Positions 1-64,000 of a stretch of 64,000 nucleotides of DNA are shown piece after piece. The stretch's first letter is position 1; every line of letters starts with the position of its first letter. The position numbers and the translations under genes are program-made. A model generated the notes under the pieces. It was given only the letters and a program-made list of their open reading frames with translations, was not told where the DNA came from and did no database searches. The stretch lies in assembly GCF_000420145.1 (NCBI RefSeq), contig NZ_ATUJ01000015.1, positions 1-64,000 on the forward strand, in the 5' to 3' direction. This DNA is from Paracoccus zeaxanthinifaciens ATCC 21588 (GTDB lineage Bacteria > Pseudomonadota > Alphaproteobacteria > Rhodobacterales > Rhodobacteraceae).

Positions 1-92
1 CCAGAAAAGATTACTCATGATGCCCCCACCTGTTTGGGAGCGTGAATCACGCCGACAGGACGGCATCAAGAAAATTAATGGGTCCTGACCCT
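1..92 (-). mobile_element. 5' end of an IS5-family insertion sequence (runs off the window)
   Basis: On the minus strand an ATG at 18 opens a reading frame whose six visible codons read MSNLFW. From memory this is the start of a common IS5-family transposase in alphaproteobacteria. The stretch between it and about position 92 is non-coding. It ends in the partly self-complementary GGGTCCTGACCC (80-91), which resembles a terminal inverted repeat of this family. The element interrupts the integrase gene that follows. Only six codons are visible, so the family call is tentative; the rest lies outside the window. Confidence 0.55.
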
Positions 93-301
93 GGGGTCTT
101 CTGCGCTATCTTCTGACTGACGATGGGGCGTCCCGCGTAAATGTCCTCCTGTATCTCTTTCTCACGTTTCTTGGCCCATGCCTCGGCAGCCCGCCGACTG
201 TCGAACGTCCTAGACTCCTTGTGTCCGTAGCGGCGTTTGATGATCTGCACCAAGTAGCTTATTGTGCCGTTCTTGCGCTTGCGTTCGGCTATTGTTGCCA
301 A
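47..301 (-). pseudogene. Truncated N-terminus of a tyrosine-type site-specific integrase
   Basis: The frame encodes 84 residues from a TTG start at 301, which has GGAG eight bases upstream; an ATG-initiated frame to 367 is longer but has no better signal. Residues 1 to about 68 look like the N-terminal arm-type DNA-binding domain of phage-like integrases: ATIAERKRKNGT, a basic strand, then RTFDSRRAAEAWAKKREKEI. The core-binding and catalytic domains with the R..H.R..Y residues are missing. The last ~16 codons are read into the insertion-sequence end, so the gene is dead. It lies beside dusA and points away from it, the usual geometry for an integrase of an element inserted in dusA. Family assignment is by pattern only. 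Confidence 0.65.
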
Positions 302-336
302 GCATATGACTCCATCGGGCGAGTATGATTTCCTTG

Positions 337-383
337 TCATACATGATGCAGTCATACGCAAAAACATGCAAGATCATACATGA
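337..383. repeat. Direct repeats TCATACATGA / TCATACGCAA / TCATACATGA
   Basis: Two perfect copies of TCATACATGA (337-346 and 374-383) flank a third copy sharing only TCATAC (from 352), all in the same orientation. They lie in the AT-rich gap between the integrase remnant and dusA. Short direct repeats there are typical of integrase arm-type or excisionase binding sites, but that role is inferred. Confidence 0.4.
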
Positions 384-409
384 AGTTGAAGCTCTATCTG
401 GCGGTCTAA

Positions 410-1405
410 ATGGTAGAAAATCAAATGAATACAGTTATTTGGGACTCTGCCAAGCTTAGCATTGCACCTATGATGGACTGGACGGACCGCGAATGCCGGT
501 TCTTCCACCGGCTGATGTCGCGCAACGCGCTGCTCTATACCGAGATGGTGACGGCACCGGCGGTGATCCATGGCGACCGTCCGCGCCTGCTGGACTTCGA
601 CGCGGCCGAGCATCCGCTGGCCCTGCAGCTTGGCGGGTCGGATCCCGACGAGCTGGCCGAGGCGACCCGCATCGCCGCCGACTGGGGCTATGACGAGATC
701 AACCTGAATGTCGGCTGCCCGAGCGACCGCGTCCAGTCGGGCTGCTTCGGTGCGGTGCTGATGAAGGATCCCGACCTCGTGGCCCGCTGCGTGCAGGCGA
801 TGCAGGCCGCAAGCCCGGTCGAGGTGACGGTGAAATGCCGCATCGGTGTGGACGACCAGGAAGCGTCCGAGGTGCTGCCCGCCTTCGTCGCGCGCATGGC
901 CGATGCGGGCGTTGCACGCATGTCCATCCATGCCCGCAAGGCCTGGCTGCAGGGCCTCTCGCCCAAGGAGAACCGAGAGGTTCCGCCCCTCGACTATCCG
1001 CTGGTCCACGCCATGAAGGCGCGCTTCCCGCAGATGCACCTGTCGATCAATGGCGGCATCGCGTCGCTGGACCAGGTGCGCACGCATCTGGACGCGATGG
1101 ACGGGGTGATGGTCGGCCGCGCGGCCTATCACGAGCCGTGGAACATCATGGGGCAGGCCGACGCGCTGTGGGGCGACACGCCGCCCTTTTCCGACCCGTC
1201 CGAGGTGGCCGTCGCGATGCGCGACCGGATCGGGGCGCATCTGTCGGCGGGCGGCAAGATGCACCAGATCACGCGCCACATGCTGGGCCTGTTCCACGGG
1301 CGCGCGGGCGCGCGCGGCTGGAAGCGCATCCTGTCCGAGGCCTCGTCGCGCGGCACGCTGGACGATTACGATGCCGCGCTGGCCGCCGTGACCGAGGCGG
1401 CCTAG
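410..1405 (+). CDS. dusA: tRNA-dihydrouridine synthase A
   Basis: This flavoprotein reduces uridine to dihydrouridine in the D-loop of tRNA (positions 20/20a for the DusA class) using NADPH. The 331-aa product has the family length. The FMN TIM-barrel motif APMMDWTDRECR is at residues 19-30, and the catalytic NVGCPS is at 100-105 (Cys103), followed by a Gly-rich loop. Late motifs include SINGGI and VGRAAY. The start at 410 follows GGCGG; an in-frame ATG at 425 is an alternative. The first ~18 codons are AT-rich and differ sharply in base use from the rest, consistent with an N-terminus supplied by an integrated element. The stop overlaps the mazG stop in a shared CTAG. Confidence 0.93.
   Translation: MVENQMNTVIWDSAKLSIAPMMDWTDRECRFFHRLMSRNALLYTEMVTAPAVIHGDRPRLLDFDAAEHPLALQLGGSDPDELAEATRIAADWGYDEINLNVGCPSDRVQSGCFGAVLMKDPDLVARCVQAMQAASPVEVTVKCRIGVDDQEASEVLPAFVARMADAGVARMSIHARKAWLQGLSPKENREVPPLDYPLVHAMKARFPQMHLSINGGIASLDQVRTHLDAMDGVMVGRAAYHEPWNIMGQADALWGDTPPFSDPSEVAVAMRDRIGAHLSAGGKMHQITRHMLGLFHGRAGARGWKRILSEASSRGTLDDYDAALAAVTEAA
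464..487 (+). other. Probable attachment-site junction inside dusA
   Basis: Codons 19-26 of dusA (Ala-Pro-Met-Met-Asp-Trp-Thr-Asp) mark the point where AT-rich sequence on the left gives way to GC-rich sequence on the right. Elements that use dusA are known to integrate near its 5' end and restore the reading frame, so this is the likely att core. No second copy of the core is visible in the window, so the exact crossover cannot be fixed. Confidence 0.45.
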
Positions 1406-2220
1406 GCCTTCTCGGCCCGCTTGGCCGCATCCCACAGCCGGTCCATCTCGGCCAGGTCGCTGTCCTCGGGGCGGCGGCCGTCGCGGGCCAGCGCCTCCTC
1501 GATGGCGGCGAAGCGGCGGGTGAACTTGGCGTTCGCACGGCGCAGGGCCTGTTCGGGATCGACCTTCAGGTGGCGCGCAAGGTTCGCCATCACGAACATC
1601 AGGTCGCCGAACTCCTCCTCGACCTGATCCTGGCCTAGGGTGTCGCGGGCCTCGACCAGTTCCGCGACCTCTTCGGTGATCTTGTCGGTGACGCCGCTGA
1701 TCTCGGGCCAGTCGAAGCCTACACGCGCAGCGCGGTTCTGCAGCTTGATCGCGCGGGTCAGCGCGGGCAGCCCGAGGGCCACCCCGTCCAGCGTGCCGCG
1801 TTCGGCCTTGCCCGCGCGTTCGACCGCCTTGATCGCCTCCCAGTCCTTGACCTGCTGTTCGGCGGACTTGTCGCGGGATTCGTCGCCGAAGACATGGGGA
1901 TGGCGGAAGACCAGCTTGTCGCTGATCGAGGCCGCGCAATCGGCAAAGTCGAACATCCCCTTCTCGGATGCCATCTGCGCGTGGAACACCACCTGCAGCA
2001 GCAGGTCGCCCAGCTCGCCCGGCAGTTCGTCCCAGGCTTCGCGCTCGATCGCGTCCTCGACCTCGTGGGCCTCCTCGATGGTATAGGGGGCGATGGTCGC
2101 GAAATCCTGTTCGATATCCCAGGGGCAGCCCGTCTGCGGATCGCGAAGGTCGGACATGATGCCGATGAGGCGGGTGATCTCGACCGCCGGATCGCGGCGT
2201 TCGGAACGGTCGTCGGGCAT
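1402..2220 (-). CDS. mazG: Nucleoside triphosphate pyrophosphohydrolase MazG
   Basis: MazG hydrolyses (d)NTPs to monophosphates and pyrophosphate in the cytoplasm, clearing damaged or excess nucleotides. The 272-aa protein carries two tandem MazG domains. The first has CPWDIEQDFATIAPYTIEE followed by EELGD-like GELGDLLLQVVFHAQ. The second has EEVAELVEA and EEFGDLMFVMANLARHL. These paired E-E...E-D clusters bind Mg2+. The start at 2220 was chosen because the homologous region begins at MPDD and the frame upstream is shadow coding. The gene is divergent from the M20 hydrolase (64-bp gap) and convergent with dusA, sharing CTAG. Confidence 0.93.
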   Translation of the reverse strand: MPDDRSERRDPAVEITRLIGIMSDLRDPQTGCPWDIEQDFATIAPYTIEEAHEVEDAIEREAWDELPGELGDLLLQVVFHAQMASEKGMFDFADCAASISDKLVFRHPHVFGDESRDKSAEQQVKDWEAIKAVERAGKAERGTLDGVALGLPALTRAIKLQNRAARVGFDWPEISGVTDKITEEVAELVEARDTLGQDQVEEEFGDLMFVMANLARHLKVDPEQALRRANAKFTRRFAAIEEALARDGRRPEDSDLAEMDRLWDAAKRAEKA

Positions 2221-2284
2221 TGCAAATCCCCTTGCGCAACAGGAAGGTGCGTTTCGACTGCCACAAGGAAGGACGCCTGTCCAC

Positions 2285-3448
2285 ATGCCCGTGATCAACC
2301 GCATCGCCGATTTCACCGACGACATGACGGCATGGCGCCGCCACCTGCACCGCAATCCCGAACTGGGCTTCGACTGCCACGGAACGGCGGCCTTCATCGC
2401 CGACCGCCTGCGCGAATTCGGCGTGGACCAGATCCACGAGGGCATCGCCCGCAGCGGCATCGTCGCCATCATCGAGGGGCGGGCCGAGGGGCCGACCATC
2501 GGCCTGCGCGCCGATATCGACGCGCTGCCCATCCACGAGGCGACGGGCGCGGAATGGGCCTCGACCGTGCCGGGGCGGATGCATGCCTGCGGGCATGACG
2601 GCCATGCGACGATGCTGCTGGGCGCCGCCCGCTATCTGGCCGAGACGCGCAACTTCGCGGGGCGCGTGGCGCTGATCTTCCAGCCCGCCGAGGAAGATGG
2701 CGGCGGGGCCGACATCATGGTGCAGGAAGGCATCATCGAACGCTTCGGCATCACGCGCGTCTTCGCCATGCACAACAATCCCGGCCAGGCGCCGGGCAGT
2801 TTCGTCACCACCCCCGGTCCGATCATGGCCGCCGTCGACACGTTCGAGATCAACGTGAAGGGGCAGGGTGGCCACGGGGCAATGCCGCATCTGACGGTCG
2901 ATCCCATCGTCGCGGCCGTGGCCATCGTCAGCGGCATCCAGACCATCTCCAGCCGCAACCATTACTCGTTGGACGATCTTGCGATCTCGGTCACGCAGAT
3001 CCATGCGGGCAGCGCCGAGAACATCGTCCCCGACAGCGCCTATATCAACGGCACTGTCCGCACCTTCGCGCCCCATGTCCGCGAGATGGTCGCCCGCCGC
3101 ATCCGCCAGATCTGCGAGGGGCAGGCCACCGCCTATGACCTCAGCGTCGATCTGGACTATGTCCAAGGATATCCGGCGACGGTGAACGACCCCGCCCAGA
3201 CCGATTTCGCCACCGCCGTCGCCCGGGAGATCGCGGGCGACGCCGCCGTCAGCGACCAGGGCGGGCGCGAGATGGGGGCCGAGGATTTCAGCTACATGCT
3301 GAACGAGCTGCCGGGCTGCTACCTGTTCATGGGGCAGGGCGACACCGCGGGCCTGCACAGCCCCGACTACGATTTCAACGACGAGGTCGCCCCCGTCGGC
3401 GCCAGCTTCTTCGCGCGGCTGGTCGAACGCGCCCAGCCCGCCGCCTGA
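2285..3448 (+). CDS. M20 family amidohydrolase (hippurate hydrolase/aminoacylase type)
   Basis: This is a metal-dependent amidase of the M20D group, which removes N-acyl groups from amino acids or related amides. At 387 aa it is the usual length. Visible motifs are GLRADIDALPI (73-83), the metal-binding ACGHDGH (101-107), the catalytic QPAEED (133-138), and MHNNPG with His163. The small lid/dimerisation domain follows at roughly 180-295. A longer frame extends upstream to 2093, but it would overlap mazG, and homology starts at MPVINRI. The substrate cannot be read from sequence. A hairpin terminator follows 23 bases after the stop. Confidence 0.88.
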   Translation: MPVINRIADFTDDMTAWRRHLHRNPELGFDCHGTAAFIADRLREFGVDQIHEGIARSGIVAIIEGRAEGPTIGLRADIDALPIHEATGAEWASTVPGRMHACGHDGHATMLLGAARYLAETRNFAGRVALIFQPAEEDGGGADIMVQEGIIERFGITRVFAMHNNPGQAPGSFVTTPGPIMAAVDTFEINVKGQGGHGAMPHLTVDPIVAAVAIVSGIQTISSRNHYSLDDLAISVTQIHAGSAENIVPDSAYINGTVRTFAPHVREMVARRIRQICEGQATAYDLSVDLDYVQGYPATVNDPAQTDFATAVAREIAGDAAVSDQGGREMGAEDFSYMLNELPGCYLFMGQGDTAGLHSPDYDFNDEVAPVGASFFARLVERAQPAA

Positions 3449-3470
3449 CGCGCCGCTCAAATTGACGTTT

Positions 3471-3500
3471 CCCCGCCCTTCGGGGGCGGGGCGCTTTCTT
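3471..3500 (+). terminator. Rho-independent terminator after the M20 gene
   Basis: CCCCGCCC (3471-3478) pairs with GGGCGGGG (3484-3491) over a five-base loop and is followed by CGCTTTCTT. It separates the M20 gene from the yajC promoter. Confidence 0.75.
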
Positions 3501-3527
3501 GCCAATGGCGGTCGGCGCGGCTAGGGT
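3499..3527 (+). promoter_or_regulatory. Candidate promoter of yajC-secDF
   Basis: TTGCCA (3499-3504) is followed by a 17-base spacer and TAGGGT (3522-3527). Transcription would begin near 3534, giving a ~55-nt leader. That leader contains the hairpin GGCCCCG (3546-3552)/CGGGGCC (3562-3568), which may be an attenuator or a simple leader structure. Confidence 0.45.
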
Positions 3528-3588
3528 CCGTGCCGACCCAGACATGGCCCCGCCTTTTCGCCGGGGCCTTCTTGCGAAAGGAATACCG

Positions 3589-3918
3589 ATGTTCGTGACC
3601 CCCGCTTACGCCCAGGCCGCAGGTGCCGGCGCAGGTAACGCGTTCGCGCAGTTCATCCCGCTGATCCTGATCTTCGCGATCATGTATTTCCTGATGATCC
3701 GCCCGCAGCAGAAGCGCGCCAAGCAGCACCGCGAGATGGTCGCGAACCTGAAGAAGGGCGATCAGGTCATCACCCAGGGCGGCGTCATCGGCAAGGTCGC
3801 GACCGTCCGCGACGACGAGGTCGAGGTCGAGATCGCGCAGGGCGTGCGCATCCGCATCGTCCGCAGCACCGTGGCGCAGGTTCTGGGCAAGACCGAACCC
3901 GTCGCCGCGAACAGCTGA
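3589..3918 (+). CDS. yajC: Preprotein translocase subunit YajC
   Basis: YajC is a small inner-membrane protein that associates with SecDF. The 109-aa product has one transmembrane segment at about residues 20-40, which ends in the family signature FLMIRPQQKR. A soluble domain follows with GDQVITQGGVIGKV and a beta-rich tail. The start at 3589 follows GAAAGGAA; the upstream in-frame codons are promoter and leader sequence. It is the first gene of a run with secD and secF. Confidence 0.93.
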   Translation: MFVTPAYAQAAGAGAGNAFAQFIPLILIFAIMYFLMIRPQQKRAKQHREMVANLKKGDQVITQGGVIGKVATVRDDEVEVEIAQGVRIRIVRSTVAQVLGKTEPVAANS

Positions 3919-3933
3919 GGGGGCGCAAGCCAG

Positions 3934-5598
3934 ATGCTTCAGATCGACCGCTGGAAGCGCATCCTGATTCTCGGGATCTGCCTTCTCGGGCTGCTCTATG
4001 CGCTGCCCAACGCCTTCTATGCCCGCGTCGAGGCGCATAACGACGCCGCTGCCCAGATCGAGGCCAGCGGCGTGGAAACGCCCGAGCTGCTGGCGGCGCG
4101 CGACGCATGGCCGTCCTGGCTGCCGGCGGGGCTGGTCAATCTGGGGCTGGACCTTCGGGGCGGCGCGCACCTGCTGGGCGAGGTCCAGGTGGACCAGGTC
4201 TACAAGTCGCGCATGGACGCACTGTGGCCCGAGCTTCGCCGCGCCCTGGCCGAGGACCGCGAGACGGTCGGCGCGATCCGCCGCGTGGATGCCCCCGAGG
4301 GCGAGCTGCGCGTCGAGATCGGCAATCCCGACCAGATCGCCCGCGCGGTCGAGATCGCGCGCGAATTTTCCGACCCGGTCACGACGCTGACCGGCGCGGG
4401 CCAGCAGACGCTGGACATCACCGGCAGCGGCGCGACCCTGTCGATCGCGCTGTCGGATGCCGAGAAGGCCGTGACCGACGACCGCACCATCCAGCAGACG
4501 CTGGAGATCGTGCGCCGCCGCGTCGACGAGGTCGGCACGCGTGAACCCACGATCATGCGCCAGGGCACCGATCGCGTGCTGATCCAGGTGCCGGGCATCG
4601 GTTCGGCCGCCGAGCTGAAGGAGCTGATCGGCACCACCGCGCAGCTGACCTTCAACCCCGTCGTGGGAACGACCGGCGATGCGGATGCCCAGGCGGGCGT
4701 CGGCCAGACCGTCGCGCCCTCGATCGACCAGGAGGGGGTGTACTACATCCTCGACAGCACGCCCGTCGTCACGGGCGAGGACCTGGTCGATGCGCTGCCC
4801 GCCACCGACCAGAACGGGCTGCCCTCGGTCAACTTCCGCTTCAACCCGACGGGCGCGCGCGCCTTCGGGTCCTATACCTCGGCCAATGTCGGCCAGCCCT
4901 TCGCCATCGTGCTGGACAACGAGGTCATCTCGGCCCCGGTCATCCGCCAGGCGATCACCACCGGTTCGGGACAGATCTCGGGCTCGATGGATTTCGACCA
5001 GGCGAACCAGCTGGCGATCCTGCTGCGCGCGGGCGCCTTGCCGGCCGAGATGACCTTCCTCGAGGAACGGACCGTCGGTCCCGAACTGGGGCAGGACAGC
5101 ATCGACGCGGGCAAGGTCGCGGCGGGCGTCGGCTTCGTGCTGGTCGTCGCGCTGATGATCGGCAGCTATGGCATGTTCGGCGTCTTCGCGACCGTCGCGC
5201 TGGCCTTCAACATGGTGCTGCTGTTCGCGATCCTGTCGGCCATCGGCGCGACGCTGACGCTGCCGGGCATCGCGGGGATCGTGCTGACCATCGGCATGGC
5301 GGTCGATGCCAACGTGCTGGTCTTCGAACGCATCCGCGAGGAACTGAAGACCGCCCGCGGCCCCGCCCGCGCCATCGAGGCGGGTTACGAGAAGGCCATG
5401 TCGGCCATCGTGGACGCCAACATCACCACGCTGATCGTCGCGGGCATCCTGTTCGTGCTGGGCTCCGGCCCGGTCAAGGGCTTTGCCGTGACGCTGACCA
5501 TCGGGATCGTCACCTCGGTCTTCACCGCGCTCTACGTGACGCGGCTGATCACCGTGATGTGGTTCGAACGCGCCCGCCCGAAGAAGATCGAGGTCTGA
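3934..5598 (+). CDS. secD: Protein translocase subunit SecD
   Basis: SecD, with SecF, uses the proton gradient to complete protein export through SecYEG. The 554-aa protein has an N-terminal membrane segment (about 9-28), a large periplasmic domain containing LGLDLRGGAHLL (about 70-81) and the P1 folds, then five membrane segments in the C-terminal third. GLPSVNFRFNPTGARAF and the GMAVDANVLVFERIREE signature (about 455-471) are diagnostic. The stop is one base before the secF ATG, so the two are translationally linked. Confidence 0.96.
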   Translation: MLQIDRWKRILILGICLLGLLYALPNAFYARVEAHNDAAAQIEASGVETPELLAARDAWPSWLPAGLVNLGLDLRGGAHLLGEVQVDQVYKSRMDALWPELRRALAEDRETVGAIRRVDAPEGELRVEIGNPDQIARAVEIAREFSDPVTTLTGAGQQTLDITGSGATLSIALSDAEKAVTDDRTIQQTLEIVRRRVDEVGTREPTIMRQGTDRVLIQVPGIGSAAELKELIGTTAQLTFNPVVGTTGDADAQAGVGQTVAPSIDQEGVYYILDSTPVVTGEDLVDALPATDQNGLPSVNFRFNPTGARAFGSYTSANVGQPFAIVLDNEVISAPVIRQAITTGSGQISGSMDFDQANQLAILLRAGALPAEMTFLEERTVGPELGQDSIDAGKVAAGVGFVLVVALMIGSYGMFGVFATVALAFNMVLLFAILSAIGATLTLPGIAGIVLTIGMAVDANVLVFERIREELKTARGPARAIEAGYEKAMSAIVDANITTLIVAGILFVLGSGPVKGFAVTLTIGIVTSVFTALYVTRLITVMWFERARPKKIEV

Positions 5599-5599
5599 C

Positions 5600-6595
5600 A
5601 TGGCATTCCGTCTGAAACTGGTCCCCGACGAGACCAAGATCGACTTTTTCCGCTGGCAGTTCGTGACCTTCGGGTTCTCGGCCATCCTGATGCTGGCATC
5701 GGTGGTGGTGCTGTTCCTGAACGGGTTGAACTTCGGCATCGACTTCCGCGGTGGCACGACCATCCGGACCGAGGCTGTCCAGCCCGTCGATGTCGGCGCC
5801 TATCGCGACGCGATCCAGCCGCTGGACCTGGGCGACGTCGCCATCACGCAGGTCTTCGACCCCAGCTTCGGTCCCGAACGCAACGTGGCGCAGGTCCGCA
5901 TCGGTGCCCAGGACGGGGCCGAGGCCGTGACCCCCGCCACCATCGAGGAGGTGCGCGGCGCCCTTCAGCAGGTCGACCCCTCGATCGAGTTCGCATCGGT
6001 GGAATCGGTTGGCCCCAAGGTGTCGGGCGAACTGATCAACACCGCGATCTATGCGGTGCTGGCGGCGCTGGTCGGCATCTCGATCTATATCTGGCTGCGC
6101 TTCGAATGGCAGTTCTCGATCGGAGCGATCATCTCGCTTCTGCATGACGTGCTGATCACCATGGGCATCTTCGCGCTGTTCCAGATCCGCTTCGACCTGA
6201 CCACCATCGCGGCGCTTCTGACCATCGTGGGCTATTCGATCAACGACACCGTCGTCGTCTTCGACCGGCTTCGCGAAAACCTGATGAAGTACAAGACCAA
6301 GCCCCTGCGCGACCTGATGAACCTGTCGGTCAACGAGACGCTGTCGCGGACGGTCATGACCTCGGGGACGACGCTTCTGGCGCTGATCGCGCTTCTGGTG
6401 CTGGGCGGCGACGTGATCCGCGGCTTCGTCTTCGCGATCACCTTCGGCATCCTGATCGGGACCTATTCCTCGATCTATGTCGCGAAGAACTTCGTGCTGT
6501 GGCTGGGCGTCAAGCGCGACTGGGACAAGTCCGATCCCAAGGACCCCAAGAAGCGCAAGAACGTCTCGCCCTTCGAGGGCGCCGAGGAGGTCTGA
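5600..6595 (+). CDS. secF: Protein translocase subunit SecF
   Basis: SecF is the partner of SecD in the proton-driven export complex of the inner membrane. The 331-aa sequence has an N-terminal membrane segment, the periplasmic signature [12 protein letters not shown] (about 46-57), and five C-terminal membrane segments. The last block contains [17 protein letters not shown] (about 212-228), the SecF counterpart of the SecD DxxVVFDR motif. A basic tail ends the protein. It is followed after three bases by the Mth938-type gene. Confidence 0.96.
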
Positions 6596-6598
6596 TCC

Positions 6599-6949
6599 AT
6601 GCTGAGCCCCACGGATTTCGACGGTCAGAACGCGGTGGACGGGTATGGGCCGGGTTTCTTCCGCGTGGCCGGGAACGTCCATCACGGGGCCATCGTGGTC
6701 GAGGGCGACCGGATAAGCGAATGGGGTGGGCTGGACGACCGGGCCACCCTTCGCGGTCTTGCGGGCCGCGTGGACGTGCTGTTCCTGGGGATGGGGGCAG
6801 AGATCGCCTATGCCCCGCGCGAGCTGGTCGAGGAACTGAAGGCGCTGGACATCCGGGTCGAGGCCATGGCCTCGGCCACGGCGGCGCGCACCTACAACGT
6901 GACCCTGTCCGAGGGCAGGCGCGTGGCCTGCGCGCTTCTGCCGCTGTGA
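6599..6949 (+). CDS. Mth938-like domain protein (DUF498/NDUFAF3-type)
   Basis: The 116-aa protein matches the Mth938-like fold family by pattern: [19 protein letters not shown] early, then [21 protein letters not shown] and [21 protein letters not shown] at the end. Mitochondrial relatives help assemble respiratory complex I; the bacterial function is not established. It sits between secF and ccmA, and its stop overlaps the ccmA GTG start by four bases, so it is co-translated with the cytochrome c maturation genes. Confidence 0.8.
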
Positions 6950-7569
6950 TCCGGCTGCGCGCCCGCGATCTGGCGGTGTCCCGCGGGGGCCTGCGCGTGA
7001 TCGAGGGGGTGGACGTGGATCTGAGCGCGGGCGATGCGCTGATCCTGCAGGGGCCGAACGGCGCGGGCAAGACGACGCTTCTGCGCACCATCGCGGGGCT
7101 TCAGCCGCCCGCCGCGGGGACGATCGAGGCCCCCGAGGAGTCCATCGCCTATGCCGCCCATGCCGATGCGGTGAAACCGACCCTGACCGCGGCCGAGAAC
7201 CTTGCCTTCTGGGCGCGGGTCTTCGGTGGCAGCGACCGGGGCGTGCTGGCGCGGTTCGACCTTGCCGATCTGGCAGGGCGACCCGCCGCAAGGCTGTCGG
7301 CGGGGCAGCGGCGGCGTCTGGGCCTTGCGCGGCTGGCGGTGACGGGCCGCCCGATCTGGGCGCTGGACGAACCTACGGTCTCGCTCGATCGCGGATCGGT
7401 GGCGCGTTTCACGGATGTCCTGCGCGCGCATCTGGGGCAGGGCGGCATCGCCATCATCGCCAGTCATCTGGAACTGGACCTGCCCGCCAGGGTGCTCGAC
7501 CTGCGCGCCCATCGCGCGGCGCCGGGCAGGGTCGCGCGCCCCTCCAGCTTCAACGAGGCCTTCGGATGA
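6946..7569 (+). CDS. ccmA: Cytochrome c biogenesis ATP-binding export protein CcmA
   Basis: CcmA is the ATPase of the CcmABCD complex, which releases heme-loaded CcmE for cytochrome c assembly. The 207-aa protein starts at a GTG overlapping the previous stop (GTGA). Walker A is GPNGAGKT (36-43), the ABC signature is [15 protein letters not shown], and Walker B is PIWALDEP. The ATG of ccmB overlaps its end by four bases. ccmE, ccmF and ccmH are not in the window. Confidence 0.94.
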
Positions 7570-8222
7570 GGGCGCTTCTGCTGCGCGATCTGCGCCTTGC
7601 GATCCGCGCGGGCGGGGGCTTCGGGCTGGGCTTGTGCTTCTTCCTGATCCTGACGGTGCTGGTGCCCTTCGGCATCGGGCCTGCACGCGCCGGGCTGGCG
7701 GCGGTCGCGCCGGGTATCCTGTGGGTCGGCGCGCTTCTGGCCTGCCTGCTGTCGCTGGACCGCATCTTCGCGCTGGATCACGAGGATGGCAGCCTGGACC
7801 TGCTGGCCACGTCGCCGCTGCCGCTGGAAGGGGTCGTCGCGATCAAGGCGCTGGCCCATTGGCTGACGACGGGCCTGCCGCTGGTGGTCGCGGCCCCGGT
7901 CTTCGGGCTGCTGCTGCAACTGCCCTTCGCGGCCATGCCCTGGCTGGTGCTGTCGCTGCTGCTGGGAACGCCCGCGCTGTCGGTGCTGGGGGCCTTCGGG
8001 GCGGCGCTGACCGTGGGGCTGCGGCGCGGCGGGCTGCTGATGTCGGCGCTGGTGCTGCCGCTGTACATCCCCACGCTGATCTTCGGGGCCGAGATCACGC
8101 GCCGCGGTGCCGAAGGCGCGCCGGTCGCGGCCCCCGTTGCGCTGATCGCGGGGATCACGCTGGCCAGCGCCGCGCTGATCCCCTTTGCCGCCGCTGCCGC
8201 GCTGCGCGTCAACCTGCGATGA
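7566..8222 (+). CDS. ccmB: Heme exporter protein CcmB
   Basis: CcmB is the membrane subunit paired with CcmA. The 218-aa sequence is almost entirely hydrophobic, with about six membrane segments. It carries the family pattern [19 protein letters not shown] near residues 62-80 and [12 protein letters not shown] near 155-166. Its start overlaps the ccmA stop (ATGA). Confidence 0.93.
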
Positions 8223-8261
8223 CCGCTTGAGCCTGCGCGCGGCATCGGGATAAGGAAAGCC

Positions 8262-8987
8262 ATGTCCATCTGGGAATACGCCAACCCCGCCAAGTTCATG
8301 CGCACCACCGGCGCGATGCTGCCCTGGCTTCTGCCCGTGGCGGTCGCGGCGACCGTGGGCGGCGTGGTCTGGGGCTTCCTCACGCCCGACGATTACCGGC
8401 AGGGATCGACGGTCAAGATCATGTACATGCACGTGCCCGCCGCGATGATGGCGATCAACGTCTGGGTCATGATGCTCGTGGCCTCGGTGATCTGGATCGT
8501 GCGGCGGCACCATGTCAGCGCGCTTGCCGCCCGGGCGGCGGCACCGGTCGGCGCGGTCATGACGCTGATCGCGCTGGCCACCGGCGCGATCTGGGGACAG
8601 CCGATGTGGGGGACGTGGTGGGAATGGGATCCGCGGCTGACCTCGTTCCTGATCCTGTTCCTGTTCTACCTGGGCTATGTCGCGCTGTGGTCCGCGATCG
8701 AGGATCCCGACAGCGCCGCCGACCTGACGGGCGTCCTGTGCCTTGTCGGGTCGGTCTTCGCGCTGCTGTCGCGATATGCCGTGCTGTTCTGGAACCAGGG
8801 GCTGCACCAGGGCGCGTCGCTGTCGGTCGCCTCGGGGGAACGGATGTCGGCGGTCTATCGCTATCCTTTGTACCTGGCGATGCTGGGCTTCGCAGCGCTG
8901 TCGCTGGCGCTGATCCTGATCCGCACCCGGACCGAGATCCGCAGGCGCAGGCTGGCCGCCCTTCAGGCGAGGGAGCTTCGTTCGTGA
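8262..8987 (+). CDS. ccmC: Heme transporter CcmC
   Basis: CcmC presents heme to CcmE at the periplasmic face of the inner membrane. The 241-aa protein has six predicted membrane segments, the conserved MYMHVPAA with His57, and the tryptophan-rich heme-binding motif WGTWWEWDPRLTS (116-128). A second periplasmic His lies in LHQGASLSV. The start follows AAGGAAAG. The stop overlaps the GTG of ccmD by four bases. Confidence 0.95.
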   Translation: MSIWEYANPAKFMRTTGAMLPWLLPVAVAATVGGVVWGFLTPDDYRQGSTVKIMYMHVPAAMMAINVWVMMLVASVIWIVRRHHVSALAARAAAPVGAVMTLIALATGAIWGQPMWGTWWEWDPRLTSFLILFLFYLGYVALWSAIEDPDSAADLTGVLCLVGSVFALLSRYAVLFWNQGLHQGASLSVASGERMSAVYRYPLYLAMLGFAALSLALILIRTRTEIRRRRLAALQARELRS

Positions 8988-9127
8988 TCGATCTGGGAAA
9001 ATACGCGGGCGCCGTGATCGGGGCCTATGGCGTGTCGCTGGTCCTGCTGGGCGGTCTGATCTGGCACAGCGTCGCGGCGAATGCGCGTGCGCGGCGCGAT
9101 CTGGAAAGGCAGGAACGCGATGGCTAG
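8984..9127 (+). CDS. ccmD: Heme exporter protein CcmD
   Basis: This 47-aa gene starts at a GTG embedded in the ccmC stop (GTGA). One membrane segment, about residues 8-30 (AVIGAYGVSLVLLGG), is followed by a basic tail RARRDLERQ, the usual CcmD plan. CcmD stabilises CcmE in the CcmABC complex. Its end overlaps the start of ccmG by eight bases. Confidence 0.88.
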   Translation: MIDLGKYAGAVIGAYGVSLVLLGGLIWHSVAANARARRDLERQERDG

Positions 9128-9671
9128 GATCTCTCCGGTCGTGCTGATCCCGCCCGTGGTCTTTGCCGGGCTGGCCGCGATGTTCCTGTGGGGGATGGGG
9201 CGCGACGACCAGCTGCCATCCGCGTTCCAGGGCCGCGAGGCCCCCGCGCTGCCGCAGACGACCCTGCCGGGCAAGGAACAGCTGACCGACGACATGCTGC
9301 GCCAGCCGGGCGTGAAGCTGGTGAACTTCTGGGCCAGCTGGTGCCCGCCCTGCCGGGCCGAGCATCCGACCCTCATGCAGCTTGCGGGGGAACTGCCGGT
9401 CTACGGCATCGACCTCAAGGACGATCCGGACGACGCGCTGGAGTTTCTGGCCGAGGACGGCGATCCCTTTGCCGCGATCGCGACCGACCCGAAGGGGCGC
9501 GGGGCCATCGACTGGGGCGTGACCGCCCCGCCCGAGACCTTCATCGTCGACGGGCAGGGGCGCATCCTGCATCGCCATGCCGGTCCGCTCATCCGCGACG
9601 ATTTCGAGCGGCGTTTCCTGCCGATCCTGCAGGAAGCACGAGACCAGCAACAACTGTCGGTTGCGGACTGA
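9120..9671 (+). CDS. ccmG: Thiol:disulfide interchange protein CcmG/DsbE
   Basis: CcmG is a membrane-anchored periplasmic thioredoxin-like reductase that keeps apocytochrome c CxxCH cysteines reduced. The 183-aa protein has an N-terminal anchor (about 6-25), then a thioredoxin fold with active site WCPPC (Cys75, Cys78). The cis-proline region is APPETFIVD. The start at 9120 lies inside ccmD; an upstream in-frame start would overlap ccmD further. Electrons would come from CcdA, encoded at 21.0 kb. Confidence 0.93.
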   Translation: MARISPVVLIPPVVFAGLAAMFLWGMGRDDQLPSAFQGREAPALPQTTLPGKEQLTDDMLRQPGVKLVNFWASWCPPCRAEHPTLMQLAGELPVYGIDLKDDPDDALEFLAEDGDPFAAIATDPKGRGAIDWGVTAPPETFIVDGQGRILHRHAGPLIRDDFERRFLPILQEARDQQQLSVAD

Positions 9672-9722
9672 TCCGACCCGCGTCAGACTGCCCCCATCAT
9701 TCGACATGGGCGAAGGGGGAAG

Positions 9723-11528
9723 ATGATGCACAGGGGTCTGACGCTGGCATTCTTGCTGGGCAGTGCGGCGATGGCGGGGGCCCAGCAGGCCGCCGACGGC
9801 GTGGCACCCGAAGGCGCAAGCGGCACCGAGGTGATCGCCGACGGTTTCGGTGAACTGGGGCAGGCGGCGCAGGACGCGCTGGCCGCGAAATCCGAGGGCC
9901 GCCCGGTCGTGGGACAGGACTGGATGGTCGCCGCAGCCCATCCGCTGGCGGTCGAGGCAGGTGCCAAGGTGCTCGAGGCCGGCGGAACCGCTGCCGATGC
10001 GATGGTTGCGGTGCAGACGGTGCTGGGCCTTGTCGAGCCCCAAAGCTCGGGGCTGGGCGGGGGTGCGTTCCTCGTGTGGTACGATGCCGAGACGGGCGAG
10101 GTGACGACGCTGGACGGGCGCGAGACCGCGCCGATGGCCGCGACGCCCACGCTGTTCCAGGACCAGAACAGAGAGCCGATGGGCTTCATGGACGCCGTGA
10201 TCGGCGGGCGTTCGGTCGGCACGCCCGGCACCCCGCGCCTGCTGGAGGTCGCGCACCGCAAATGGGGTCGCGCCAACTGGTCGGGCCTGTTCGACGACGC
10301 GATCCGGCTGGCGAATGACGGCTTTACCGTGTCCCCGCGCCTTGCGGGCGCCGTCGCGGACGAGGGCGACGACCTGCGCGGCCATCCCGCGACCGATGCC
10401 TATTTCTTCCCGGGCGGTCAGCCGGTCGCGGCGGGGTCGGTGCTGAAGAACCCGGCCTATGCCGCGACGCTGCAGGCCCTGGCGATGGACGGGGCCGACG
10501 CCTTCTACGAGGGGCCGATCGCGGGCGACATCGTCGCCGCCGTCACCGGGGTCGCGGACAATCCCGGCGTGTTGGCCGCGGGCGACCTGTCGGCCTATCG
10601 CGTGATCGAGCGTCCGGCGGTCTGCGTGGAATACCGCGCGCATGACGTCTGCGGGATGGGGCCGCCCTCGTCCGGGGGGCTGACGGTCGGGCAGATCCTG
10701 GGCATGCTCGAGGGGCAGGACATGGCGTCCCTTGGCGCCGAGAACCCCGAAAGCTGGCGCCTGATCGGCGATGCCTCGCGCCTGGCCTTCGCGGATCGTG
10801 GCCGCTTCATGGCCGACAGCGATTTCGTGGCCATGCCGACCGAGGGGCTGATCGACCCCGCCTATCTGGCCAAGCGCGCCGAACTGCTGGCGGGCGACGA
10901 CGCCCTGCCTGAAGTCAGCGCAGGCCAGCCGGGATGGAGCCATGCCAGCCTCTGGGGGCAGGACAACGCGATCGAGCTGCCCTCGACCACGCATATCTCG
11001 ATCGTGGACAGCGATGGCAACGCCCTGTCGATGACCACCACCATCGAGAACGGCTTCGGGTCGCGCGTGATGACCAACGGCTTCCTGCTGAACAACGAGC
11101 TGACCGATTTCAGCTTCTCGACCCATGACGACGACGGCTGGCCCATCGCCAACGCGCTGGCACCGGGCAAGCGTCCGCGGTCCTCGATGGCGCCGACCAT
11201 CGTGATGAAGGACGGCGCGCCCGCGATGGTGATCGGATCGCCCGGCGGCAGCCGCATCATCGGCTATGTCGCCAAGGCCATCGTCGCGCATCTGGATTGG
11301 GGGATGGATGTGCAGCAGGCGGTGGCCAGCCCGAACATCCTCAACCGTTTCGGGACGATGGATGTCGAACCGGGCCTGCCCACGGACCTGACCGAGGCGC
11401 TGACCGGCATGGGCTTCGAGCTGAACGAGGGCGACCTGACCTCGGGGCTGCAGGGGATCGTCATCACGCCCGACGGGTTGCAGGGCGGGGCCGATCCGCG
11501 CCGCGAAGGCATTGCCATCGGCGGGTGA
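9723..11528 (+). CDS. ggt: Gamma-glutamyltransferase, secreted
   Basis: Ggt cleaves or transfers the gamma-glutamyl group of glutathione in the periplasm. The 601-aa precursor has a signal peptide (MMHRGLTLAFLLGSAAMAGA, cleavage near AGA-QQ). It is expected to self-process before Thr422 of TTHISIVDSDGN, the N-terminal nucleophile of the small subunit. MAATHPLA-like VAAAHPLAVEAG, SSGLGGGAF, MGPPSSGGLT and GSPGGSRIIGY are family motifs. GGGGGAAG-type Shine-Dalgarno sequence precedes the start. The gene stands alone and ends at a strong bidirectional terminator shared with acnA. Confidence 0.94.
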   Translation: MMHRGLTLAFLLGSAAMAGAQQAADGVAPEGASGTEVIADGFGELGQAAQDALAAKSEGRPVVGQDWMVAAAHPLAVEAGAKVLEAGGTAADAMVAVQTVLGLVEPQSSGLGGGAFLVWYDAETGEVTTLDGRETAPMAATPTLFQDQNREPMGFMDAVIGGRSVGTPGTPRLLEVAHRKWGRANWSGLFDDAIRLANDGFTVSPRLAGAVADEGDDLRGHPATDAYFFPGGQPVAAGSVLKNPAYAATLQALAMDGADAFYEGPIAGDIVAAVTGVADNPGVLAAGDLSAYRVIERPAVCVEYRAHDVCGMGPPSSGGLTVGQILGMLEGQDMASLGAENPESWRLIGDASRLAFADRGRFMADSDFVAMPTEGLIDPAYLAKRAELLAGDDALPEVSAGQPGWSHASLWGQDNAIELPSTTHISIVDSDGNALSMTTTIENGFGSRVMTNGFLLNNELTDFSFSTHDDDGWPIANALAPGKRPRSSMAPTIVMKDGAPAMVIGSPGGSRIIGYVAKAIVAHLDWGMDVQQAVASPNILNRFGTMDVEPGLPTDLTEALTGMGFELNEGDLTSGLQGIVITPDGLQGGADPRREGIAIGG

Positions 11529-11545
11529 ACGGCGCGCATGAAGAA

Positions 11546-11577
11546 GGCCCCCGGTCGCGAAACCGGGGGCCTTTTTT
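11546..11577. terminator. Bidirectional terminator between ggt and acnA
   Basis: GGCCCCCGGT (11546-11555) pairs with ACCGGGGGCC (11562-11571), a perfect ten-base stem with a six-base loop. T6 follows on the plus strand, and TTCTTC on the minus strand, so it can serve both convergent genes. Confidence 0.92.
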
Positions 11578-11592
11578 CGCATCGTCGGCAGA

Positions 11593-14364
11593 TCAGGCTG
11601 CGGCGAGGTTGCGCAGCACGTAATGCAGCACGCCACCGTTCTTGAGATAGTCGATCTCGACCTCGGTATCGACGCGGGCCTTCAGCTGGATCTGCTTCTC
11701 GGTGCCATCGGCATATTTGATCGTGCAGGGCACCATCGCCAGCGGCTTGAAGTCGCCCTCCAGCCCCTCGATGGTGATCTGCTCGTCGCCGGTCAGGTTC
11801 AGCGTGTGGCGCGTGTCGCCGTCGGTGAACTCGAACGGGATCACGCCCATGCCGACCAGGTTCGAGCGGTGGATGCGCTCGAAGCTCTCGGCGATGACGG
11901 CCTTGATGCCCAGCAGGTTCGTCCCCTTGGCCGCCCAGTCGCGGCTGGAGCCCGCACCGTATTCCGCGCCCCCGATCACCACCAGCGGGGTGTCGCTTTC
12001 GGCATAGGACATGGCCGCGTCGAAGATCGCCGCCTGGTTGCCCTTGGCGTCCTTCGAGAAGCCGCCCTCGACCCCGTCCAGCATCTCGTTCCTGATGCGG
12101 ATATTGGCGAAGGTGCCGCGCATCATGATCTCGTGGTTGCCACGACGAGAGCCATAGCTGTTGAAGTCGCGCGGTGCGACCTGCCGCTCGGTCAGGTACT
12201 GCCCTGCGGGGGTGTTCGGCTTGAACGAACCGGCGGGGCTGATGTGGTCGGTCGTGATCATGTCGCCCAAGAGCGCAAGGACGCGCGCGCCCTTGATGTC
12301 GCTGATCGTGCCCGGATCCTTGGACATGCCCTGGAAATAGGGCGGGTTCTGGATGTAGGTCGAGCTTGCGGGCCAGTCGTAGGTCTCGCTGTCAGTGACC
12401 TCGACGGCCTGCCAACGCTCGTCGCCCTTGAAGACATCGGCGTATTTCGACTGGAACATCTCGCGCGTGACCACGCTGTGGACCATCTCGGACACTTCGT
12501 GAGAGCTGGGCCAGACATCCTTGAGATAGACGGGGTTCCCGTCCTTGTCGGTCCCGAGCGGATCGCGCGTCAGGTCGATGTTCATGTCGCCCGCCAGCGC
12601 ATAGGCCACGACCAGCGGCGGCGAGGCCAGATAGTTCGCGCGCACGTCCGGGCTGATCCGGCCCTCGAAGTTGCGGTTGCCCGACAGGACCGACACGGCC
12701 ACCAGGTCGTTGTCGTTGATCGCCTTCGATATCTCGGGCTGGAGCGGCCCCGAATTGCCGATGCAGGTGGTGCAGCCGTAACCGACGAGGTCGAAGCCGA
12801 TGGCGTCCAGATCGTCCTGCAGGCCCGCCGCCTCCAGGTATTCGCTGACGACCTGCGACCCCGGCGCCAGCGAGGTCTTGACCCAAGGCTTGCGGTTCAG
12901 GCCCAGCTCTCGCGCCTTGCGGGCCACGAGGCCCGCGGCCATCATCACATAGGGGTTCGAGGTGTTGGTGCAGGAGGTGATCGAGGCGATCACGATGCTG
13001 CCGTCATGCAGCTTGTAATCCTCGCCCTCGACCTCGGCCTCGGCAAAGCCCTCGTGGCGTCCGCCGGGGACATAGCCCGGTTCGCGCGCGCCGCCCTCGC
13101 GGGTCCATTTCTCTTCCTCGGCATCGGGGGCGTCGGGGAAGCGGATGCCGCGGATCAGCTTGGTGAAGGCATCGGCGGCCTCGTCCAGCGGGGTGTGGTC
13201 CTGCGGGCGCTTCGGCCCCGAGATGGCCGGGACGACATCGCCCAGATCCAGGTGCAGCGTCGAGGAATAGACCGGCTCGTAGGCCTCGTCGCGCCAGAAG
13301 CCGTTTTCCTTGGCATAGGCCTCGACCAGCGCGATGCGGTCCTTGTCGCGACCCGTCTGTTCAAGATAGCGCAGCGTTTCCTGGTCGATCGGGAAGAAGC
13401 CGCAGGTCGCGCCGTATTCCGGCGCCATGTTCGCGATGGTCGCACGGTCGGCCAGCGGCATGTTCGACAGCCCGTCGCCATAGAATTCGACGAACTTGCT
13501 GACCACGCCATGCGCGCGCAGCATCTGCGTCACCTTCAGCACGAGGTCGGTCGCGGTCACGCCTTCCTTCAGCGCGCCGGTGATCTTGAAGCCGACGACC
13601 TCGGGGATCAGCATCGAGATGGGCTGCCCCAGCATCGCGGCCTCGGCCTCGATCCCGCCGACGCCCCAGCCCAGAACGGCAAGGCCGTTGACCATGGTGG
13701 TGTGGCTGTCGGTGCCGACCAGCGTGTCGGGATAGGCGACGCTGCGGCCGTCCTGGTCGGTGTCGGTCCAGACGGTCTGGGCCAGGTATTCAAGGTTCAC
13801 CTGGTGGCAGATGCCGGTGCCGGGCGGGACCACGCGGAAATTGTTGAACGCCTTCTGGCCCCATTTCAGGAAGGTATAGCGTTCGATGTTGCGTTCGTAT
13901 TCCAGCTCGACATTGCGTTGGAAGGCGCGCGGATTGCCGAATTCGTCGATCATGACCGAATGGTCGATCACCAGGTCGACCGGGTTCAGCGGGTTGATCT
14001 TCTGCGCGTCGCCGCCCAGGGCGTTGATCCCGTCGCGCATCGCGGCCAGATCGACCACCGCCGGCACGCCGGTGAAGTCCTGCATCAGCACGCGCGCGGG
14101 GCGATAGGCGATCTCTCGCGGGTTCTTGCCGCCCTTTTCGGCCCATTCCGCGAAGGCCTTGATATCGTCGAGCGAAACCGTGCGGCCGCCATCCTCGAAG
14201 CGGAGCATGTTTTCCAGCACCACCTTGAGCGCCGCCGGCAGTTTCGAGAAATCGCCCAGCCCGGCTTCGGTTGCTGCCGCGATCGAGTAGTAATCGACCT
14301 GCTGGTCGCCCGCCGTCAGCGTGCGACGCGTCTTGGCCGTATCGGTTCCAGTCTGAATAGGCAT
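11593..14364 (-). CDS. acnA: Aconitate hydratase A
   Basis: AcnA is the TCA-cycle enzyme interconverting citrate and isocitrate. The 923-aa protein has the length of the AcnA/IRP1 class. The iron-sulfur cluster cysteines are in [11 protein letters not shown] and [15 protein letters not shown]. Substrate-binding blocks include [24 protein letters not shown] and the swivelling-domain [16 protein letters not shown]. The start at 14364 follows GGGAGG with good spacing. A 214-bp divergent region separates it from the DUF1223 gene. Confidence 0.97.
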
Positions 14365-14456
14365 CAGGGCCTCCCTGTCTGCGAATGTGGATGGGTCCGG
14401 CTCACATCCTTGCTAGCCCGATAGAACGAAGCGTCGCAAGGGCGTTAAGGTTCAAT

Positions 14457-14472
14457 GTATGCGACGGCATAC
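14457..14472. promoter_or_regulatory. Palindrome GTATGC-GACG-GCATAC between acnA and the DUF1223 gene
   Basis: A perfect six-base inverted repeat with a four-base spacer lies about 90 bp upstream of acnA and 107 bp upstream of the divergent gene. The size and place fit a dimeric repressor site. No regulator is assigned. Confidence 0.35.
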
Positions 14473-14578
14473 CGAAATCAAGCCTGTTGCCGATCCGGCA
14501 CGCAGCGCCCTTCGGGATCGCGGTTGACGAACCGTTGATTTGGCGGATCGTGCTGCGGGGCATTATCACCATGGCGAC

Positions 14579-15478
14579 ATGAATATGCACAGACACATCA
14601 CGGGCGGATGTCAGCTTGCCGGCATGGCGGCGGGAATCCTGCTGTCCCTGGGCGGGTTGCCCGCTGCCGCGCAGGCGCCGATCATCGCCGCCCCCGACCA
14701 GCCGGGGCGCATGGCCGCGCCGGCTCCGATGGACAGGCCGGGGCAGGGGTTCAACGCCTTCTCGGCCGACATGGCGCCGCCCCCCGCCGCGCGCCTGAAC
14801 ACCGAGGCCGAGCCCGTCGTGGTCGAGCTGTTCACCTCTCAGGGGTGTTCGTCCTGCCCGCCCGCGGATCACATGCTGAACCGCCTGGGCGACGACCCCG
14901 AGATCCTGCCACTGTCCTATCACGTGGATTACTGGGACTATCTCGGCTGGGCCGACAGCTTTGCCAGCCCGGAATTCACCGAGCGGCAGGAAGCCTATGC
15001 CCGCAGCGCGGGCGAGCGTTCGGTCTATACCCCGCAGATCATCGTGAACGGGGCCGACACCGCGGTCGCGCCCAGCCCTGCGCAGCTGATGGGCCTGATC
15101 GACGCGCACCGCTTCGCCCCCGCGATGCTGAACGTCGACCGCGAGGCCACCGACCAGGGCGAGACGATCGAGCTGATGCCCCTGTCCGATATCGGCGGCG
15201 CGGTGGACGTGGTCCTGGTGCGTTACCTGCCCGAGCGGCTGGTGAACGTCACCGCGGGCGAGAATCGTGGCAAGACGGTGCGCTATTCCAACATCGTCGT
15301 GCAGATGGAGCTGCTGTCGCGTTGGGACGGGGCCGCGCCCCTGCGGCTGTCCGTCCACCCCGAGGAAATCCGCGACGCCGATTTTCCCGCCGACACGCGC
15401 CATGCGCTGCTGGTCCAGCGGATGCTGGGCAACGAGGCCCTTCCCGGCAAGATCCTGGCGGCCCTGCGACTGGACTGA
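14579..15478 (+). CDS. DUF1223 family thioredoxin-like secreted protein
   Basis: The 299-aa protein has an N-terminal signal sequence (ATGILLSLGG-type core AGMAAGILLSLGGLPAAAQA). The DUF1223 domain begins at VVVELFTSQGCSSCPPAD. The CSSC motif is a thioredoxin-like CxxC, followed by PLSYHVDYWDYLGW and VYTPQIIVNG, all typical of the family. The biochemical role is unknown; a periplasmic redox function is inferred. An earlier in-frame ATG at 14540 would add 13 residues before the signal sequence and is less likely. It is divergent from acnA. Confidence 0.82.
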   Translation: MNMHRHITGGCQLAGMAAGILLSLGGLPAAAQAPIIAAPDQPGRMAAPAPMDRPGQGFNAFSADMAPPPAARLNTEAEPVVVELFTSQGCSSCPPADHMLNRLGDDPEILPLSYHVDYWDYLGWADSFASPEFTERQEAYARSAGERSVYTPQIIVNGADTAVAPSPAQLMGLIDAHRFAPAMLNVDREATDQGETIELMPLSDIGGAVDVVLVRYLPERLVNVTAGENRGKTVRYSNIVVQMELLSRWDGAAPLRLSVHPEEIRDADFPADTRHALLVQRMLGNEALPGKILAALRLD

Positions 15479-15489
15479 GCGATAGGGTC

Positions 15490-15504
15490 TTGCACGTCGT
15501 GCAA
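15490..15504. promoter_or_regulatory. Palindrome TTGCAC-GTC-GTGCAA upstream of the EamA gene
   Basis: A perfect six-base inverted repeat with a three-base centre ends 19 bases before the EamA start codon, in the 45-bp gap after the DUF1223 gene. A site in this position would block transcription or translation initiation. The binding factor is unknown. Confidence 0.4.
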
Positions 15505-15523
15505 TCCGCGGCCATGAAACGGC

Positions 15524-16423
15524 ATGGGAGAATGGATCACCTCGATTGCCGGAACCGAGCAGGGCGCGACGCTGGCCTCGGTGCTGGCGCTTTCGGCGGC
15601 CTTTCTGCACGCCGTCTTCGGTGCGTTGCAGAAGGGGCGGCACGACCCCTGGATCAGCCGCGCGGCCATCGACATCTGCTATGGCCTGATGGCGCTGCCC
15701 GTCGCGCTGTTCGTCGTGCCCTGGCCCGACGGGCCGCTGTGGCTGGCGCTTGCGGGGGCGGTCGTCATCCACATCGTCTACAAGATCGCGCAGGCGCAGA
15801 CCTATCAGCGGGGGGCCTATATCGTCGTCTATCCGGTGGTGCGGGGCAGTGCGCCCTTCTTCGCGGTGCTGGCGGCGATGCTGGTGTTCCACGAACGCTT
15901 CAACGCGGTGCAGTGGATCGGGCTGGCCGCGCTGACGGGCGGGATCTTCGCGCTGGCGGCGCATAACTACCGCAAGGTGACGGTCGGCCGCGAGACGCTG
16001 GTCCCCGCGCTTGGATGGGCGCTGGTCACGGGGGCGACGGTCGCGCTCTATACCACCTACGACGCGTGGGGGATCCGGCTGGCGCAGAACCCGTTCACCT
16101 TCCTGGCCTGGTTCTTCCTGATGGACGCGTTCTTCATGCCGATCTGGAACATGCGCCGCCTGGCCGCGCTGCCCCGGTCCGAGCTGGTGCCGCTGATGGG
16201 GCGCGGGGTGATCGGCGCGCTGGTGGCCTTTGCCAGCTTCGGGTCCATCATGATCGCCACCCGCATCGACGAGGTGGGGCGCGCCGCCGTCCTGCGCGAA
16301 ACCTCGACCGTGTTCGCCGCCCTTGTGGGTTGGCTGATCCTGGGCGAAAAGGTTGGCGCGCGCCGGGCGGTCCTGATGGCCGTGATCGCCGCCGGCGCGA
16401 TGATCGTGGAATTCGCGGCCTGA
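15524..16423 (+). CDS. EamA/DMT-superfamily permease
   Basis: The 299-aa inner-membrane protein has about ten hydrophobic segments in the two-fold repeated EamA arrangement. The first half ends with FFAVLAAMLVFHERFNAVQWIGLAALTGG, and the second with VFAALVGWLILGEKVGARRAVLM; this F/E-K/R-x loop is the DMT hallmark. The substrate cannot be inferred; relatives export amino acids or metabolites. It lies ten bases ahead of the yciB-type gene and may be co-transcribed with it. Confidence 0.85.
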   Translation: MGEWITSIAGTEQGATLASVLALSAAFLHAVFGALQKGRHDPWISRAAIDICYGLMALPVALFVVPWPDGPLWLALAGAVVIHIVYKIAQAQTYQRGAYIVVYPVVRGSAPFFAVLAAMLVFHERFNAVQWIGLAALTGGIFALAAHNYRKVTVGRETLVPALGWALVTGATVALYTTYDAWGIRLAQNPFTFLAWFFLMDAFFMPIWNMRRLAALPRSELVPLMGRGVIGALVAFASFGSIMIATRIDEVGRAAVLRETSTVFAALVGWLILGEKVGARRAVLMAVIAAGAMIVEFAA

Positions 16424-16433
16424 GGCAGATGCA

Positions 16434-17030
16434 ATGGAAAACCCCAAACCCTGGCTGAAGCCGCTTCTGGAATTCGGCCCGCTGGTCCTGTTCTTCGCGG
16501 TGTTCATGCTGTTCCGCAACGACACCGTCAGCATCGCCGGGCGCGAATATGGCGGCTTCATCCTGGCGACGCTGGCCTTCATCCCGGCGCTGGTGCTGGC
16601 AAGCGTCGTGCAATGGCGCGTCAACGGACGCCTGCAGCCGATGCAGATCGCGACGCTGGTCCTGGTGCTGGTCTTCGGCGGGCTGTCGATCTGGCTGAAC
16701 GATCCGCGCTTCTTCAAGATGAAGCCCACGCTGATCTATCTGCTGTTCGGGGCCATCCTGGGCGCATCGCTGGTGCTGCGCCGCAACTGGCTGGGCGCCG
16801 TCCTGTCCGAGGCCCTGCCGATGGACGATCACGGCTGGCGCAAGCTGACGCTGCGCATGGCGGTGTTCTTCGTCGTGCTGGCGGTTGCCAACGAGGTGAT
16901 CTGGCGCAATTTCTCGGACGAGACCTGGGTCTGGTTCAAGACCTTCGGCCTGCCGATCATGCTGTTCGCCTTCCTGATGGGGAATGCGGGTCTCTATCGC
17001 GCGCACGCCCTGCCTGAAAAACGCGACTAG
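16434..17030 (+). CDS. YciB/IspZ family inner-membrane septation protein
   Basis: The 198-aa hydrophobic protein has five to six membrane segments. It carries the family patterns PLLEFGPLVLFFAVF at the N-terminus, DPRFFKMKPTLIYLLFG in the middle and WRKLTLRMAVFF near residue 140. The family (YciB, also called intracellular septation protein A) supports cell-envelope integrity and division, but its mechanism is not known. The TAG stop shares the palindrome CTAG with the convergent hydrolase gene. Confidence 0.87.
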   Translation: MENPKPWLKPLLEFGPLVLFFAVFMLFRNDTVSIAGREYGGFILATLAFIPALVLASVVQWRVNGRLQPMQIATLVLVLVFGGLSIWLNDPRFFKMKPTLIYLLFGAILGASLVLRRNWLGAVLSEALPMDDHGWRKLTLRMAVFFVVLAVANEVIWRNFSDETWVWFKTFGLPIMLFAFLMGNAGLYRAHALPEKRD

Positions 17031-17905
17031 GCCCGCGCCATCGCGCCCGGCGCGGACCAGAGCCGCGCCCAACGCGGTTCGGGACGCACCGGCAGGTGAT
17101 GGCGCAGCAGCCCCAGGGGCAGCGCCCAGGGGTAGCACATCGCGGCGCGATAGAAGTCGAACAGCCCGCCCCGGCGATAGGATGTCCAGTGCGACAGCCG
17201 CCGGGCGCCGCGTTCGGTCGGAAAGCCCAGATCCGCCAGCGCATCCAGCGTCGCCGCATCGTCGATCTGCAGATCGACCCAGTTCGCGCGGCTGCGTTCC
17301 AGCCCGAAACCCAAGGCACGCCTGCGCCCGCCCGACAGCATCGCCTCGAGCGCGAAGTCGAAGGGGTCGTTCTCGCGCGAGGTGACGTTCAGGAACTCGG
17401 CCCGCCGTCCGGCAGGGGTGGCGACGGCCGCATCGGCGGTGTCGCGGAACTCGGCCGCGTTCAGCAGCACGACGCGACCGACCGCACCGGGCGTCGCGGT
17501 GGCTGCGGCCTGCAGCGCGACCCGCCCGCCAAGCGAATGCCCGATCATGGCGACCGGACGCTCGGCGGCTTCGGACAGGCGCGCGGCAAGGTGGCCCATC
17601 GTCCGGCCTGCATCCTCGGCCCGGCCATAGGCCACGCGAAGGCGGCAGCGGGCCTCCCAGCCGAAGGCGATCGCCAGCCCCTCGGTCGGCTCGCCCCGAA
17701 AGCCCAGTGCCAGCGGCCAGGACGGCCCGCAGCGGGGCTTCCTGGGCGACAGGATGTGGCTGTGGGGGCAATGCGCGGGAATGCTGGGGGAATAGCGCAG
17801 ACCGTGCGACATCAGGATGACCGGCGCGCCGGGCGGCAGCGCCTCGGCGGCCCGCAGCAGCGCGTCGTCGATATCCCGATCCGCATTCGCCCGCATCACC
17901 GTCAT
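17027..17905 (-). CDS. Alpha/beta-hydrolase fold protein
   Basis: The 292-aa protein contains the nucleophile elbow MIGHSLGGRVALQ (GHSLG serine) and an early VILMSHGLRY segment that could form the oxyanion hole, so an esterase/lipase-type hydrolase is likely. The C-terminal half (roughly 190-290) is unusual for the fold and contains SHWTSYRRGGLFDFYR. The start at 17905 follows GGAGGA with ideal spacing; a longer frame to 17947 lacks this signal. No signal peptide is seen. The substrate is unknown. It shares CTAG with the convergent yciB-type gene. Confidence 0.72.
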   Translation of the reverse strand: MTVMRANADRDIDDALLRAAEALPPGAPVILMSHGLRYSPSIPAHCPHSHILSPRKPRCGPSWPLALGFRGEPTEGLAIAFGWEARCRLRVAYGRAEDAGRTMGHLAARLSEAAERPVAMIGHSLGGRVALQAAATATPGAVGRVVLLNAAEFRDTADAAVATPAGRRAEFLNVTSRENDPFDFALEAMLSGGRRRALGFGLERSRANWVDLQIDDAATLDALADLGFPTERGARRLSHWTSYRRGGLFDFYRAAMCYPWALPLGLLRHHLPVRPEPRWARLWSAPGAMARA

Positions 17906-18513
17906 GGGGTCCTCCGGCCTTCCCGTCATGGTCGCGTTCTGCCCCAAGGCTGCGACACGGGCGTGAAAGCGGCGTTATGACTTCGTGACAGCAATGATGC
18001 GTCGCGGACGGTGCGGGGCACGGATCGGCGCGGGTCGGGGCGTTTCCGGCGGGCTTCGTGTCACCCGTGCGACAGCGGCCCTGCGCAGGAATGTGTCGCA
18101 GACCGTTTTCGGCATTGAATTTTCCTGCCCTCCGCCTCTATGGTGAAGCCATGCGCCACCGGTCCGTCGAACGGAAACCGGCAGGCGCCGACAGTTTCGC
18201 AGCGCGACACCTCTGGCCCCGAAGAATGGCGGGCGATGTGTCTCGCGGAAAACCCGCCCTTGGGCCGCGCCTTGCAGCGCGCCGGGGCGATGACAGACAG
18301 CGGCCCGGCTGTCCCCACGGACGGCGGGTCTTTCGAAGGAACAGACGCGATGACGCGCGCTTTGGACGGCAGATACGGGGACGGGCGGGGCTTTGCAGCC
18401 GCCGTCGCCGGTTTCGCCGCCAGCGACGCCGCCGCGTCCCCATCACAACGCAGCGTAGGGCCGGGGTCGACATCGTCGCCACCCGGCGCCTGCCTGCGCG
18501 AAAGACATAATCA
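17906..18513 (+). other. Gene-free stretch: promoter region and long leader of rne
   Basis: The only gap over 300 bases in the window. It holds the divergent start region of the hydrolase and, from about 18150, the presumed rne leader. Open frames exist here (for example from 18058 and 18140), but they have no Shine-Dalgarno sequence, are Arg/Pro/Ala-rich and look like GC-driven shadows. I see no RNA gene or repeat in it. Confidence 0.6.
18115..18143 (+). promoter_or_regulatory. Candidate rne promoter
   Basis: TTGAAT (18115-18120), a 17-base spacer and CTATGG (18138-18143) predict a start near 18150 and an rne leader of about 365 nt. A long leader is known to mediate autoregulation of E. coli rne; here that is inferred. 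Confidence 0.4.
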
Positions 18514-20868
18514 ATGGCAAAGAAAATGCTCATCGACGCCACCCATGCCGAGGAAACTCGGGTGGTCGTGGTCGACGGAACCAAGGTCGAGGAATTCGAT
18601 TTCGAGACCCTGAACAAGCGTCAGCTTTCGGGGAACATCTATCTGGCGAAGGTCACGCGGGTCGAACCCTCGTTGCAGGCCGCCTTCGTGGATTACGGCG
18701 GGAACCGCCACGGCTTCCTGGCCTTCGCGGAAATCCATCCCGACTATTACCAGATCCCCGCGGCCGATCGCGACGCCCTCATCGCCGAGGAGAGCGCCGA
18801 GGCCGATCAGGACGATCACGAGCCCAAGGCCGCCCGCGCCGACACCGCCGAGGGTGACGAGCCCACGAGCGACGACGACGGCATCGAATCCGTCGCCGAG
18901 GAGGACGTGACCGAAGAGGTCCGCGCCCCCCGCAAGCCGCGTGCGCGCCGCTACAAGATCCAGGAAGTGATCAAGGTCCGCCAGATCATGCTGGTGCAGG
19001 TCGTCAAGGAGGAACGCGGCAACAAGGGCGCGGCGCTGACCACCTATCTGTCGCTGCCGGGCCGCTATTGCGTCCTGATGCCCAATACCGCGCGCGGTGG
19101 CGGGATCAGCCGCAAGATCACCAATGCCGCCGACCGCAAGAAGCTGAAGGACATCGCGGGCGAACTGGACGTGCCGCAGGGCGCGGGCCTGATCATCCGC
19201 ACCGCCGGCAGCCAGCGCACCCGGACCGAGATCAAGCGCGACTACGAATACCTGCTGCGCCTGTGGGAACAGATCCGCGACCTGACTTTCCAGTCGGTCG
19301 CGCCCGCCGCCATCTACGAGGAAGGCGACCTGATCAAGCGGACCATCCGCGACCTGTATTCCAAGGAGATCGACGAGGTTCTGGTCGAGGGCGAGCGCGG
19401 TTACCGCGTCGCCAAGGACTTCATGAAGATGATCATGCCGACCCATGCGGGCAGCGTGAAGCATTACCACGACCAGATGCCGCTGTTCGCCCGCTACCAG
19501 GTCGAAAGCTATCTGGGCGGGATGTTCAACCCGGTCGTGCAGCTGAAGTCGGGCGGCTACATCGTCATCGGCGTGACCGAGGCGCTGGTCGCCATCGACG
19601 TCAACTCGGGGCGTGCCACCAAGGAAGGCTCGATCGAGGATACGGCGACCAAGACCAATCTCGAGGCCGCCGACGAGATCGCGCGCCAGCTGCGCCTGCG
19701 CGACCTTGCGGGCCTGATCGTCATCGACTTCATCGACATGGACGAGCGCAAGAACAACGCCGCCGTCGAGAAGCGCATGAAGGATCGTCTGAAATCCGAC
19801 CGTGCGCGCATCCAGGTCGGCCGCATCTCGGGCTTCGGCCTGATGGAGATGTCGCGCCAGCGCCTGCGTCCGGGGATGCTGGAATCGACCACGCAGCCCT
19901 GCCAGCACTGCCACGGCACCGGCCTGATCCGCAGCGATGACAGCCTGGCGCTGACCATCCTGCGCGCGATCGAGGAAGAGGGCACGCGCAAGCGCTCGCG
20001 CGAGGTTCTGGTCAAGGCGCCCATCGCCGTCGTGAACTTCCTCATGAACCAGAAGCGCGAACATATCGCCGGGATCGAGACGCGCTATGGCATGGCCGTG
20101 CGGGTCGAGGCCGATCCGTCGCTGATCTCGCCCGATTTCGCGATCGAGAAGTTCAAGACCGCGACCCGCCAGGTCGCCGAGGCCGCGCATGCCCCCCTGG
20201 GCGTCAGCGCGGACCTGATGGCCAGCATCGTCGTCGAGGAAGAGGACGACGAGGTTGTCGCCGTCGAGGTCGAGGAGGATGCGAGCACCGACGAAGCGAC
20301 CGCCGAGGAGGCCCGTTCGGACGCGCCCCAGCCCGAGGCCGACGAGGATGGCGAGGGCCGTTCGCGCAAGCGTCGCCGCCGTCGCCGCCGCCGTGGCAAT
20401 GGTGACCGCGCCGAGGGCGATCAGGCCGAACAGCAGGCCGAGACCGCTCAGGAAGCACCCGAGGCTTCGGAGGAGGAAAACGACGGCGAGGCCCGTTCGG
20501 AGGTCGAGGGCAGCGGCTCCGGTCGCAGCCGCTCGCGCAGCCGGTCGCGCAGCCGCAGCCGCCGCAGCACCGATGATGCGCTGCCCGAGGTGGTCGATGC
20601 CGGAGGCGAGGAGCTGCGCGCCGATGCGCTGCCCGACGCCGCCGCGGCACCGGTCGAGACGCCTGCCGAAGAGCCCGTCGCCGAAGCCCAAGAGGCAGCC
20701 GTGACCGAGACGGCGCCCGTCGCCGAAGCGCCCGTCGCAGAAGCGGTCGCCGCCGAGGCGCTGCCCGAGGCCGTCACCGCCCCGCAGGCGGTCGCACCCG
20801 AGGCTGCGAACCAGCCCGAGCCCGCGACCGAGAAGCGCACCAAGCGCCGCGGCTGGTGGGCCCGCTGA
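18514..20868 (+). CDS. rne: Ribonuclease E
   Basis: RNase E is the main endonuclease of mRNA decay and rRNA/tRNA processing, and the scaffold of the degradosome. The 784-aa protein has an S1 RNA-binding domain at about 36-160, split by an acidic insert (about 90-145, rich in Glu/Asp) as in alphaproteobacterial homologs. The DNase I-like catalytic domain follows with VAIDVNSGRATKEGS and IDFIDMDERKN (Asp residues that bind Mg2+). The zinc-link CQHC is near 462-465. The C-terminal ~200 residues are disordered, alternating acidic and Arg-rich, with an RS-dipeptide run near 670-690. The start codon has only a weak Shine-Dalgarno sequence. A strong terminator follows. Confidence 0.95.
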   Translation: MAKKMLIDATHAEETRVVVVDGTKVEEFDFETLNKRQLSGNIYLAKVTRVEPSLQAAFVDYGGNRHGFLAFAEIHPDYYQIPAADRDALIAEESAEADQDDHEPKAARADTAEGDEPTSDDDGIESVAEEDVTEEVRAPRKPRARRYKIQEVIKVRQIMLVQVVKEERGNKGAALTTYLSLPGRYCVLMPNTARGGGISRKITNAADRKKLKDIAGELDVPQGAGLIIRTAGSQRTRTEIKRDYEYLLRLWEQIRDLTFQSVAPAAIYEEGDLIKRTIRDLYSKEIDEVLVEGERGYRVAKDFMKMIMPTHAGSVKHYHDQMPLFARYQVESYLGGMFNPVVQLKSGGYIVIGVTEALVAIDVNSGRATKEGSIEDTATKTNLEAADEIARQLRLRDLAGLIVIDFIDMDERKNNAAVEKRMKDRLKSDRARIQVGRISGFGLMEMSRQRLRPGMLESTTQPCQHCHGTGLIRSDDSLALTILRAIEEEGTRKRSREVLVKAPIAVVNFLMNQKREHIAGIETRYGMAVRVEADPSLISPDFAIEKFKTATRQVAEAAHAPLGVSADLMASIVVEEEDDEVVAVEVEEDASTDEATAEEARSDAPQPEADEDGEGRSRKRRRRRRRRGNGDRAEGDQAEQQAETAQEAPEASEEENDGEARSEVEGSGSGRSRSRSRSRSRSRRSTDDALPEVVDAGGEELRADALPDAAAAPVETPAEEPVAEAQEAAVTETAPVAEAPVAEAVAAEALPEAVTAPQAVAPEAANQPEPATEKRTKRRGWWAR

Positions 20869-20895
20869 TCCAGCACGCCAAAACGACCAATCATG

Positions 20896-20924
20896 GGGGC
20901 GCAGGGAAACCTGCGCCCCTTTTT
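20896..20924 (+). terminator. Terminator of rne
   Basis: GGGGCGCAGG (20896-20905) pairs perfectly with CCTGCGCCCC (20910-20919) over a GAAA tetraloop, followed by TTTTT. Confidence 0.95.
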
Positions 20925-20964
20925 CGTGACAGCCGCCCCCGCGACCCACGAAGGCGTGACAGCC
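20925..20964 (+). repeat. Direct repeat CGTGACAGCC spaced 30 bases apart upstream of ccdA
   Basis: Perfect copies lie at 20925-20934 and 20955-20964, three helical turns apart, in the 80-bp gap before ccdA. A nine-base version (CGTGACAGC) recurs at 17984-17992. An activator site is possible; chance is also possible. Confidence 0.25.
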
Positions 20965-21005
20965 TGGCGGCTATCTTTCCACGGTGGGCTGGCTAAGTTG
21001 CTGGC

Positions 21006-21749
21006 ATGTTTGGAATCGAGCTCGCCACCGCCGCCTTTCTTCCCGCCGCCTTCGTCGCGCTTCTGGCGGGCGTGCTGTCCTTCCTGTCGCCCTGCGTGCT
21101 GCCCATCGTGCCGCCCTATCTGGCCTATATGACCGGGGTGGGCGTGAACGGCCTTCGGGCGCGCGAACGCAGTGCCGTCCTGCCGGCGCTGTTCTTCGTG
21201 CTGGGCCTGTCGACGGTCTTCCTGATCATGGGCTTCGCGGCATCGGCCTTCGGGCGGGCCTTCTTGGCATATCAGGACTGGCTGGCGCGGGCGGCGGGCG
21301 TCATGGTCATCGTGATGGGCCTGCATTTCCTGCACGTGATCCGCATCCCGATCCTGGACCAGGAGGCGCGGATGCAGACCGGGTCGGGGCAGGGCGGGGC
21401 GCTTGGGGCCTATGTGCTGGGCCTTGCCTTCGCCTTCGGCTGGACGCCCTGCATCGGGCCGCAACTGGGCATGATCCTGTCGCTTGCGGCCTCGGGGGGC
21501 GAGCTGTCGCGCGGCACAGCACTTCTGGCGGTCTATGCGCTTGGGCTGGGGATCCCGTTCCTGCTGGCCGCGATCTTCATCAACCGCGCGATTGGGGTAA
21601 TGAATCGCATCAAGCCCTGGTTGAAGACGATCGAGCGGGTCATGGGCGCGCTGCTGATCGTGGTCGGCGTCATGCTGCTGACGGGGGCCTTGTCGGCAAT
21701 CAGCTTCTGGCTGCTGGAGACCTTCCCAGGCCTTGCGATGCTGGGCTGA
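21006..21749 (+). CDS. ccdA: Cytochrome c biogenesis protein CcdA
   Basis: CcdA moves reducing equivalents from cytoplasmic thioredoxin across the inner membrane to periplasmic acceptors such as CcmG. The 247-aa protein has six membrane segments in two homologous halves. The redox-active cysteines are in LSPCVLP (first half) and GWTPCIGPQLG (second half), each followed by proline as in the family. There is no clear Shine-Dalgarno sequence before the ATG. It lies between rne and ftsW, about 12 kb from the ccm genes it serves. Confidence 0.93.
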   Translation: MFGIELATAAFLPAAFVALLAGVLSFLSPCVLPIVPPYLAYMTGVGVNGLRARERSAVLPALFFVLGLSTVFLIMGFAASAFGRAFLAYQDWLARAAGVMVIVMGLHFLHVIRIPILDQEARMQTGSGQGGALGAYVLGLAFAFGWTPCIGPQLGMILSLAASGGELSRGTALLAVYALGLGIPFLLAAIFINRAIGVMNRIKPWLKTIERVMGALLIVVGVMLLTGALSAISFWLLETFPGLAMLG

Positions 21750-21884
21750 TCGCGCTGCCGCGAAAAAATTCGTCGCATTGTTCATTTTTTCATTCGACTG
21801 TAGCGGCGGAGGCACAATCGCGCTATCATCCGCGTCAGACCCGGACCAACCGGGCAGGACAGAGGCAGTGACGGCGGTATTCCC

Positions 21885-23048
21885 ATGACCGAGATGGTCT
21901 TTGGCGCCACGCCCGCACGGGCGGGCGATCCCATTCTTCCACGCTGGTGGCGGACGCTCGACAAATGGGCGCTGGCCTGCGTGATCGGGCTGTTCGCGAT
22001 CGGGCTGCTTCTGGGACTTGCGGCGTCGGTGCCGCTGGCCGAGAAGAACAACCTTCCGCGCTTCTACTATGTCCAGCGGCAGATGGTCTTCGGCGGGCTG
22101 GGACTGGTCGTGATGCTGGTCGTCTCGATGCTGTCGCCGCGCCAGATCCGGCGGATCGGCGTGCTGGGCTTCGCGGTGTCCTTCCTGCTGATCGTGGCGC
22201 TGCCCTTCATCGGGACCGATTTCGGCAAGGGCGCGACGCGCTGGCTGTCGCTTGGTTTCGTGTCGCTGCAGCCATCGGAATTCCTGAAGCCCGGCTTCGT
22301 TGCGCTCTGCGCCTGGTTCATGGCCGCCAGCCAGGAGGTGGGCGGCCCGCCGGGCAAGCTGATCAGCTTTGGGGCGCTGGTGACGGTCGTTCTGTTCCTC
22401 GCGGCGCAGCCCGATTTCGGGCAGGCCTCGCTGGTGCTGTTTTCCTGGCTGGTCATGTATTTCGTGGCCGGGGCCCCCATGATCCTGCTGCTGGCCGTGG
22501 CGGGGATGGCGCTGATGGGCGGGGTCTTCGCCTATGGCGCGTCCGAACACTTTGCCCGCCGCATCAACGGCTTCCTGCAGCCCGAGGTCGATCCCCGCAC
22601 CCAGATCGGTTACGCCACCAACGCCATCCAGGAGGGCGGCTTCTTCGGCGTCGGCGTGGGCGAGGGGTCGGTGAAATGGTCGCTGCCCGATGCGCATACC
22701 GACTTCATCATCGCCGTCGCCGCCGAGGAATACGGCTTCATCATGGTGATGGCGATCATCACGCTTTATGGCCTGATCGTCAGCCGGTCGCTGCTGCGGA
22801 TGATGAAGGAACGCGATGCATTCGCGCGGATCGCGGGGACGGGGCTTGCCTGCGCCTTCGGCGTGCAGGCGCTGATCAACATGGGCGTGGCCGTGCGGCT
22901 GCTGCCCGCCAAGGGGATGACGCTTCCCTTCGTCAGCTATGGCGGTTCGTCGGTGATCGCATCCGGGATCGCCATGGGCATGCTGCTTGCGCTGACCCGC
23001 ACCCGCCCGCAGGGCGAGTTCGCCGAAATCCTCCGTCGGAGGCACTGA
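21885..23048 (+). CDS. ftsW: Cell division peptidoglycan glycosyltransferase FtsW
   Basis: FtsW is the SEDS-family polymerase that makes septal peptidoglycan from lipid II. The 387-aa inner-membrane protein has about ten membrane segments. Family motifs include [18 protein letters not shown] (about 109-126, with the conserved Lys/Arg loop), DFGQASLV (about 172) and [10 protein letters not shown] near 347. It is the first gene of the local division cluster; the murG start lies two bases past its stop. The 135-bp gap upstream, with A/T-rich tracts, probably holds the promoter. Confidence 0.95.
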
Positions 23049-23049
23049 G

Positions 23050-24135
23050 ATGACCCGAAAACTTGCACTCATCGCTGCCGGGGGGACCGGTGGCCACATG
23101 TTTCCCGCGCAGTCGCTGGCCGAACTGATGCTGGCCGAGGGCTGGCGCGTGAAGCTGTCGACCGATACGCGCGGCGCCCGCTATGCCGGGAATTTCCCCG
23201 AGGCCGTGGAGCGGCAGGTCGTGAACTCGGCCACCACCGCGCGTGGCGGCGTCGCGGGCAAGCTGTCCGCGCCGTTCCGCATCCTGTCGGGCGTGATGGC
23301 CGCGCGGCGGGCCTTCCGCGCGGACCGGCCCGAGGTGGTGGTCGGCTTCGGCGGCTATCCGACGATCCCCGCGATGTCGGCGGCGCTGACCATGGGTGTT
23401 CCGCGCATGATCCATGAACAGAACGGCATCATGGGGCGCGTGAACCGCATCTTCGCGGGGCGCGTCCAGCGGGTCGCCTGCGGCACCTGGCCCACCGACC
23501 TGCCGGGCGGGGTGCAGGGCAGCCATGTCGGCAACCCGGTCCGGGCGGCGGTGCTGGAACATTCCGCCGCGCCCTATGCCGCGCCGGGGCAGGGGGCGCT
23601 GAACCTGCTGGTGATCGGCGGCAGCCAGGGCGCGCGCGTCCTGTCGGACGTGGTGCCCGCCGCCGTGGCCGGTCTGCCCGACGATATCCGCGCGCGCCTG
23701 CGCGTCAGCCACCAGGCACGGGCCGAGGATGCGGAACGCGTCACCGCCGCCTATGCCGAGGCCGGGATCGAGGCCGAGGTCCAGCCCTTCTTCGCGGATG
23801 TTCCCGAACGCATCGCGGCGGCGCAGCTGGTCGTCAGCCGCTCGGGGGCGTCCTCGCTGGCCGATATCACGGTGATCGGGCGGCCCTCGATCCTGATCCC
23901 CTTCGCGGCGGCGGCGGGCGATCACCAGACTGCGAACGCGCAATCCCTGGCCGAGGCCGGGGCCGCCCATATCCATCCCGAATCGGTGCTTGACGCCGAG
24001 AGCCTGACGCGCGACATCCGCGCGATCCTTACCGACCCCGCGCAGGCACAGGCCATGGCCGATGCCGCGCTGTCCCTGGCCCGGCCCGATGCGGCGCGGC
24101 GCCTCTATGACCTCGTGACGGAGATTCTGCGATGA
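23050..24135 (+). CDS. murG: UDP-GlcNAc:undecaprenyl-pyrophosphoryl-MurNAc-pentapeptide GlcNAc transferase MurG
   Basis: MurG adds GlcNAc to lipid I to form lipid II on the cytoplasmic face of the membrane. The 361-aa GT-B protein shows the N-terminal loop [17 protein letters not shown] (about 8-24), [10 protein letters not shown] in domain 1, and in domain 2 [13 protein letters not shown] and [11 protein letters not shown], which bind UDP-GlcNAc. Its end overlaps the murC start by four bases (ATGA). Confidence 0.96.
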
Positions 24136-25553
24136 ACGCGGCGACAAAACTGCCCGGAGAACTGGGCCCGATCCATTTCGTGGGCATTGGCGGCATCGGC
24201 ATGTCGGGCATCGCCGAAGTGCTGCTGACCCTGGGCTATCGCGTGCAGGGCAGCGACCTGAAGCGGTCGAAGATCACCGACCGGCTGGAAACGCTTGGCG
24301 CGACCGTGTTCGAGGGCCAGCGCGCCGAGAATGTCGAGGGCGCGGGCGTCGTCGTCATCTCGACCGCGATCAAGAAGGGCAACCCCGAGCTGGAAGAGGC
24401 CCGCCGCCGCGGCCTGCCCATCGTCCGCCGCGCCGAGATGCTGGCCGAGCTGATGCGCATGAAGTCGAACATCGCCATCGCGGGCACCCACGGCAAGACG
24501 ACGACCACGACGATGGTCGCCACGCTGCTGGATGCGGGCGGCGTCGATCCGACGGTCATCAACGGCGGCGTGATCCACGCCTATGGCTCGAACGCGCGCG
24601 CCGGGGCCGGCGAATGGATGGTGGTCGAGGCCGACGAGAGCGACGGCAGCTTCAACCGCCTGCCCGCCGACATCGCCATCGTCACCAATATCGACCCCGA
24701 GCACATGGAGCATTGGGGCAGCTTCGACGCGCTGCGGCAGGGCTTTTACAATTTCGCATCGGGCATTCCCTTCTATGGCCTGGCGGTCTGCTGCACCGAC
24801 CACCCCGAGGTGCAGGCCCTGGTCGGACGCCTGACCGACCGCCGCGTCGTCACCTTCGGCTTCAACGCGCAGGCCGATGTGCGCGCGCTGAACCTGACCT
24901 ATGAGAACGGCATCGCGCATTTCGACATCGCGCTGCAGGGCGAGGCGACGGGCGACGACATCCCCCTGATCGAGGGGTGCACGCTGCCCATGCCGGGCGA
25001 TCACAACGTGTCGAACTGCCTGGCCGCCGTCGCCGTTGCGCGTCACCTGGGCATCAAGAAATCCGAGATCCGCGAGGCGCTGGCCAAGTTCGGCGGCGTC
25101 GGTCGCCGCTTCACCCGCGTGGGCGAGGTCGATGGCGTGACCATCATCGACGATTACGGCCACCACCCGGTCGAGATCGCCGCCGTGCTGAAGGCCGCCC
25201 GCCAGGCGACCAAGGGCCGCGTCATCGCCGTCCACCAGCCGCACCGCTTCTCGCGGTTGTCCAGCCTGTTCGACGATTTCTGCACCTGCTTCAACGAGGC
25301 CGATGTCGTGGCGATCGGTGACGTCTATGCCGCGGGCGAGGATCCGATCCCCGGCGCGGGTCGCGACGACCTGGTGGCCGGGCTGATCGCGCATGGCCAC
25401 CGCCACGCACGCGCCGTCATGGACGAGGACGACCTGGAGCGCCTTGTCCGAGAGCAGGCCCGTCCGGGCGACATGGTGGTCTGCCTGGGCGCGGGCACCA
25501 TCTCGGCCTGGGCGAACGCGCTTCCGGCGCGATTGCAGGGCAAGGCCGCGTGA
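24132..25553 (+). CDS. murC: UDP-N-acetylmuramate--L-alanine ligase
   Basis: MurC adds the first amino acid, L-alanine, to UDP-MurNAc with ATP. The 473-aa three-domain Mur ligase has the N-terminal Rossmann motif [14 protein letters not shown] (about 18-31), the ATP loop [11 protein letters not shown] (118-128), [10 protein letters not shown], and the C-terminal [10 protein letters not shown]. It overlaps murG upstream (ATGA) and the DUF2484 gene downstream (GTGA), so all are translationally coupled. Confidence 0.97.
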
Positions 25554-25828
25554 CGCTGGCGCAGCATCTCTCGGCGCCGGGCCTGGCGCTGGTCGCATCG
25601 GCGGCGTTCCTGCTGGTCGCGGCCCTGCGCCCCTGGACCGAGGGGCGGCTGCGCCGCTGCCTGTCCTGGATGGTCGTGCTGGGCGGCGTTCCGACATTGG
25701 GCTGGCTGACGCTGCTGTGGGGGCCGGGCTTCGGCGTGGCGGGCTTTGCGCTTGGGGCGCTGGCGTTCTGCGCGCATCCGCGTTCGGGCGGCCATCCTCC
25801 CGCGATGCCGCCGGGTGCCGGACAGTGA
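25550..25828 (+). CDS. DUF2484 family small membrane protein
   Basis: The 92-aa product starts at a GTG overlapping the murC stop. Two to three hydrophobic segments are visible (about 10-27, 40-58 and 58-72), with [20 protein letters not shown] between the first two. I recognise it as DUF2484, a family seen in this position in Rhodobacterales. The function is unknown. A role in envelope synthesis is inferred only from its coupling to murC. Confidence 0.75.
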
Positions 25829-26181
25829 CGATCGAGACCCCCTGGATCATCGCGGCCTGCTGCCTTGCGGGCGCGGGCTTCATCGCCTGGGGTGCCGCGC
25901 GGTTGCGCCTGATCTGGCCGCTGCTGGTCCTGTCGCTGCTGTTGGCGGCCATCGCCCTGCAACTGCGCCTTGCCGCGCAGGGGCGCGACGGCTTTCACGA
26001 CCTGGCCGCGATGACGGCGCAGGCATTCACCGTCCTGCCCGCCCTTCTGGGTGTCGCCACGGGGCTGGGCATCGCCTTCGCGCGGCGCCACCGGCTGCGC
26101 TGGCGCAACGCGGCGGGCGGTCTGACCGTGCTGGCGCTGCTGACCGCCGGTGTTGCCGCCGGGACCACCTTTCTTCTGTAA
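25825..26181 (+). CDS. Hypothetical small integral membrane protein in the mur cluster
   Basis: The 118-aa frame opens at a GTG overlapping the DUF2484 stop (GTGA). It has four hydrophobic stretches: about 6-23, 28-46, 66-83 and 95-113. A short polar loop (AAQGRDGFHDL) separates the second and third, and a basic loop (RRHRLRWRN) the third and fourth. I do not recognise the family. The coupled start and uniform codon use argue it is real. A longer frame reaching back to 25393 only reads through murC and DUF2484 in another phase. Confidence 0.6.
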   Translation: MTIETPWIIAACCLAGAGFIAWGAARLRLIWPLLVLSLLLAAIALQLRLAAQGRDGFHDLAAMTAQAFTVLPALLGVATGLGIAFARRHRLRWRNAAGGLTVLALLTAGVAAGTTFLL

Positions 26182-26194
26182 CCGGGGCCTGCGG

Positions 26195-26223
26195 TTGACG
26201 CCTGCGCCCCCCGTGACTACCAG
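26195..26223 (+). promoter_or_regulatory. Candidate murB promoter (leaderless transcript)
   Basis: TTGACG (26195-26200), a 17-base spacer and TACCAG (26218-26223) place the start of transcription at about the A of the murB ATG (26230). No Shine-Dalgarno sequence is present before murB, which fits a leaderless mRNA. Confidence 0.5.
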
Positions 26224-26229
26224 ATCCGC

Positions 26230-27165
26230 ATGACCGCTGACATTCCGACCCCCCGTGGCAGCCTGATTGCCAACCGCTCTCTCGACAGTCTGACCTGGCT
26301 GCGCGTGGGCGGCCCTGCCGACTGGCTGTTCCAACCCGCGGACGAGGCCGACCTGGCCGAGTTCCTGGCGGCGCTGGACCCCCAGGTTCCGGTCTTCGCG
26401 ATGGGCGTCGGCAGCAACCTGATCGTGCGCGACGGCGGTATCCGCGGCGTGGTGATCCGGCTGGGGCGCGCCTTTAACGGGGTCGAGATCGACGGCGACA
26501 TCGTGACCGCGGGCGCGGCATCGCTGGATGCGCAGGTCGCGCGGCGGGCGGCCGATGCGGGGCTGGATCTGACCTTCCTGCGCACGATCCCCGGCAGCAT
26601 CGGCGGCGCTGTGCGCATGAACGCCGGCTGCTATGGCACCTACATGGCCGACCGCCTGATCGACATCACCGCCGTGACGCGGGACGGGCAGGTCGTCACG
26701 CTGGACGCCGCGCAGCTGAGGCTGGCCTATCGCCATTCCGAACTGCCCGAGGGCTGCGTGATCACCGGCGTCCGCATGCGCGCGCCCAAGGGCGATCCCG
26801 ACGCGCTGCATGCCCGCATGGCCGAACAGCTGGAACGCCGCGATGCGACCCAGCCGACCCGGGACCGCAGCGCGGGGTCCACCTTCCGCAATCCGGCGGG
26901 CTACAGCTCGACCGGGCAGGCCGACGACACGCACGAGCTGAAGGCTTGGGCGCTGATCGATCAGGCCGGGCTGCGCGGCCACAGCTGGGGCGGCGCGCAG
27001 ATGTCGCAGAAGCATCCGAACTTCCTGATCAACACGGGCGGCGCGACCGCCGCCGATCTCGAAGCCCTGGGCGAGCTGGTCCGCCGCCGCGTCCTGGAGG
27101 AGAGCGGCCACGAGCTGCAATGGGAGGTCGTTCGCATCGGCGAACCCGGCCCAGAGGAAAGTTAA
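26230..27165 (+). CDS. murB: UDP-N-acetylenolpyruvoylglucosamine reductase
   Basis: MurB reduces the enolpyruvyl group to give UDP-MurNAc, using FAD and NADPH. The 311-aa type-II protein has the FAD-binding motifs [16 protein letters not shown] (about 58-73) and [18 protein letters not shown] (about 119-136). The catalytic serine is in [11 protein letters not shown] (about 214-224), and the C-terminal Glu region is [18 protein letters not shown]. The first half of a CtrA-type box overlaps its stop codon. Confidence 0.96.
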
Positions 27166-27202
27166 GGCCGGGTTAACCGGCGAAAGCTTGCAAACTTATA
27201 TT
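27162..27202 (+). promoter_or_regulatory. CtrA-type box overlapping the -35 of the ddl-ftsQAZ promoter
   Basis: TTAA (27162-27165), seven bases, then TTAACC (27173-27178) match the full CtrA consensus TTAA-N7-TTAAC. An 18-base spacer leads to TATATT (27197-27202), so the second half-site doubles as the -35 element, the arrangement of CtrA-activated Caulobacter promoters. The transcript would have a leader of about 115 nt containing CCCCG-ATCAAAA-CGGGG (27296-27310 region) near the ddl start. Confidence 0.6.
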
Positions 27203-27325
27203 CTGAAACGAGAAAATGCGCTTTTGTGCGCAGGGCTTTGGCTGTATTCTTTGTGATGCGCGGGGCCTGACGGTCGCGCGCCTTCTTCATGAACCCCGAT
27301 CAAAACGGGGATGAAAGGCAAATAC

Positions 27326-28261
27326 GTGACGGGCAGGTCGAGCAGGACAGCCCCCACAGTGGCCGTTCTGATGGGCGGACCCTCGGCCGAGCGCGAGGTG
27401 TCGCTGTCGTCGGGCCGCGAATGCGCGGCTGCACTGCGGGTGGCAGGATACGAAGTCATCGAGATCGCGCTTGGCGATTCGCGCGGGGACGAGCTGGTCC
27501 GCCGTCTGAACGAGGCTGCGCCCGATGTCGTCTTCAACGCGCTGCATGGCCGGTGGGGCGAGGATGGCTGCGTGCAGGGCGTCCTCGAATGGATGGGGCT
27601 GCCCTATACGCATTCGGGCGTGCTGGCCTCCGCGCTGGCGATGGACAAGACCCGCGCCAAGGCCGCCTTCCGCGCCGCCGGACTGCCGGTCGTCGAAAGC
27701 GTGATCGCCGATGCGGACGAGGTGCGCGCCCGCCACGTGATCGCGCCCCCCTATGTCGTGAAGCCGAATGACGAGGGCAGCTCGGTCGGGGTCTATATCG
27801 TGCATGACGGCGCGAACGAGCCGCCGCAGCTGTCGCCCGACATGCCCGCCCGCGTCATGGTCGAGACCTATGCCCCGGGGCGCGAGCTGACGACCACCGT
27901 GATGGGCGACCGCGCGCTGGACGTGACCGAGATCATGGTCGATGGCTGGTACGACTATGCCGCGAAATACACCGTGGGCGGGTCGCGTCACGTGGTTCCC
28001 GCCGACATTCCCGCCGATATCCGCGAGGCATGCCTTGCGATGGCCCTGCGCGCGCACGAGGCGCTTGGCTGCCGCGGGCTGTCGCGCACCGATTTCCGTT
28101 GGGACGACACGCGCGGTCTGGACGGGCTGGTCATCCTCGAGGTGAACACCCAGCCCGGCATGACGCCGACCTCGCTTGCGCCCGAACAGGCGGCGCATGC
28201 GGGGATCGACTTTCCCGCCCTGATGCGCTGGATGGTGGAGGATGCGCTGTGCCGGTCGTGA
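27326..28261 (+). CDS. ddl: D-alanine--D-alanine ligase
   Basis: Ddl makes the D-Ala-D-Ala dipeptide of the peptidoglycan stem using ATP. The 311-aa ATP-grasp protein shows [19 protein letters not shown] near the N-terminus, [13 protein letters not shown], the ATP-grasp segment [16 protein letters not shown], and the C-terminal LSRTDFRWD and [14 protein letters not shown] (Mg2+ ligands). The GTG at 27326 was chosen because AAAGG lies seven bases upstream; an ATG at 27311 would add five residues but has its G-run directly abutting. It overlaps ftsQ. Confidence 0.94.
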
Positions 28262-29190
28262 TCGATCACCGCCCCGGAAAGCAGCAGACCCATGACACGG
28301 CGCGTCCGCGCCGCGACCCCGCGCCGTCCCGCCTGAAATACCGCCTGCAGCGCATGTGGCTGCGCCCCTTGTGGCGCCGCGTCGCGCGCATCGGTGCGCC
28401 CGCCTTCCTGGCCGCGATGATCGGGGGGCTGTGGCTGTCCGACGAGGATCGCCGCGCCGCGCTGACCGACAACATCGCCCGCGCCGTGGACAGCGTCCAG
28501 AACCGAGAGGAATTTCAGGTCCGCGAGATGCAGGTCGAGGGGGCCTCGCCCGTGGTCGAGCGCGCGCTGAAGGCGATGCTGCCGGTCGATCTTCCGGCCT
28601 CCAGCTTCGACATCGACCTGCCCGCGCTGCGGCTTCAGGTGATGCAGCTGGACGCGGTGGACACGATCGACCTGCGCGTCAAGCCGGGCGGCATCCTGTC
28701 GGCGGTCGTGACCGAACGGCAGCCCGCGCTGCTGTGGCGCCATGCCCGCGGGATCGAGATGCTGGACGAGGACGGTCACCGCGTCGCCGGCGTCACCTCG
28801 CGCGAGGTGCGCCCCGACCTGCCGCTCGTTTCGGGCGAGGGGGCGGAAGAGGCCACCCCCGAGGCGCTGCAGCTGTTCGATGCGGCCGGGCCGATCCTGC
28901 CGCGCGTGCGCGGGCTGGTCCGGCGCGGCGAACGCCGGTGGGACCTGGTGCTGGATCAGGGTCAGCGGATCATGCTGCCCGCCCAAGGGGCGCTGGTCGC
29001 GCTGGAGGCCGCGATCGCGATGGACCGCGCGCAGGATCTGCTGGCGCGCGACATCACCGTGGTCGATCTGCGCGATCCCAAGCGGCCCGTGCTGCGGCTG
29101 GGGATCGACGCGCGAAACACGATCAGGACCGCCCGTGGCCAGCCCCCCCTGGGGCCGGACGGGCGCATCCTGCAGGACAACGAAGGCTGA
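28249..29190 (+). CDS. ftsQ: Cell division protein FtsQ
   Basis: FtsQ is a bitopic divisome protein. The 313-aa product has a basic cytoplasmic tail, one membrane segment at about 45-62 ([17 protein letters not shown]), then the periplasmic POTRA domain starting at [18 protein letters not shown], and the FtsQ beta domain with [23 protein letters not shown]. The GTG at 28249 has GGAGG seven bases upstream; a second GTG at 28258 overlaps the ddl stop as GTGA and is a possible alternative. Confidence 0.9.
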
Positions 29191-29211
29191 AGCGAGGGGA
29201 GGGGTCGGATC

Positions 29212-30546
29212 ATGGCGGAACTGTACCAGACACAGCGGGCGATGCGGAACATGCGCCGCGCGGCGCTTCAGCGGGGCGTCATCGGCATCCTCGACATCGG
29301 CACCTCGAAGATCGCCTGCCTGGTGCTGCGCTTCGACGGGACCGGAACCTTCCGCGAGACGGACGGCGTCGGGCCGATGGCGGGGCAGGTGAACTTCCGC
29401 GTGATCGGCGCGGCCTCGACCCGGTCGCGCGGGATGCGCCGGGGCGAGATCGAGACCATGGCGGAAACCGAGCGTGCGATCCGCACCGTGGTCGCCGCCG
29501 CGCAGAAGCTGGCGGGCGTCCGGATCGACCACGTGATCGCCTGCATGTCTGGCGGGCGCCCGTCCTCCTACGGTCTGGCGGGCGAGACGCCGCTGGCGCA
29601 GGGCAAGGTCGACGATCACGACGTGGCCAAGGTGCTGGCCGCCTGCGACGTGCCCGATTTCGGCCGAGGCCGCGAAGTGCTGCACGCACAGCCCGTGAAC
29701 TTTGCCGTGGACAACCGCTCGGGCCTTGCCGACCCGAGAGAGCATCTGGGAAACAAGCTGTTCTGCGACATGCATGTCCTGACGGTGGATGGCGACGCGA
29801 TCGGCAACCTGGTCCACTGCATCCGGCGCTGCGACCTGGAACTGGCCGGGATCGCGTCCGCGCCCTATGCCTCGGCGCGCGCAAGCCTGGTCGAGGACGA
29901 GCAGGAGCTGGGCGCGGCCTGCATCGATTTCGGCGGGGGCGGCACGGGCGTGTCGATCTTCGTGCGCAAGCACATGATCTTCTCGGATCACGTGGCGATC
30001 GGGGGCAACCTGATCACGCAGGACATCGCGCAGGGCCTGCGGGTCAGCCTGCCCGTGGCCGAACGGCTCAAGACGCTCAGCGGCGGGGTCGAGGCCACGG
30101 GCCGCGACGACCGCGACATGATCGACATCGGCGGCGATACCGGCGACTGGGAGGCCGATCGCCGTCAGGTCAGCCGTGCGGACGTCATCGCGATCATGCG
30201 CCCGCGGGTCGAGGAGATCCTGGAGGGCGTGCGCGGGGTGCTGGACGCTGCGGGTTTCGACTACATGCCCAGCCAGCAGATCGTGCTGACCGGTGGCGGC
30301 AGCCAGATCCCGGGTCTGGACGGTCTGGCGGCGCGGATCCTTGGGCCGAACATCCGCTGCGGGCGTCCGCTGCGCATCGATGGCCTGTCCCACCAGCTGA
30401 CCGATCCCAGCTTCTCCTCGGCGGTGGGGCTGGCGCTGTTCGCGGCCCATCCGCAGGACGAATGGTGGGATTTCGAGACCCCGGCAGATGCCTATCCCGC
30501 GCGCAGTTTCAAGCGCGCCTATCGCTGGTTCAAGAGCAACTGGTGA
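29212..30546 (+). CDS. ftsA: Cell division protein FtsA
   Basis: FtsA is the actin-like protein that tethers FtsZ to the membrane and recruits late division proteins. The 444-aa protein shows the phosphate-1 motif GILDIGTSKIACLVL (about 24-38), the FtsA-specific 1C region after FRVIGAASTRSRGMRRGEI, phosphate-2 ACIDFGGGGTGVSIF, and the adenosine motif IVLTGGGSQIPGL. The final helix RSFKRAYRWFKSNW is amphipathic and basic, like a membrane-targeting sequence. It lies 21 bases after ftsQ. Confidence 0.96.
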   Translation: MAELYQTQRAMRNMRRAALQRGVIGILDIGTSKIACLVLRFDGTGTFRETDGVGPMAGQVNFRVIGAASTRSRGMRRGEIETMAETERAIRTVVAAAQKLAGVRIDHVIACMSGGRPSSYGLAGETPLAQGKVDDHDVAKVLAACDVPDFGRGREVLHAQPVNFAVDNRSGLADPREHLGNKLFCDMHVLTVDGDAIGNLVHCIRRCDLELAGIASAPYASARASLVEDEQELGAACIDFGGGGTGVSIFVRKHMIFSDHVAIGGNLITQDIAQGLRVSLPVAERLKTLSGGVEATGRDDRDMIDIGGDTGDWEADRRQVSRADVIAIMRPRVEEILEGVRGVLDAAGFDYMPSQQIVLTGGGSQIPGLDGLAARILGPNIRCGRPLRIDGLSHQLTDPSFSSAVGLALFAAHPQDEWWDFETPADAYPARSFKRAYRWFKSNW

Positions 30547-30770
30547 TCGCGGAAACCTTTCGTTAGCGATTGGTGCGGGCTTCCACACCATATTCTGCGC
30601 CCTTGGCAAGATACCGCTTAATTTGCAGGTGAATCTTGCCATATTTTGCGGGCTTTCCGGCTTTTTCGGATGACGGAACGTGGCAGAAAGGTTACGATCA
30701 AGCATAAATCAACGGGATTCGAGCGGGCAGACCGCGCCCGAATGCGAAGCAGCGAAAAACAGGCGGAACC

Positions 30771-32369
30771 ATGAACCTCAATCTGATGATGAACGACGAA
30801 GAAGAGCTGAAGCCCCGCATCACCGTCTTCGGCGTCGGCGGCGCGGGCGGCAACGCCGTCAACAACATGATCGAGAAGATGCTGGAAGGCGTCGAGTTCG
30901 TGGTCGCCAATACCGACGCGCAGGCGCTGCAGCAGAACAGCGCCACCAGCCGCATCCAGATGGGTCCGAAGGTGACCGAGGGTCTGGGCGCGGGCGCCAA
31001 GCCCACCATCGGCGCCAAGGCCGCCGAGGAGACGATCGAGGATATCGTCGATCACCTGATGGGCGCGCATATGTGCTTCATCACGGCAGGCATGGGCGGC
31101 GGCACCGGCACCGGTGCGGCCCCGATCATCGCACAGGCGGCCCGTGAGATGGGCATCCTGACCGTCGGCGTCGTGACCAAGCCCTTCCAGTTCGAGGGCA
31201 CGAAGCGGATGCGCCAGGCCGAGGAGGGCGTCGAGGCCCTTCAGAAGGTCGTGGACACGCTGATCATCATTCCGAACCAGAACCTGTTCCGCCTTGCGAA
31301 CGAGAAGACGACCTTCACCGAAGCCTTCGCCATGGCCGACGACGTGCTGTATCAGGGCGTCAAGGGCGTGACCGACCTGATGGTCCGTCCGGGCCTCATC
31401 AACCTCGACTTCGCCGACGTTCGCGCGGTGATGGACGAGATGGGCAAGGCCATGATGGGCACCGGCGAGGCTGCGGGCGACAACCGCGCGCAGGAAGCCG
31501 CCGAACGCGCCATCGCCAACCCGCTGCTGGACGAGATCAGCCTGAATGGCGCCAAGGGCGTGCTGATCAACATCACCGGCGGCTATGACATGACCCTGTT
31601 CGAGCTGGACGAGGCCGCGAACGTGATCCGCGACAAGGTCGACAGCGATGCGAACATCATCGTCGGCTCGACGCTGGATCCGGACATGGACGGCACGATC
31701 CGCGTCTCGGTCGTCGCGACCGGCATCGACGCCGATGCCGCCCCGGCCGAGGTTCCGACCCCGCGCCGTGGCATGGCCGCGCCGCTGACGCAGAACCCCT
31801 CGATCGCGGATGCCCCGGTGGTCGAGGATCAGGCGACGGTCCGCAGCCAGCAGGCCGCAGCCCAGCCCGCGCCGGCTGCGCCTGCGCCGCAGCCCGCGGT
31901 CCAGCAACCCGCCGCGCGGACCGAGGACGAGATGCCGAAGCCGGCCTATCAGCCGAAGGAAGCACCGCGCCAGAACTCGGTGCGGATCGAGGATGACGCC
32001 TCGGCCTTCGTCGCGCCGCGCGCCCCCCAGGGCCGTCCTGGCCAGCCCACCCCCGAGGTGATGGACCGTCTGCGCCGCGCCGTCGACAACCGCAGCCAGC
32101 AGGGCGCCGCGGCCCAGCAGCAGCCGCAGCAGGCCGATCCGCGCGCGAACAGCCGGATGAGCGGCCTCGGCCGCATGCTGGAGCGTATGGCTGGTCACGG
32201 TGAACAGGGCGCGCAGAAGCCCGCCGCATCCTCGATCGCCGAGCGCGTGAACGAGCGTGTCGCCGTCCGTGCCCGTCAGCAGGAAACCGATTTCGACGAT
32301 CTGGCCAGCCCTGACAATGGCGGCGACAATGTCGAGATCCCCGCTTTCCTGCGTCGCCAGGCGAACTGA
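30771..32369 (+). CDS. ftsZ: Cell division protein FtsZ
   Basis: FtsZ is the tubulin-like GTPase that forms the division ring. The 532-aa protein has the glycine-rich tubulin signature GGGTGTG (109-115) and the T7 synergy loop [11 protein letters not shown]. Residues ~325-510 form a long Pro/Ala/Gln-rich linker, typical of alphaproteobacteria, ending in the conserved C-terminal peptide [10 protein letters not shown] that binds FtsA. AGGCGG precedes the ATG. The 224-bp gap upstream is AT-richer than its surroundings and includes one GANTC site (30716-30720), so ftsZ probably also has its own promoter. Confidence 0.97.
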
Positions 32370-32401
32370 TCCGTTCACGAAATCGACGCATATCTTCTGG
32401 G

Positions 32402-32435
32402 GAAGGGCCGCCATGTGCGGCCCTTCTTTCTTTTG
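32402..32435 (+). terminator. Terminator of ftsZ
   Basis: GAAGGGCCGC (32402-32411) pairs with GCGGCCCTTC (32417-32426) over a CATGT loop, followed by TTTCTTTTG. Confidence 0.93.
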
Positions 32436-32515
32436 TAATCAATGCGTTGCCAAATGCATCGTCGGCAATGTTGCAGGGGCGGGGGTGATTGTTTCACCCC
32501 GTTACAAAACGTTAA

Positions 32516-32544
32516 TTGAAGCTGCACCCGCCCGGGCATAGCTG
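32516..32544 (+). promoter_or_regulatory. Candidate lpxC promoter
   Basis: TTGAAG (32516-32521), 17 bases, and TAGCTG (32539-32544) lie 76 bases before lpxC. The 250-bp ftsZ-lpxC gap therefore holds a terminator and a new promoter. TTAC-N6-TTAA just upstream resembles a CtrA box but has the wrong spacing. Confidence 0.45.
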
Positions 32545-32619
32545 AAACCTTGCAGCCAGCGTTGTGCGTTGGCTTGCAGGAATTGAACCGATCAGAAGCT
32601 TTGCGAAGACAGGCAGATC

Positions 32620-33564
32620 ATGCAGACGACGCTGAAAGACAAAGTGGCATTCGACGGTGTGGGCCTCCACTCCGGCAAGCCCGCACGACTGGAAATCCAC
32701 CCCGCGCCCGCGGGCCACGGGATCGTCTTCCGGCGCGTCGACCTGTCCCCGGCGGTCGAGATCGCGGCGTTGTGGAACAATGTCACGCTGTCGCCGCTGT
32801 GCACGCTGATGGATAACGGGCAAGGCGTGACCCTGTCGACGGTCGAACACGTGATGGCCGCGCTGGCCGGCACCGGCGTCAACAACGCCGTCGTGACGGT
32901 CGATGGCCCCGAGGTTCCGATCCTCGACGGCTCCTCGGCCCCCTTCGTGGCCGAGATCCTTGCCGTTGGCCTGCGTCGCCAGAACGCGAAGCTGCGCGCG
33001 ATCCGCGTCCTGCGCCCGGTCGAGGTTCGCAGCGGCGAGGCGTTCGCACGCCTGACGCCTGCCGATCACCTCGAGATCGACTTTCAGATCGATTTTGCCG
33101 ACGCCGCGATCGGGCACCAGGAAAAGGTGCTGGACATGGCCAATGGTGCCTTCCTGCGCGAACTGGCCGACAGCCGCACCTTCTGCCGCGCCTCCGATAT
33201 CGATGTGATGCGCGAGAACGGGCTGGCGCTTGGGGGCACCTATCTGAACGCCGTCGTCGTCGATGGCGCGGATGTCCTGTCGCCGGGCGGCCTGCGCCAT
33301 GACGACGAGGCCGTGCGCCACAAGATGCTGGACGCCACGGGCGATCTGGCGCTGGCGGGTGCGCCGCTGCTTGCACGCTATACCGGTCACCGCGCGGGTC
33401 ACGCGATGACGAACCGCCTGCTGCGTGCGCTGTTCGCGGATCCGACCGCCTGGACCTGGGCCGAGGTCGATTCCGACCTGGAAACCCGCCTGCCGGGCGC
33501 CGGCGTCGCCGATTACGGCCCGCTGGCCGGGCTGTCGCATCCGATGCCCGTCGCCGCCGAGTGA
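32620..33564 (+). CDS. lpxC: UDP-3-O-acyl-N-acetylglucosamine deacetylase LpxC
   Basis: LpxC is the zinc deacetylase that commits UDP-GlcNAc derivatives to lipid A synthesis. The 314-aa protein has the family opening FDGVGLHSGKP (11-21). Zinc ligands are His77 in STVEHVMAAL and the His/Asp of RHKMLDATGDL near 231-241; GHRAGHAMTN (about 257-266) carries the catalytic His. It follows ftsZ, the common order in this group, but has its own promoter. Confidence 0.96.
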   Translation: MQTTLKDKVAFDGVGLHSGKPARLEIHPAPAGHGIVFRRVDLSPAVEIAALWNNVTLSPLCTLMDNGQGVTLSTVEHVMAALAGTGVNNAVVTVDGPEVPILDGSSAPFVAEILAVGLRRQNAKLRAIRVLRPVEVRSGEAFARLTPADHLEIDFQIDFADAAIGHQEKVLDMANGAFLRELADSRTFCRASDIDVMRENGLALGGTYLNAVVVDGADVLSPGGLRHDDEAVRHKMLDATGDLALAGAPLLARYTGHRAGHAMTNRLLRALFADPTAWTWAEVDSDLETRLPGAGVADYGPLAGLSHPMPVAAE

Positions 33565-33734
33565 CCTGCGGCACAGTGATTCTGCGCCGCCCTCCGCCGG
33601 CCTTCCCGCTGTCGTGAAAGCATCGCGGAAATCAACGCATTGCCATTTTGCGCCCCCTGTTGTTCTGTGCTAGGACGTCGCGGCGGCGTCGGCCCTTGGG
33701 GCCGGGGCGGAACAGAAGCTTGGGCAGGGTGAAG

Positions 33735-34583
33735 ATGGCTGGCACGAATATCTCGGCTTCGATGATGGCTGCGGTGCTGGCCGGACTGGTCCTGACGGGC
33801 TGCGGTGCCAATCGCGAGGCTGCGCTGCGCCAGAATCTCGACCAGTTCACGGCTGCCGAAATCTATCAGCGCGGCGAATACGAGCTTGAGAACAGCGGCG
33901 ATCCCGAGGATGCCGTCTTCTATTTCTCCGAGATCGAGCGCCTCTATCCCTACAGTGAATGGGCGCGACGCGCGCTGATCATGCAGGCCTATGGCAACCA
34001 CAAGGCCCAGAACTATGAAGAGGCCCGCAGCGCCGCGCAGCGTTTCCTTGACGTCTATCCCGGGGATGAGGAAGCCGCCTATGCGCAGTACCTGCTGGCG
34101 CTGTCCTATTACGACCAGATCGACGACGTTGGCCGTGACCAGGGCCTGACCTTCCAGGCGCTGCAGGGGCTGCGCACGGTCATCGAGCAATATCCCGACA
34201 GCGAATATGCCCGCAGCGCGATCCTGAAATTCGACTTGGCCTTCGATCACCTCGCCGCCAAGGAGATGGAGATCGGTCGCTACTACCTCAAGCGTGGGCA
34301 TTATTCGGCGGCCATCAGCCGCTTCCGCGTCGTGGTCGAGGAATTCCAGACGACCACTCAGACCCCCGAGGCGCTGCTGCGCCTGGTCGAGGCCTATCTG
34401 GCGCTTGGCCTGACCGACGAGGCGCAGACCGCGGGCGCGATCCTGGGTCACAACTTCCAGTCCTCGCCCTTCTACGACGACGCCTATCGCCAGCTTCGCG
34501 GTCGCGGCCTGTCGCCCGAGGCGCGCGGGGACAGCTGGCTCGACAACGTGTACCGCCAGACCATCCAGGGAAAATGGCTCTGA
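33735..34583 (+). CDS. bamD: Outer membrane assembly lipoprotein BamD
   Basis: BamD is a lipoprotein of the BAM complex that inserts outer-membrane beta-barrels. The 282-aa precursor has a signal peptide ending in the lipobox LTGC (Cys23), then TPR-like helices from about residue 35: TAAEIYQRGEYELENSGDPEDAVFYF, RFLDVYPGDEEAAYAQYLLALSYYD. The start at 33735 gives a proper lipoprotein signal; 29 further in-frame codons upstream are Arg-rich leader. recN follows. Confidence 0.94.
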   Translation: MAGTNISASMMAAVLAGLVLTGCGANREAALRQNLDQFTAAEIYQRGEYELENSGDPEDAVFYFSEIERLYPYSEWARRALIMQAYGNHKAQNYEEARSAAQRFLDVYPGDEEAAYAQYLLALSYYDQIDDVGRDQGLTFQALQGLRTVIEQYPDSEYARSAILKFDLAFDHLAAKEMEIGRYYLKRGHYSAAISRFRVVVEEFQTTTQTPEALLRLVEAYLALGLTDEAQTAGAILGHNFQSSPFYDDAYRQLRGRGLSPEARGDSWLDNVYRQTIQGKWL

Positions 34584-34617
34584 TCCGACACGGGTCAGAC
34601 CTGATCGGGGCGCTCGG

Positions 34618-36264
34618 ATGCTGAGAACGCTCGATATTCGCGACATGCTGCTGATCGACCGGCTGGAGCTGAGCTTCGGACCGGGCCTCAACGTGCTGAC
34701 CGGCGAAACCGGCGCGGGCAAGTCGATCCTGCTGGATTGCCTCGGCTTCGTGCTGGGATGGCGGGGCAGGGCGGACCAGGTCCGCAAGGGCGCCGATCAG
34801 GGCGAGGTTCAGGCCGTCTTCGACCTGCCGAAGGGGCATCCCGCGCGCGACGTGCTGGCCGAGGCCGGCATCGCGGTCGAGGATGACGAGCTGATCCTGC
34901 GCCGCGTGAACGCCGCCGATGGTCGCAAGACCGGCTGGGTGAACGACCGCCGCGTCTCGGGCGAGGTGCTGCGCCGCCTGTCCGAGGTGCTGGTCGAACT
35001 GCACGGCCAGCATGACGATCGCGGGTTGCTGAACCCACGCGGCCACCGCGCGTTGCTGGATGCCTTCGCGGGCCTGGACATGGCCCGAACGCGGGCCGCC
35101 TGGACCGCGCGCCGCGCCGCGCATGCCGAACTGGCCGAGGCCGAGGCAAGCCTTGCCGCCGCCCGCGCCGAAGAGGAATTCCTGCGCCACGCCGTCGAGG
35201 AATTGGACAAGCTGGCACCCGAACCCGGCGAGGAAGAGCGTCTCGACGTCGCCCGCCGCAGCATGCAGGGGGCCGAACGCATCCGCGAAGATGTCGCTCG
35301 CGCCTTGCAGCTTCTTGGCGGCGATGGCGCGGAAGGCGCGATGGTCGATGCCGCGCGTTGGCTGGACGGCGCTGCCGAGCGGGCCGAGGGGCGGCTGGAC
35401 GACCCGATCTCGGCGCTGTCGCGGGCGCTGATCGAGCTGGGCGAAGCCACGCAGGGCGTCGAGAACGCGCTGAGCGCGATGGATTTCGACCCCCACGCGT
35501 TGGAGGCCACCGAGGAGCGCCTGTTCGCCCTGCGCGCGCTGGCCCGGAAGCATGACGTGCTGGCGGATGATCTGGCAGGGCTGGCAGATGATTTGCGTGA
35601 CCGGCTGCAACGGATCGACGCCGGTGAAAGCCGCATCGCGGATCTGCGCAAGGAGGTGATCGCCGCGGATGCCGCCTATGATGCCGCCGCCGATGCGCTG
35701 ACCAAGGCGCGGACCACGGCTGCGGGGCAGCTCGATACCGCCGTCATGAGTGAGCTTGCGCCGCTCAAGATGGAAAGGGCGGTCTTCGAGACGCGGGTGA
35801 CTGCGGGCGGGCCTGGCCCCGAGGGACGCGATGCCGTGGCCTTCACCGTCGCGACGAATCCCGGTGCGCCTGCGGGTCCCTTGGACAAGATCGCCTCGGG
35901 CGGCGAGCTTTCGCGCTTTCTGCTTGCGCTTAAGGTCTGCCTTGCGCGCGGCAACGATGCGTTGGTCCTGATCTTCGACGAGATCGACCGCGGTGTCGGC
36001 GGCGCGACCGCCGATGCGGTCGGCAGGCGGCTCAAGACCCTGGCCGAGGGGTCGCAGGTGCTGGTCATCACGCATTCGCCGCAGGTCGCGGCGCTTGGGG
36101 CGGGGCATTTCCGCGTGGCCAAGGCCGTGGCGGACGGGATGACGACCTCGACAGTGACGCCACTGGACCGCGACGACCGCATCGCCGAGATCGCGCGCAT
36201 GCTGGCGGGGGATCGCGTGACGGCCGCCGCGACCGAGGCCGCGATCAGCCTGCTGGACGGCTAG
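34618..36264 (+). CDS. recN: DNA repair protein RecN
   Basis: RecN is an SMC-like ATPase used in double-strand break repair. The 548-aa protein has Walker A GETGAGKS (29-36), a central coiled-coil region (about 150-380, rich in Ala/Glu/Arg), the ABC signature ASGGELSRFLLALK and Walker B ALVLIFDEIDRGVGG near 445-460. It starts 34 bases after bamD and probably belongs to the same transcript. Its TAG is part of a CTAG shared with the convergent small gene. Confidence 0.96.
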   Translation: MLRTLDIRDMLLIDRLELSFGPGLNVLTGETGAGKSILLDCLGFVLGWRGRADQVRKGADQGEVQAVFDLPKGHPARDVLAEAGIAVEDDELILRRVNAADGRKTGWVNDRRVSGEVLRRLSEVLVELHGQHDDRGLLNPRGHRALLDAFAGLDMARTRAAWTARRAAHAELAEAEASLAAARAEEEFLRHAVEELDKLAPEPGEEERLDVARRSMQGAERIREDVARALQLLGGDGAEGAMVDAARWLDGAAERAEGRLDDPISALSRALIELGEATQGVENALSAMDFDPHALEATEERLFALRALARKHDVLADDLAGLADDLRDRLQRIDAGESRIADLRKEVIAADAAYDAAADALTKARTTAAGQLDTAVMSELAPLKMERAVFETRVTAGGPGPEGRDAVAFTVATNPGAPAGPLDKIASGGELSRFLLALKVCLARGNDALVLIFDEIDRGVGGATADAVGRRLKTLAEGSQVLVITHSPQVAALGAGHFRVAKAVADGMTTSTVTPLDRDDRIAEIARMLAGDRVTAAATEAAISLLDG

Positions 36265-36572
36265 TCCACGATCGCATCGACGGGCCGCATCCGCGACAGG
36301 ATCTTGCGGCTGGTGGCGTCCAGCCTGACCAGTTGCCCGCCAAGCACCGCATAGACATCGCCGTCGGGCGGCACCGACAGCCCGTAAAGCCCCGGACGCG
36401 AGACGATATGCGTCCCGTCGCGCGGCGCGATGTCGCCCACGTCGAAGCTGCGCGGCACCTGCGCGGGTTCCGATGCGGGGCTGTTCGCATGTCCAAGCGA
36501 TATGTCGAATGGGGCGAGGGCTGCCGTCACGCAGATGACCCCCGCCGCGGCGATGAGGGTGCGCGGCAGCAT
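36261..36572 (-). CDS. Hypothetical small exported protein, paralog A
   Basis: The 103-aa protein starts with a signal-peptide-like segment (about 1-28) and a mature part of ~75 residues. The C-terminal half, SRPGLYGLSVPPDGDVYAVLGGQLVRLDATSRKILSRMRP split over residues ~58-97, aligns with the protein encoded just upstream (36669-36986). The tail pattern Y-x-V-x-x-G-x-L-V/I-R-L-x-x-x-x-x-K-I resembles the end of RcnB-like periplasmic proteins, a weak similarity. Function unknown. The stop shares CTAG with recN. Confidence 0.65.
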   Translation of the reverse strand: MLPRTLIAAAGVICVTAALAPFDISLGHANSPASEPAQVPRSFDVGDIAPRDGTHIVSRPGLYGLSVPPDGDVYAVLGGQLVRLDATSRKILSRMRPVDAIVD

Positions 36573-36668
36573 GATATCGGACCTTTGGATTGTTTCAGGT
36601 CACATGCAACACGGCGGTGGCGCAGGGGTTCCGCATTCATGCTGCAATGCAGCCATGCGATTTCCGAC

Positions 36669-36986
36669 CTATCTGCGCGAAGGGCGTGGGCTGTCGGGCA
36701 GGGGGCGCAGGATCGACACGATCTTGCCCGTCTCGTTCAGGCGGATCAGATGGCCGCGATGCACGGCGTAATGCGTGCCGCGCGGGGCGGGACCGATGCC
36801 GAAGCGGCCCGGATCCTCGATCATCTGCAACTGGTTGGCGGAGGGCGTCGCGCCGATCTCGGGGCGGGCGGGGGCAGCGGCTGCCTCCTGCGCCTCGGCG
36901 GTGCGGGCAAGGTGGCGATGACCGATGCCGGCCGCACCGGTGGCGGCCAGCGCGGCGATCAGCGCGATCCTTGCAAATCTGGACAT
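36669..36986 (-). CDS. Hypothetical small exported protein, paralog B
   Basis: The 105-aa protein begins with MSRFARIALIAALAATGAAG, a typical signal peptide, then an Ala/Pro/Glu linker. Its C-terminal ~50 residues (EDPGRFGIGPAPRGTHYAV, then HRGHLIRLNETGKIVSILRP) are homologous to paralog A. An in-frame ATG at 37019 would add 11 residues before the signal sequence. It is transcribed with paralog A (96-bp gap) and lies downstream of mmsB on the same strand. Function unknown. Confidence 0.65.
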   Translation of the reverse strand: MSRFARIALIAALAATGAAGIGHRHLARTAEAQEAAAAPARPEIGATPSANQLQMIEDPGRFGIGPAPRGTHYAVHRGHLIRLNETGKIVSILRPLPDSPRPSRR

Positions 36987-37019
36987 TCCGGGCGCCCCTT
37001 GCGGCATGGTTTCCGTCAT

Positions 37020-37053
37020 GGGAACCCAACCACGCCTATGATTGAGGGTTCCC
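37020..37053. promoter_or_regulatory. Inverted repeat GGGAACCC-N18-GGGTTCCC
   Basis: Perfect eight-base arms (37020-37027 and 37046-37053) lie between the mmsB stop and the start of paralog B. There is no T-tract, so a simple terminator is less likely than an operator or an mRNA 3'-end structure. Confidence 0.35.
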
Positions 37054-37079
37054 TAACGCGAAAGCCGGAATCTCGAACT

Positions 37080-37949
37080 TCAGCCGTTTCGCTTCACAAA
37101 TCGCGGAAGCATGGCGGAAAAGTCACGCCCGCGCCCGTCCTCGTCCTCGACGAAGCGTTCGTACAGGTCCCGCGCCAGCTGACCCATGGGCGTGTCGGCC
37201 CGGGCCGAATCCGCCGCCTGATGCGCCAGGTTCAGGTCCTTCAGCATCAGTTCGGCCGCGAAGCCGGGGGTATAGTCGTTATCCGCAGGCGATTTCGGCC
37301 CGACGCCCGGCGCGGGGCAATAGGCGTTCATCGACCAGCTGTAGCCCGAGCTGGTCGAGACCACGTCGAACATCTTCTGCCGGTCGAGGCCCAGCTTGTC
37401 GGCCAGGGCGAAGGCCTCGCAGGTGGCGATCATCGTGACGCCAAGGATCATGTTGTTGCAGATCTTGGCTGCCTGGCCCGCGCCCGCATCGCCGCAATGC
37501 ACGGCCTTCTGGCCCATGATGTCGAACAGCGGCTGAACGGTCGCGAAATCCGCATCGGCACCGCCCACCATGAAGGTCAGCGTGCCGCCCTGCGCACCCC
37601 CGATCCCGCCCGAGACCGGCGCATCGACCGCGCCCAGCCCCGCCGCCGCCGCGTCCGAGGCGACCGCCCGCGCGCTGTCCACATCGACGGTCGAGCAATC
37701 GCAGAGGATCGCGCCCTGGCGCATCGCCGGGATCACCTCGGCCGCGACGGCGCGAAGGATCTGGCCGTTGGGCAGCATCGTGATGACCACGTCGGCCCCT
37801 GAGGCAGCCTCGGCGGCGGTGGTCGCCTGCGTCACGCCCTGCGGCATCGGCGCGGCGGTGTCGAAGCCCACGACCTGATGCCCTGCGGCGGCCAGGTTCG
37901 CCGCCATCGGCGCACCCATGTTCCCCAGGCCGATGAAACCGATCTTCAT
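37080..37949 (-). CDS. mmsB: 3-hydroxyisobutyrate dehydrogenase
   Basis: MmsB oxidises 3-hydroxyisobutyrate to methylmalonate semialdehyde with NAD+ in valine breakdown. The 289-aa protein opens with the Rossmann motif IGFIGLGNMGAPMAANL. It contains VDAPVSGGIGGAQGGTL (substrate loop) and the catalytic Lys in GAGQAAKICNNM. GGGAGGAGACAG precedes the start at 37949, which overlaps the stop of the preceding hydrolase gene (ATGA). It is last in the mmsA-acd-hydrolase-mmsB operon. Confidence 0.95.
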   Translation of the reverse strand: MKIGFIGLGNMGAPMAANLAAAGHQVVGFDTAAPMPQGVTQATTAAEAASGADVVITMLPNGQILRAVAAEVIPAMRQGAILCDCSTVDVDSARAVASDAAAAGLGAVDAPVSGGIGGAQGGTLTFMVGGADADFATVQPLFDIMGQKAVHCGDAGAGQAAKICNNMILGVTMIATCEAFALADKLGLDRQKMFDVVSTSSGYSWSMNAYCPAPGVGPKSPADNDYTPGFAAELMLKDLNLAHQAADSARADTPMGQLARDLYERFVEDEDGRGRDFSAMLPRFVKRNG

Positions 37950-38950
37950 GCTGTCTCCTCCCATTCCAGTTCGTCGTCCAGCGGTGCAAGCATCGCGGCG
38001 ACGGCCTCGGGCGTCGCTGCGGCCTGCCAGTCCGGCTGGCGATCCTTGTCGATGATCTGCGCGCGCACGCCTTCCAGGAAATCGCCCTGCCGCGTGGCGC
38101 GGGCGGTAAAGCGGAACTCTCGTGACAGCGATTGCTGCATGCGGTCGTCGGCCCGCGCGGCGCGCACCATCTCCAGCCCCGCCGCCATCGACAGCGGAGA
38201 GTTGCGGTCCAGCGCCTTCAGGCTGTCGGCGTCGCCCTGCGCCTCCAACCTTGCGCGGATCTGTTCCAGGTCATGCCCACCGAAGGCCGACAGATCCCGC
38301 GTGGCCAGGGGTGCATCGGGCGGGGTCTGGCCCCGGATCAGCGTCGCGTCCCCCGTCCGTTCCAGTTCGGCGATCAGGTCGGGCCAGAGGTCCTCGGGCA
38401 GATAGCTGTCGGCAAAGCGCGCATGGATCGCGTCGCCCGGTCCCATCCGCGCGCCCGTCAGCGCCAGGTATTCGCCGATCCGGCCCGGCGCGCGCGCCAG
38501 AAGCCAGGTGCCGCCCACGTCGGGGATCAGGCCGATGCCGCTTTCGGGCATGGCGATCCGGGTCGTGTCGCCGACGATGCGGTGCCCGGCATGGCCACCC
38601 ACGCCGACGCCCCCGCCCATCACGAAGCCCTGCATGAAGGCGACGATCGGCTTGGGATAATCCGCGATGGCCGCGTTCATGCGGTATTCGTCGCGGAAGA
38701 AATCCGCTCCGACCGAATGATCGCCCGCCTTGCCCGCGTGATAGACCGCGGCGATGTCGCCGCCCGCGCAGAAGGCGCGCTCGCCCTCGGCGTCGATGAT
38801 GACCAGGTCCACATCCGCATCCTCGCGCCAGTCGTCCAGCGCGCGGTGGATCGCCTGCGCCATCGGGTGGCTCAGCGCGTTCAGGGCCTTGGGCCGCGTG
38901 AAGGTGATGCGGCCCGCGCGGCCCGTCTTGCGGATGCTGAGATCGGTCAC
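37946..38950 (-). CDS. 3-hydroxyisobutyryl-CoA hydrolase (enoyl-CoA hydratase/isomerase family)
   Basis: This enzyme releases CoA from 3-hydroxyisobutyryl-CoA, the step before MmsB. The 334-aa crotonase-fold protein has the longer form typical of the hydrolase subgroup. Motifs are AFCAGGDIAAVYHAG (oxyanion hole), GFVMGGGVGVGGHAGHRI, and PESGIGLIPDVGGTWLLAR with the catalytic Glu and Asp. The operon context decides between this and a plain enoyl-CoA hydratase. It starts four bases after the acyl-CoA dehydrogenase gene. Confidence 0.88.
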   Translation of the reverse strand: MTDLSIRKTGRAGRITFTRPKALNALSHPMAQAIHRALDDWREDADVDLVIIDAEGERAFCAGGDIAAVYHAGKAGDHSVGADFFRDEYRMNAAIADYPKPIVAFMQGFVMGGGVGVGGHAGHRIVGDTTRIAMPESGIGLIPDVGGTWLLARAPGRIGEYLALTGARMGPGDAIHARFADSYLPEDLWPDLIAELERTGDATLIRGQTPPDAPLATRDLSAFGGHDLEQIRARLEAQGDADSLKALDRNSPLSMAAGLEMVRAARADDRMQQSLSREFRFTARATRQGDFLEGVRAQIIDKDRQPDWQAAATPEAVAAMLAPLDDELEWEETA

Positions 38951-38954
38951 GTCG

Positions 38955-40100
38955 TCACCCCCTGTCAGCCAGCATGGAGCGGCCGATGATCAGCCGCATG
39001 ATCTCGTTCGTGCCTTCCAGGATCTGGTGGACGCGCAGGTCGCGCACGATCTTCTCGATCCCGTAATCGGCCAGATAGCCATAGCCACCATGCAGTTGCA
39101 GGCACTGGTTCGCCACCTCGAATGCGCGGTCGGTGACCTGCAGCTTGGCCATGGCGCAGAACTTGGTCGCGTCGGGCGCGCCCTGGTCCAGCATCCACGC
39201 GGCCTGGCGCAGGAAGATGCGACTGGATTGCAGCGCGGTCTCCATCTCGGCCAGGCGGAACTGCAGGGCCTGGAACTGATCCAGAGACTTTCCGAAGGCG
39301 CGACGCTCGGACATGTAGGCGACGGTGCGGTCCAGCGCGGCCTGCGCGCCGCCAAGCGCCGAGGCCGCGATGTTCAGCCGACCCCCGTCCAGCCCCGCCA
39401 TCGCATAGGAAAAGCCGCGGCCTTCCTCGCCCAGCAGGTTGTCCGCGGGGATGCGGCAGTCGTCGAACTGGACCTGCGCGGTGGGCTGGGACCGCCAGCC
39501 CATCTTGTCCTCGGGGGCGCCGAAGGACAGGCCGGGGGTCGCATCCTCGACGATGACGGCGCTGATGCCGCGCGGGCCGTCGCCGCCGGTGCGCACCATC
39601 GACAGGTAGGCGTCCGAATACCCCCCGCCCGAGATGAACGCCTTGGTCCCGTTCAGCAGCCAGCCGTCGCCGTCGCGTTCCGCGCGGCTGCGCAGGGCGG
39701 CGGCGTCCGATCCCGATCCGGGTTCGGTCAGGCAATAGCTGAAGATCTTCTCCATCCGCGCCAGCGGGGGCAGCCAGCGTTCGCGGGCGGCGTCGCTGCC
39801 GAATTTCTGGATCATCCCGCCGCACATGTTGTGGATCGACAGGAAGGACGCGACCGAGGGGCATGCCATCGACAGCGCCTCGAAGATCAGCGTCCCGTCC
39901 AGGCGGCCAAGGCCCGATCCGCCATGTTCCTCGGCCACGAAGATCCCGCCCAGGCCCAAAGCGGCCACGTCCGGCCAGAGGTCCTTCGGGATCGTGCCGT
40001 CCTGTTCCCACTGATGTGCGTGGGGTGCGATCCGGTCCTGTCCGAAATCGCGTGCCATCTCGAAGATGGCGGTCTGTTCCTCGGTCAATGCGAAGTCCAT
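38955..40100 (-). CDS. Acyl-CoA dehydrogenase, probably isobutyryl-CoA dehydrogenase
   Basis: This FAD enzyme would oxidise isobutyryl-CoA to methacrylyl-CoA in the valine pathway. The 381-aa protein has the three-domain acyl-CoA dehydrogenase plan: ALTEEQTAIFEMARDF at the N-terminus, CLTEPGSGSDAA and GTKAFISGGG in the FAD domain, and LQLHGGYGYLADYGIEKIVRDLRVHQILEGTNEIMR, given here in overlapping parts, in the C-terminal domain with the catalytic Glu before GTNE. GGGGAGGGAGA precedes the ATG. The specific substrate is inferred from neighbours. Confidence 0.88.
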   Translation of the reverse strand: MDFALTEEQTAIFEMARDFGQDRIAPHAHQWEQDGTIPKDLWPDVAALGLGGIFVAEEHGGSGLGRLDGTLIFEALSMACPSVASFLSIHNMCGGMIQKFGSDAARERWLPPLARMEKIFSYCLTEPGSGSDAAALRSRAERDGDGWLLNGTKAFISGGGYSDAYLSMVRTGGDGPRGISAVIVEDATPGLSFGAPEDKMGWRSQPTAQVQFDDCRIPADNLLGEEGRGFSYAMAGLDGGRLNIAASALGGAQAALDRTVAYMSERRAFGKSLDQFQALQFRLAEMETALQSSRIFLRQAAWMLDQGAPDATKFCAMAKLQVTDRAFEVANQCLQLHGGYGYLADYGIEKIVRDLRVHQILEGTNEIMRLIIGRSMLADRG

Positions 40101-40125
40101 GCGTCTCCCTCCCCAGATCCGCTTG

Positions 40126-40145
40126 AATTGAACGCATGTTTAATT
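40126..40145. promoter_or_regulatory. Near-perfect palindrome upstream of the acyl-CoA dehydrogenase gene
   Basis: AATTGAAC (40126-40133), GCAT, GTTTAATT (40138-40145): seven of eight arm positions pair. It lies 26 bases before the start codon in the 116-bp mmsA-acd gap, the usual place for a TetR- or GntR-type operator. No regulator is assigned. Confidence 0.4.
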
Positions 40146-40181
40146 GGCAGATGTTGCCAGAATGTTGCAAGGCGAAAGCGA

Positions 40182-40210
40182 TTGGCCGGGGCGAACACCG
40201 CCCCGGCCAA
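40182..40210 (-). terminator. Strong hairpin between mmsA and the acyl-CoA dehydrogenase gene
   Basis: TTGGCCGGGGCG (40182-40193) pairs perfectly with CGCCCCGGCCAA (40199-40210), a 12-base stem with a five-base loop, directly after the mmsA stop. On the minus strand only TCGCTTTCG follows, so it may terminate partially or stabilise the mmsA mRNA end rather than stop all transcription. Confidence 0.65.
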
Positions 40211-40216
40211 CCCGTC

Positions 40217-41716
40217 TTATTCCATGGCCTTGAAGTTGAACTCTCCGCCTTCCTTGATCCCCGAGGGCCAGCGCGCGGTGACCGTCTTGGTGCGGGTGTA
40301 GAAGCGGAAGGCGTCCGGGCCGTGCTGGTTCAGGTCGCCGAAGCCCGACTTCTTCCAGCCGCCGAAGGTGTGATAGGCCAGCGGAACCGGGATCGGGACG
40401 TTGATGCCGACCATGCCGATATTGATGCGGTTCGCGAAATCGCGCGCCGTGTCGCCGTCGCGGGTGAAGATCGCGGTGCCGTTGCCGTATTCGTGGTCGA
40501 TGGCCAGCTTGATCGCTTCCTCGTAGCTGCCGGCGCGGACGGTGGACAGCACGGGACCGAAGATCTCTTGCTTGTAGATGTCCATGTCGGGCGTCACGCG
40601 GTCGAACAGGTGCGGACCGACGAAGAAGCCGTCCTCGTAGCCCTGCAGGCTGAAGTCGCGGCCATCGACCACCAGCTCGGCGCCCTGGTCGACACCGGAC
40701 TGGACCAGGCGCAGGATGTTCTCCTTGGCGGCCTTGGTCACGACGGGGCCGTAATCGACATCGTCGCCCGCGGTCCAGGGACCGACCTTCAGCGCCTCGA
40801 TGCGGGGAACCAGCTTCTCGATCAGGGCATCGGCGGTCTTCTCGCCCACCGGCACCGCGACCGAGATCGCCATGCAGCGTTCGCCCGCCGCGCCGTAGCC
40901 CGCGCCGATCAGCGCGTCGGCGGCCTTGTCCATGTCCGCGTCGGGCATGATGATCATGTGGTTCTTCGCGCCGCCGAAGCACTGCGCGCGCTTGCCGGTC
41001 GCGGCGGCGCGTTCATAGATGTACTGCGCGATGGGCGTCGATCCGACGAAGCCGACGGCCTGGACGACTTCGTTGTCGAGGATCGCGTCCACGCTGTCCT
41101 TGTCGCCGTTCACGACCTGCAGCACGCCGTCGGGCAGGCCCGCCTCCTTCAGCAGTTCCGCCAGCATCAGCGGGACCGAGGGGTCGCGCTCGGACGGCTT
41201 GAGGATCATGGCGTTGCCCGCTGCCAGCGCCGGGCCGATCTTCCACAGCGGGATCATGGCCGGGAAGTTGAAGGGCGTGATGCCCGCGACCACCCCGAGC
41301 GGCTGGCGCATCGAATACATGTCGATGCCGGGACCGGCGCTGTCGGTGAAATCGCCCTTGAGCAGGTGGGGCGCGCCGATGCAGAACTCGATCACCTCGA
41401 GCCCGCGCTGGATGTCGCCCTTGGCGTCCGGGAAGGTCTTGCCGTGTTCGCTGGACAACACCTCGGCCATCTTGTCCATGTCGCGATTGATGAGGCGCAC
41501 GAACTCCATCATGACGCGGGCGCGGCGCTGCGGGTTGGTCGCTCCCCATGCGACCTGTGCATCGGCGGCGCGGGCGATCGCGTCGTCCAGCTCGGCCTTG
41601 GTCGCCAGCGAGACGCGTGCCTGAACCTCGCCGGTGGCGGGGTTGAACACGTCGGCGAAGCGGCCCGACGTGCCCTTGTATTCCTTGCCGTCGATCCAGT
41701 GATGAATCTCTTTCAT
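40217..41716 (-). CDS. mmsA: CoA-acylating methylmalonate-semialdehyde dehydrogenase
   Basis: MmsA converts methylmalonate semialdehyde to propionyl-CoA with NAD+ and CoA, the last valine-specific step. The 499-aa aldehyde dehydrogenase has PFNFPAMIPLWKIGPALAAGN, given as the block at 148-168, the Rossmann VGFVGSTPIAQYIY, and the catalytic Cys281 in AAGERCMAIS. AGGAGG lies seven bases before the ATG at 41716; the frame continues upstream without support. It heads the operon and is divergent from a LysR gene. Confidence 0.95.
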   Translation of the reverse strand: MKEIHHWIDGKEYKGTSGRFADVFNPATGEVQARVSLATKAELDDAIARAADAQVAWGATNPQRRARVMMEFVRLINRDMDKMAEVLSSEHGKTFPDAKGDIQRGLEVIEFCIGAPHLLKGDFTDSAGPGIDMYSMRQPLGVVAGITPFNFPAMIPLWKIGPALAAGNAMILKPSERDPSVPLMLAELLKEAGLPDGVLQVVNGDKDSVDAILDNEVVQAVGFVGSTPIAQYIYERAAATGKRAQCFGGAKNHMIIMPDADMDKAADALIGAGYGAAGERCMAISVAVPVGEKTADALIEKLVPRIEALKVGPWTAGDDVDYGPVVTKAAKENILRLVQSGVDQGAELVVDGRDFSLQGYEDGFFVGPHLFDRVTPDMDIYKQEIFGPVLSTVRAGSYEEAIKLAIDHEYGNGTAIFTRDGDTARDFANRINIGMVGINVPIPVPLAYHTFGGWKKSGFGDLNQHGPDAFRFYTRTKTVTARWPSGIKEGGEFNFKAME

Positions 41717-41782
41717 GGCGTCCTCCTGTTCGCTTTGAGGGCACTCTATCCTTGCGGAAATGCGGCTTGAAGGGGCATGATG

Positions 41783-41808
41783 GCAAAAGGGTTTTGCAAA
41801 TTCGCAAA
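41783..41808. promoter_or_regulatory. Overlapping palindromes with TTTGCAAA between mmsA and lysR
   Basis: GCAAAA-GGG-TTTTGC (41783-41797) overlaps TTTGC-AAATTC-GCAAA (41793-41808). The region contains TTTGCAAA (41793-41800) followed directly by TTCGCAAA (41801-41808). It ends eight bases before the LysR start codon and 67 bases upstream of mmsA. It could bind the LysR protein, or an ScfR-type regulator whose known motif is TTTGCAAA. Confidence 0.5.
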
Positions 41809-41816
41809 GGGTGGGA

Positions 41817-42728
41817 ATGGACTGGGACGACCTGCGCATCTTTCTTGCGGTGGCCCGCACCGAGAGCCTGTCGGGCGCGGGGCGGCGGCTGTCGATGGAC
41901 GCATCCACCGTGGGGCGGCGCGTCACGCGGTTGGAATCCGCGATCGGGGCGGCGCTGTTCCTGAAGACGCCGCAGGGCTATCAGCTGACGAACGAGGGCG
42001 CGCGCCTGGTCGCCCCCGCCGAGGCCGCCGAGCAGGCCGCCCAGGCCGCGGCCGAGGCCGTCAACCGCGAGGCCGGCATCACCGGCCAGCTGCGCATCGG
42101 TGCGCCTGACGGCTGCGCCAACTACCTGCTGCCGCAGGTCGCCCTGCAGATCTCGCGCCTGCATCCGGGGTTGGAGATCCAGATCGTGGCCCTGCCGCGC
42201 GTCGTCAACCTGACCAGACGAGAGGCCGACATGGCCATCGCCGTGTCGCCCCCTGATACGGGGCGGCTGACGGTGCAGCGGCTGGCGGATTACCGGCTGC
42301 ATCTTGCGGCGCATGGGGATTACCTGTCGCGGCGCGCGCCGATCCGCGACCTGGCCGATCTGCACGGGCACCGGATGATCAGCTATATCCCCGACATGAT
42401 CTTCGACCGGGAACTGGACTACCTGTCGGCGACCGGTGTGGGGACGGCGCAGATCACCTCGAACTCGGTCGCGGTGCAGATGCAGGCGGTGCGCAGCGGG
42501 GCGGGCCTGGGGATCGTCCACGATTTCGCGCTGCCCTTCGCGCCGGGGGTGCGGCGGATCCTGACGGATCGCGTCTCGCTCAGGCGCAGCTTCTGGCTGA
42601 TCCGCCATGCCGACGACCGCGCGTCGCGTCGGCTGAGCCTTCTGGCGGATGCCGTCGCACAGGGCGTCCGCGCCGAGGTCGCGCGCCTCGAGGCGCTGGT
42701 CGCCGCGGACGAGGCCGCCCGCACTTGA
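41817..42728 (+). CDS. LysR-family transcriptional regulator
   Basis: The 303-aa protein has the LysR winged helix-turn-helix at residues 1-60 (LRIFLAVARTESLSGAGRRL, ASTVGRRVTRLE) and a substrate-binding effector domain from about 90 (GQLRIGAPDGCANYLLP). The ATG at 41817 follows AAAGGGTGGGA; a GTG six bases upstream is possible. It is divergent from mmsA with a 100-bp gap holding palindromes, so control of the valine operon and of itself is the natural inference. Confidence 0.87.
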   Translation: MDWDDLRIFLAVARTESLSGAGRRLSMDASTVGRRVTRLESAIGAALFLKTPQGYQLTNEGARLVAPAEAAEQAAQAAAEAVNREAGITGQLRIGAPDGCANYLLPQVALQISRLHPGLEIQIVALPRVVNLTRREADMAIAVSPPDTGRLTVQRLADYRLHLAAHGDYLSRRAPIRDLADLHGHRMISYIPDMIFDRELDYLSATGVGTAQITSNSVAVQMQAVRSGAGLGIVHDFALPFAPGVRRILTDRVSLRRSFWLIRHADDRASRRLSLLADAVAQGVRAEVARLEALVAADEAART

Positions 42729-42783
42729 CGCGGCCCGCGACCGGACGAAAGATGGAAGCAAGCAGTTTCGAGGAGGAGACGAC

Positions 42784-43245
42784 ATGCTGGTCAAACAATT
42801 GCTGGCGTTGAAGCATGACGCGGCCAAGCCCTGGATCGAGTCCGGCACCATCGTCACGATCAAGCCCGAGGTCACCCTGGCCGAGGCCGCGCAGCTTCTG
42901 GCCGACATGCGCATCGGCGCCGCCGTCGTCTCGGATGACGGTGCCTCGCCCATCGGCATCCTGTCGGAACGCGACATCGTGCGCCAGCTTGGCAAGCACG
43001 GGGTCGAGGTCCTGAAGCAGCCCATCAGCGAGGTGATGACCCGCAGCATCCAGACCTGCGCGCCGGGCGACGACGCGCTGTCCGTGCTGGAGCGGATGAC
43101 CGAAGGCCGCTTCCGTCACATGCCGGTCATCGACGACGAGGGCGTGATGCTTGGCGTCATCTCGATCGGGGATGCCGTCAGCGGCCGCCTCAAGGAACTG
43201 GACGCCGAGAAGGACGCCCTGACCGGGATGATCATGGGGAACTGA
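42784..43245 (+). CDS. CBS-domain protein
   Basis: The 153-aa protein is essentially a CBS pair (Bateman module). The first CBS is at about 20-75 (GTIVTIKPEVTLAEAAQLL, GILSERDIVRQL), the second at about 85-140 (MTRSIQTCAPGDDALSVLERM, HMPVIDDEGVMLGVISIGD). Such free-standing modules bind adenine nucleotides and regulate partners that cannot be identified here. GAGGAGGAGA precedes the ATG; the upstream frame is shadow. The neighbours, LysR and coaD, give no firm functional link. Confidence 0.87.
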   Translation: MLVKQLLALKHDAAKPWIESGTIVTIKPEVTLAEAAQLLADMRIGAAVVSDDGASPIGILSERDIVRQLGKHGVEVLKQPISEVMTRSIQTCAPGDDALSVLERMTEGRFRHMPVIDDEGVMLGVISIGDAVSGRLKELDAEKDALTGMIMGN

Positions 43246-43342
43246 CGCCAAGTCGGCGCGGGGCGGCCGGGATCACGTTCTTGCAATCGGGCCGCAAATG
43301 CGCTTTGCCTTGGGCCCGAGACCCACACGAAGGACGCGCCAT

Positions 43343-43834
43343 ATGCGGATCGGCCTCTATCCCGGCACATTCGACCCCATCACCCTGGGGCATATCGACA
43401 TCATCGAGCGCGCGATGGCGCTGGTCGACCGGCTGGTGATCGGGGTCGCGATAAACCGCGACAAGGGTCCGCTGTTCGACCTCGAGGAGCGCGTTGCGAT
43501 GGTGCAGGCCGAATGCGACCGCATCGCCGCCCGGACCGGAGGAGAGATCCTGGTCCACCCCTTTGAGAACCTGCTGATCGACTGCGCCCGCGACGTGGGC
43601 GCCAGCCTGATCGTGCGCGGCCTGCGCGCGGTCGCGGATTTCGAATACGAGTTCCAGATGGTCGGCATGAACCGCGCCCTGGACAACGAGATCGAGACCG
43701 TCTTCCTGATGGCCGATGCGCGCCGTCAGGCGATTGCGTCCAAGCTGGTCAAGGAAATCGCACGGCTGCATGGGGACGTGTCGAAATTCGTCAGTCCCCC
43801 CGTTGCCGAGGCGCTGGTCAGGCGCTTCGCCTGA
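43343..43834 (+). CDS. coaD: Pantetheine-phosphate adenylyltransferase
   Basis: CoaD transfers AMP to 4'-phosphopantetheine, the penultimate step of coenzyme A synthesis. The 163-aa protein has the nucleotidyltransferase motif GTFDPITLGH (8-17, TxGH 14-17), RDVGASLIVRGLRAVADFEYEFQM split around residues 90-113 (substrate binding), and the ISSxxVKE-like IASKLVKEIARL near 135. The ATG at 43343 gives the usual family length. Confidence 0.95.
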   Translation: MRIGLYPGTFDPITLGHIDIIERAMALVDRLVIGVAINRDKGPLFDLEERVAMVQAECDRIAARTGGEILVHPFENLLIDCARDVGASLIVRGLRAVADFEYEFQMVGMNRALDNEIETVFLMADARRQAIASKLVKEIARLHGDVSKFVSPPVAEALVRRFA

Positions 43835-43868
43835 GCCCCTGCGCCCGCAACACAGTGCAGAAAGCAGA

Positions 43869-43897
43869 AAGCCCGCGGGATCCGCGGGCTTCTTTCG
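43869..43897. terminator. Bidirectional terminator between coaD and bactofilin
   Basis: AAGCCCGCGG (43869-43878) and CCGCGGGCTT (43882-43891) form a perfect ten-base stem with a three-base loop, flanked by pyrimidine-rich CTTTCG on the plus strand and TCTGCTTTC on the minus strand. It separates convergent genes. Confidence 0.85.
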
Positions 43898-43915
43898 TTC
43901 GGTGGGATCTGCCGA

Positions 43916-44416
43916 TCACTCGGACGGCGGGGCCAGCTTCTTGGTGCCGCCATTGTTCAGCGGGTCTTCCTGACGCTGGACCGAACCCTCGAAATGGGCG
44001 CCGGATTCGATGGCGATGGTCTTGTGGATGATGTCGCCCTCGACGCGCGCGGTCGCCGACAGGCGCACCTTGAGGCCGCGGACGCGGCCCACGACGCGAC
44101 CGTTCACCACGACGTCGTCGCCGACGATCTCGCCCTTGATGGTCGCGCTTTCGCCGATGGTCAGTTGGTGGGCGCGGATGTCGCCCTCGACCGTACCCTC
44201 GATCTGGATGTCGCCCTGCGTCTTGATGTTGCCCGTGACGATCAGGTCCGAGGACAGGACCGACGGCACCGCGCGCGGACGCGGAGCGGCGGGCGCGGGC
44301 TGTGCCGCGGCTTCGGGCTTGCGCTGCTCGGGGGCGGGGGCGGTTTCGGCGGCCGCAGCCTGCGGGGCGCTCGATTGCTGGGGACGGTTCTCGGTCACGC
44401 GGGTCTTACTGAACAT
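43916..44416 (-). CDS. Bactofilin-type polymer-forming cytoskeletal protein
   Basis: The 166-aa protein has a disordered Ala/Pro/Gln-rich N-terminus (to about 50), then a bactofilin domain of repeated short beta strands (LIVTGNIKTQGDIQIEGTVEG, LTIGESATIKGEIVGDDVVV, VEGDIIHKTIAIESGAHFEG). This is the right-handed beta-helix that self-assembles without nucleotides. It overlaps the end of the upstream M23 peptidase gene by 11 bases. That pairing is known for bactofilins that position cell-wall hydrolases. Confidence 0.9.
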   Translation of the reverse strand: MFSKTRVTENRPQQSSAPQAAAAETAPAPEQRKPEAAAQPAPAAPRPRAVPSVLSSDLIVTGNIKTQGDIQIEGTVEGDIRAHQLTIGESATIKGEIVGDDVVVNGRVVGRVRGLKVRLSATARVEGDIIHKTIAIESGAHFEGSVQRQEDPLNNGGTKKLAPPSE

Positions 44417-45698
44417 TTTCTGCTGCCTTGATGAAGCTCATCGGGTCCACGGCCCGACCGTTCATGCGCACCTCGTAATGCAGGTGCGGCCCGGTCGAGC
44501 GTCCGGTATTCCCCATAGCACCGATCGTGTCGCCTTGCGACACCCTTTCGCCCTGACGCACGTTGATGCGGCTCAGGTGGGCATAGCGGGTCTCGGTGCC
44601 CAGCTCGTGCTCGATCTTGATGAGGTTGCCATAGGCACCCGAACGGCCCGCGAAGGTCACGACGCCGTCGCCGGTGGCATGGATCGGCGTGCCGACGGGA
44701 CCGGCCATGTCCACGCCCTCGTGCATGCGGCCCCAACGGCGACCGAAGCCCGAGGTATAACGGAAGCTCTGGAAGACGGGCATGGCCAGCGGCAGCTTCT
44801 CGATGGCGATGCGATAGGTGTTCATCTGGTCCAGCGTGACCACGATCTGGCGGGCCTTGGTCTCGCCCTCGCTCAGGGCGGCATTGCCGCGGGTCGAGTA
44901 GGACAGCGGCGTCAGCGGGCCGCCCTGGCCGCTATAGCCTGCGCGGATGGTGCGCAGCACCGCGTCGGGGTTCATCCCGACCGACCGGAACACGTCGTCC
45001 AGCGGCGCGACGGACACGGTCACCGCGTCCTCCAGCTGGGTAAGGATCTCGTCGTTGCGGGCGATGATCTCGGCGCGCTCGACGCGCAGTTCCTCGGCGG
45101 CCAGCTGGGCCTCCTCGGCGGCCTTGACGGCCTCGTGGCGTTCGACGCTGGCATTGCGCAGCTCGCCCGACAGGATGTCCAGCGCGGTCGAGACCTCGAT
45201 GGTGCGGTCGGTCGCGCTGTCATCGGTCTGGGCCTCGGCCATGCGCAGGGCGTCGTCGCGTTCCGCGATTGTGTCGCGCAGGCTGGTGCGGACGGCGTCG
45301 AGGCCGCCCTCCAGCTCGCGGCGGCGTTCCTCGCTGGCCAGAAGCTGCGACTGCATCTGCGACACCTGGTCCATCGCGACCGAGAAGCGGTTCTGCGCGG
45401 CCAGCGCCTCGGAGGCGCGGGCGTCGCGTTCGGCCTGAAGCTGGTTCAGGCGCTCCTCGAACGCGGCCTGGCTGCGCATGATCTGGTCGCGGCTGTTGCC
45501 CGAGCTGACGGCGTCGATAACAAGGAACGAGCTTGCGACCAGCGTCCAGCCGAAGACCACGGTGACGCCGCCGATCCCGGCGATCTGGGTCAGGGGACGA
45601 AGACGGACGAAGCGGGTCGTGTCATCGGACCGGAGGAAAAGACGCTGTTCGGGAAGCCACTTTTCCAGCTTGGAATTCAATCGTTCCATCACGGTCAT
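44406..45698 (-). CDS. M23-family murein endopeptidase with coiled coil
   Basis: The 430-aa inner-membrane protein has a cytoplasmic start, one membrane segment (about 43-66), a long periplasmic coiled coil (about 70-235, rich in Gln/Glu/Arg/Ala), and a C-terminal LytM/M23 domain. HEGVD and HLHYEV carry the zinc ligands and the catalytic His, so it is probably an active D,D-endopeptidase. The start at 45698 (MTVMERLN) was preferred; the 32 codons upstream start with TTG and lack a Shine-Dalgarno sequence. It is coupled to bactofilin. Confidence 0.87.
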   Translation of the reverse strand: MTVMERLNSKLEKWLPEQRLFLRSDDTTRFVRLRPLTQIAGIGGVTVVFGWTLVASSFLVIDAVSSGNSRDQIMRSQAAFEERLNQLQAERDARASEALAAQNRFSVAMDQVSQMQSQLLASEERRRELEGGLDAVRTSLRDTIAERDDALRMAEAQTDDSATDRTIEVSTALDILSGELRNASVERHEAVKAAEEAQLAAEELRVERAEIIARNDEILTQLEDAVTVSVAPLDDVFRSVGMNPDAVLRTIRAGYSGQGGPLTPLSYSTRGNAALSEGETKARQIVVTLDQMNTYRIAIEKLPLAMPVFQSFRYTSGFGRRWGRMHEGVDMAGPVGTPIHATGDGVVTFAGRSGAYGNLIKIEHELGTETRYAHLSRINVRQGERVSQGDTIGAMGNTGRSTGPHLHYEVRMNGRAVDPMSFIKAAENVQ

Positions 45699-45886
45699 GT
45701 TCAGACACTGTCCCCCGGTTCGCGGCCTTGTTGCCTGATCGATCGGTCGCGTTGGTTCCATTTCCGGACGGGTAAACAGCTTCTGTGCCTTCAAGGCAAC
45801 AACGCAGGAGTTAACGCCCCTTGCATTACGCGAAACTTTGCCGCCATCGGCGGGAACCTGCCGACTTATGTCTGCATGACAGCCGC

Positions 45887-47284
45887 TCAGGCCAGGGCAT
45901 AGGGCAGGGGACCGTCACGATCCTGTGGGATCCGCAGGGGCCTGTCCATCGGGGGAACGGACCGCTGGTGGCAGTCGGGCCGCGGGCAGATGCGGCAGGA
46001 AATGCCGATCGGCTCGAAGGCGCGGGGGCGGTTCAGGTCCAGCCCGTCGGCATAGACCATGCCCTCGGCCTCGCCGATCTCGACGCCCAGTCCGATGGCA
46101 AAGCGGCGGACCGGCGCGTTGAAGGCGCCCGCGTGCTTGGACACGTCGCGTGCCAGCAGAAGATAACGGATGCCGTCGGGCGTCTCGGCCAGCTGGCGCA
46201 GGAAGCGGCCCGGCTGCTCGAACGCCTGGTGGACGTTCCACAGCGGGCAGGCCCCGCCGAAGCGCGCGAATTGCAGGCGTGTCGCGGAATGGCGCTTGGT
46301 GATGGTGCCCGCCTGGTCGACGCGGACGAAGAAGAAGGGCACGCCCTTGGCGCCCGGACGCTGCATCGTGGACAGCCGATGCGCCACCTGTTCCAGCGAC
46401 GCCCCGAACAGATGCGCCAGCCGTTCTAGGTCGTGACGTTCGGCCCGCGCCGCCGCCAGGAACGCGCGATAGGGCATCAGCGCCGCCCCCGCGAAATAGT
46501 TGGCCATCCCGACGCGGGCGATTTCCCGCGCGGTGGGGCTGCGGAACCGCGCCAGGTCCAGCGTCGCCTCCAGCAGGTCGGACTGACGTTCCAGCGCGAC
46601 AAGATGCAGGATCTGGAACAGGCGGGTCGGGGGCTCTGCCGCCGCATTGACCAGCAGGGTCGCCCCCTCGCGGCGGAAGACGGAATTGGCGGGCAGTTCG
46701 GTCAGGCGGACCTCGATGCCGCGTTGGGCCAATGCCTCGACCGCAAGGGCCCAAGGGTCGCGGCGCTGGCCGTCGGGGCAGGCGAAGCGTTCCGCCGCGC
46801 GGTCCACCGCGTCGATATAGTTGTCGCAATAGTGGAAGAAGTCGCGCACCTCCTCCCAGGGCGTGGTCAGCGCGTTCTGGCCCGCAGCGCCGATGGCCTG
46901 GTCCAGCGCCGCCAGCCGTTCCTGGCCTTCGCGGTGCGCGCGATAGAGGTCGAGGAACGCGCGGGCCAGCACCGGCGCATTCGTCGCCGCCAGCCGCAGG
47001 TCGGCAAGGGGCGGGGCGGCGTCGAACAGCGGATCGGCCAGCGCCTCCTGCATGTCGATGACCATGCGTTCGGCGTCGCCCGCGGCAAGCGTGGTCAGGT
47101 CGATCCCGAATTCCTGCGCCAGCCGCAGCAGCGCGCCCGCGGAAATGGGGCGGTGGTTGTTCTCCATCTGAGACAGGTAGGGCAGCGACACCCCAAGCGT
47201 TTCGGCAAAACGCTTCTGCGTCAGACCTGCGCGCGCGCGTGTCTCGCGCAGCGCGGTCCCGGCATAGATCTTCTGCGTGGCCAT
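45887..47284 (-). CDS. ScfR-type (short-chain fatty acyl-CoA) XRE-family regulator
   Basis: The 465-aa protein has an N-terminal XRE helix-turn-helix (about 12-66: LRETRARAGLTQKRFAETLG, LPYLSQMENNHRPISAGALL), then the large domain of the ScfR/RamB/PrpR group with an ImmA/IrrE-like middle. The C-terminus holds clustered cysteines (CRICPRPDCHQR), possibly metal-binding. Family members such as PccR respond to propionyl-CoA-pathway metabolites and bind TTTGCAAA motifs. GGGGGACGGGG precedes the ATG. TTTGCAA sites lie immediately upstream, suggesting autoregulation. Confidence 0.85.
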   Translation of the reverse strand: MATQKIYAGTALRETRARAGLTQKRFAETLGVSLPYLSQMENNHRPISAGALLRLAQEFGIDLTTLAAGDAERMVIDMQEALADPLFDAAPPLADLRLAATNAPVLARAFLDLYRAHREGQERLAALDQAIGAAGQNALTTPWEEVRDFFHYCDNYIDAVDRAAERFACPDGQRRDPWALAVEALAQRGIEVRLTELPANSVFRREGATLLVNAAAEPPTRLFQILHLVALERQSDLLEATLDLARFRSPTAREIARVGMANYFAGAALMPYRAFLAAARAERHDLERLAHLFGASLEQVAHRLSTMQRPGAKGVPFFFVRVDQAGTITKRHSATRLQFARFGGACPLWNVHQAFEQPGRFLRQLAETPDGIRYLLLARDVSKHAGAFNAPVRRFAIGLGVEIGEAEGMVYADGLDLNRPRAFEPIGISCRICPRPDCHQRSVPPMDRPLRIPQDRDGPLPYALA

Positions 47285-47295
47285 CCCCGTCCCCC

Positions 47296-47324
47296 TTTGC
47301 AATCACCGTGATAGCGTTTGCAAA
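47296..47324. promoter_or_regulatory. Paired TTTGCAA(A/T) motifs upstream of scfR
   Basis: TTTGCAAT (47296-47303) and TTTGCAAA (47317-47324) start 21 bases apart, two helical turns, just before the regulator gene. TTTGCAAA is the motif reported for ScfR-type regulators, so this is a candidate autoregulatory site. Confidence 0.5.
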
Positions 47325-47342
47325 GGCCGCGCGGCAAGGGGA

Positions 47343-48542
47343 TCAGATCAGCGCCAGCTGTCTTTCGCGGCGCAGCACCCACATGATCGCCAGAAGCGAT
47401 CCGGCGGCGGATGCGACCATGATCGCCAGAAGCGGCTCGGGTCCGCTGCCCGGTTGCAGCAGCGCGCCCGCCAGCGCCGACAGGACCGCGCCGCCCGCGA
47501 CGGCCAGCGCCCCGCCAAGGCCCGATGCCGTGCCGGCCAGTTCCGGGCGCACGCTCATCATCCCGGCATTCGCGTTGGGCAGCACCATCCCGTTGCCCAA
47601 GCCCATGCAGGCGATCGCGCCGAAGAAGACGATGGGCTGCACGATCCCCGCCAGCGTCGCCAGCATCGAGGCCGACAGCGCGATCACGCAGATCACCGCG
47701 CCGATCAGGATCATCCGGTTCAGCCCCAGGATGCGCGAGTACCGCCCCGACAGGAAATTGCCCGTGACATAGCCGACCGAGGGGGCCGCGAACCAGTAGC
47801 CGACCTGCGCGGGCGTCAGGCCGAAGACCTGCGCCCCCACGAAGGGCGCCCCGCCCAGATAGGCGAAGAACGCCCCCGAGGACAGCGTGGCCGCCGCGCA
47901 ATATCCCCAGAACCGCTGCGACCGCGCCAGCGCGGGGTAATTCGCGATCTGCGCACGCAGGGGCAGGCCGCCGCCGCGCACCGTCTCGCCCATGTCTGTA
48001 AATGCCAGGATCAGCACGGCAAGGCCCAGAAGCCCCATCACGGTGAAGTTGGCGCGCCAGCCGAACAGCTCGTCCAGGACGCCGCCGAAGACGGGGGCCA
48101 TCATCGGCACCACCGCCATCCCCATCGTGACATAGCCCAGCATCGAGCCCGCCTTGTCCCCGTCGAACAGGTCACGGATCACCGCGCGGGGCACCAGCAT
48201 GCAGACCGTGATGACCGCCTGCGCCAGCCGGAAGGCCAGGAAGCTGCCCGCATCCTGCGCCGTCAGCGTCCCGATCGTCGCCAGCAGGAACAGCACCAGC
48301 CCCCAGATCACCACCGGCCTGCGCCCGAAGCGGTCGCTGATCGGTCCGCCCAGAAGCTGCAGCACCGCGCTGGCTCCGATATAGGCCGAGACCGACAGCT
48401 GCATCACCGCGTAATCCACGCCGAAATCCACCGCCATTCCGGGCAGCGAGGGCAGGAAGACGTTCATCGACAGCGCCGAGACGCCCGAAAGCGCGACAAG
48501 CGTCAGAAGATGCGGCGGCGTGCGGGTGGCTGGTCGTGACAT
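47343..48542 (-). CDS. Bcr/CflA-family multidrug efflux MFS transporter
   Basis: The 399-aa inner-membrane protein has 12 predicted membrane segments. The drug:proton antiporter signatures are visible: LPGMAVDFGVDYAVMQLSVSAY near residue 33, GGPISDRFGRRPVV (motif A, about 65-78) and RAVIRDLFDGDKAGSML (about 118-134). The Bcr/CflA subgroup exports drugs such as bicyclomycin or florfenicol; the substrate is not predictable. A perfect hairpin sits directly before its start codon. Confidence 0.88.
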   Translation of the reverse strand: MSRPATRTPPHLLTLVALSGVSALSMNVFLPSLPGMAVDFGVDYAVMQLSVSAYIGASAVLQLLGGPISDRFGRRPVVIWGLVLFLLATIGTLTAQDAGSFLAFRLAQAVITVCMLVPRAVIRDLFDGDKAGSMLGYVTMGMAVVPMMAPVFGGVLDELFGWRANFTVMGLLGLAVLILAFTDMGETVRGGGLPLRAQIANYPALARSQRFWGYCAAATLSSGAFFAYLGGAPFVGAQVFGLTPAQVGYWFAAPSVGYVTGNFLSGRYSRILGLNRMILIGAVICVIALSASMLATLAGIVQPIVFFGAIACMGLGNGMVLPNANAGMMSVRPELAGTASGLGGALAVAGGAVLSALAGALLQPGSGPEPLLAIMVASAAGSLLAIMWVLRRERQLALI

Positions 48543-48545
48543 GGA

Positions 48546-48576
48546 AGATCCCCGGCGCGGAGGGCACCGGGGATCT
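48546..48576 (-). promoter_or_regulatory. Hairpin abutting the MFS gene start
   Basis: AGATCCCCGG (48546-48555) and CCGGGGATCT (48567-48576) form a perfect ten-base stem with an 11-base loop in the dnaB-MFS gap. Four bases separate it from the MFS ATG, and the only G-rich Shine-Dalgarno-like sequence lies in one arm. It may be the dnaB terminator (no T-tract) or may mask the ribosome site. Confidence 0.5.
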
Positions 48577-48610
48577 GTCTAATCTGCATGACGTGCAAGC
48601 GCCAGCCTGC

Positions 48611-50095
48611 TCAGTCCCACTGGGTCTGGCGATCCTTGGCAAGGTTGCCGAAGCGGGTGAACTGCCCCTCGAAGGCCAGCTCGACCGTGCCAATGGGGCC
48701 GTGGCGCTGCTTGCCCAGGATCACCTCGGCCTTGCCGTGGACCTGTTCCATCACCTGCTGCCACTTGGCCATCGCGTCCAGATCGCTGTCGGACGGCTTC
48801 TCGCGTTCCTTGTAGTATTCCTCGCGGAAGACGAACATCACGATGTCGGCGTCCTGTTCGATCGAGCCGGATTCGCGAAGGTCGCTCAGCTGCGGGCGCT
48901 TGTCCTCGCGGCTCTCGACCTGACGCGACAGCTGGGACAGGGCGATGACGGGGATGTTCAGCTCCTTGGCGACGGCCTTGAGCCCTTGGGTGATCTCGGA
49001 CACCTCGTTGACGCGGCTGTCCTTGGCGGTCGCGGCCTTGAGCAGCTGAAGATAGTCCACCATCAGCACGTCCAGCCCATGCGTCCGCTTCAGCTTGCGC
49101 GCGCGGGCGGCCAGCTGGTTGATCGGCAGCGCGGGCGTGTCGTCGATATAGAGCGGACAGTTCTGCAGCGCATGGGCGGCCTCGACGAAGCGGCGGAACT
49201 CGGCCTCGTCCATGTTGCCCGAACGGATGCGTTCGGAAGGCACCTCGGCGGCCTCGGACAGGATCCGCGCGGCCAGCTGTTCGGCCGACATCTCCAGGCT
49301 GAAGAAGCCGACGACGCCGCCCTCGACGCTGCCATGCGTGCCGTCGGGCTTCTCGCCCAGCTTGTGCGCCTTGGCGATGTTGAAGGCGATGTTGGTCGCA
49401 AGCGAGGTCTTCCCCATCGAGGGACGACCGGCAAGGATCACGAGGTCCGAATTGTTCAGACCGCCCATCTTGGCGTCCAGGTCGACCAGCCCGGTGGAAA
49501 TCCCCGACAGCTTGCCGTCGCGCTGATAGGCGGCATTGGCGGCATGGACCGCGCCCGTCACCGCCTTGAGGAAGCTCTGGAAGCCGCGCTCGGCCACGCC
49601 CTGTTCGCCCAGCTTGTACAGAACCTGCTCGGCGGCCTTGATCTGTTCCTCGGCGTCGTCGTCCACCTCGACCGTCGAGGCGCGGGCGGCGATGTTCTGG
49701 CCCAGCTGCATCAGTTCGCGGCGCAGCGCGAATTCGCGGATCATCTGGGCATAGTCGCGCGCGGCATAGGCGCTGATCGCCGCCGCCGCGATCCGCGCCA
49801 GATAGGCCGGGCCGCCCAGCTCCTTCAGCCCCTCGTCGTTTTCCAGGAACGCCTTGATGGTGACGGGGCTGGCCAGCGCGTTCTTGCGGATGCGTTCGGC
49901 GCAGATCTCGTAGATGCGCGAATGGACGGGGTGGTAGAAATGCTCGGGCTTGATGATCTGGCTGACGCGGTCGAACACGTCGTTGTTGGTCAGCAGCGCA
50001 CCCAGAAGCTGCTGCTCGGCCTCGAGCGAGAAGGGAATGGCCGATTTCTCGGTCTCTTCGGTGTCTCCGGGAACGATTGCGCGAATTCCGCTCAT
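48611..50095 (-). CDS. dnaB: Replicative DNA helicase
   Basis: DnaB is the hexameric 5'-3' helicase of the replication fork. The 494-aa protein has an N-terminal primase-interacting domain (EAEQQLLGALLTNNDVFDRV, about 25-44) and a RecA-like C-terminal domain with Walker A GRPSMGKTS (near 220), Walker B LDVLMVDYLQLL, and ALSQLSRQVESREDKRPQLSDLRESG given around residue 400, including the arginine finger region. No intein is visible. A DnaA box lies ~95 bp upstream. Confidence 0.96.
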   Translation of the reverse strand: MSGIRAIVPGDTEETEKSAIPFSLEAEQQLLGALLTNNDVFDRVSQIIKPEHFYHPVHSRIYEICAERIRKNALASPVTIKAFLENDEGLKELGGPAYLARIAAAAISAYAARDYAQMIREFALRRELMQLGQNIAARASTVEVDDDAEEQIKAAEQVLYKLGEQGVAERGFQSFLKAVTGAVHAANAAYQRDGKLSGISTGLVDLDAKMGGLNNSDLVILAGRPSMGKTSLATNIAFNIAKAHKLGEKPDGTHGSVEGGVVGFFSLEMSAEQLAARILSEAAEVPSERIRSGNMDEAEFRRFVEAAHALQNCPLYIDDTPALPINQLAARARKLKRTHGLDVLMVDYLQLLKAATAKDSRVNEVSEITQGLKAVAKELNIPVIALSQLSRQVESREDKRPQLSDLRESGSIEQDADIVMFVFREEYYKEREKPSDSDLDAMAKWQQVMEQVHGKAEVILGKQRHGPIGTVELAFEGQFTRFGNLAKDRQTQWD

Positions 50096-50137
50096 GCCGA
50101 TCCTGCCTTTCGCGATCCTTGAAGGGTCGAATCTAGA

Positions 50138-50169
50138 CGAAAAGGGCGGGCCATGTAATCGGCCCGCCC
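50138..50169 (-). terminator. Terminator of the pyrC-pyrE operon
   Basis: Reading the minus strand, GGGCGGGCC and GGCCCGCCC (50161-50169 and 50144-50152) form a nine-base stem with an eight-base loop followed by TTTTCG. Confidence 0.88.
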
Positions 50170-50189
50170 AAGATTTCCGGTGGAAAGCC

Positions 50190-50198
50190 TGTGGATAA
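50190..50198 (-). promoter_or_regulatory. Perfect DnaA box upstream of dnaB
   Basis: TGTGGATAA on the plus strand is TTATCCACA on the minus strand, the strict DnaA consensus. It lies between the pyrE stop and its terminator, 95 bases upstream of the dnaB start. A single box can occur by chance. Confidence 0.45.
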
Positions 50199-50201
50199 AT
50201 T

Positions 50202-50873
50202 TCAGGCGTTGGCCTTCTGCCAGGCGCGCGGGTTCATCAGGAAGCTCTCGACCTCGTCAAGGGTGTCCTTGTCGAAGATCTCCTGCTCGCGGGCTTCGGC
50301 CAGCACGTCCCACCAGGTGCACAGGTGATGCAACGTCACGCCATGTTCGCCCAGGCGCTCGGTCGTTTCGGGGAAGATGCCATAGTAGAAGATGACCGCC
50401 GTATGCGCGCAGGTGGCGCCGGTGTCGCGGATGGCATCGACGAAGGACAGCTTGCTGCCCCCGTCCGTGGTCAGATCCTCGACCAGCAGGACGCGCTGGC
50501 CTTCGGTCATCGCACCCTCGATCCGGGCGTTGCGGCCGTAACCCTTGGGCTTCTTGCGGACATAGGTCATGGGCAGGGACAGACGCTCGGCCACCATGGC
50601 GGCGAAGGGGATGCCCGCGGTCTCGCCGCCCGCCACGTTGTCGAACGCCTCGAAGCCCGCATCGCGCATGACGGTCGCGGCCAGGAAATCCATCAGCGTC
50701 TGGCGCACGCGCGGGAAGCTGATGATCCGGCGGCAATCCACATAGGTCGGACCCTTGAGGCCCGACGCATAGGTGAAGGGCTCGGCCGCGTTGAAATCGA
50801 CGGCCTTGATCTCCAGCAGGGCGCGGGCGGTCAGGCGGGCGATCTCCTCGCGCGTGGGAAAGGTCAGGCTCAT
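50202..50873 (-). CDS. pyrE: Orotate phosphoribosyltransferase
   Basis: PyrE joins orotate to PRPP to give OMP in pyrimidine synthesis. The 223-aa protein has the PRPP-binding motif [14 protein letters not shown] (about 125-138), the catalytic-loop region [16 protein letters not shown], and an N-terminal YVDCRRI segment. The start at 50873 overlaps the pyrC stop (ATGA), so translation is coupled. Confidence 0.95.
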
Positions 50874-51913
50874 GCGTCCTCCAGGTGCCAGTGAATGGGG
50901 AAGCCGGGGTCGAAGACGGTCACGACCTCGTCGCCGGCCTCGATCTGCGTCGGGTATTCGGCGGGGGTGTCGCGCTTCGTCAGGCGGATGCGATCCTCGG
51001 ACGGGGGCAGGCGGTAGAAGGCCGCGCCGTTGAGGCTGGTAAAGGCTTCCAGCCGGTCCAGTGCGCCGTCCTCTTCGAAGACATGGGCCAGGATCGACAT
51101 GGTGTTCGGGGCCGTGAAGCAGCCCGCGCAGCCGCAGGGCTGCAGCTTGGCGCTGTCGGCATGGGGGGCGCTGTCGGTGCCCAGGAAGAAGCGTGCCTCG
51201 CCGCTGGTCGCGGCCTCGCGCAGGGCCAGGCGGTGGGATTCGCGCTTGGCCACGGGCAGGCAGTAGTAATGCGGGCGGATGCCGCCTGCCAGGATGGCGT
51301 TGCGGTTGATCACCAGGTGATGGGTGGTGATCGTCGCGGCCAGATCGTCGCCGCCCGACCGCGCATAGGCCACCCCGTCCGAGGTGGTGATATGTTCCAT
51401 CACCACGCGCAGGCCCGGCGTGCGGCGGCGCAGAGGCTCCAGCACGCGGTCGATGAAGACGGCCTCGCGGTCGAAGATGTCGACCTGCGGATCGGTCACC
51501 TCGCCATGGACGCACAGCGTGACGCCCGCTTCGGCCATCGCCTCCAGCACGGGCTGGACGCGGTCGAAATCGGTCACGCCCGATGCGCTGTTGGTCGTGG
51601 CGCCTGCCGGGTACAGCTTGACCGCGCGGATGATGCCCGCCCGGAAGGCCGCGACGACATCGGCGGCATCCGTCGTGTCGGTCAGGTACAGCGTCATCTG
51701 CGGTTGAAGCGCCGCGCCCTCGGGCAGGGCGGCCAGGATCCGGTCGCGATAGGCCGCGGCCTGATCGCCGGTGACCACGGGGGGCACCAGGTTCGGCATG
51801 ATGATCGCGCGGCCGAAGCCGGCGGAATGGCGGGCAACGGCATTCAGCATCGCGCCGTCGCGCAGATGCAGGTGCCAGTCGTCGGGGCGGCGAAGGATCA
51901 GGCTGTTGGTCAT
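50870..51913 (-). CDS. pyrC: Dihydroorotase
   Basis: PyrC cyclises carbamoyl aspartate to dihydroorotate. The 347-aa type-II enzyme has the zinc motif [10 protein letters not shown] (His14, His16), the carboxylated Lys in [19 protein letters not shown] and GTDSAPH with further ligands. It forms an operon with pyrE. The 150-bp gap upstream holds the probable promoter. Confidence 0.96.
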
Positions 51914-51971
51914 GAGCTGCCTCTATACATGGCGGAACGTGGTTGTGAAGGCGCATCGTCGAATTTCGGAA

Positions 51972-51998
51972 ACCTTATCCCAAAGTGCCGGTTGTCAA
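51972..51998 (-). promoter_or_regulatory. Candidate pyrC promoter
   Basis: On the minus strand TTGACA (51998-51993) and TAAGGT (51977-51972) are separated by 15 bases, short of the preferred 17, about 60 bases before the pyrC ATG. Confidence 0.35.
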
Positions 51999-52063
51999 AG
52001 CGGTTGGCCCATCGCACCCTGCCGGATGGCGGCAGCGTGCCGGTATGATGAAAGGGTTCGGCA

Positions 52064-52375
52064 ATGCTTCCGATTTGGATTCCCGCGGCGCAGATGCGCC
52101 TGGCGCATCAGTTCACCAGGATCGCGATCGAATCGCAGGTCGTGATCGGCATGCGCATGGCGGGCATGATGGGCGTCATCGCCCAGGCCCCGGGCGAGCC
52201 CTTCCGCATGGTCGCCGAGAAGCAGGCCGCCGCGCAGGAATCCCTGTTCGCCATGGCCAAGGCCGGTCTGGGCGGCGCGTCGCCCGAGAGCATGATGGCT
52301 GCGGGTTTGCGCCCCTATGGCCGCAGGACGCGGGCGAACTCGCGCAGGTTGACCGCGCCCCGCGCGCGGCGCTGA
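52064..52375 (+). CDS. Hypothetical Met/Ala-rich small protein
   Basis: The 103-aa product has a helical, Met- and Ala-rich centre (ESQVVIGMRMAGMMGVIAQ, then FRMVAEKQAAAQESLFAMAKAGL) and a basic Arg-rich tail. Similar small proteins in Rhodobacterales carry the arbitrary database name antifreeze protein and look phasin-like; the real function is unknown. AAAGGG eight bases before the ATG supports the start. It stands between divergent pyrC and the SDR gene. Confidence 0.6.
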   Translation: MLPIWIPAAQMRLAHQFTRIAIESQVVIGMRMAGMMGVIAQAPGEPFRMVAEKQAAAQESLFAMAKAGLGGASPESMMAAGLRPYGRRTRANSRRLTAPRARR

Positions 52376-52406
52376 TCGCGCAGGAACCAGCGCGGCGGGG
52401 CCCGCA

Positions 52407-52424
52407 TTGGTTTTGTGCAACCAA
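52407..52424. promoter_or_regulatory. Palindrome TTGGTT-TTGTGC-AACCAA before the SDR gene
   Basis: A perfect six-base inverted repeat with a six-base centre lies 20 bases before the SDR start codon and next to an AT-rich AAATAATT. It is an operator candidate with no known regulator. Confidence 0.35.
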
Positions 52425-52444
52425 ATAATTCCAAGGGGGCTGTC

Positions 52445-53194
52445 ATGCAAACCGCCATCGTCACCGGTGCCGCGCAGGGGATCGGTCGCGGCATCGTCAC
52501 GCGCCTTCGCCAGGACGGCTGGCGCGTCGCCGCACTGGATCTCGACGCCGAAGCGCTGGCCGAGCTGCCCGAGGACCCGCATCTTCTGCCCGTCGAATGC
52601 GATGTCGGCGACGAGGATGCCGTCGCCCGCGCTATGACGCGGGTGGGGGATTGGCTGCAGGGGGCGGGGCTGGACCTGCTGGTGTCGAATGCGGGCATCG
52701 CCAACCCGGTCAGCGGCCCGATCGAGCGTCTGTCGCTGTCGGAGTGGCGCGCGTGGCAAGATAGTCACGTGACGGGGGCCTTTCTGGTCGTCCGTGCCTG
52801 CGTGCCGCTGCTGCGCAAGGCGCAGGGCAGCATCGTGACGATGGCCTCGACCCGCGCGTTGCAGTCCGAACCCGATTGCGAGGCTTATGCCGCGGCCAAG
52901 GGTGCGCTTCTGTCGATGACCCATGCGTTGGCGGTCAGCCTTGGGCCGGATATCCGCGCCAACTGCATCCTTCCGGGCTGGATCGAGACCGGCCCTTGGC
53001 AGAAGGCCGCGAACCGGACCGATCCCGATCACGGCACGCGCGACAAGGCGCAGCATCCGGTCGGGCGCGTGGGACGGGTCGACGATATCGCGGGGCTGGT
53101 CACGTGGCTGGCCTCGGATCAGGCGGGCTTCGTCACGGGGCAGCGTTTCGTGGTCGATGGGGGCATGACGACCAAGATGATCTATGCCGAATAG
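52445..53194 (+). CDS. Short-chain dehydrogenase/reductase
   Basis: The 249-aa NAD(P)-dependent oxidoreductase has the cofactor loop TGAAQGIGRG (7-16), the NAG-type motif LVSNAGIANP, the catalytic Tyr/Lys in EAYAAAKGAL (about Tyr147, Lys151) and an upstream catalytic Ser in the MASTRALQSE region. The C-terminal PVGRVGRVDDIAGLVTWLASDQAGFVTGQ, seen across ~205-233, is typical of classical SDRs. The substrate is unknown. AAGGGGG precedes the ATG at 52445; a GTG at 52415 is less likely. Confidence 0.88.
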   Translation: MQTAIVTGAAQGIGRGIVTRLRQDGWRVAALDLDAEALAELPEDPHLLPVECDVGDEDAVARAMTRVGDWLQGAGLDLLVSNAGIANPVSGPIERLSLSEWRAWQDSHVTGAFLVVRACVPLLRKAQGSIVTMASTRALQSEPDCEAYAAAKGALLSMTHALAVSLGPDIRANCILPGWIETGPWQKAANRTDPDHGTRDKAQHPVGRVGRVDDIAGLVTWLASDQAGFVTGQRFVVDGGMTTKMIYAE

Positions 53195-53203
53195 GCAATG
53201 AAG

Positions 53204-53229
53204 AAGGCCCCCGTTTCCGGGGGCCTTTT
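53204..53229. terminator. Bidirectional terminator between the SDR gene and gap
   Basis: AAGGCCCCCG (53204-53213) pairs with CGGGGGCCTT (53218-53227) over a TTTC loop, then TTC. The left arm and its flank (ATGAAGAAGGCCCCCG) are identical to those of the ggt-acnA terminator. Confidence 0.9.
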
Positions 53230-53233
53230 CGCA

Positions 53234-54235
53234 TCAGATGAGCTTGCCCATCGCGACGGCGGTATCCGCCATGCGGTTCGAGAAGCCCCACTCGTTGTCG
53301 TACCAGGTCAGAATGCGGCACATGCGGCCTTCCATCACCTTGGTCTGATCCATGTGGAAGATCGAGCTGTGCGGGTCGTGGTTGAAGTCGGTCGAGACCA
53401 GCGCTTCCTCGGTATAGCCCAGCACGCCCTTCAGCGGGCCGTCGGCGGCCGCCTTGATGGCCGCGTTGATCTCCTCGACGGTGGTGTCGCGGGCGGCTTC
53501 GAAGGTCAGGTCGACGACCGAGACGTTCGGCGTCGGCACGCGGATGGCGACGCCGTCCAGCTTGCCCTTCAGTTCCGGCAGAACCAGGCCCACGGCCTTG
53601 GCGGCACCGGTCGAGGTCGGGATCATCGACAGCGCCGCGGCGCGGGCGCGGTACAGATCCTTGTGCATCGTGTCCAGCGTCGGCTGGTCGCCGGTATAGC
53701 TGTGGATGGTGGTCATGAAGCCGCGGCTGATGCCGATGGCGTCGTTCAGGACCTTGGCCACGGGCGACAGGCAGTTGGTGGTGCAGCTGGCGTTCGACAC
53801 GACCAGGTCGTCCGAGGTCAGCGTGTCGTCGTTGACGCCGAAGACGATGGTCTTGTCGGCATTTTCGCCGGGCGCCGAGATCAGCACGCGCTTGGCGCCG
53901 GTCGACAGGTGCGGCTGCACCTTTTCCTTCGAGGCGAAGATGCCGGTGCATTCCATGATGACGTCGACATCGCCCCAGGGCAGTTCGGCCGGGTTGCGGA
54001 TGGCGGTGACCTTGATCGGGCCGCGGCCCACGTCGATCGTGTCGCCGTCGACCTTCACCTCGGCGGGGAAGCGGCCGTGGACCGAGTCGTAGCGAAGCAG
54101 ATGGGCGTTCGTCTCGACCGGGCCGAGATCGTTGATGGCGACGACCTCGATGTCGGTGCGGCCCGATTCGATGATGCCACGCAGGACATTGCGTCCGATG
54201 CGACCGAAACCGTTGATGGCGACCTTGACTGCCAT
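53234..54235 (-). CDS. gap: Type I glyceraldehyde-3-phosphate dehydrogenase
   Basis: This glycolytic/gluconeogenic enzyme uses NAD+ and phosphate. The 333-aa protein has the NAD-binding [14 protein letters not shown] (7-20), Asp36 in VAINDLG favouring NAD+, the catalytic Cys151 in [12 protein letters not shown], and the C-terminal [20 protein letters not shown] precedes the start. A 47-aa gene lies directly upstream on the same strand. Confidence 0.97.
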
Positions 54236-54311
54236 GGGTACCCCTCCTGAGCAGATGACGGTTGGCTTCCTCTAGCGTGACGGCAGGGGCGATGCAAACG
54301 CCCAGAGCCGT

Positions 54312-54455
54312 TCAGCGCCAGAAGCTGAGATATTCGATGAAGCGGTCAAGCGTCCGCGCGGCCGTCAGGGGCAGCAGGCCGTCGAACCAGGTCGCGTCGA
54401 TGGCGAAGGTTGCGGCGATCAGCAGGACAAGGGCGAAGGCGATCTTGTTCGTCAT
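54312..54455 (-). CDS. Small single-pass membrane protein upstream of gap
   Basis: A 47-aa frame with GAGG six bases before its ATG. It has one hydrophobic segment (about 5-20, IAFALVLLIAATFAID), a short loop, and an amphipathic tail ending in IEYLSFWR. Similar short proteins occur next to gap genes in related bacteria, as far as I recall, which supports it being real. Function unknown. It is 76 bases from the gap start codon and probably co-transcribed. Confidence 0.65.
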   Translation of the reverse strand: MTNKIAFALVLLIAATFAIDATWFDGLLPLTAARTLDRFIEYLSFWR

Positions 54456-54518
54456 CAGGACCTCGGGGCTTGACGCCGCCTTATCGCGCGGGGCGCGCGG
54501 GGGGACAAGCCTTCGGCG

Positions 54519-55523
54519 TCACTCGGCATCCTCGGGCAGCTTCAGCGTGATCTCGGACCGTTCCTCGAGACGCCTGACGGCGGCGACGACCTCGGACTTG
54601 GCGTCCTCGATTTCCTTGGCGCGCAGCTTGGGGGCGCCGTCGCGCTCCTCGCGCAGGTTGTCGGCCATGCGCTGCGACAGGTTCGACAGGATGAATTCGG
54701 CGGCGGCCGCATCCTCGGGGGCGGGGGCGGCAAGGGCGCGGACCAGCGCGGCCTGATCGACCTCTCGGACGAGGCGGGCGATGTCGCGGGGTTCGATGCG
54801 GGCGGGGATATGGGCGAAGATGAAGATCGCCTTGCGCACCCCTTCGGCGAAGTCGGCGTCGCGCTGGTCCAGTTCGACCAGCACGTCGTCGCGCAGATCC
54901 GATGTCGCGAAATTCAGGATCGCGCCCATCCGGTCCGCCGCCGGGGTCGGGATGGCGGGGCGGGGCAGATCCTCGACCGCGCGCAGCAGCACGAGGCCCA
55001 CGCGGCGCAATGCATCGGGCGTCACCTCGCCCGTCAGGGCCATGGCCTGCGCCACGGAATGCGCCCTGTCGCGCGACAGGCTGGCGAAGACCTCGGATGC
55101 CGGTGCGACGGGCAGCTTCGAGAGCATGAGCGCGATCAGTTCGACGGATTCGCCCGCGGCGATGCGGCACAGCTGTTCGGCGGGCAGGGCCGCGATCTGC
55201 GCCCAGGGGTCGCCGCGCCCCGACATGGCGGCATTGCGCCGCGCGCGGTCGCTGCTGCCGGCCGAGATCCGTTCGCCGAAGATGGCAAGCGTGCCGTCCA
55301 GATCGCCGGGGAATGTCAGTCCGACCTGTTCCAGCCTGTCGCAGAATTCCGTGATCACCGCGTCTCGGGTGGGGCGGTCGATGACCTCCATCCCGGCCAT
55401 CTCCTCGGCCAGGAGGGTCTGCGCCTCGGCGTTGAGGCGGTCGAGCCCCTCTGCCTGGTCGTCATCCAGAAGAAGCCGCACGATGACGGCCGCCTTCTGC
55501 CGCTGGCTCAGTCCGATCTGCAT
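54519..55523 (-). CDS. FliG-like flagellar motor switch protein (isolated)
   Basis: The 334-aa protein follows the FliG plan: N-terminal domain (QRQKAAVIVRLLLDDDQAEGL), armadillo-like middle domain, and a C-terminal domain with RDIARLVREVDQAALVRAL and LSNLSQRMADNLREE, which match the torque helix and the SQR motif of FliG. The REVD charged residues of the motor-facing helix are kept. No other flagellar gene is nearby. The start at 55523 has GGGGGCAG upstream; starts at 55544 and 55562 are possible. Confidence 0.8.
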   Translation of the reverse strand: MQIGLSQRQKAAVIVRLLLDDDQAEGLDRLNAEAQTLLAEEMAGMEVIDRPTRDAVITEFCDRLEQVGLTFPGDLDGTLAIFGERISAGSSDRARRNAAMSGRGDPWAQIAALPAEQLCRIAAGESVELIALMLSKLPVAPASEVFASLSRDRAHSVAQAMALTGEVTPDALRRVGLVLLRAVEDLPRPAIPTPAADRMGAILNFATSDLRDDVLVELDQRDADFAEGVRKAIFIFAHIPARIEPRDIARLVREVDQAALVRALAAPAPEDAAAAEFILSNLSQRMADNLREERDGAPKLRAKEIEDAKSEVVAAVRRLEERSEITLKLPEDAE

Positions 55524-55586
55524 CTGCGCTGCCCCCGAAAGCATCTTGTCCGGGGGCAGCATCGCAGCATTTGGTTGACGAAACGC

Positions 55587-56900
55587 TTACAGCGGGTCGT
55601 TCTCGAAGACGCGGGCGAAGATCGTGTCCACGTGCTTGGTGTGATAGCCGAGGTCGAACTTCTCCTCGATCTGCTCGGGGGTCAGGGCGGCGGTCACCTC
55701 GGCATCGGCCAGAAGCTCTTCCTTGAAGTCCTTGCCCTGTTCCCAGACCTTCATCGCGTTGCGCTGGACCAGGCGATACGCGTCTTCGCGCGACACACCC
55801 GCCTGCGTCAGCGCCAGAAGCACCCGCTGCGACATGACCAGGCCCTTGAACTTGTTCATGTTCGCCAGCATCGTCTCGGGATAGACGACCAGCTTGTCGA
55901 TCACGCCCGCAAGGCGGTTCAGCGCGAAGTCCAGCGTGATCGTCGCGTCCGGCGCGATGCCGCGCTCGACGCTGGAATGGCTGATGTCGCGTTCATGCCA
56001 CAGGGCCACGTTCTCCATCGCGGGGATCACGGCCATGCGCACCAGGCGGGCAAGGCCCGTCAGGTTCTCGGTCAGGACCGGGTTGCGCTTGTGCGGCATC
56101 GCGCTCGAGCCCTTCTGGCCGGGGCTGAAGAACTCCTCGGCCTCGAGAACCTCGGTGCGCTGCATGTGGCGGATCTCGATGGCGACGTTCTCGATGCTGC
56201 TGGCGATGACGCCGAGGGTCGCGAAGAACATCGCGTGCCGGTCGCGCGGGATGACCTGCGTGCTGATCGGTTCGGGGCGCAGGCCCATCTTGGAACAGAC
56301 GTGATCCTCGACCGCGGGGTCGATATTGGCGAAGGTGCCGACCGCGCCGGAGATCGCGCCGGTGGCGACCTCGTCGCGGGCGCGTTCCAGGCGGGCCTTG
56401 CCGCGCGCCATCTCGGCATAGAAGCGGGCGAAGGTTAGGCCCATCGTGGTCGGTTCGGCGTGGATGCCGTGGCTGCGACCGATGCGGACGGTGTCCTTGT
56501 GTTCGTAGGCGCGCTTCTTCAGTGCGGCCAGGACGCGGTCCATGTCGGCCAGCAGGATGTCGGCGGCGCGGACCAGCTGGACGTTCAGCGTGGTGTCCAG
56601 CACGTCGCTGCTGGTCATGCCCTGGTGGACGAAGCGGGCCTCGTCGCTGCCGACATGTTCGGCCAGATGCGTCAGGAAGGCGATCACGTCGTGCTTGGTG
56701 ACGGCCTCGATCTCGTCGATGCGGGCGACGTCGAATTCGACATCCTTGGCCTTCCAGACGGCATCCGCGTTCTCGCGCGGGATCACGCCCAGATCCGCCT
56801 GGGCATCGCAGGCATGGGCCTCGATCTCGTACCAGATGCGGAACTTGGTCTCGGGGGACCAGATGGCGACCATTTCGGGGCGGGCGTAACGCGGGATCAT
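55587..56900 (-). CDS. purB: Adenylosuccinate lyase
   Basis: PurB acts twice in purine synthesis, releasing fumarate from SAICAR and adenylosuccinate. The 437-aa fumarase/aspartase-superfamily protein has the signature GSSAMPHKRNP (about 264-274), GMTSSDVLDTTLNVQL near 90-105, and the catalytic His region GRSHGIHAEPTTMGL. It starts with MIPRYARPEM, the family beginning. The gap to fliG is 63 bases on the same strand. Confidence 0.96.
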   Translation of the reverse strand: MIPRYARPEMVAIWSPETKFRIWYEIEAHACDAQADLGVIPRENADAVWKAKDVEFDVARIDEIEAVTKHDVIAFLTHLAEHVGSDEARFVHQGMTSSDVLDTTLNVQLVRAADILLADMDRVLAALKKRAYEHKDTVRIGRSHGIHAEPTTMGLTFARFYAEMARGKARLERARDEVATGAISGAVGTFANIDPAVEDHVCSKMGLRPEPISTQVIPRDRHAMFFATLGVIASSIENVAIEIRHMQRTEVLEAEEFFSPGQKGSSAMPHKRNPVLTENLTGLARLVRMAVIPAMENVALWHERDISHSSVERGIAPDATITLDFALNRLAGVIDKLVVYPETMLANMNKFKGLVMSQRVLLALTQAGVSREDAYRLVQRNAMKVWEQGKDFKEELLADAEVTAALTPEQIEEKFDLGYHTKHVDTIFARVFENDPL

Positions 56901-56983
56901 GGCGGGCTCCTTTCGCTTGGTCGGGGCATAGCGGGGCAGGGCCGCGGGGGCAAGTTTCCTTCACCTTCGCGTGTGGGTCATGG

Positions 56984-57009
56984 GGAACATTCCGCCGCTT
57001 CCGCCCGTT
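56984..57009 (+). promoter_or_regulatory. EcfG-type stress promoter
   Basis: GGAAC (56984-56988), 17 bases, CGTT (57006-57009) exactly match the general-stress sigma EcfG consensus GGAAC-N16/17-CGTT of alphaproteobacteria. It lies 36 bases before the following gene, in a 145-bp divergent gap with purB. Whether this organism has EcfG is not visible here. Confidence 0.55.
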
Positions 57010-57045
57010 TGTCGGACATAACGACCCTGCCAAGCGGAGAGGATC

Positions 57046-57636
57046 ATGGCCGAAAACCGTAGCGACGCCCCGATGGGCCATTCCCACACATCGGCGATGC
57101 CGAAGCCCGGCACGCCGCGCGATGCCGCGTTCAGGGGCGGGCAGGCGCTGGTCTGGGGCGGTGTCGCCCTCGGCGTGGCCGGCCTGACGGCGGCGACGGT
57201 CCTGTCGGTCCGCCGCCTGACCGAACGCCCCGAACCCGAAGGCGAAACGCCCCAGCCCGTGCTGGCCCCGCGCTTTGCCGATCTGAGCGACGAGGAACGC
57301 GAGGCGATCCGCCGCCGCGTCCGCGCCCAGGCGCGCGAGGATTACGCCGCCGCCGCCCGCGAACGCGCCGAGGCAGGGGCGCGCCGTCGCAAGCGCGGCA
57401 AGGGGAACGCGGCCAAGGACCTGACCAAGACCGCGGCCGAGCTGACGGCAAGCCTGACGGGCGTGGCGACCGCGGTGGCCACGGCCAGCAAGGCGTTCCG
57501 CAGTGTCTCGGGCGAGGCGCCGGGCGTCATGGGCGATTTCGTCGCCGCCGCCGACCAGCTGCGCTCGCTGCTGAACGGCAGCCCCAACGTCCAGCCCGCG
57601 CAGAAGGCGGGTGACCAGAACGATCGTGGATTGTAA
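57046..57636 (+). CDS. Hypothetical membrane-anchored basic protein
   Basis: The 196-aa protein has one clear membrane segment (about 31-54, GGQALVWGGVALGVAGLTAA), an acidic-then-basic cytoplasmic stretch (DLSDEEREAIRRRVRAQARED, then ARRRKRGKG) and an Ala/Thr-rich C-terminal half that may be helical. I do not recognise the family. GGAGAGGATC precedes the ATG. It is nine bases ahead of the YihY gene and under the same apparent stress promoter. Confidence 0.72.
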   Translation: MAENRSDAPMGHSHTSAMPKPGTPRDAAFRGGQALVWGGVALGVAGLTAATVLSVRRLTERPEPEGETPQPVLAPRFADLSDEEREAIRRRVRAQAREDYAAAARERAEAGARRRKRGKGNAAKDLTKTAAELTASLTGVATAVATASKAFRSVSGEAPGVMGDFVAAADQLRSLLNGSPNVQPAQKAGDQNDRGL

Positions 57637-57645
57637 ACCGGACGC

Positions 57646-58671
57646 ATGAACAAGCCTCAGAACCCCCGACCCGGCGTCATGGCGGCCCTGCTGGGCCCGC
57701 TGGACGAGGAGACCCGCCGCAAGCACGGCCTGGATACCGAAACCGCGCCCCGGACGACCACGCCTGCAGGGCGGCCGGGACGGATGCGCGACCTGCGCTG
57801 GCGCGACGTCTTCGGCATCCTGAAGGCGACGGCGAAATCCGTGGGCGAGGATCGCGTGACCTCGGTCGCGGGCGGCGTGACCTTCTTCGGGCTGCTGTCG
57901 CTTTTCCCGGCGATCACGGCCTTCGTCTCGCTCTATGGCCTGCTGTCGGACCCTGCGCAGATCGAGGGGCAGATGGTCCTGTTGCAGGATCTTTTGCCGA
58001 CGGGGGCATTGGACATCATCAAGGATCAGGTCGTGGCCATCGCCTCGGCCCCGACCAGCGCGCTGTCCGTCGCGGGTCTGATCGCGCTGCTGATCGCCTT
58101 CTGGTCCGCCAATGGCGGGATGAAGGCGCTTCTGTCGGCGCTGAACGTCGCCGTCATGCAGGGCGAGACGCGCAGCTTCGTCCGGCTGAACCTTGTCGCC
58201 ATGTCCTTCACGCTTGGCGGGTTCCTGATGATCGTGCTGATGCTGGGCGTAATCGCCGTCATCCCGGCGCTGCTGCAGATGCTGCCCTTCGGCCTGGGGA
58301 CCGAGGCGCTGATCAGCTATAGCCGCTGGCCGATCATGTTCGGCGTGCTGATCCTGGCGCTGGCGGCGGTCTATCGCTGGGGGCCGGCCGTGCCCGACAG
58401 CCGCTGGCGCTGGATCTCTCCGGGGGCGATCGTCGCGGCGGTGGGGCTGGTCGCGATCTCGATGCTGTTCAGCTGGTACGCGGCAAACTTCGCGAACTAC
58501 AACGAGACCTACGGCTCGCTCGGGGCGGTGATCGCGCTGATGATGTGGCTGTGGCTGAACGCGACCATCGTGCTGGTGGGCGCCGAGCTGAACGCCGAGA
58601 TCGAGCGCCAGCTGAAGCGCATGGCGGGGCTGCCTGCGAACCGTCCGGTCCGCAAGCGCCGCGAGGATTAA
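57646..58671 (+). CDS. YihY/BrkB-family inner-membrane protein
   Basis: The 341-aa protein has about six membrane segments and the family patterns RVTSVAGGVTFFGLLSLFPAITAFVSLYGL (split over ~66-95), GGMKALLSALNVA, and ANFANYNETYGSLGAVIALMMWLW near 280-303. The family was once misnamed ribonuclease BN; its real role is unknown. It is probably co-transcribed with the preceding gene. Its TAA shares TTAA with the convergent OmpA-type gene. Confidence 0.9.
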   Translation: MNKPQNPRPGVMAALLGPLDEETRRKHGLDTETAPRTTTPAGRPGRMRDLRWRDVFGILKATAKSVGEDRVTSVAGGVTFFGLLSLFPAITAFVSLYGLLSDPAQIEGQMVLLQDLLPTGALDIIKDQVVAIASAPTSALSVAGLIALLIAFWSANGGMKALLSALNVAVMQGETRSFVRLNLVAMSFTLGGFLMIVLMLGVIAVIPALLQMLPFGLGTEALISYSRWPIMFGVLILALAAVYRWGPAVPDSRWRWISPGAIVAAVGLVAISMLFSWYAANFANYNETYGSLGAVIALMMWLWLNATIVLVGAELNAEIERQLKRMAGLPANRPVRKRRED

Positions 58672-60314
58672 CGCTCGGTCAGCTTCAGCTCGATCCGGCG
58701 GTTGAGCGCGCGGTTCGCATCGCTGTCCTCGGGGGCGACGGGGCGCGTGTCGGCAAAGCCCGTCGCCGCCAGCCTGTTCGCCGGAAAGCCCAGCTCGTCG
58801 GTCAGGAACCGCACCACCGCAAGTGCGCGCGCCTGGCTCAGTTCCCAGTTGTCGCGCCAGCGTCCGCTGCCCGACAGGGGGCGGCTGTCGGTATGGCCGT
58901 CCACGCGGATGATCCAGTCGATCTCGGGGGGGATGTCGTCCGAGATCTCGGTCAGCAGCTTGGCCACGCCCGTGATCTGGTCGCGCCCGGCGGGCGATAG
59001 TGTGGCCTCGCCGGTGCCGAATAGCACCTCGGACTGGAAGACGAAGCGGTCGCCCACGACCTTCACCTCTTCGCGGCCCGACAGGATCTGCGAGAGCCGC
59101 CCGAAGAATTCCGAGCGATAGCGGGCAAGATCGGCGGCCTCGGCCTCGGCTGCGGCGCGGGCCTCTTCCTCCAGCGCGAGTCGGCGGCGGGTTTCCTCGG
59201 TCGCGCGGATCAGGGCGGCGTTCAGCTGCTGGCCCAGTTCCTCGACGCGCAGGTCGGCCTGGTCGTTCTGATCCGCCGCCGCGTCCAGCAGCGCCTGAAG
59301 CGATCCCAGTTGCGCGGTCAATTGCGAGACCTGTTCGTTCAGCAGGGCGACACGGCGCTGGCTGTCCTCGGCCAACCCCTCCTGGTCGGTCAGGGCGTCG
59401 CGGGCGGTGGACAGAAGCGCCGCCTGCCGTTCGGCATCGGTCAGGTTCCGCGCGGCCTCGGCCTCGGCCTCGTCGCGGGCGGCACGGGCTGCGGCCAGCA
59501 GGGTCAGCGTCTCTTCGGCCTCGGCGCGGCGTTCCTCGAGGGCAAGGGTCATGGCGGTCAGTTCGGCATCCGACTGTTCCAGCCGCTCTCGCAGAAGGCG
59601 GGCAGCCTCGGCTTCGGCAAGGCGTTGCGCCTCGGCCTCGGACAGCTGCTCGGTCGTCTCGTCCAGCGCGGTCTCGCGGGCATCGACCTCGGATCGCAGA
59701 TCCTCGACCAGCGCGCGCAGGGCGTCGGTGCGGGCGGCGGCAAGGCGGGCGGCCTCGGCCTCGGCATCGGTTTCGGCGCGTGCCGCCGCGATGGCGAGTT
59801 CAGCGGCGGATGCGCGTTCGCGAGCCTGTTCCAGCTGACCGCCCAGCCGGGCGATCTGGCCGCGATCCTGCAACTGGCTGGCAAGCAGGGTGGCGACCTC
59901 GGCCTCGAAATCGGTCAGGCGGCTTTCGGCCTCGGCCAGCTGCGCGCGGTCGGCGCTCAGCTGGTTGTTCAGGCGCGTGATGCGGGCGGCGCGGGCGCGG
60001 GCCTCGGCCTCGGCATCCTCGGCGCGGTCGCGTTCGGATTGCAGAGCGGCGTCCAGTTCGGCCTCGCGCTGTTCGGACGCGCCAAGCGCCTGCCCGAGCG
60101 CGCCGACCTGCCGGCCAAGATCGGCCAGCTGCTGTTCCTGGTCGGCCAGCTGGCTGTCCTGCGTGTCGATCTGTTCGCGAAGCACCGACTGCACGACCAT
60201 GAAGATGGTCAGCACGAACATCAGCACCATCAGAAGCGCTGTCATCGCGTCCACGAATCCTGGCCAGATCGAGGCCGAGAAACGCTGCGACGAGGAACCG
60301 CGGGCCAGCCTCAT
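58668..60314 (-). CDS. MotB/TolR-like protein with long coiled coil and OmpA domain
   Basis: The 548-aa protein has one N-terminal membrane segment (about 19-46) containing an Asp in FVDAMTALLMVLMFVLTIF, placed like the proton-channel Asp of MotB/TolR. A very long periplasmic coiled coil (about 50-390, Ala/Glu/Arg/Gln heptads) follows. The C-terminal OmpA-type peptidoglycan-binding domain (about 420-548) contains GHTDSRPLSGSGRWRDNWELS and LSQARALAV-like segments. It starts three bases after the ExbB-like gene, so the two probably form one ion-driven complex. The task it powers is unknown. Confidence 0.8.
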   Translation of the reverse strand: MRLARGSSSQRFSASIWPGFVDAMTALLMVLMFVLTIFMVVQSVLREQIDTQDSQLADQEQQLADLGRQVGALGQALGASEQREAELDAALQSERDRAEDAEAEARARAARITRLNNQLSADRAQLAEAESRLTDFEAEVATLLASQLQDRGQIARLGGQLEQARERASAAELAIAAARAETDAEAEAARLAAARTDALRALVEDLRSEVDARETALDETTEQLSEAEAQRLAEAEAARLLRERLEQSDAELTAMTLALEERRAEAEETLTLLAAARAARDEAEAEAARNLTDAERQAALLSTARDALTDQEGLAEDSQRRVALLNEQVSQLTAQLGSLQALLDAAADQNDQADLRVEELGQQLNAALIRATEETRRRLALEEEARAAAEAEAADLARYRSEFFGRLSQILSGREEVKVVGDRFVFQSEVLFGTGEATLSPAGRDQITGVAKLLTEISDDIPPEIDWIIRVDGHTDSRPLSGSGRWRDNWELSQARALAVVRFLTDELGFPANRLAATGFADTRPVAPEDSDANRALNRRIELKLTER

Positions 60315-60317
60315 GGA

Positions 60318-61619
60318 TCAGCCCTGCCCATGGGGCGCCAGCGGGTCGGCGGGCAGAAGGTCGTCGCGGAACGGGTCGCCGAAGCGGGCTGCCCGCACCG
60401 CGCGGGTCAGCACCAGAATGTCCGAGCGCAGTTCGGCCACGACCTCGTCGCGGCCCTCGTTCATCTCGTCCACCAGCTTCTGGATGCCGGTCTCGATCCG
60501 GTCCCAGTCGGTGGCGGGCTTCGGCGCGCGGGCCTCGGCCAGAAGGGCGTCCTGACCGGCTGCGATGCGTTCCAGCGCCTGTGCCAGCCGGTCGCCATCC
60601 ATCCCGTCCTTGCGTTCGACCAGCTGTTCGATCGCCTGCGCCATCACGACGACGCGTTCGTCGGCCATCAGCGCGGTCTCGTCCCGAATCTGGTCGCGTT
60701 CGGACTGCCAGCCCTGCAGGCGGTCCATCTGGCGCGACATCTGGTCCAGCAGCCCGCCGATCGCGGCCTCGTCCGCGGCATCGCCTTGACCGATGCGGGT
60801 GAAGCCGGACATCCACTCCTCCAGCTCTCGGTAGAAGCGGTTCTGGCCATGCGTCACGAACAGTTCCAGCAGCCCCACGACCAGCGAGCCGGCCAGGCCC
60901 AGAAGCGAGGACGAGAACGCCGTCGCCATCCCGCCCAGCTGCGCCTCGAGGCCGGTCATCAGCTTGTCGAAGACCTCGATCCCGGTTTCGCCGTCCTGCG
61001 GCGCCAGCGCGCGGATCGTGTCCACGACGGCGGGCACGGTGGTCGCAAGCCCGTAGAAGGTCCCCAGAAGGCCAAGGAAGATCAGTAGGTTGGACAGATA
61101 TCTTGTGATGTCGCGCAGCTCGTCGATGCGGGTCGCCACCGAATCCAGGATCGACCGCGCCGACCCGGTCGAGATCGCGTCGCCCACCGGACCGCGCGTC
61201 CCCAGAAGCGAGGCCAGCGGCGCCAGCAGGCGCGGTGCCTGTCCCGCCGGTTCGACCTGGCCCCCGCTGCGCTTGGCGGCGAAACCCTCGATCCAGCTGA
61301 CCGACCGCATCAGCTGCGCCAGTTGCCAGAAGCAGGCCAGCACGCCCGTCGCGAAGACCACGAGGATGACCCCGTTCAGCCAGCGGTTCGCCATGAAGAT
61401 CGGCAGGATGCGGCCATAGGCCAGCCAGCCGCCCGCAAGGACCAGCGCCAGCACCGACAGCATCAGCAGGATCTGCCGGACCGGCTGCGAGAAGCGCGGC
61501 GGGACGGTGTTCGCCATCATCGCCTGGTCCCGCGTGGCCGACAGCCTGCGCGAGGACAGGGTCAGGCGCGGTTGCGCGGATTGCGCCCCGGGGCGCGGAT
61601 CGTTGGTCGGATCGCTCAC
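60318..61619 (-). CDS. MotA/TolQ/ExbB-like proton channel protein
   Basis: The 433-aa inner-membrane protein has two early membrane segments (about 47-68 and 82-103) and a second pair (about 172-195 and 235-262) with the family motif LSNLLIFLGLLGTFYGLATT and GGMATAFSSSLLGLAGSLVVGLLELF. A cytoplasmic helical tail of ~170 residues follows. It is paired with the OmpA-domain protein downstream. The tail and partner length set it apart from TolQ, ExbB and MotA. Confidence 0.8.
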   Translation of the reverse strand: MSDPTNDPRPGAQSAQPRLTLSSRRLSATRDQAMMANTVPPRFSQPVRQILLMLSVLALVLAGGWLAYGRILPIFMANRWLNGVILVVFATGVLACFWQLAQLMRSVSWIEGFAAKRSGGQVEPAGQAPRLLAPLASLLGTRGPVGDAISTGSARSILDSVATRIDELRDITRYLSNLLIFLGLLGTFYGLATTVPAVVDTIRALAPQDGETGIEVFDKLMTGLEAQLGGMATAFSSSLLGLAGSLVVGLLELFVTHGQNRFYRELEEWMSGFTRIGQGDAADEAAIGGLLDQMSRQMDRLQGWQSERDQIRDETALMADERVVVMAQAIEQLVERKDGMDGDRLAQALERIAAGQDALLAEARAPKPATDWDRIETGIQKLVDEMNEGRDEVVAELRSDILVLTRAVRAARFGDPFRDDLLPADPLAPHGQG

Positions 61620-61690
61620 TGAAAATCCCTGTCCCTGCGCTTGTTTGCACCAAGTCTAGGGCGCGGGCGATCCCTTGCCAAGCGTCGCGG

Positions 61691-62257
61691 TCAGTCGGTC
61701 CGCTGTCGCGACTGGATGTGGCGCACCGCATCCGACAGCGCGTCCAGATGCGGGTCGGGCAGGCCGATCTCGTTCAGGTGGGACGCCGTGTTGAACAGGT
61801 AATCCGCATTCGGTCCGCGCCCGCCATGCGCGGCGGCGATGATGCTGGCCTGTTCCTCGGATGTCAGCCCGCCCGCATATTGCCAGTGGTCGCGCTTCAT
61901 CACATAGGCCAGCGCCTCGATGCGGCGTCCATCCTCCAGCGTCAGGGGCAGAAGCGTCTCGCGATAGGCGTCGGTGACCAGTTCGCGCGCGCGCAGATCG
62001 GCCAGCACCGCGTCGTGATCGGCGGGCGCGATACGCAGCGCGACGCCCGAGACCGTCGCGCGGTCGTCGGGGTCCAGCCCCAGCACCAGTCCGGGGCGAT
62101 CCTCGGTCCCGCGATGTTCGACCGATCGCAGGCAGAAGCGCCGCGCGAAGCCCGTCAGCCGCGCGCGGACCGTCTCGACCGGCGCGAAGCCGGGATTCCA
62201 GATGAGCGAGCCGTAGCCGAAGACCCACTCGATCCTTTGCAAAACCTGTTTGTCCAT
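61691..62257 (-). CDS. ChaC-type gamma-glutamylcyclotransferase
   Basis: ChaC enzymes split glutathione in the cytoplasm to 5-oxoproline and Cys-Gly. The 188-aa protein has the opening motif WVFGYGSLIWNPGF (about 11-24), the ELVTDAYRE segment with the likely catalytic Glu, and a C-terminal GPNADYLFNTASHL. It is divergent from the DUF2125 gene with only 49 bases between. Confidence 0.87.
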   Translation of the reverse strand: MDKQVLQRIEWVFGYGSLIWNPGFAPVETVRARLTGFARRFCLRSVEHRGTEDRPGLVLGLDPDDRATVSGVALRIAPADHDAVLADLRARELVTDAYRETLLPLTLEDGRRIEALAYVMKRDHWQYAGGLTSEEQASIIAAAHGGRGPNADYLFNTASHLNEIGLPDPHLDALSDAVRHIQSRQRTD

Positions 62258-62306
62258 GGCTTATGAAAATAGGCCAGCTTTCGGGCAAGGAAAAGGGACT
62301 GCGAAG

Positions 62307-63296
62307 ATGTTGAAGGGCTTGGCGGGAATTGCCCTGCTGATCGGTGCGGGCGCCGCGACGTGGATCGGGACCGAAGGGCATGTCGCGGGCAGGCTGCGCG
62401 CGGCGATGCAGGATGCCCCGGATCTGAGGGCCGAGACAGTGACCCCGCTGCGCGATCCGCGCGCATGGGGGATTCGGATCGAGGGCCCCGAATGGGGCGG
62501 CCCCGCGGGCGGGATTGCGGTCGACTGGGCGCAGGTTTCGGTCGCGCCGCTGGACCCGTTCCGGGTGGTGCTGGGACTGCCGGGCGATGCGACGCTGACG
62601 CTGGCGGGGCGCGACATACCGCTGCGGATGGAGGCGCCCGCCGCATCCGTCGATTTCGCGCCGCTGCGCCGGATGGCACCCGCCCGGATCGTCGCGGGGA
62701 CCGGGGCGATCACCTCGAACGAACTGCCGATGCTGGGGGATGCGCAGGTCTCGGCCGAACTGGTGCAGGTGGATATCGCAGCGCCCTTGGACACGCTGGC
62801 GGCCTATGACGTGGATCTTGCGATCGAGGGGTTGCAGCCCGCCGCGCTTGCGACATTGGGGGCGCTGGTCCCCGAGGATGCGCTGGATCTGGTCGGCGCC
62901 GCGCAGGTCTGGCTGGACGGCACGCCCGGACCGCTGGCGCAGGCCGCGCCGCGCCTGACGGGGCTGCGCACCGAGGGCCTTGTCCTGCGGATGGGGCAGG
63001 CGGAAGCGCGTCTGCTGGGCCAGGTCGCGGCCGATGCGCAGGGTCGCGCGGCGGGGCAGCTGGCGGTCTATACCGCCGATGCGGATGCGTCCCTGGACCA
63101 GGCGGCGGCGCTCGGGCTGATCGAGGGGCCGGCGCGGCTGCTGCTGGGTGCGGGCCTGCGCAACATCGCGGCGGGCGATGTGCAGACCGAGTTCCCCGAG
63201 GCCCAGGGCGACGAGATCCGCCTGATCCTTGGCTTCGAGGACGGGCGCATCACCATCGGCGGCATGCCCGTCGGTCCGGCGCCGATCCTGCGCTAG
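62307..63296 (+). CDS. DUF2125 family exported protein
   Basis: The 329-aa protein begins with a signal/anchor segment (LKGLAGIALLIGAGAATWI). Its body matches DUF2125 by pattern: WGIRIEGPEWGGPAGGIAVDW, repeated beta-rich blocks with PLRRMAPARIVAGTG and a Leu/Ala-rich C-terminal half. The function is unknown; the family is periplasmic or membrane-attached. AAAAGGGA supports the ATG at 62307; a longer frame from 62250 would overlap chaC. The TAG shares CTAG with the convergent tyrA. Confidence 0.77.
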   Translation: MLKGLAGIALLIGAGAATWIGTEGHVAGRLRAAMQDAPDLRAETVTPLRDPRAWGIRIEGPEWGGPAGGIAVDWAQVSVAPLDPFRVVLGLPGDATLTLAGRDIPLRMEAPAASVDFAPLRRMAPARIVAGTGAITSNELPMLGDAQVSAELVQVDIAAPLDTLAAYDVDLAIEGLQPAALATLGALVPEDALDLVGAAQVWLDGTPGPLAQAAPRLTGLRTEGLVLRMGQAEARLLGQVAADAQGRAAGQLAVYTADADASLDQAAALGLIEGPARLLLGAGLRNIAAGDVQTEFPEAQGDEIRLILGFEDGRITIGGMPVGPAPILR

Positions 63297-64000
63297 GTCT
63301 TGGTCACGCCGCGCCCGAAATCGGGGGCGGCGGTATCCTGACCGGCGTCGATGATGCCGCGACGGATCGCGCGCGTGCGGCTGAAATAGTCGAACAGCTG
63401 CTGCCCGTCGCCCATGCGGATCGCGCGTTGCAGGACGAACAGCTCCTCGGTGAAGCGGCCCAGGATGTCCAGCGTCGCCTCCTTGTTGTGCAGGAACACG
63501 TCGCGCCACATGGTCGGGTCGCTGGCGGCGATGCGGGTGAAGTCGCGGAAGCCGGCGGCGGAATACTGGATCACCTCTTCGCCCGAGACGCGCTGCAGGT
63601 GATCGGCTACGCCGACCATCGTATAGGCGATCAGGTGGGGCGCATGGCTGGTGACGGCCAGGACAAGATCGTGGTGAGCAGGCTCCATCACGTCGGTCTT
63701 GGCACCGATCCCCGCAAGGCAGCGGTTCAGGCGGTCCAGCGCATCGGCATCCGTGTCGGGCAGGGGGGTCAGCAGCCACCAGCGGTTCCGGAACAGGGTC
63801 GCGAAACCGGCGCGGGGGCCCGAATGCTCGGTCCCGGCAAGGGGGTGGCCGGGGATGAAATGCGCCCCCTGCGGCATGTGGGGCTGCACGGCATCGATGA
63901 CGGATTGCTTGACCGAGCCGACATCGGTGACGGTCGCGCCCGGCGCCAGATGGGGGCCGATCTCGGCCATGACATCGCCCATCGCGCCGACGGGGACACA
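63293..64000 (-). CDS. tyrA: Prephenate/arogenate dehydrogenase (partial, N-terminus outside window)
   Basis: The C-terminal 235 residues of a TyrA-type enzyme of tyrosine synthesis are visible. The frame is open to the window edge, reading CVPVGAMGDVMAEIGPHLA, so the N-terminal NAD-binding loop is missing. VTDVGSVKQSVI, FIPGHPLAGTEHSGP (about 50 residues in) and SHAPHLIAYTMV are the family motifs, with the catalytic His in the second. The dimerisation domain follows. It is convergent with the DUF2125 gene. Confidence 0.92.
   Translation of the reverse strand, partial: CVPVGAMGDVMAEIGPHLAPGATVTDVGSVKQSVIDAVQPHMPQGAHFIPGHPLAGTEHSGPRAGFATLFRNRWWLLTPLPDTDADALDRLNRCLAGIGAKTDVMEPAHHDLVLAVTSHAPHLIAYTMVGVADHLQRVSGEEVIQYSAAGFRDFTRIAASDPTMWRDVFLHNKEATLDILGRFTEELFVLQRAIRMGDGQQLFDYFSRTRAIRRGIIDAGQDTAAPDFGRGVTKT

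Follow-up and report, generated by a model that had tools for sequence, protein, structure and literature searches.

The window analysed here, the first 64,000 nucleotides of contig NZ_ATUJ01000015.1 of Paracoccus zeaxanthinifaciens ATCC 21588, carries murB, ddl, ftsQ, ftsA and ftsZ in that order; murB, ddl, ftsA, ftsZ and the features of the murB–ddl gap are on the forward (+) strand. The open reading frame murB (26230..27165) matches the NCBIfam model NF010480 with 362.8 bits (cut-off 259). It is followed by ddl, a D-Ala-D-Ala ligase gene (NF002378, 376.1 bits; cut-off 243). The list of open reading frames places the start of ddl at ATG 27311; the start is probably GTG 27326, since relatives have GTG or TTG at that position, giving a gene of 27326..28261 with the ribosome-binding site GAAAGG (27313–27318) just before it. 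The open reading frame between ddl and ftsA (28030–29190) is called ftsQ on the strength of gene order, in keeping with the initial annotation, a search with NCBIfam profiles having returned no match for it at the threshold used. Both ftsA (29212..30546; TIGR01174) and ftsZ (30771..32369; TIGR00065) score above the cut-offs of their models. Because ftsZ is preceded by an upstream gap of its own, of 225 nt, any effect of CtrA on ftsZ would be indirect.

Three features occupy the gap between murB and ddl. At its murB end is a full CtrA-type box, TTAAGGCCGGGTTAACC (TTAA-N7-TTAACC; 27162–27178), whose palindromic TTAA halves span 27162..27176. TTAA-N7-TTAA occurs once in the window, and none is expected (100 shuffles). 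The left half-site includes the murB stop codon, TAA 27163–27165, as the initial annotation observed, and TATATT (27197..27202), also as described there, follows TTAACC (27173..27178) after 18 bases, or 20 nt past the right half-site. Another hexamer, CAAACT (27191..27196), lies 14 nt after the right half-site and is possibly a −10 of the form.A...T. The second feature, a promoter-like element, begins 44 nt beyond the box. The third is a hairpin, CCCCG-ATCAAAA-CGGGG (27294..27310), located just before the ddl ribosome-binding site and kept in the genus. A search of 26900–27500 against Rfam gave no match up to E 1. A stem of at least 5 Watson–Crick pairs is present in 76 of the 81 distinct genus leaders (shuffles, ∼4.5), and its two sides change together (CCCGG/CCGGG, CCCCG/CGGGG, ATCCTG/CAGGAT, GTCCGG/CCGGAC). 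ATCAA is the favoured loop, found in 39 of the 81 leaders.

CtrA-type boxes across the genome

The genome encodes CtrA (NF045991, 408 bits; cut-off 350), a SciP-family gene that adjoins ctrA, a ChpT-family protein, and a hybrid kinase that scores best against the CckA family, though under the cut-off of that model (516 of 1000 bits). Ten full sites with the N7 spacing occur in its 3.05 Mb. The control spacings yield 11 matches over twelve spacings, or ∼0.9 each: 1 at N8–N9 and 10 at N10–N19, six of the ten in a single AT-rich stretch of contig 1. The nearest relative by MurB is Paracoccus sp. C2R09 (MurB 89% identical), referred to here as the sister; named MurB relatives are all Paracoccus. 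Its genome has 12 sites at N7, 5 at N8–N9 and 16 at N10–N19 (∼1.75 per control spacing), two of the last overlapping its comM and divL-like boxes; control-spacing matches were counted only, without alignment between genomes. The N7 spacing is in excess genome-wide, with 10 sites against 11 over all of N8–N19. The reversed N7 pattern, with AATT halves, is less clear as a control: it occurs 3 times in this genome and 10 times in the sister, so that the sister, with 12, is hardly enriched by this measure. AATT halves are commoner at other spacings too (8 and 17 in this genome; 41 and 93 in the sister).

The ten boxes neighbour genes for a YkuD protein; a glycosyltransferase with an MshEN domain, behind carA; comM/yifB; a holin-associated muramidase with its gene transfer agent (GTA) holin; a CckA-like gene; a probable divL; ddl; radC; an unassigned gene (contig 17); and a gene whose product has a Hint domain (contig 18). 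The probable divL, which has no family match, is so called from its position. Five of the ten boxes precede genes that are CtrA-linked in other Rhodobacteraceae (comM, radC, muramidase–holin, cckA-like and probable divL). In R. capsulatus, comM, radC, endolysin–holin and the sensor-domain gene rcc00042 are reported to form one module that is lowered in a ctrA mutant (PMC4158056, available text), and expression of the endolysin is said to require CtrA (PMC6363796, likewise). In D. shibae, CtrA sites have been located before cckA and divL, according to the accessible portion of PMC4046655.

For eight of the ten sites, ddl included, the sister carries a box in the corresponding position; judged by identity over 80 columns of flanking sequence, 1.42 of those eight would be retained by chance. 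The remaining two (C1 and C17) were compared with the 12 box loci of the sister and match none of them. For the ddl box alone, flank identity is 0.84 and the chance of keeping all 8 bases is 0.24, and for the radC box alone the corresponding chance figure is 0.90. Sharing with the sister speaks for the set of boxes; the ddl and radC boxes taken singly say little. The initial annotation's full CtrA-type box before ddl is thus supported, and the genome around it encodes CtrA and has full boxes before other genes that are CtrA-linked elsewhere. Together, the encoded pathway, the N7 excess, the boxes at CtrA-linked genes and the recurrence in the sister suggest that the ddl box is plausibly a CtrA site.

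Promoter geometry and conservation of the murB–ddl gap

The radC and muramidase promoters serve as references. Matches to them came from 121 and 123 genomes, respectively, of which the 30 that matched best were examined in each case. At the muramidase promoter, the box is exact in 30 of 30, with.A...T exactly 11 nt past the right half in every one. At radC, the box is exact in three and has one mismatch in 27, and.A...T lies 11 nt past the right half in ten genomes and 12 nt past it in twenty. A −10 at 11–12 nt is therefore present in 60/60 of the promoters examined; as background,.A...T occurs in front of these genes at a frequency of 0.03–0.05 per position. This geometry agrees with the published placement of full motifs in Caulobacter, most of which begin near −35 (PMC4287350, available text), and with the R. 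sphaeroides fla2 promoters, where position −11 is described as A and a CtrA site as lying near −35 (excerpts of PMC6180460). Across the genus, the layout before the GTA muramidase and radC can be written TTAA-N7-TTAA-N11/N12-.A...T. The radC start codon lies within a few bases of the −10, so the radC mRNA may be nearly leaderless.

When one strand per box is read, chosen towards the presumed target,.A...T is found at 11–13 nt in seven of the ten boxes of this genome and in five of the eight sister partners. The ddl box has no.A...T at 11–13 nt after its right half-site, in this genome or the sister. Its.A...T at 14 nt, CAAACT (CAACAT in the sister), is 2–3 nt beyond the spacing of the reference promoters. 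The carA–glycosyltransferase and contig 17 boxes resemble ddl in lacking.A...T at 11–13 nt; the former, beside a gene with a c-di-GMP-type domain (MshEN), is kept in the sister even so.

The murB–ddl region was obtained from 116 of 125 genus genomes; the nine left out comprise 2 without a MurB match, 1 at a contig edge and 6 without a DNA match. Counts use the 90 of these 116 in which ddl lies ≤420 nt from the murB stop. In the other 26, which were excluded, ddl is not within that distance, and some have another gene behind murB. The exact box occurs in two of the 90 gaps, those of this genome and the sister (0.07 exact boxes per set when the 90 gaps are shuffled). These two group together in the MurB tree (support 1.0), and confinement of the box to one sister pair implies one origin. 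One-mismatch boxes occur in six further gaps, against 1.48 in shuffles, and their offsets differ. Since most radC boxes also carry one mismatch (27/30), some of these six could be weak sites, which argues against strict lineage-specificity. Among other Rhodobacteraceae, whose murB–ddl gaps are short (median 53 nt), the 31 gaps scored contain no box, even with one mismatch. Conservation in close relatives, the check that the initial annotation had proposed, thus reaches a single sister species, where it may be due to chance (0.24), and does not extend to the genus, at two gaps in 90.

What the genus does keep is the promoter-like element, which the initial annotation missed. CTTTTG-N18-TAnnnT, counted as CT[TC]TTx-N18-TAnnnT, is present in 77 of the 90 genus gaps (shuffles, 0.04 per set) and in 0/32 gaps of other Rhodobacteraceae. 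The copy at 27221–27250 is unique in the window and consists of the −35-like hexamer CTTTTG (27221..27226) and the −10-like hexamer TATTCT (27245..27250). The commonest pair among the 77 elements is CTTTTG/TATCCT (44); CTTTTG/TATTCT accounts for 9. Its −35 is far from TTGACA. On the evidence of conservation, the element is predicted to be the main ddl promoter, of ordinary sigma-70 type, with a transcription start near 27257, which would put the box ∼80–95 bp upstream of that start.

Readings of the ddl box

The best explanation, in our judgement, is that the box is a CtrA site of recent, lineage-specific origin in front of an ordinary ddl promoter, providing at most a secondary input; we put its prospects at about even. 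The full site would have arisen in the lineage ancestral to this Paracoccus and Paracoccus sp. C2R09, partly from the murB stop codon, and phosphorylated CtrA would bind it. Main ddl transcription would proceed from CTTTTG-N18-TATTCT, beginning near 27257 as conservation suggests, and ddl-ftsQ-ftsA(-ftsZ) would receive from CtrA a further input, secondary and conditional. The likeliest route would be for CtrA to help a weak promoter upstream of the main one, in which CAAACT is the −10 and the start is near 27203; less likely is remote action on the main promoter. The box, the pathway genes, the N7 excess, the sharing with the sister, the conserved element downstream and the misfit of the geometry are observed; CtrA binding, the direction and size of any effect, and any reach to ftsZ are what we infer. 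Counting against this account are the weak evidence at the ddl site itself (0.24), the restriction of the exact box to one sister pair in 90 gaps, the lack of.A...T at 11–13 nt in both species, the 44 nt that separate the box from the presumed main promoter, and the sister's N7 count (12), which the reversed pattern (10) makes look ordinary. Two results reported, in the available text of PMC3692519, for Ruegeria KLH11 also count against it: ftsZ was unchanged in a ctrA mutant, and CtrA elicited no response from a full CtrA-like site ahead of cckA.

The main rival is a neutral chance match, which we regard as distinctly less probable, though to be taken seriously. The murB stop would supply one TTAA, the common ancestor of the two species would by chance have gained GTTAAC 7 nt further on, both would still have it because the time since is short, and ddl would be transcribed from the conserved promoter and by read-through only. 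About 0.9 full sites per spacing are expected in this genome by the spacing control, and the chance that the box was simply retained is 0.24. The exact box is missing from 88 of the 90 genus gaps and from the 31 scored gaps of other Rhodobacteraceae, and the CtrA promoter geometry is absent at ddl. Set against this is the count of N7 sites, ten against an expectation of about one, with several of them before CtrA-linked genes, so that a box drawn at random from the ten is more probably real than spurious. Exact boxes are also rare in shuffled gaps (0.07 per set of 90).

The promoter proposed in the initial annotation, CtrA-activated with TTAACC as −35 and TATATT as −10, starting near 27209 and driving ddl-ftsQAZ, we consider highly improbable. 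Its hexamers and 18-nt spacing exist, and TATATT as −10 would put the start of the box near −47, comparable to the motif (N6-type, full) at −49 in Caulobacter podJ P1 (PMC4287350, available text), so that a distant box is not impossible. Full Caulobacter motifs mostly begin near −35, however, the 20 nt from box to −10 compares with 11–12 nt in the genus, and the sister reads TCTATT, with C as the second base of the hexamer. Equally improbable is that CtrA works here without a promoter of its own, by distant action on the main promoter or by blocking murB read-through (repression or modulation), or that the palindrome is a hairpin at the 3′ end of the murB mRNA: the box does lie upstream of the conserved promoter, the RNA of 27150–27200 has a predicted fold of −14.9 kcal/mol (z −1.65), and one-mismatch boxes at other offsets exceed shuffles (6/90 against 1.48), but those six lie at differing places, and the sister's hairpin is weaker (3-bp stem, z −1.09), both TTAA halves being kept there rather than the stem.

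Among the closest known systems, Caulobacter promoters with full sites use the same palindrome as the ddl box (TTAA-N7-TTAA), and ftsQ, which lies downstream of the box here in the same gene order, is among the CtrA-linked targets (PMC4287350, in its available portions). They differ in that the Caulobacter motif mostly begins near −35 of a mapped start, whereas the −10-like hexamers closest to the ddl box lie 14 and 20 nt after its right half. The Paracoccus muramidase and radC sites have the same box, in the same genome, at genes CtrA-linked in R. capsulatus; they are conserved, with.A...T at 11–12 nt, whereas the ddl box belongs to one sister pair and is without.A...T there. The R. sphaeroides ddlA–ftsA promoter is reported to be under NtrX (PMC7240162, in part), likewise a separate transcription input before ddl, and to give a CenR ChIP signal as well (PMC9275681, in part); the available text does not report CtrA there. 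The proposed NtrX site, GCA-N9-TGC, was considered as a rival and set aside: it is absent from the window gap and present in 1/90 genus gaps. Among the open-licence papers listed for CtrA with ddl or ftsQ, Paracoccus or division genes, the accessible text gave no report of CtrA at ddl in Rhodobacterales, and no Paracoccus transcription-start map was among the literature matches listed (best 10 of 296).

In Rhodobacterales, CtrA is associated chiefly with motility, competence and gene transfer agents; a tie to the division genes at this locus is possible but unproven. Were CtrA to act at ddl, a conserved regulator would have been rewired onto division genes recently, in an event that can be dated, and the promoters of the sister and of outgroups would be available for comparing. 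If it does not, the locus is a caution: a perfect box and a −10-like hexamer did not fit the promoter geometry kept in the same genus. In either case, the ddl promoter element of the genus and the spacing seen in its CtrA promoters allow both readings to be tested. The ddl box is a candidate for lineage-specific CtrA rewiring, and its chance of being so is real but modest. The fuller claim is rather doubtful: that CtrA was newly recruited to the ddl-ftsQ-ftsA promoter region in this Paracoccus pair, giving a Rhodobacterales lineage a direct CtrA-to-division link that converges on that of Caulobacter and couples gene transfer and competence with septal wall synthesis.

The genome also encodes GcrA, and GANTC is scarce in the window (44 against 302 expected). 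GANTC (CcrM/GcrA) was rejected as a cell-cycle input at the ddl promoter, being absent from the element of the window and from that of the sister. Within the genus, 26 of the 77 ddl elements have it at the same place in the spacer, where shuffled spacers give 4.0. The ftsA–ftsZ gap holds two GANTC sites (30631–30635 and 30716–30720), for which a comparison is Caulobacter ftsZ, reported as activated by CcrM in the available text of PMC3708114.
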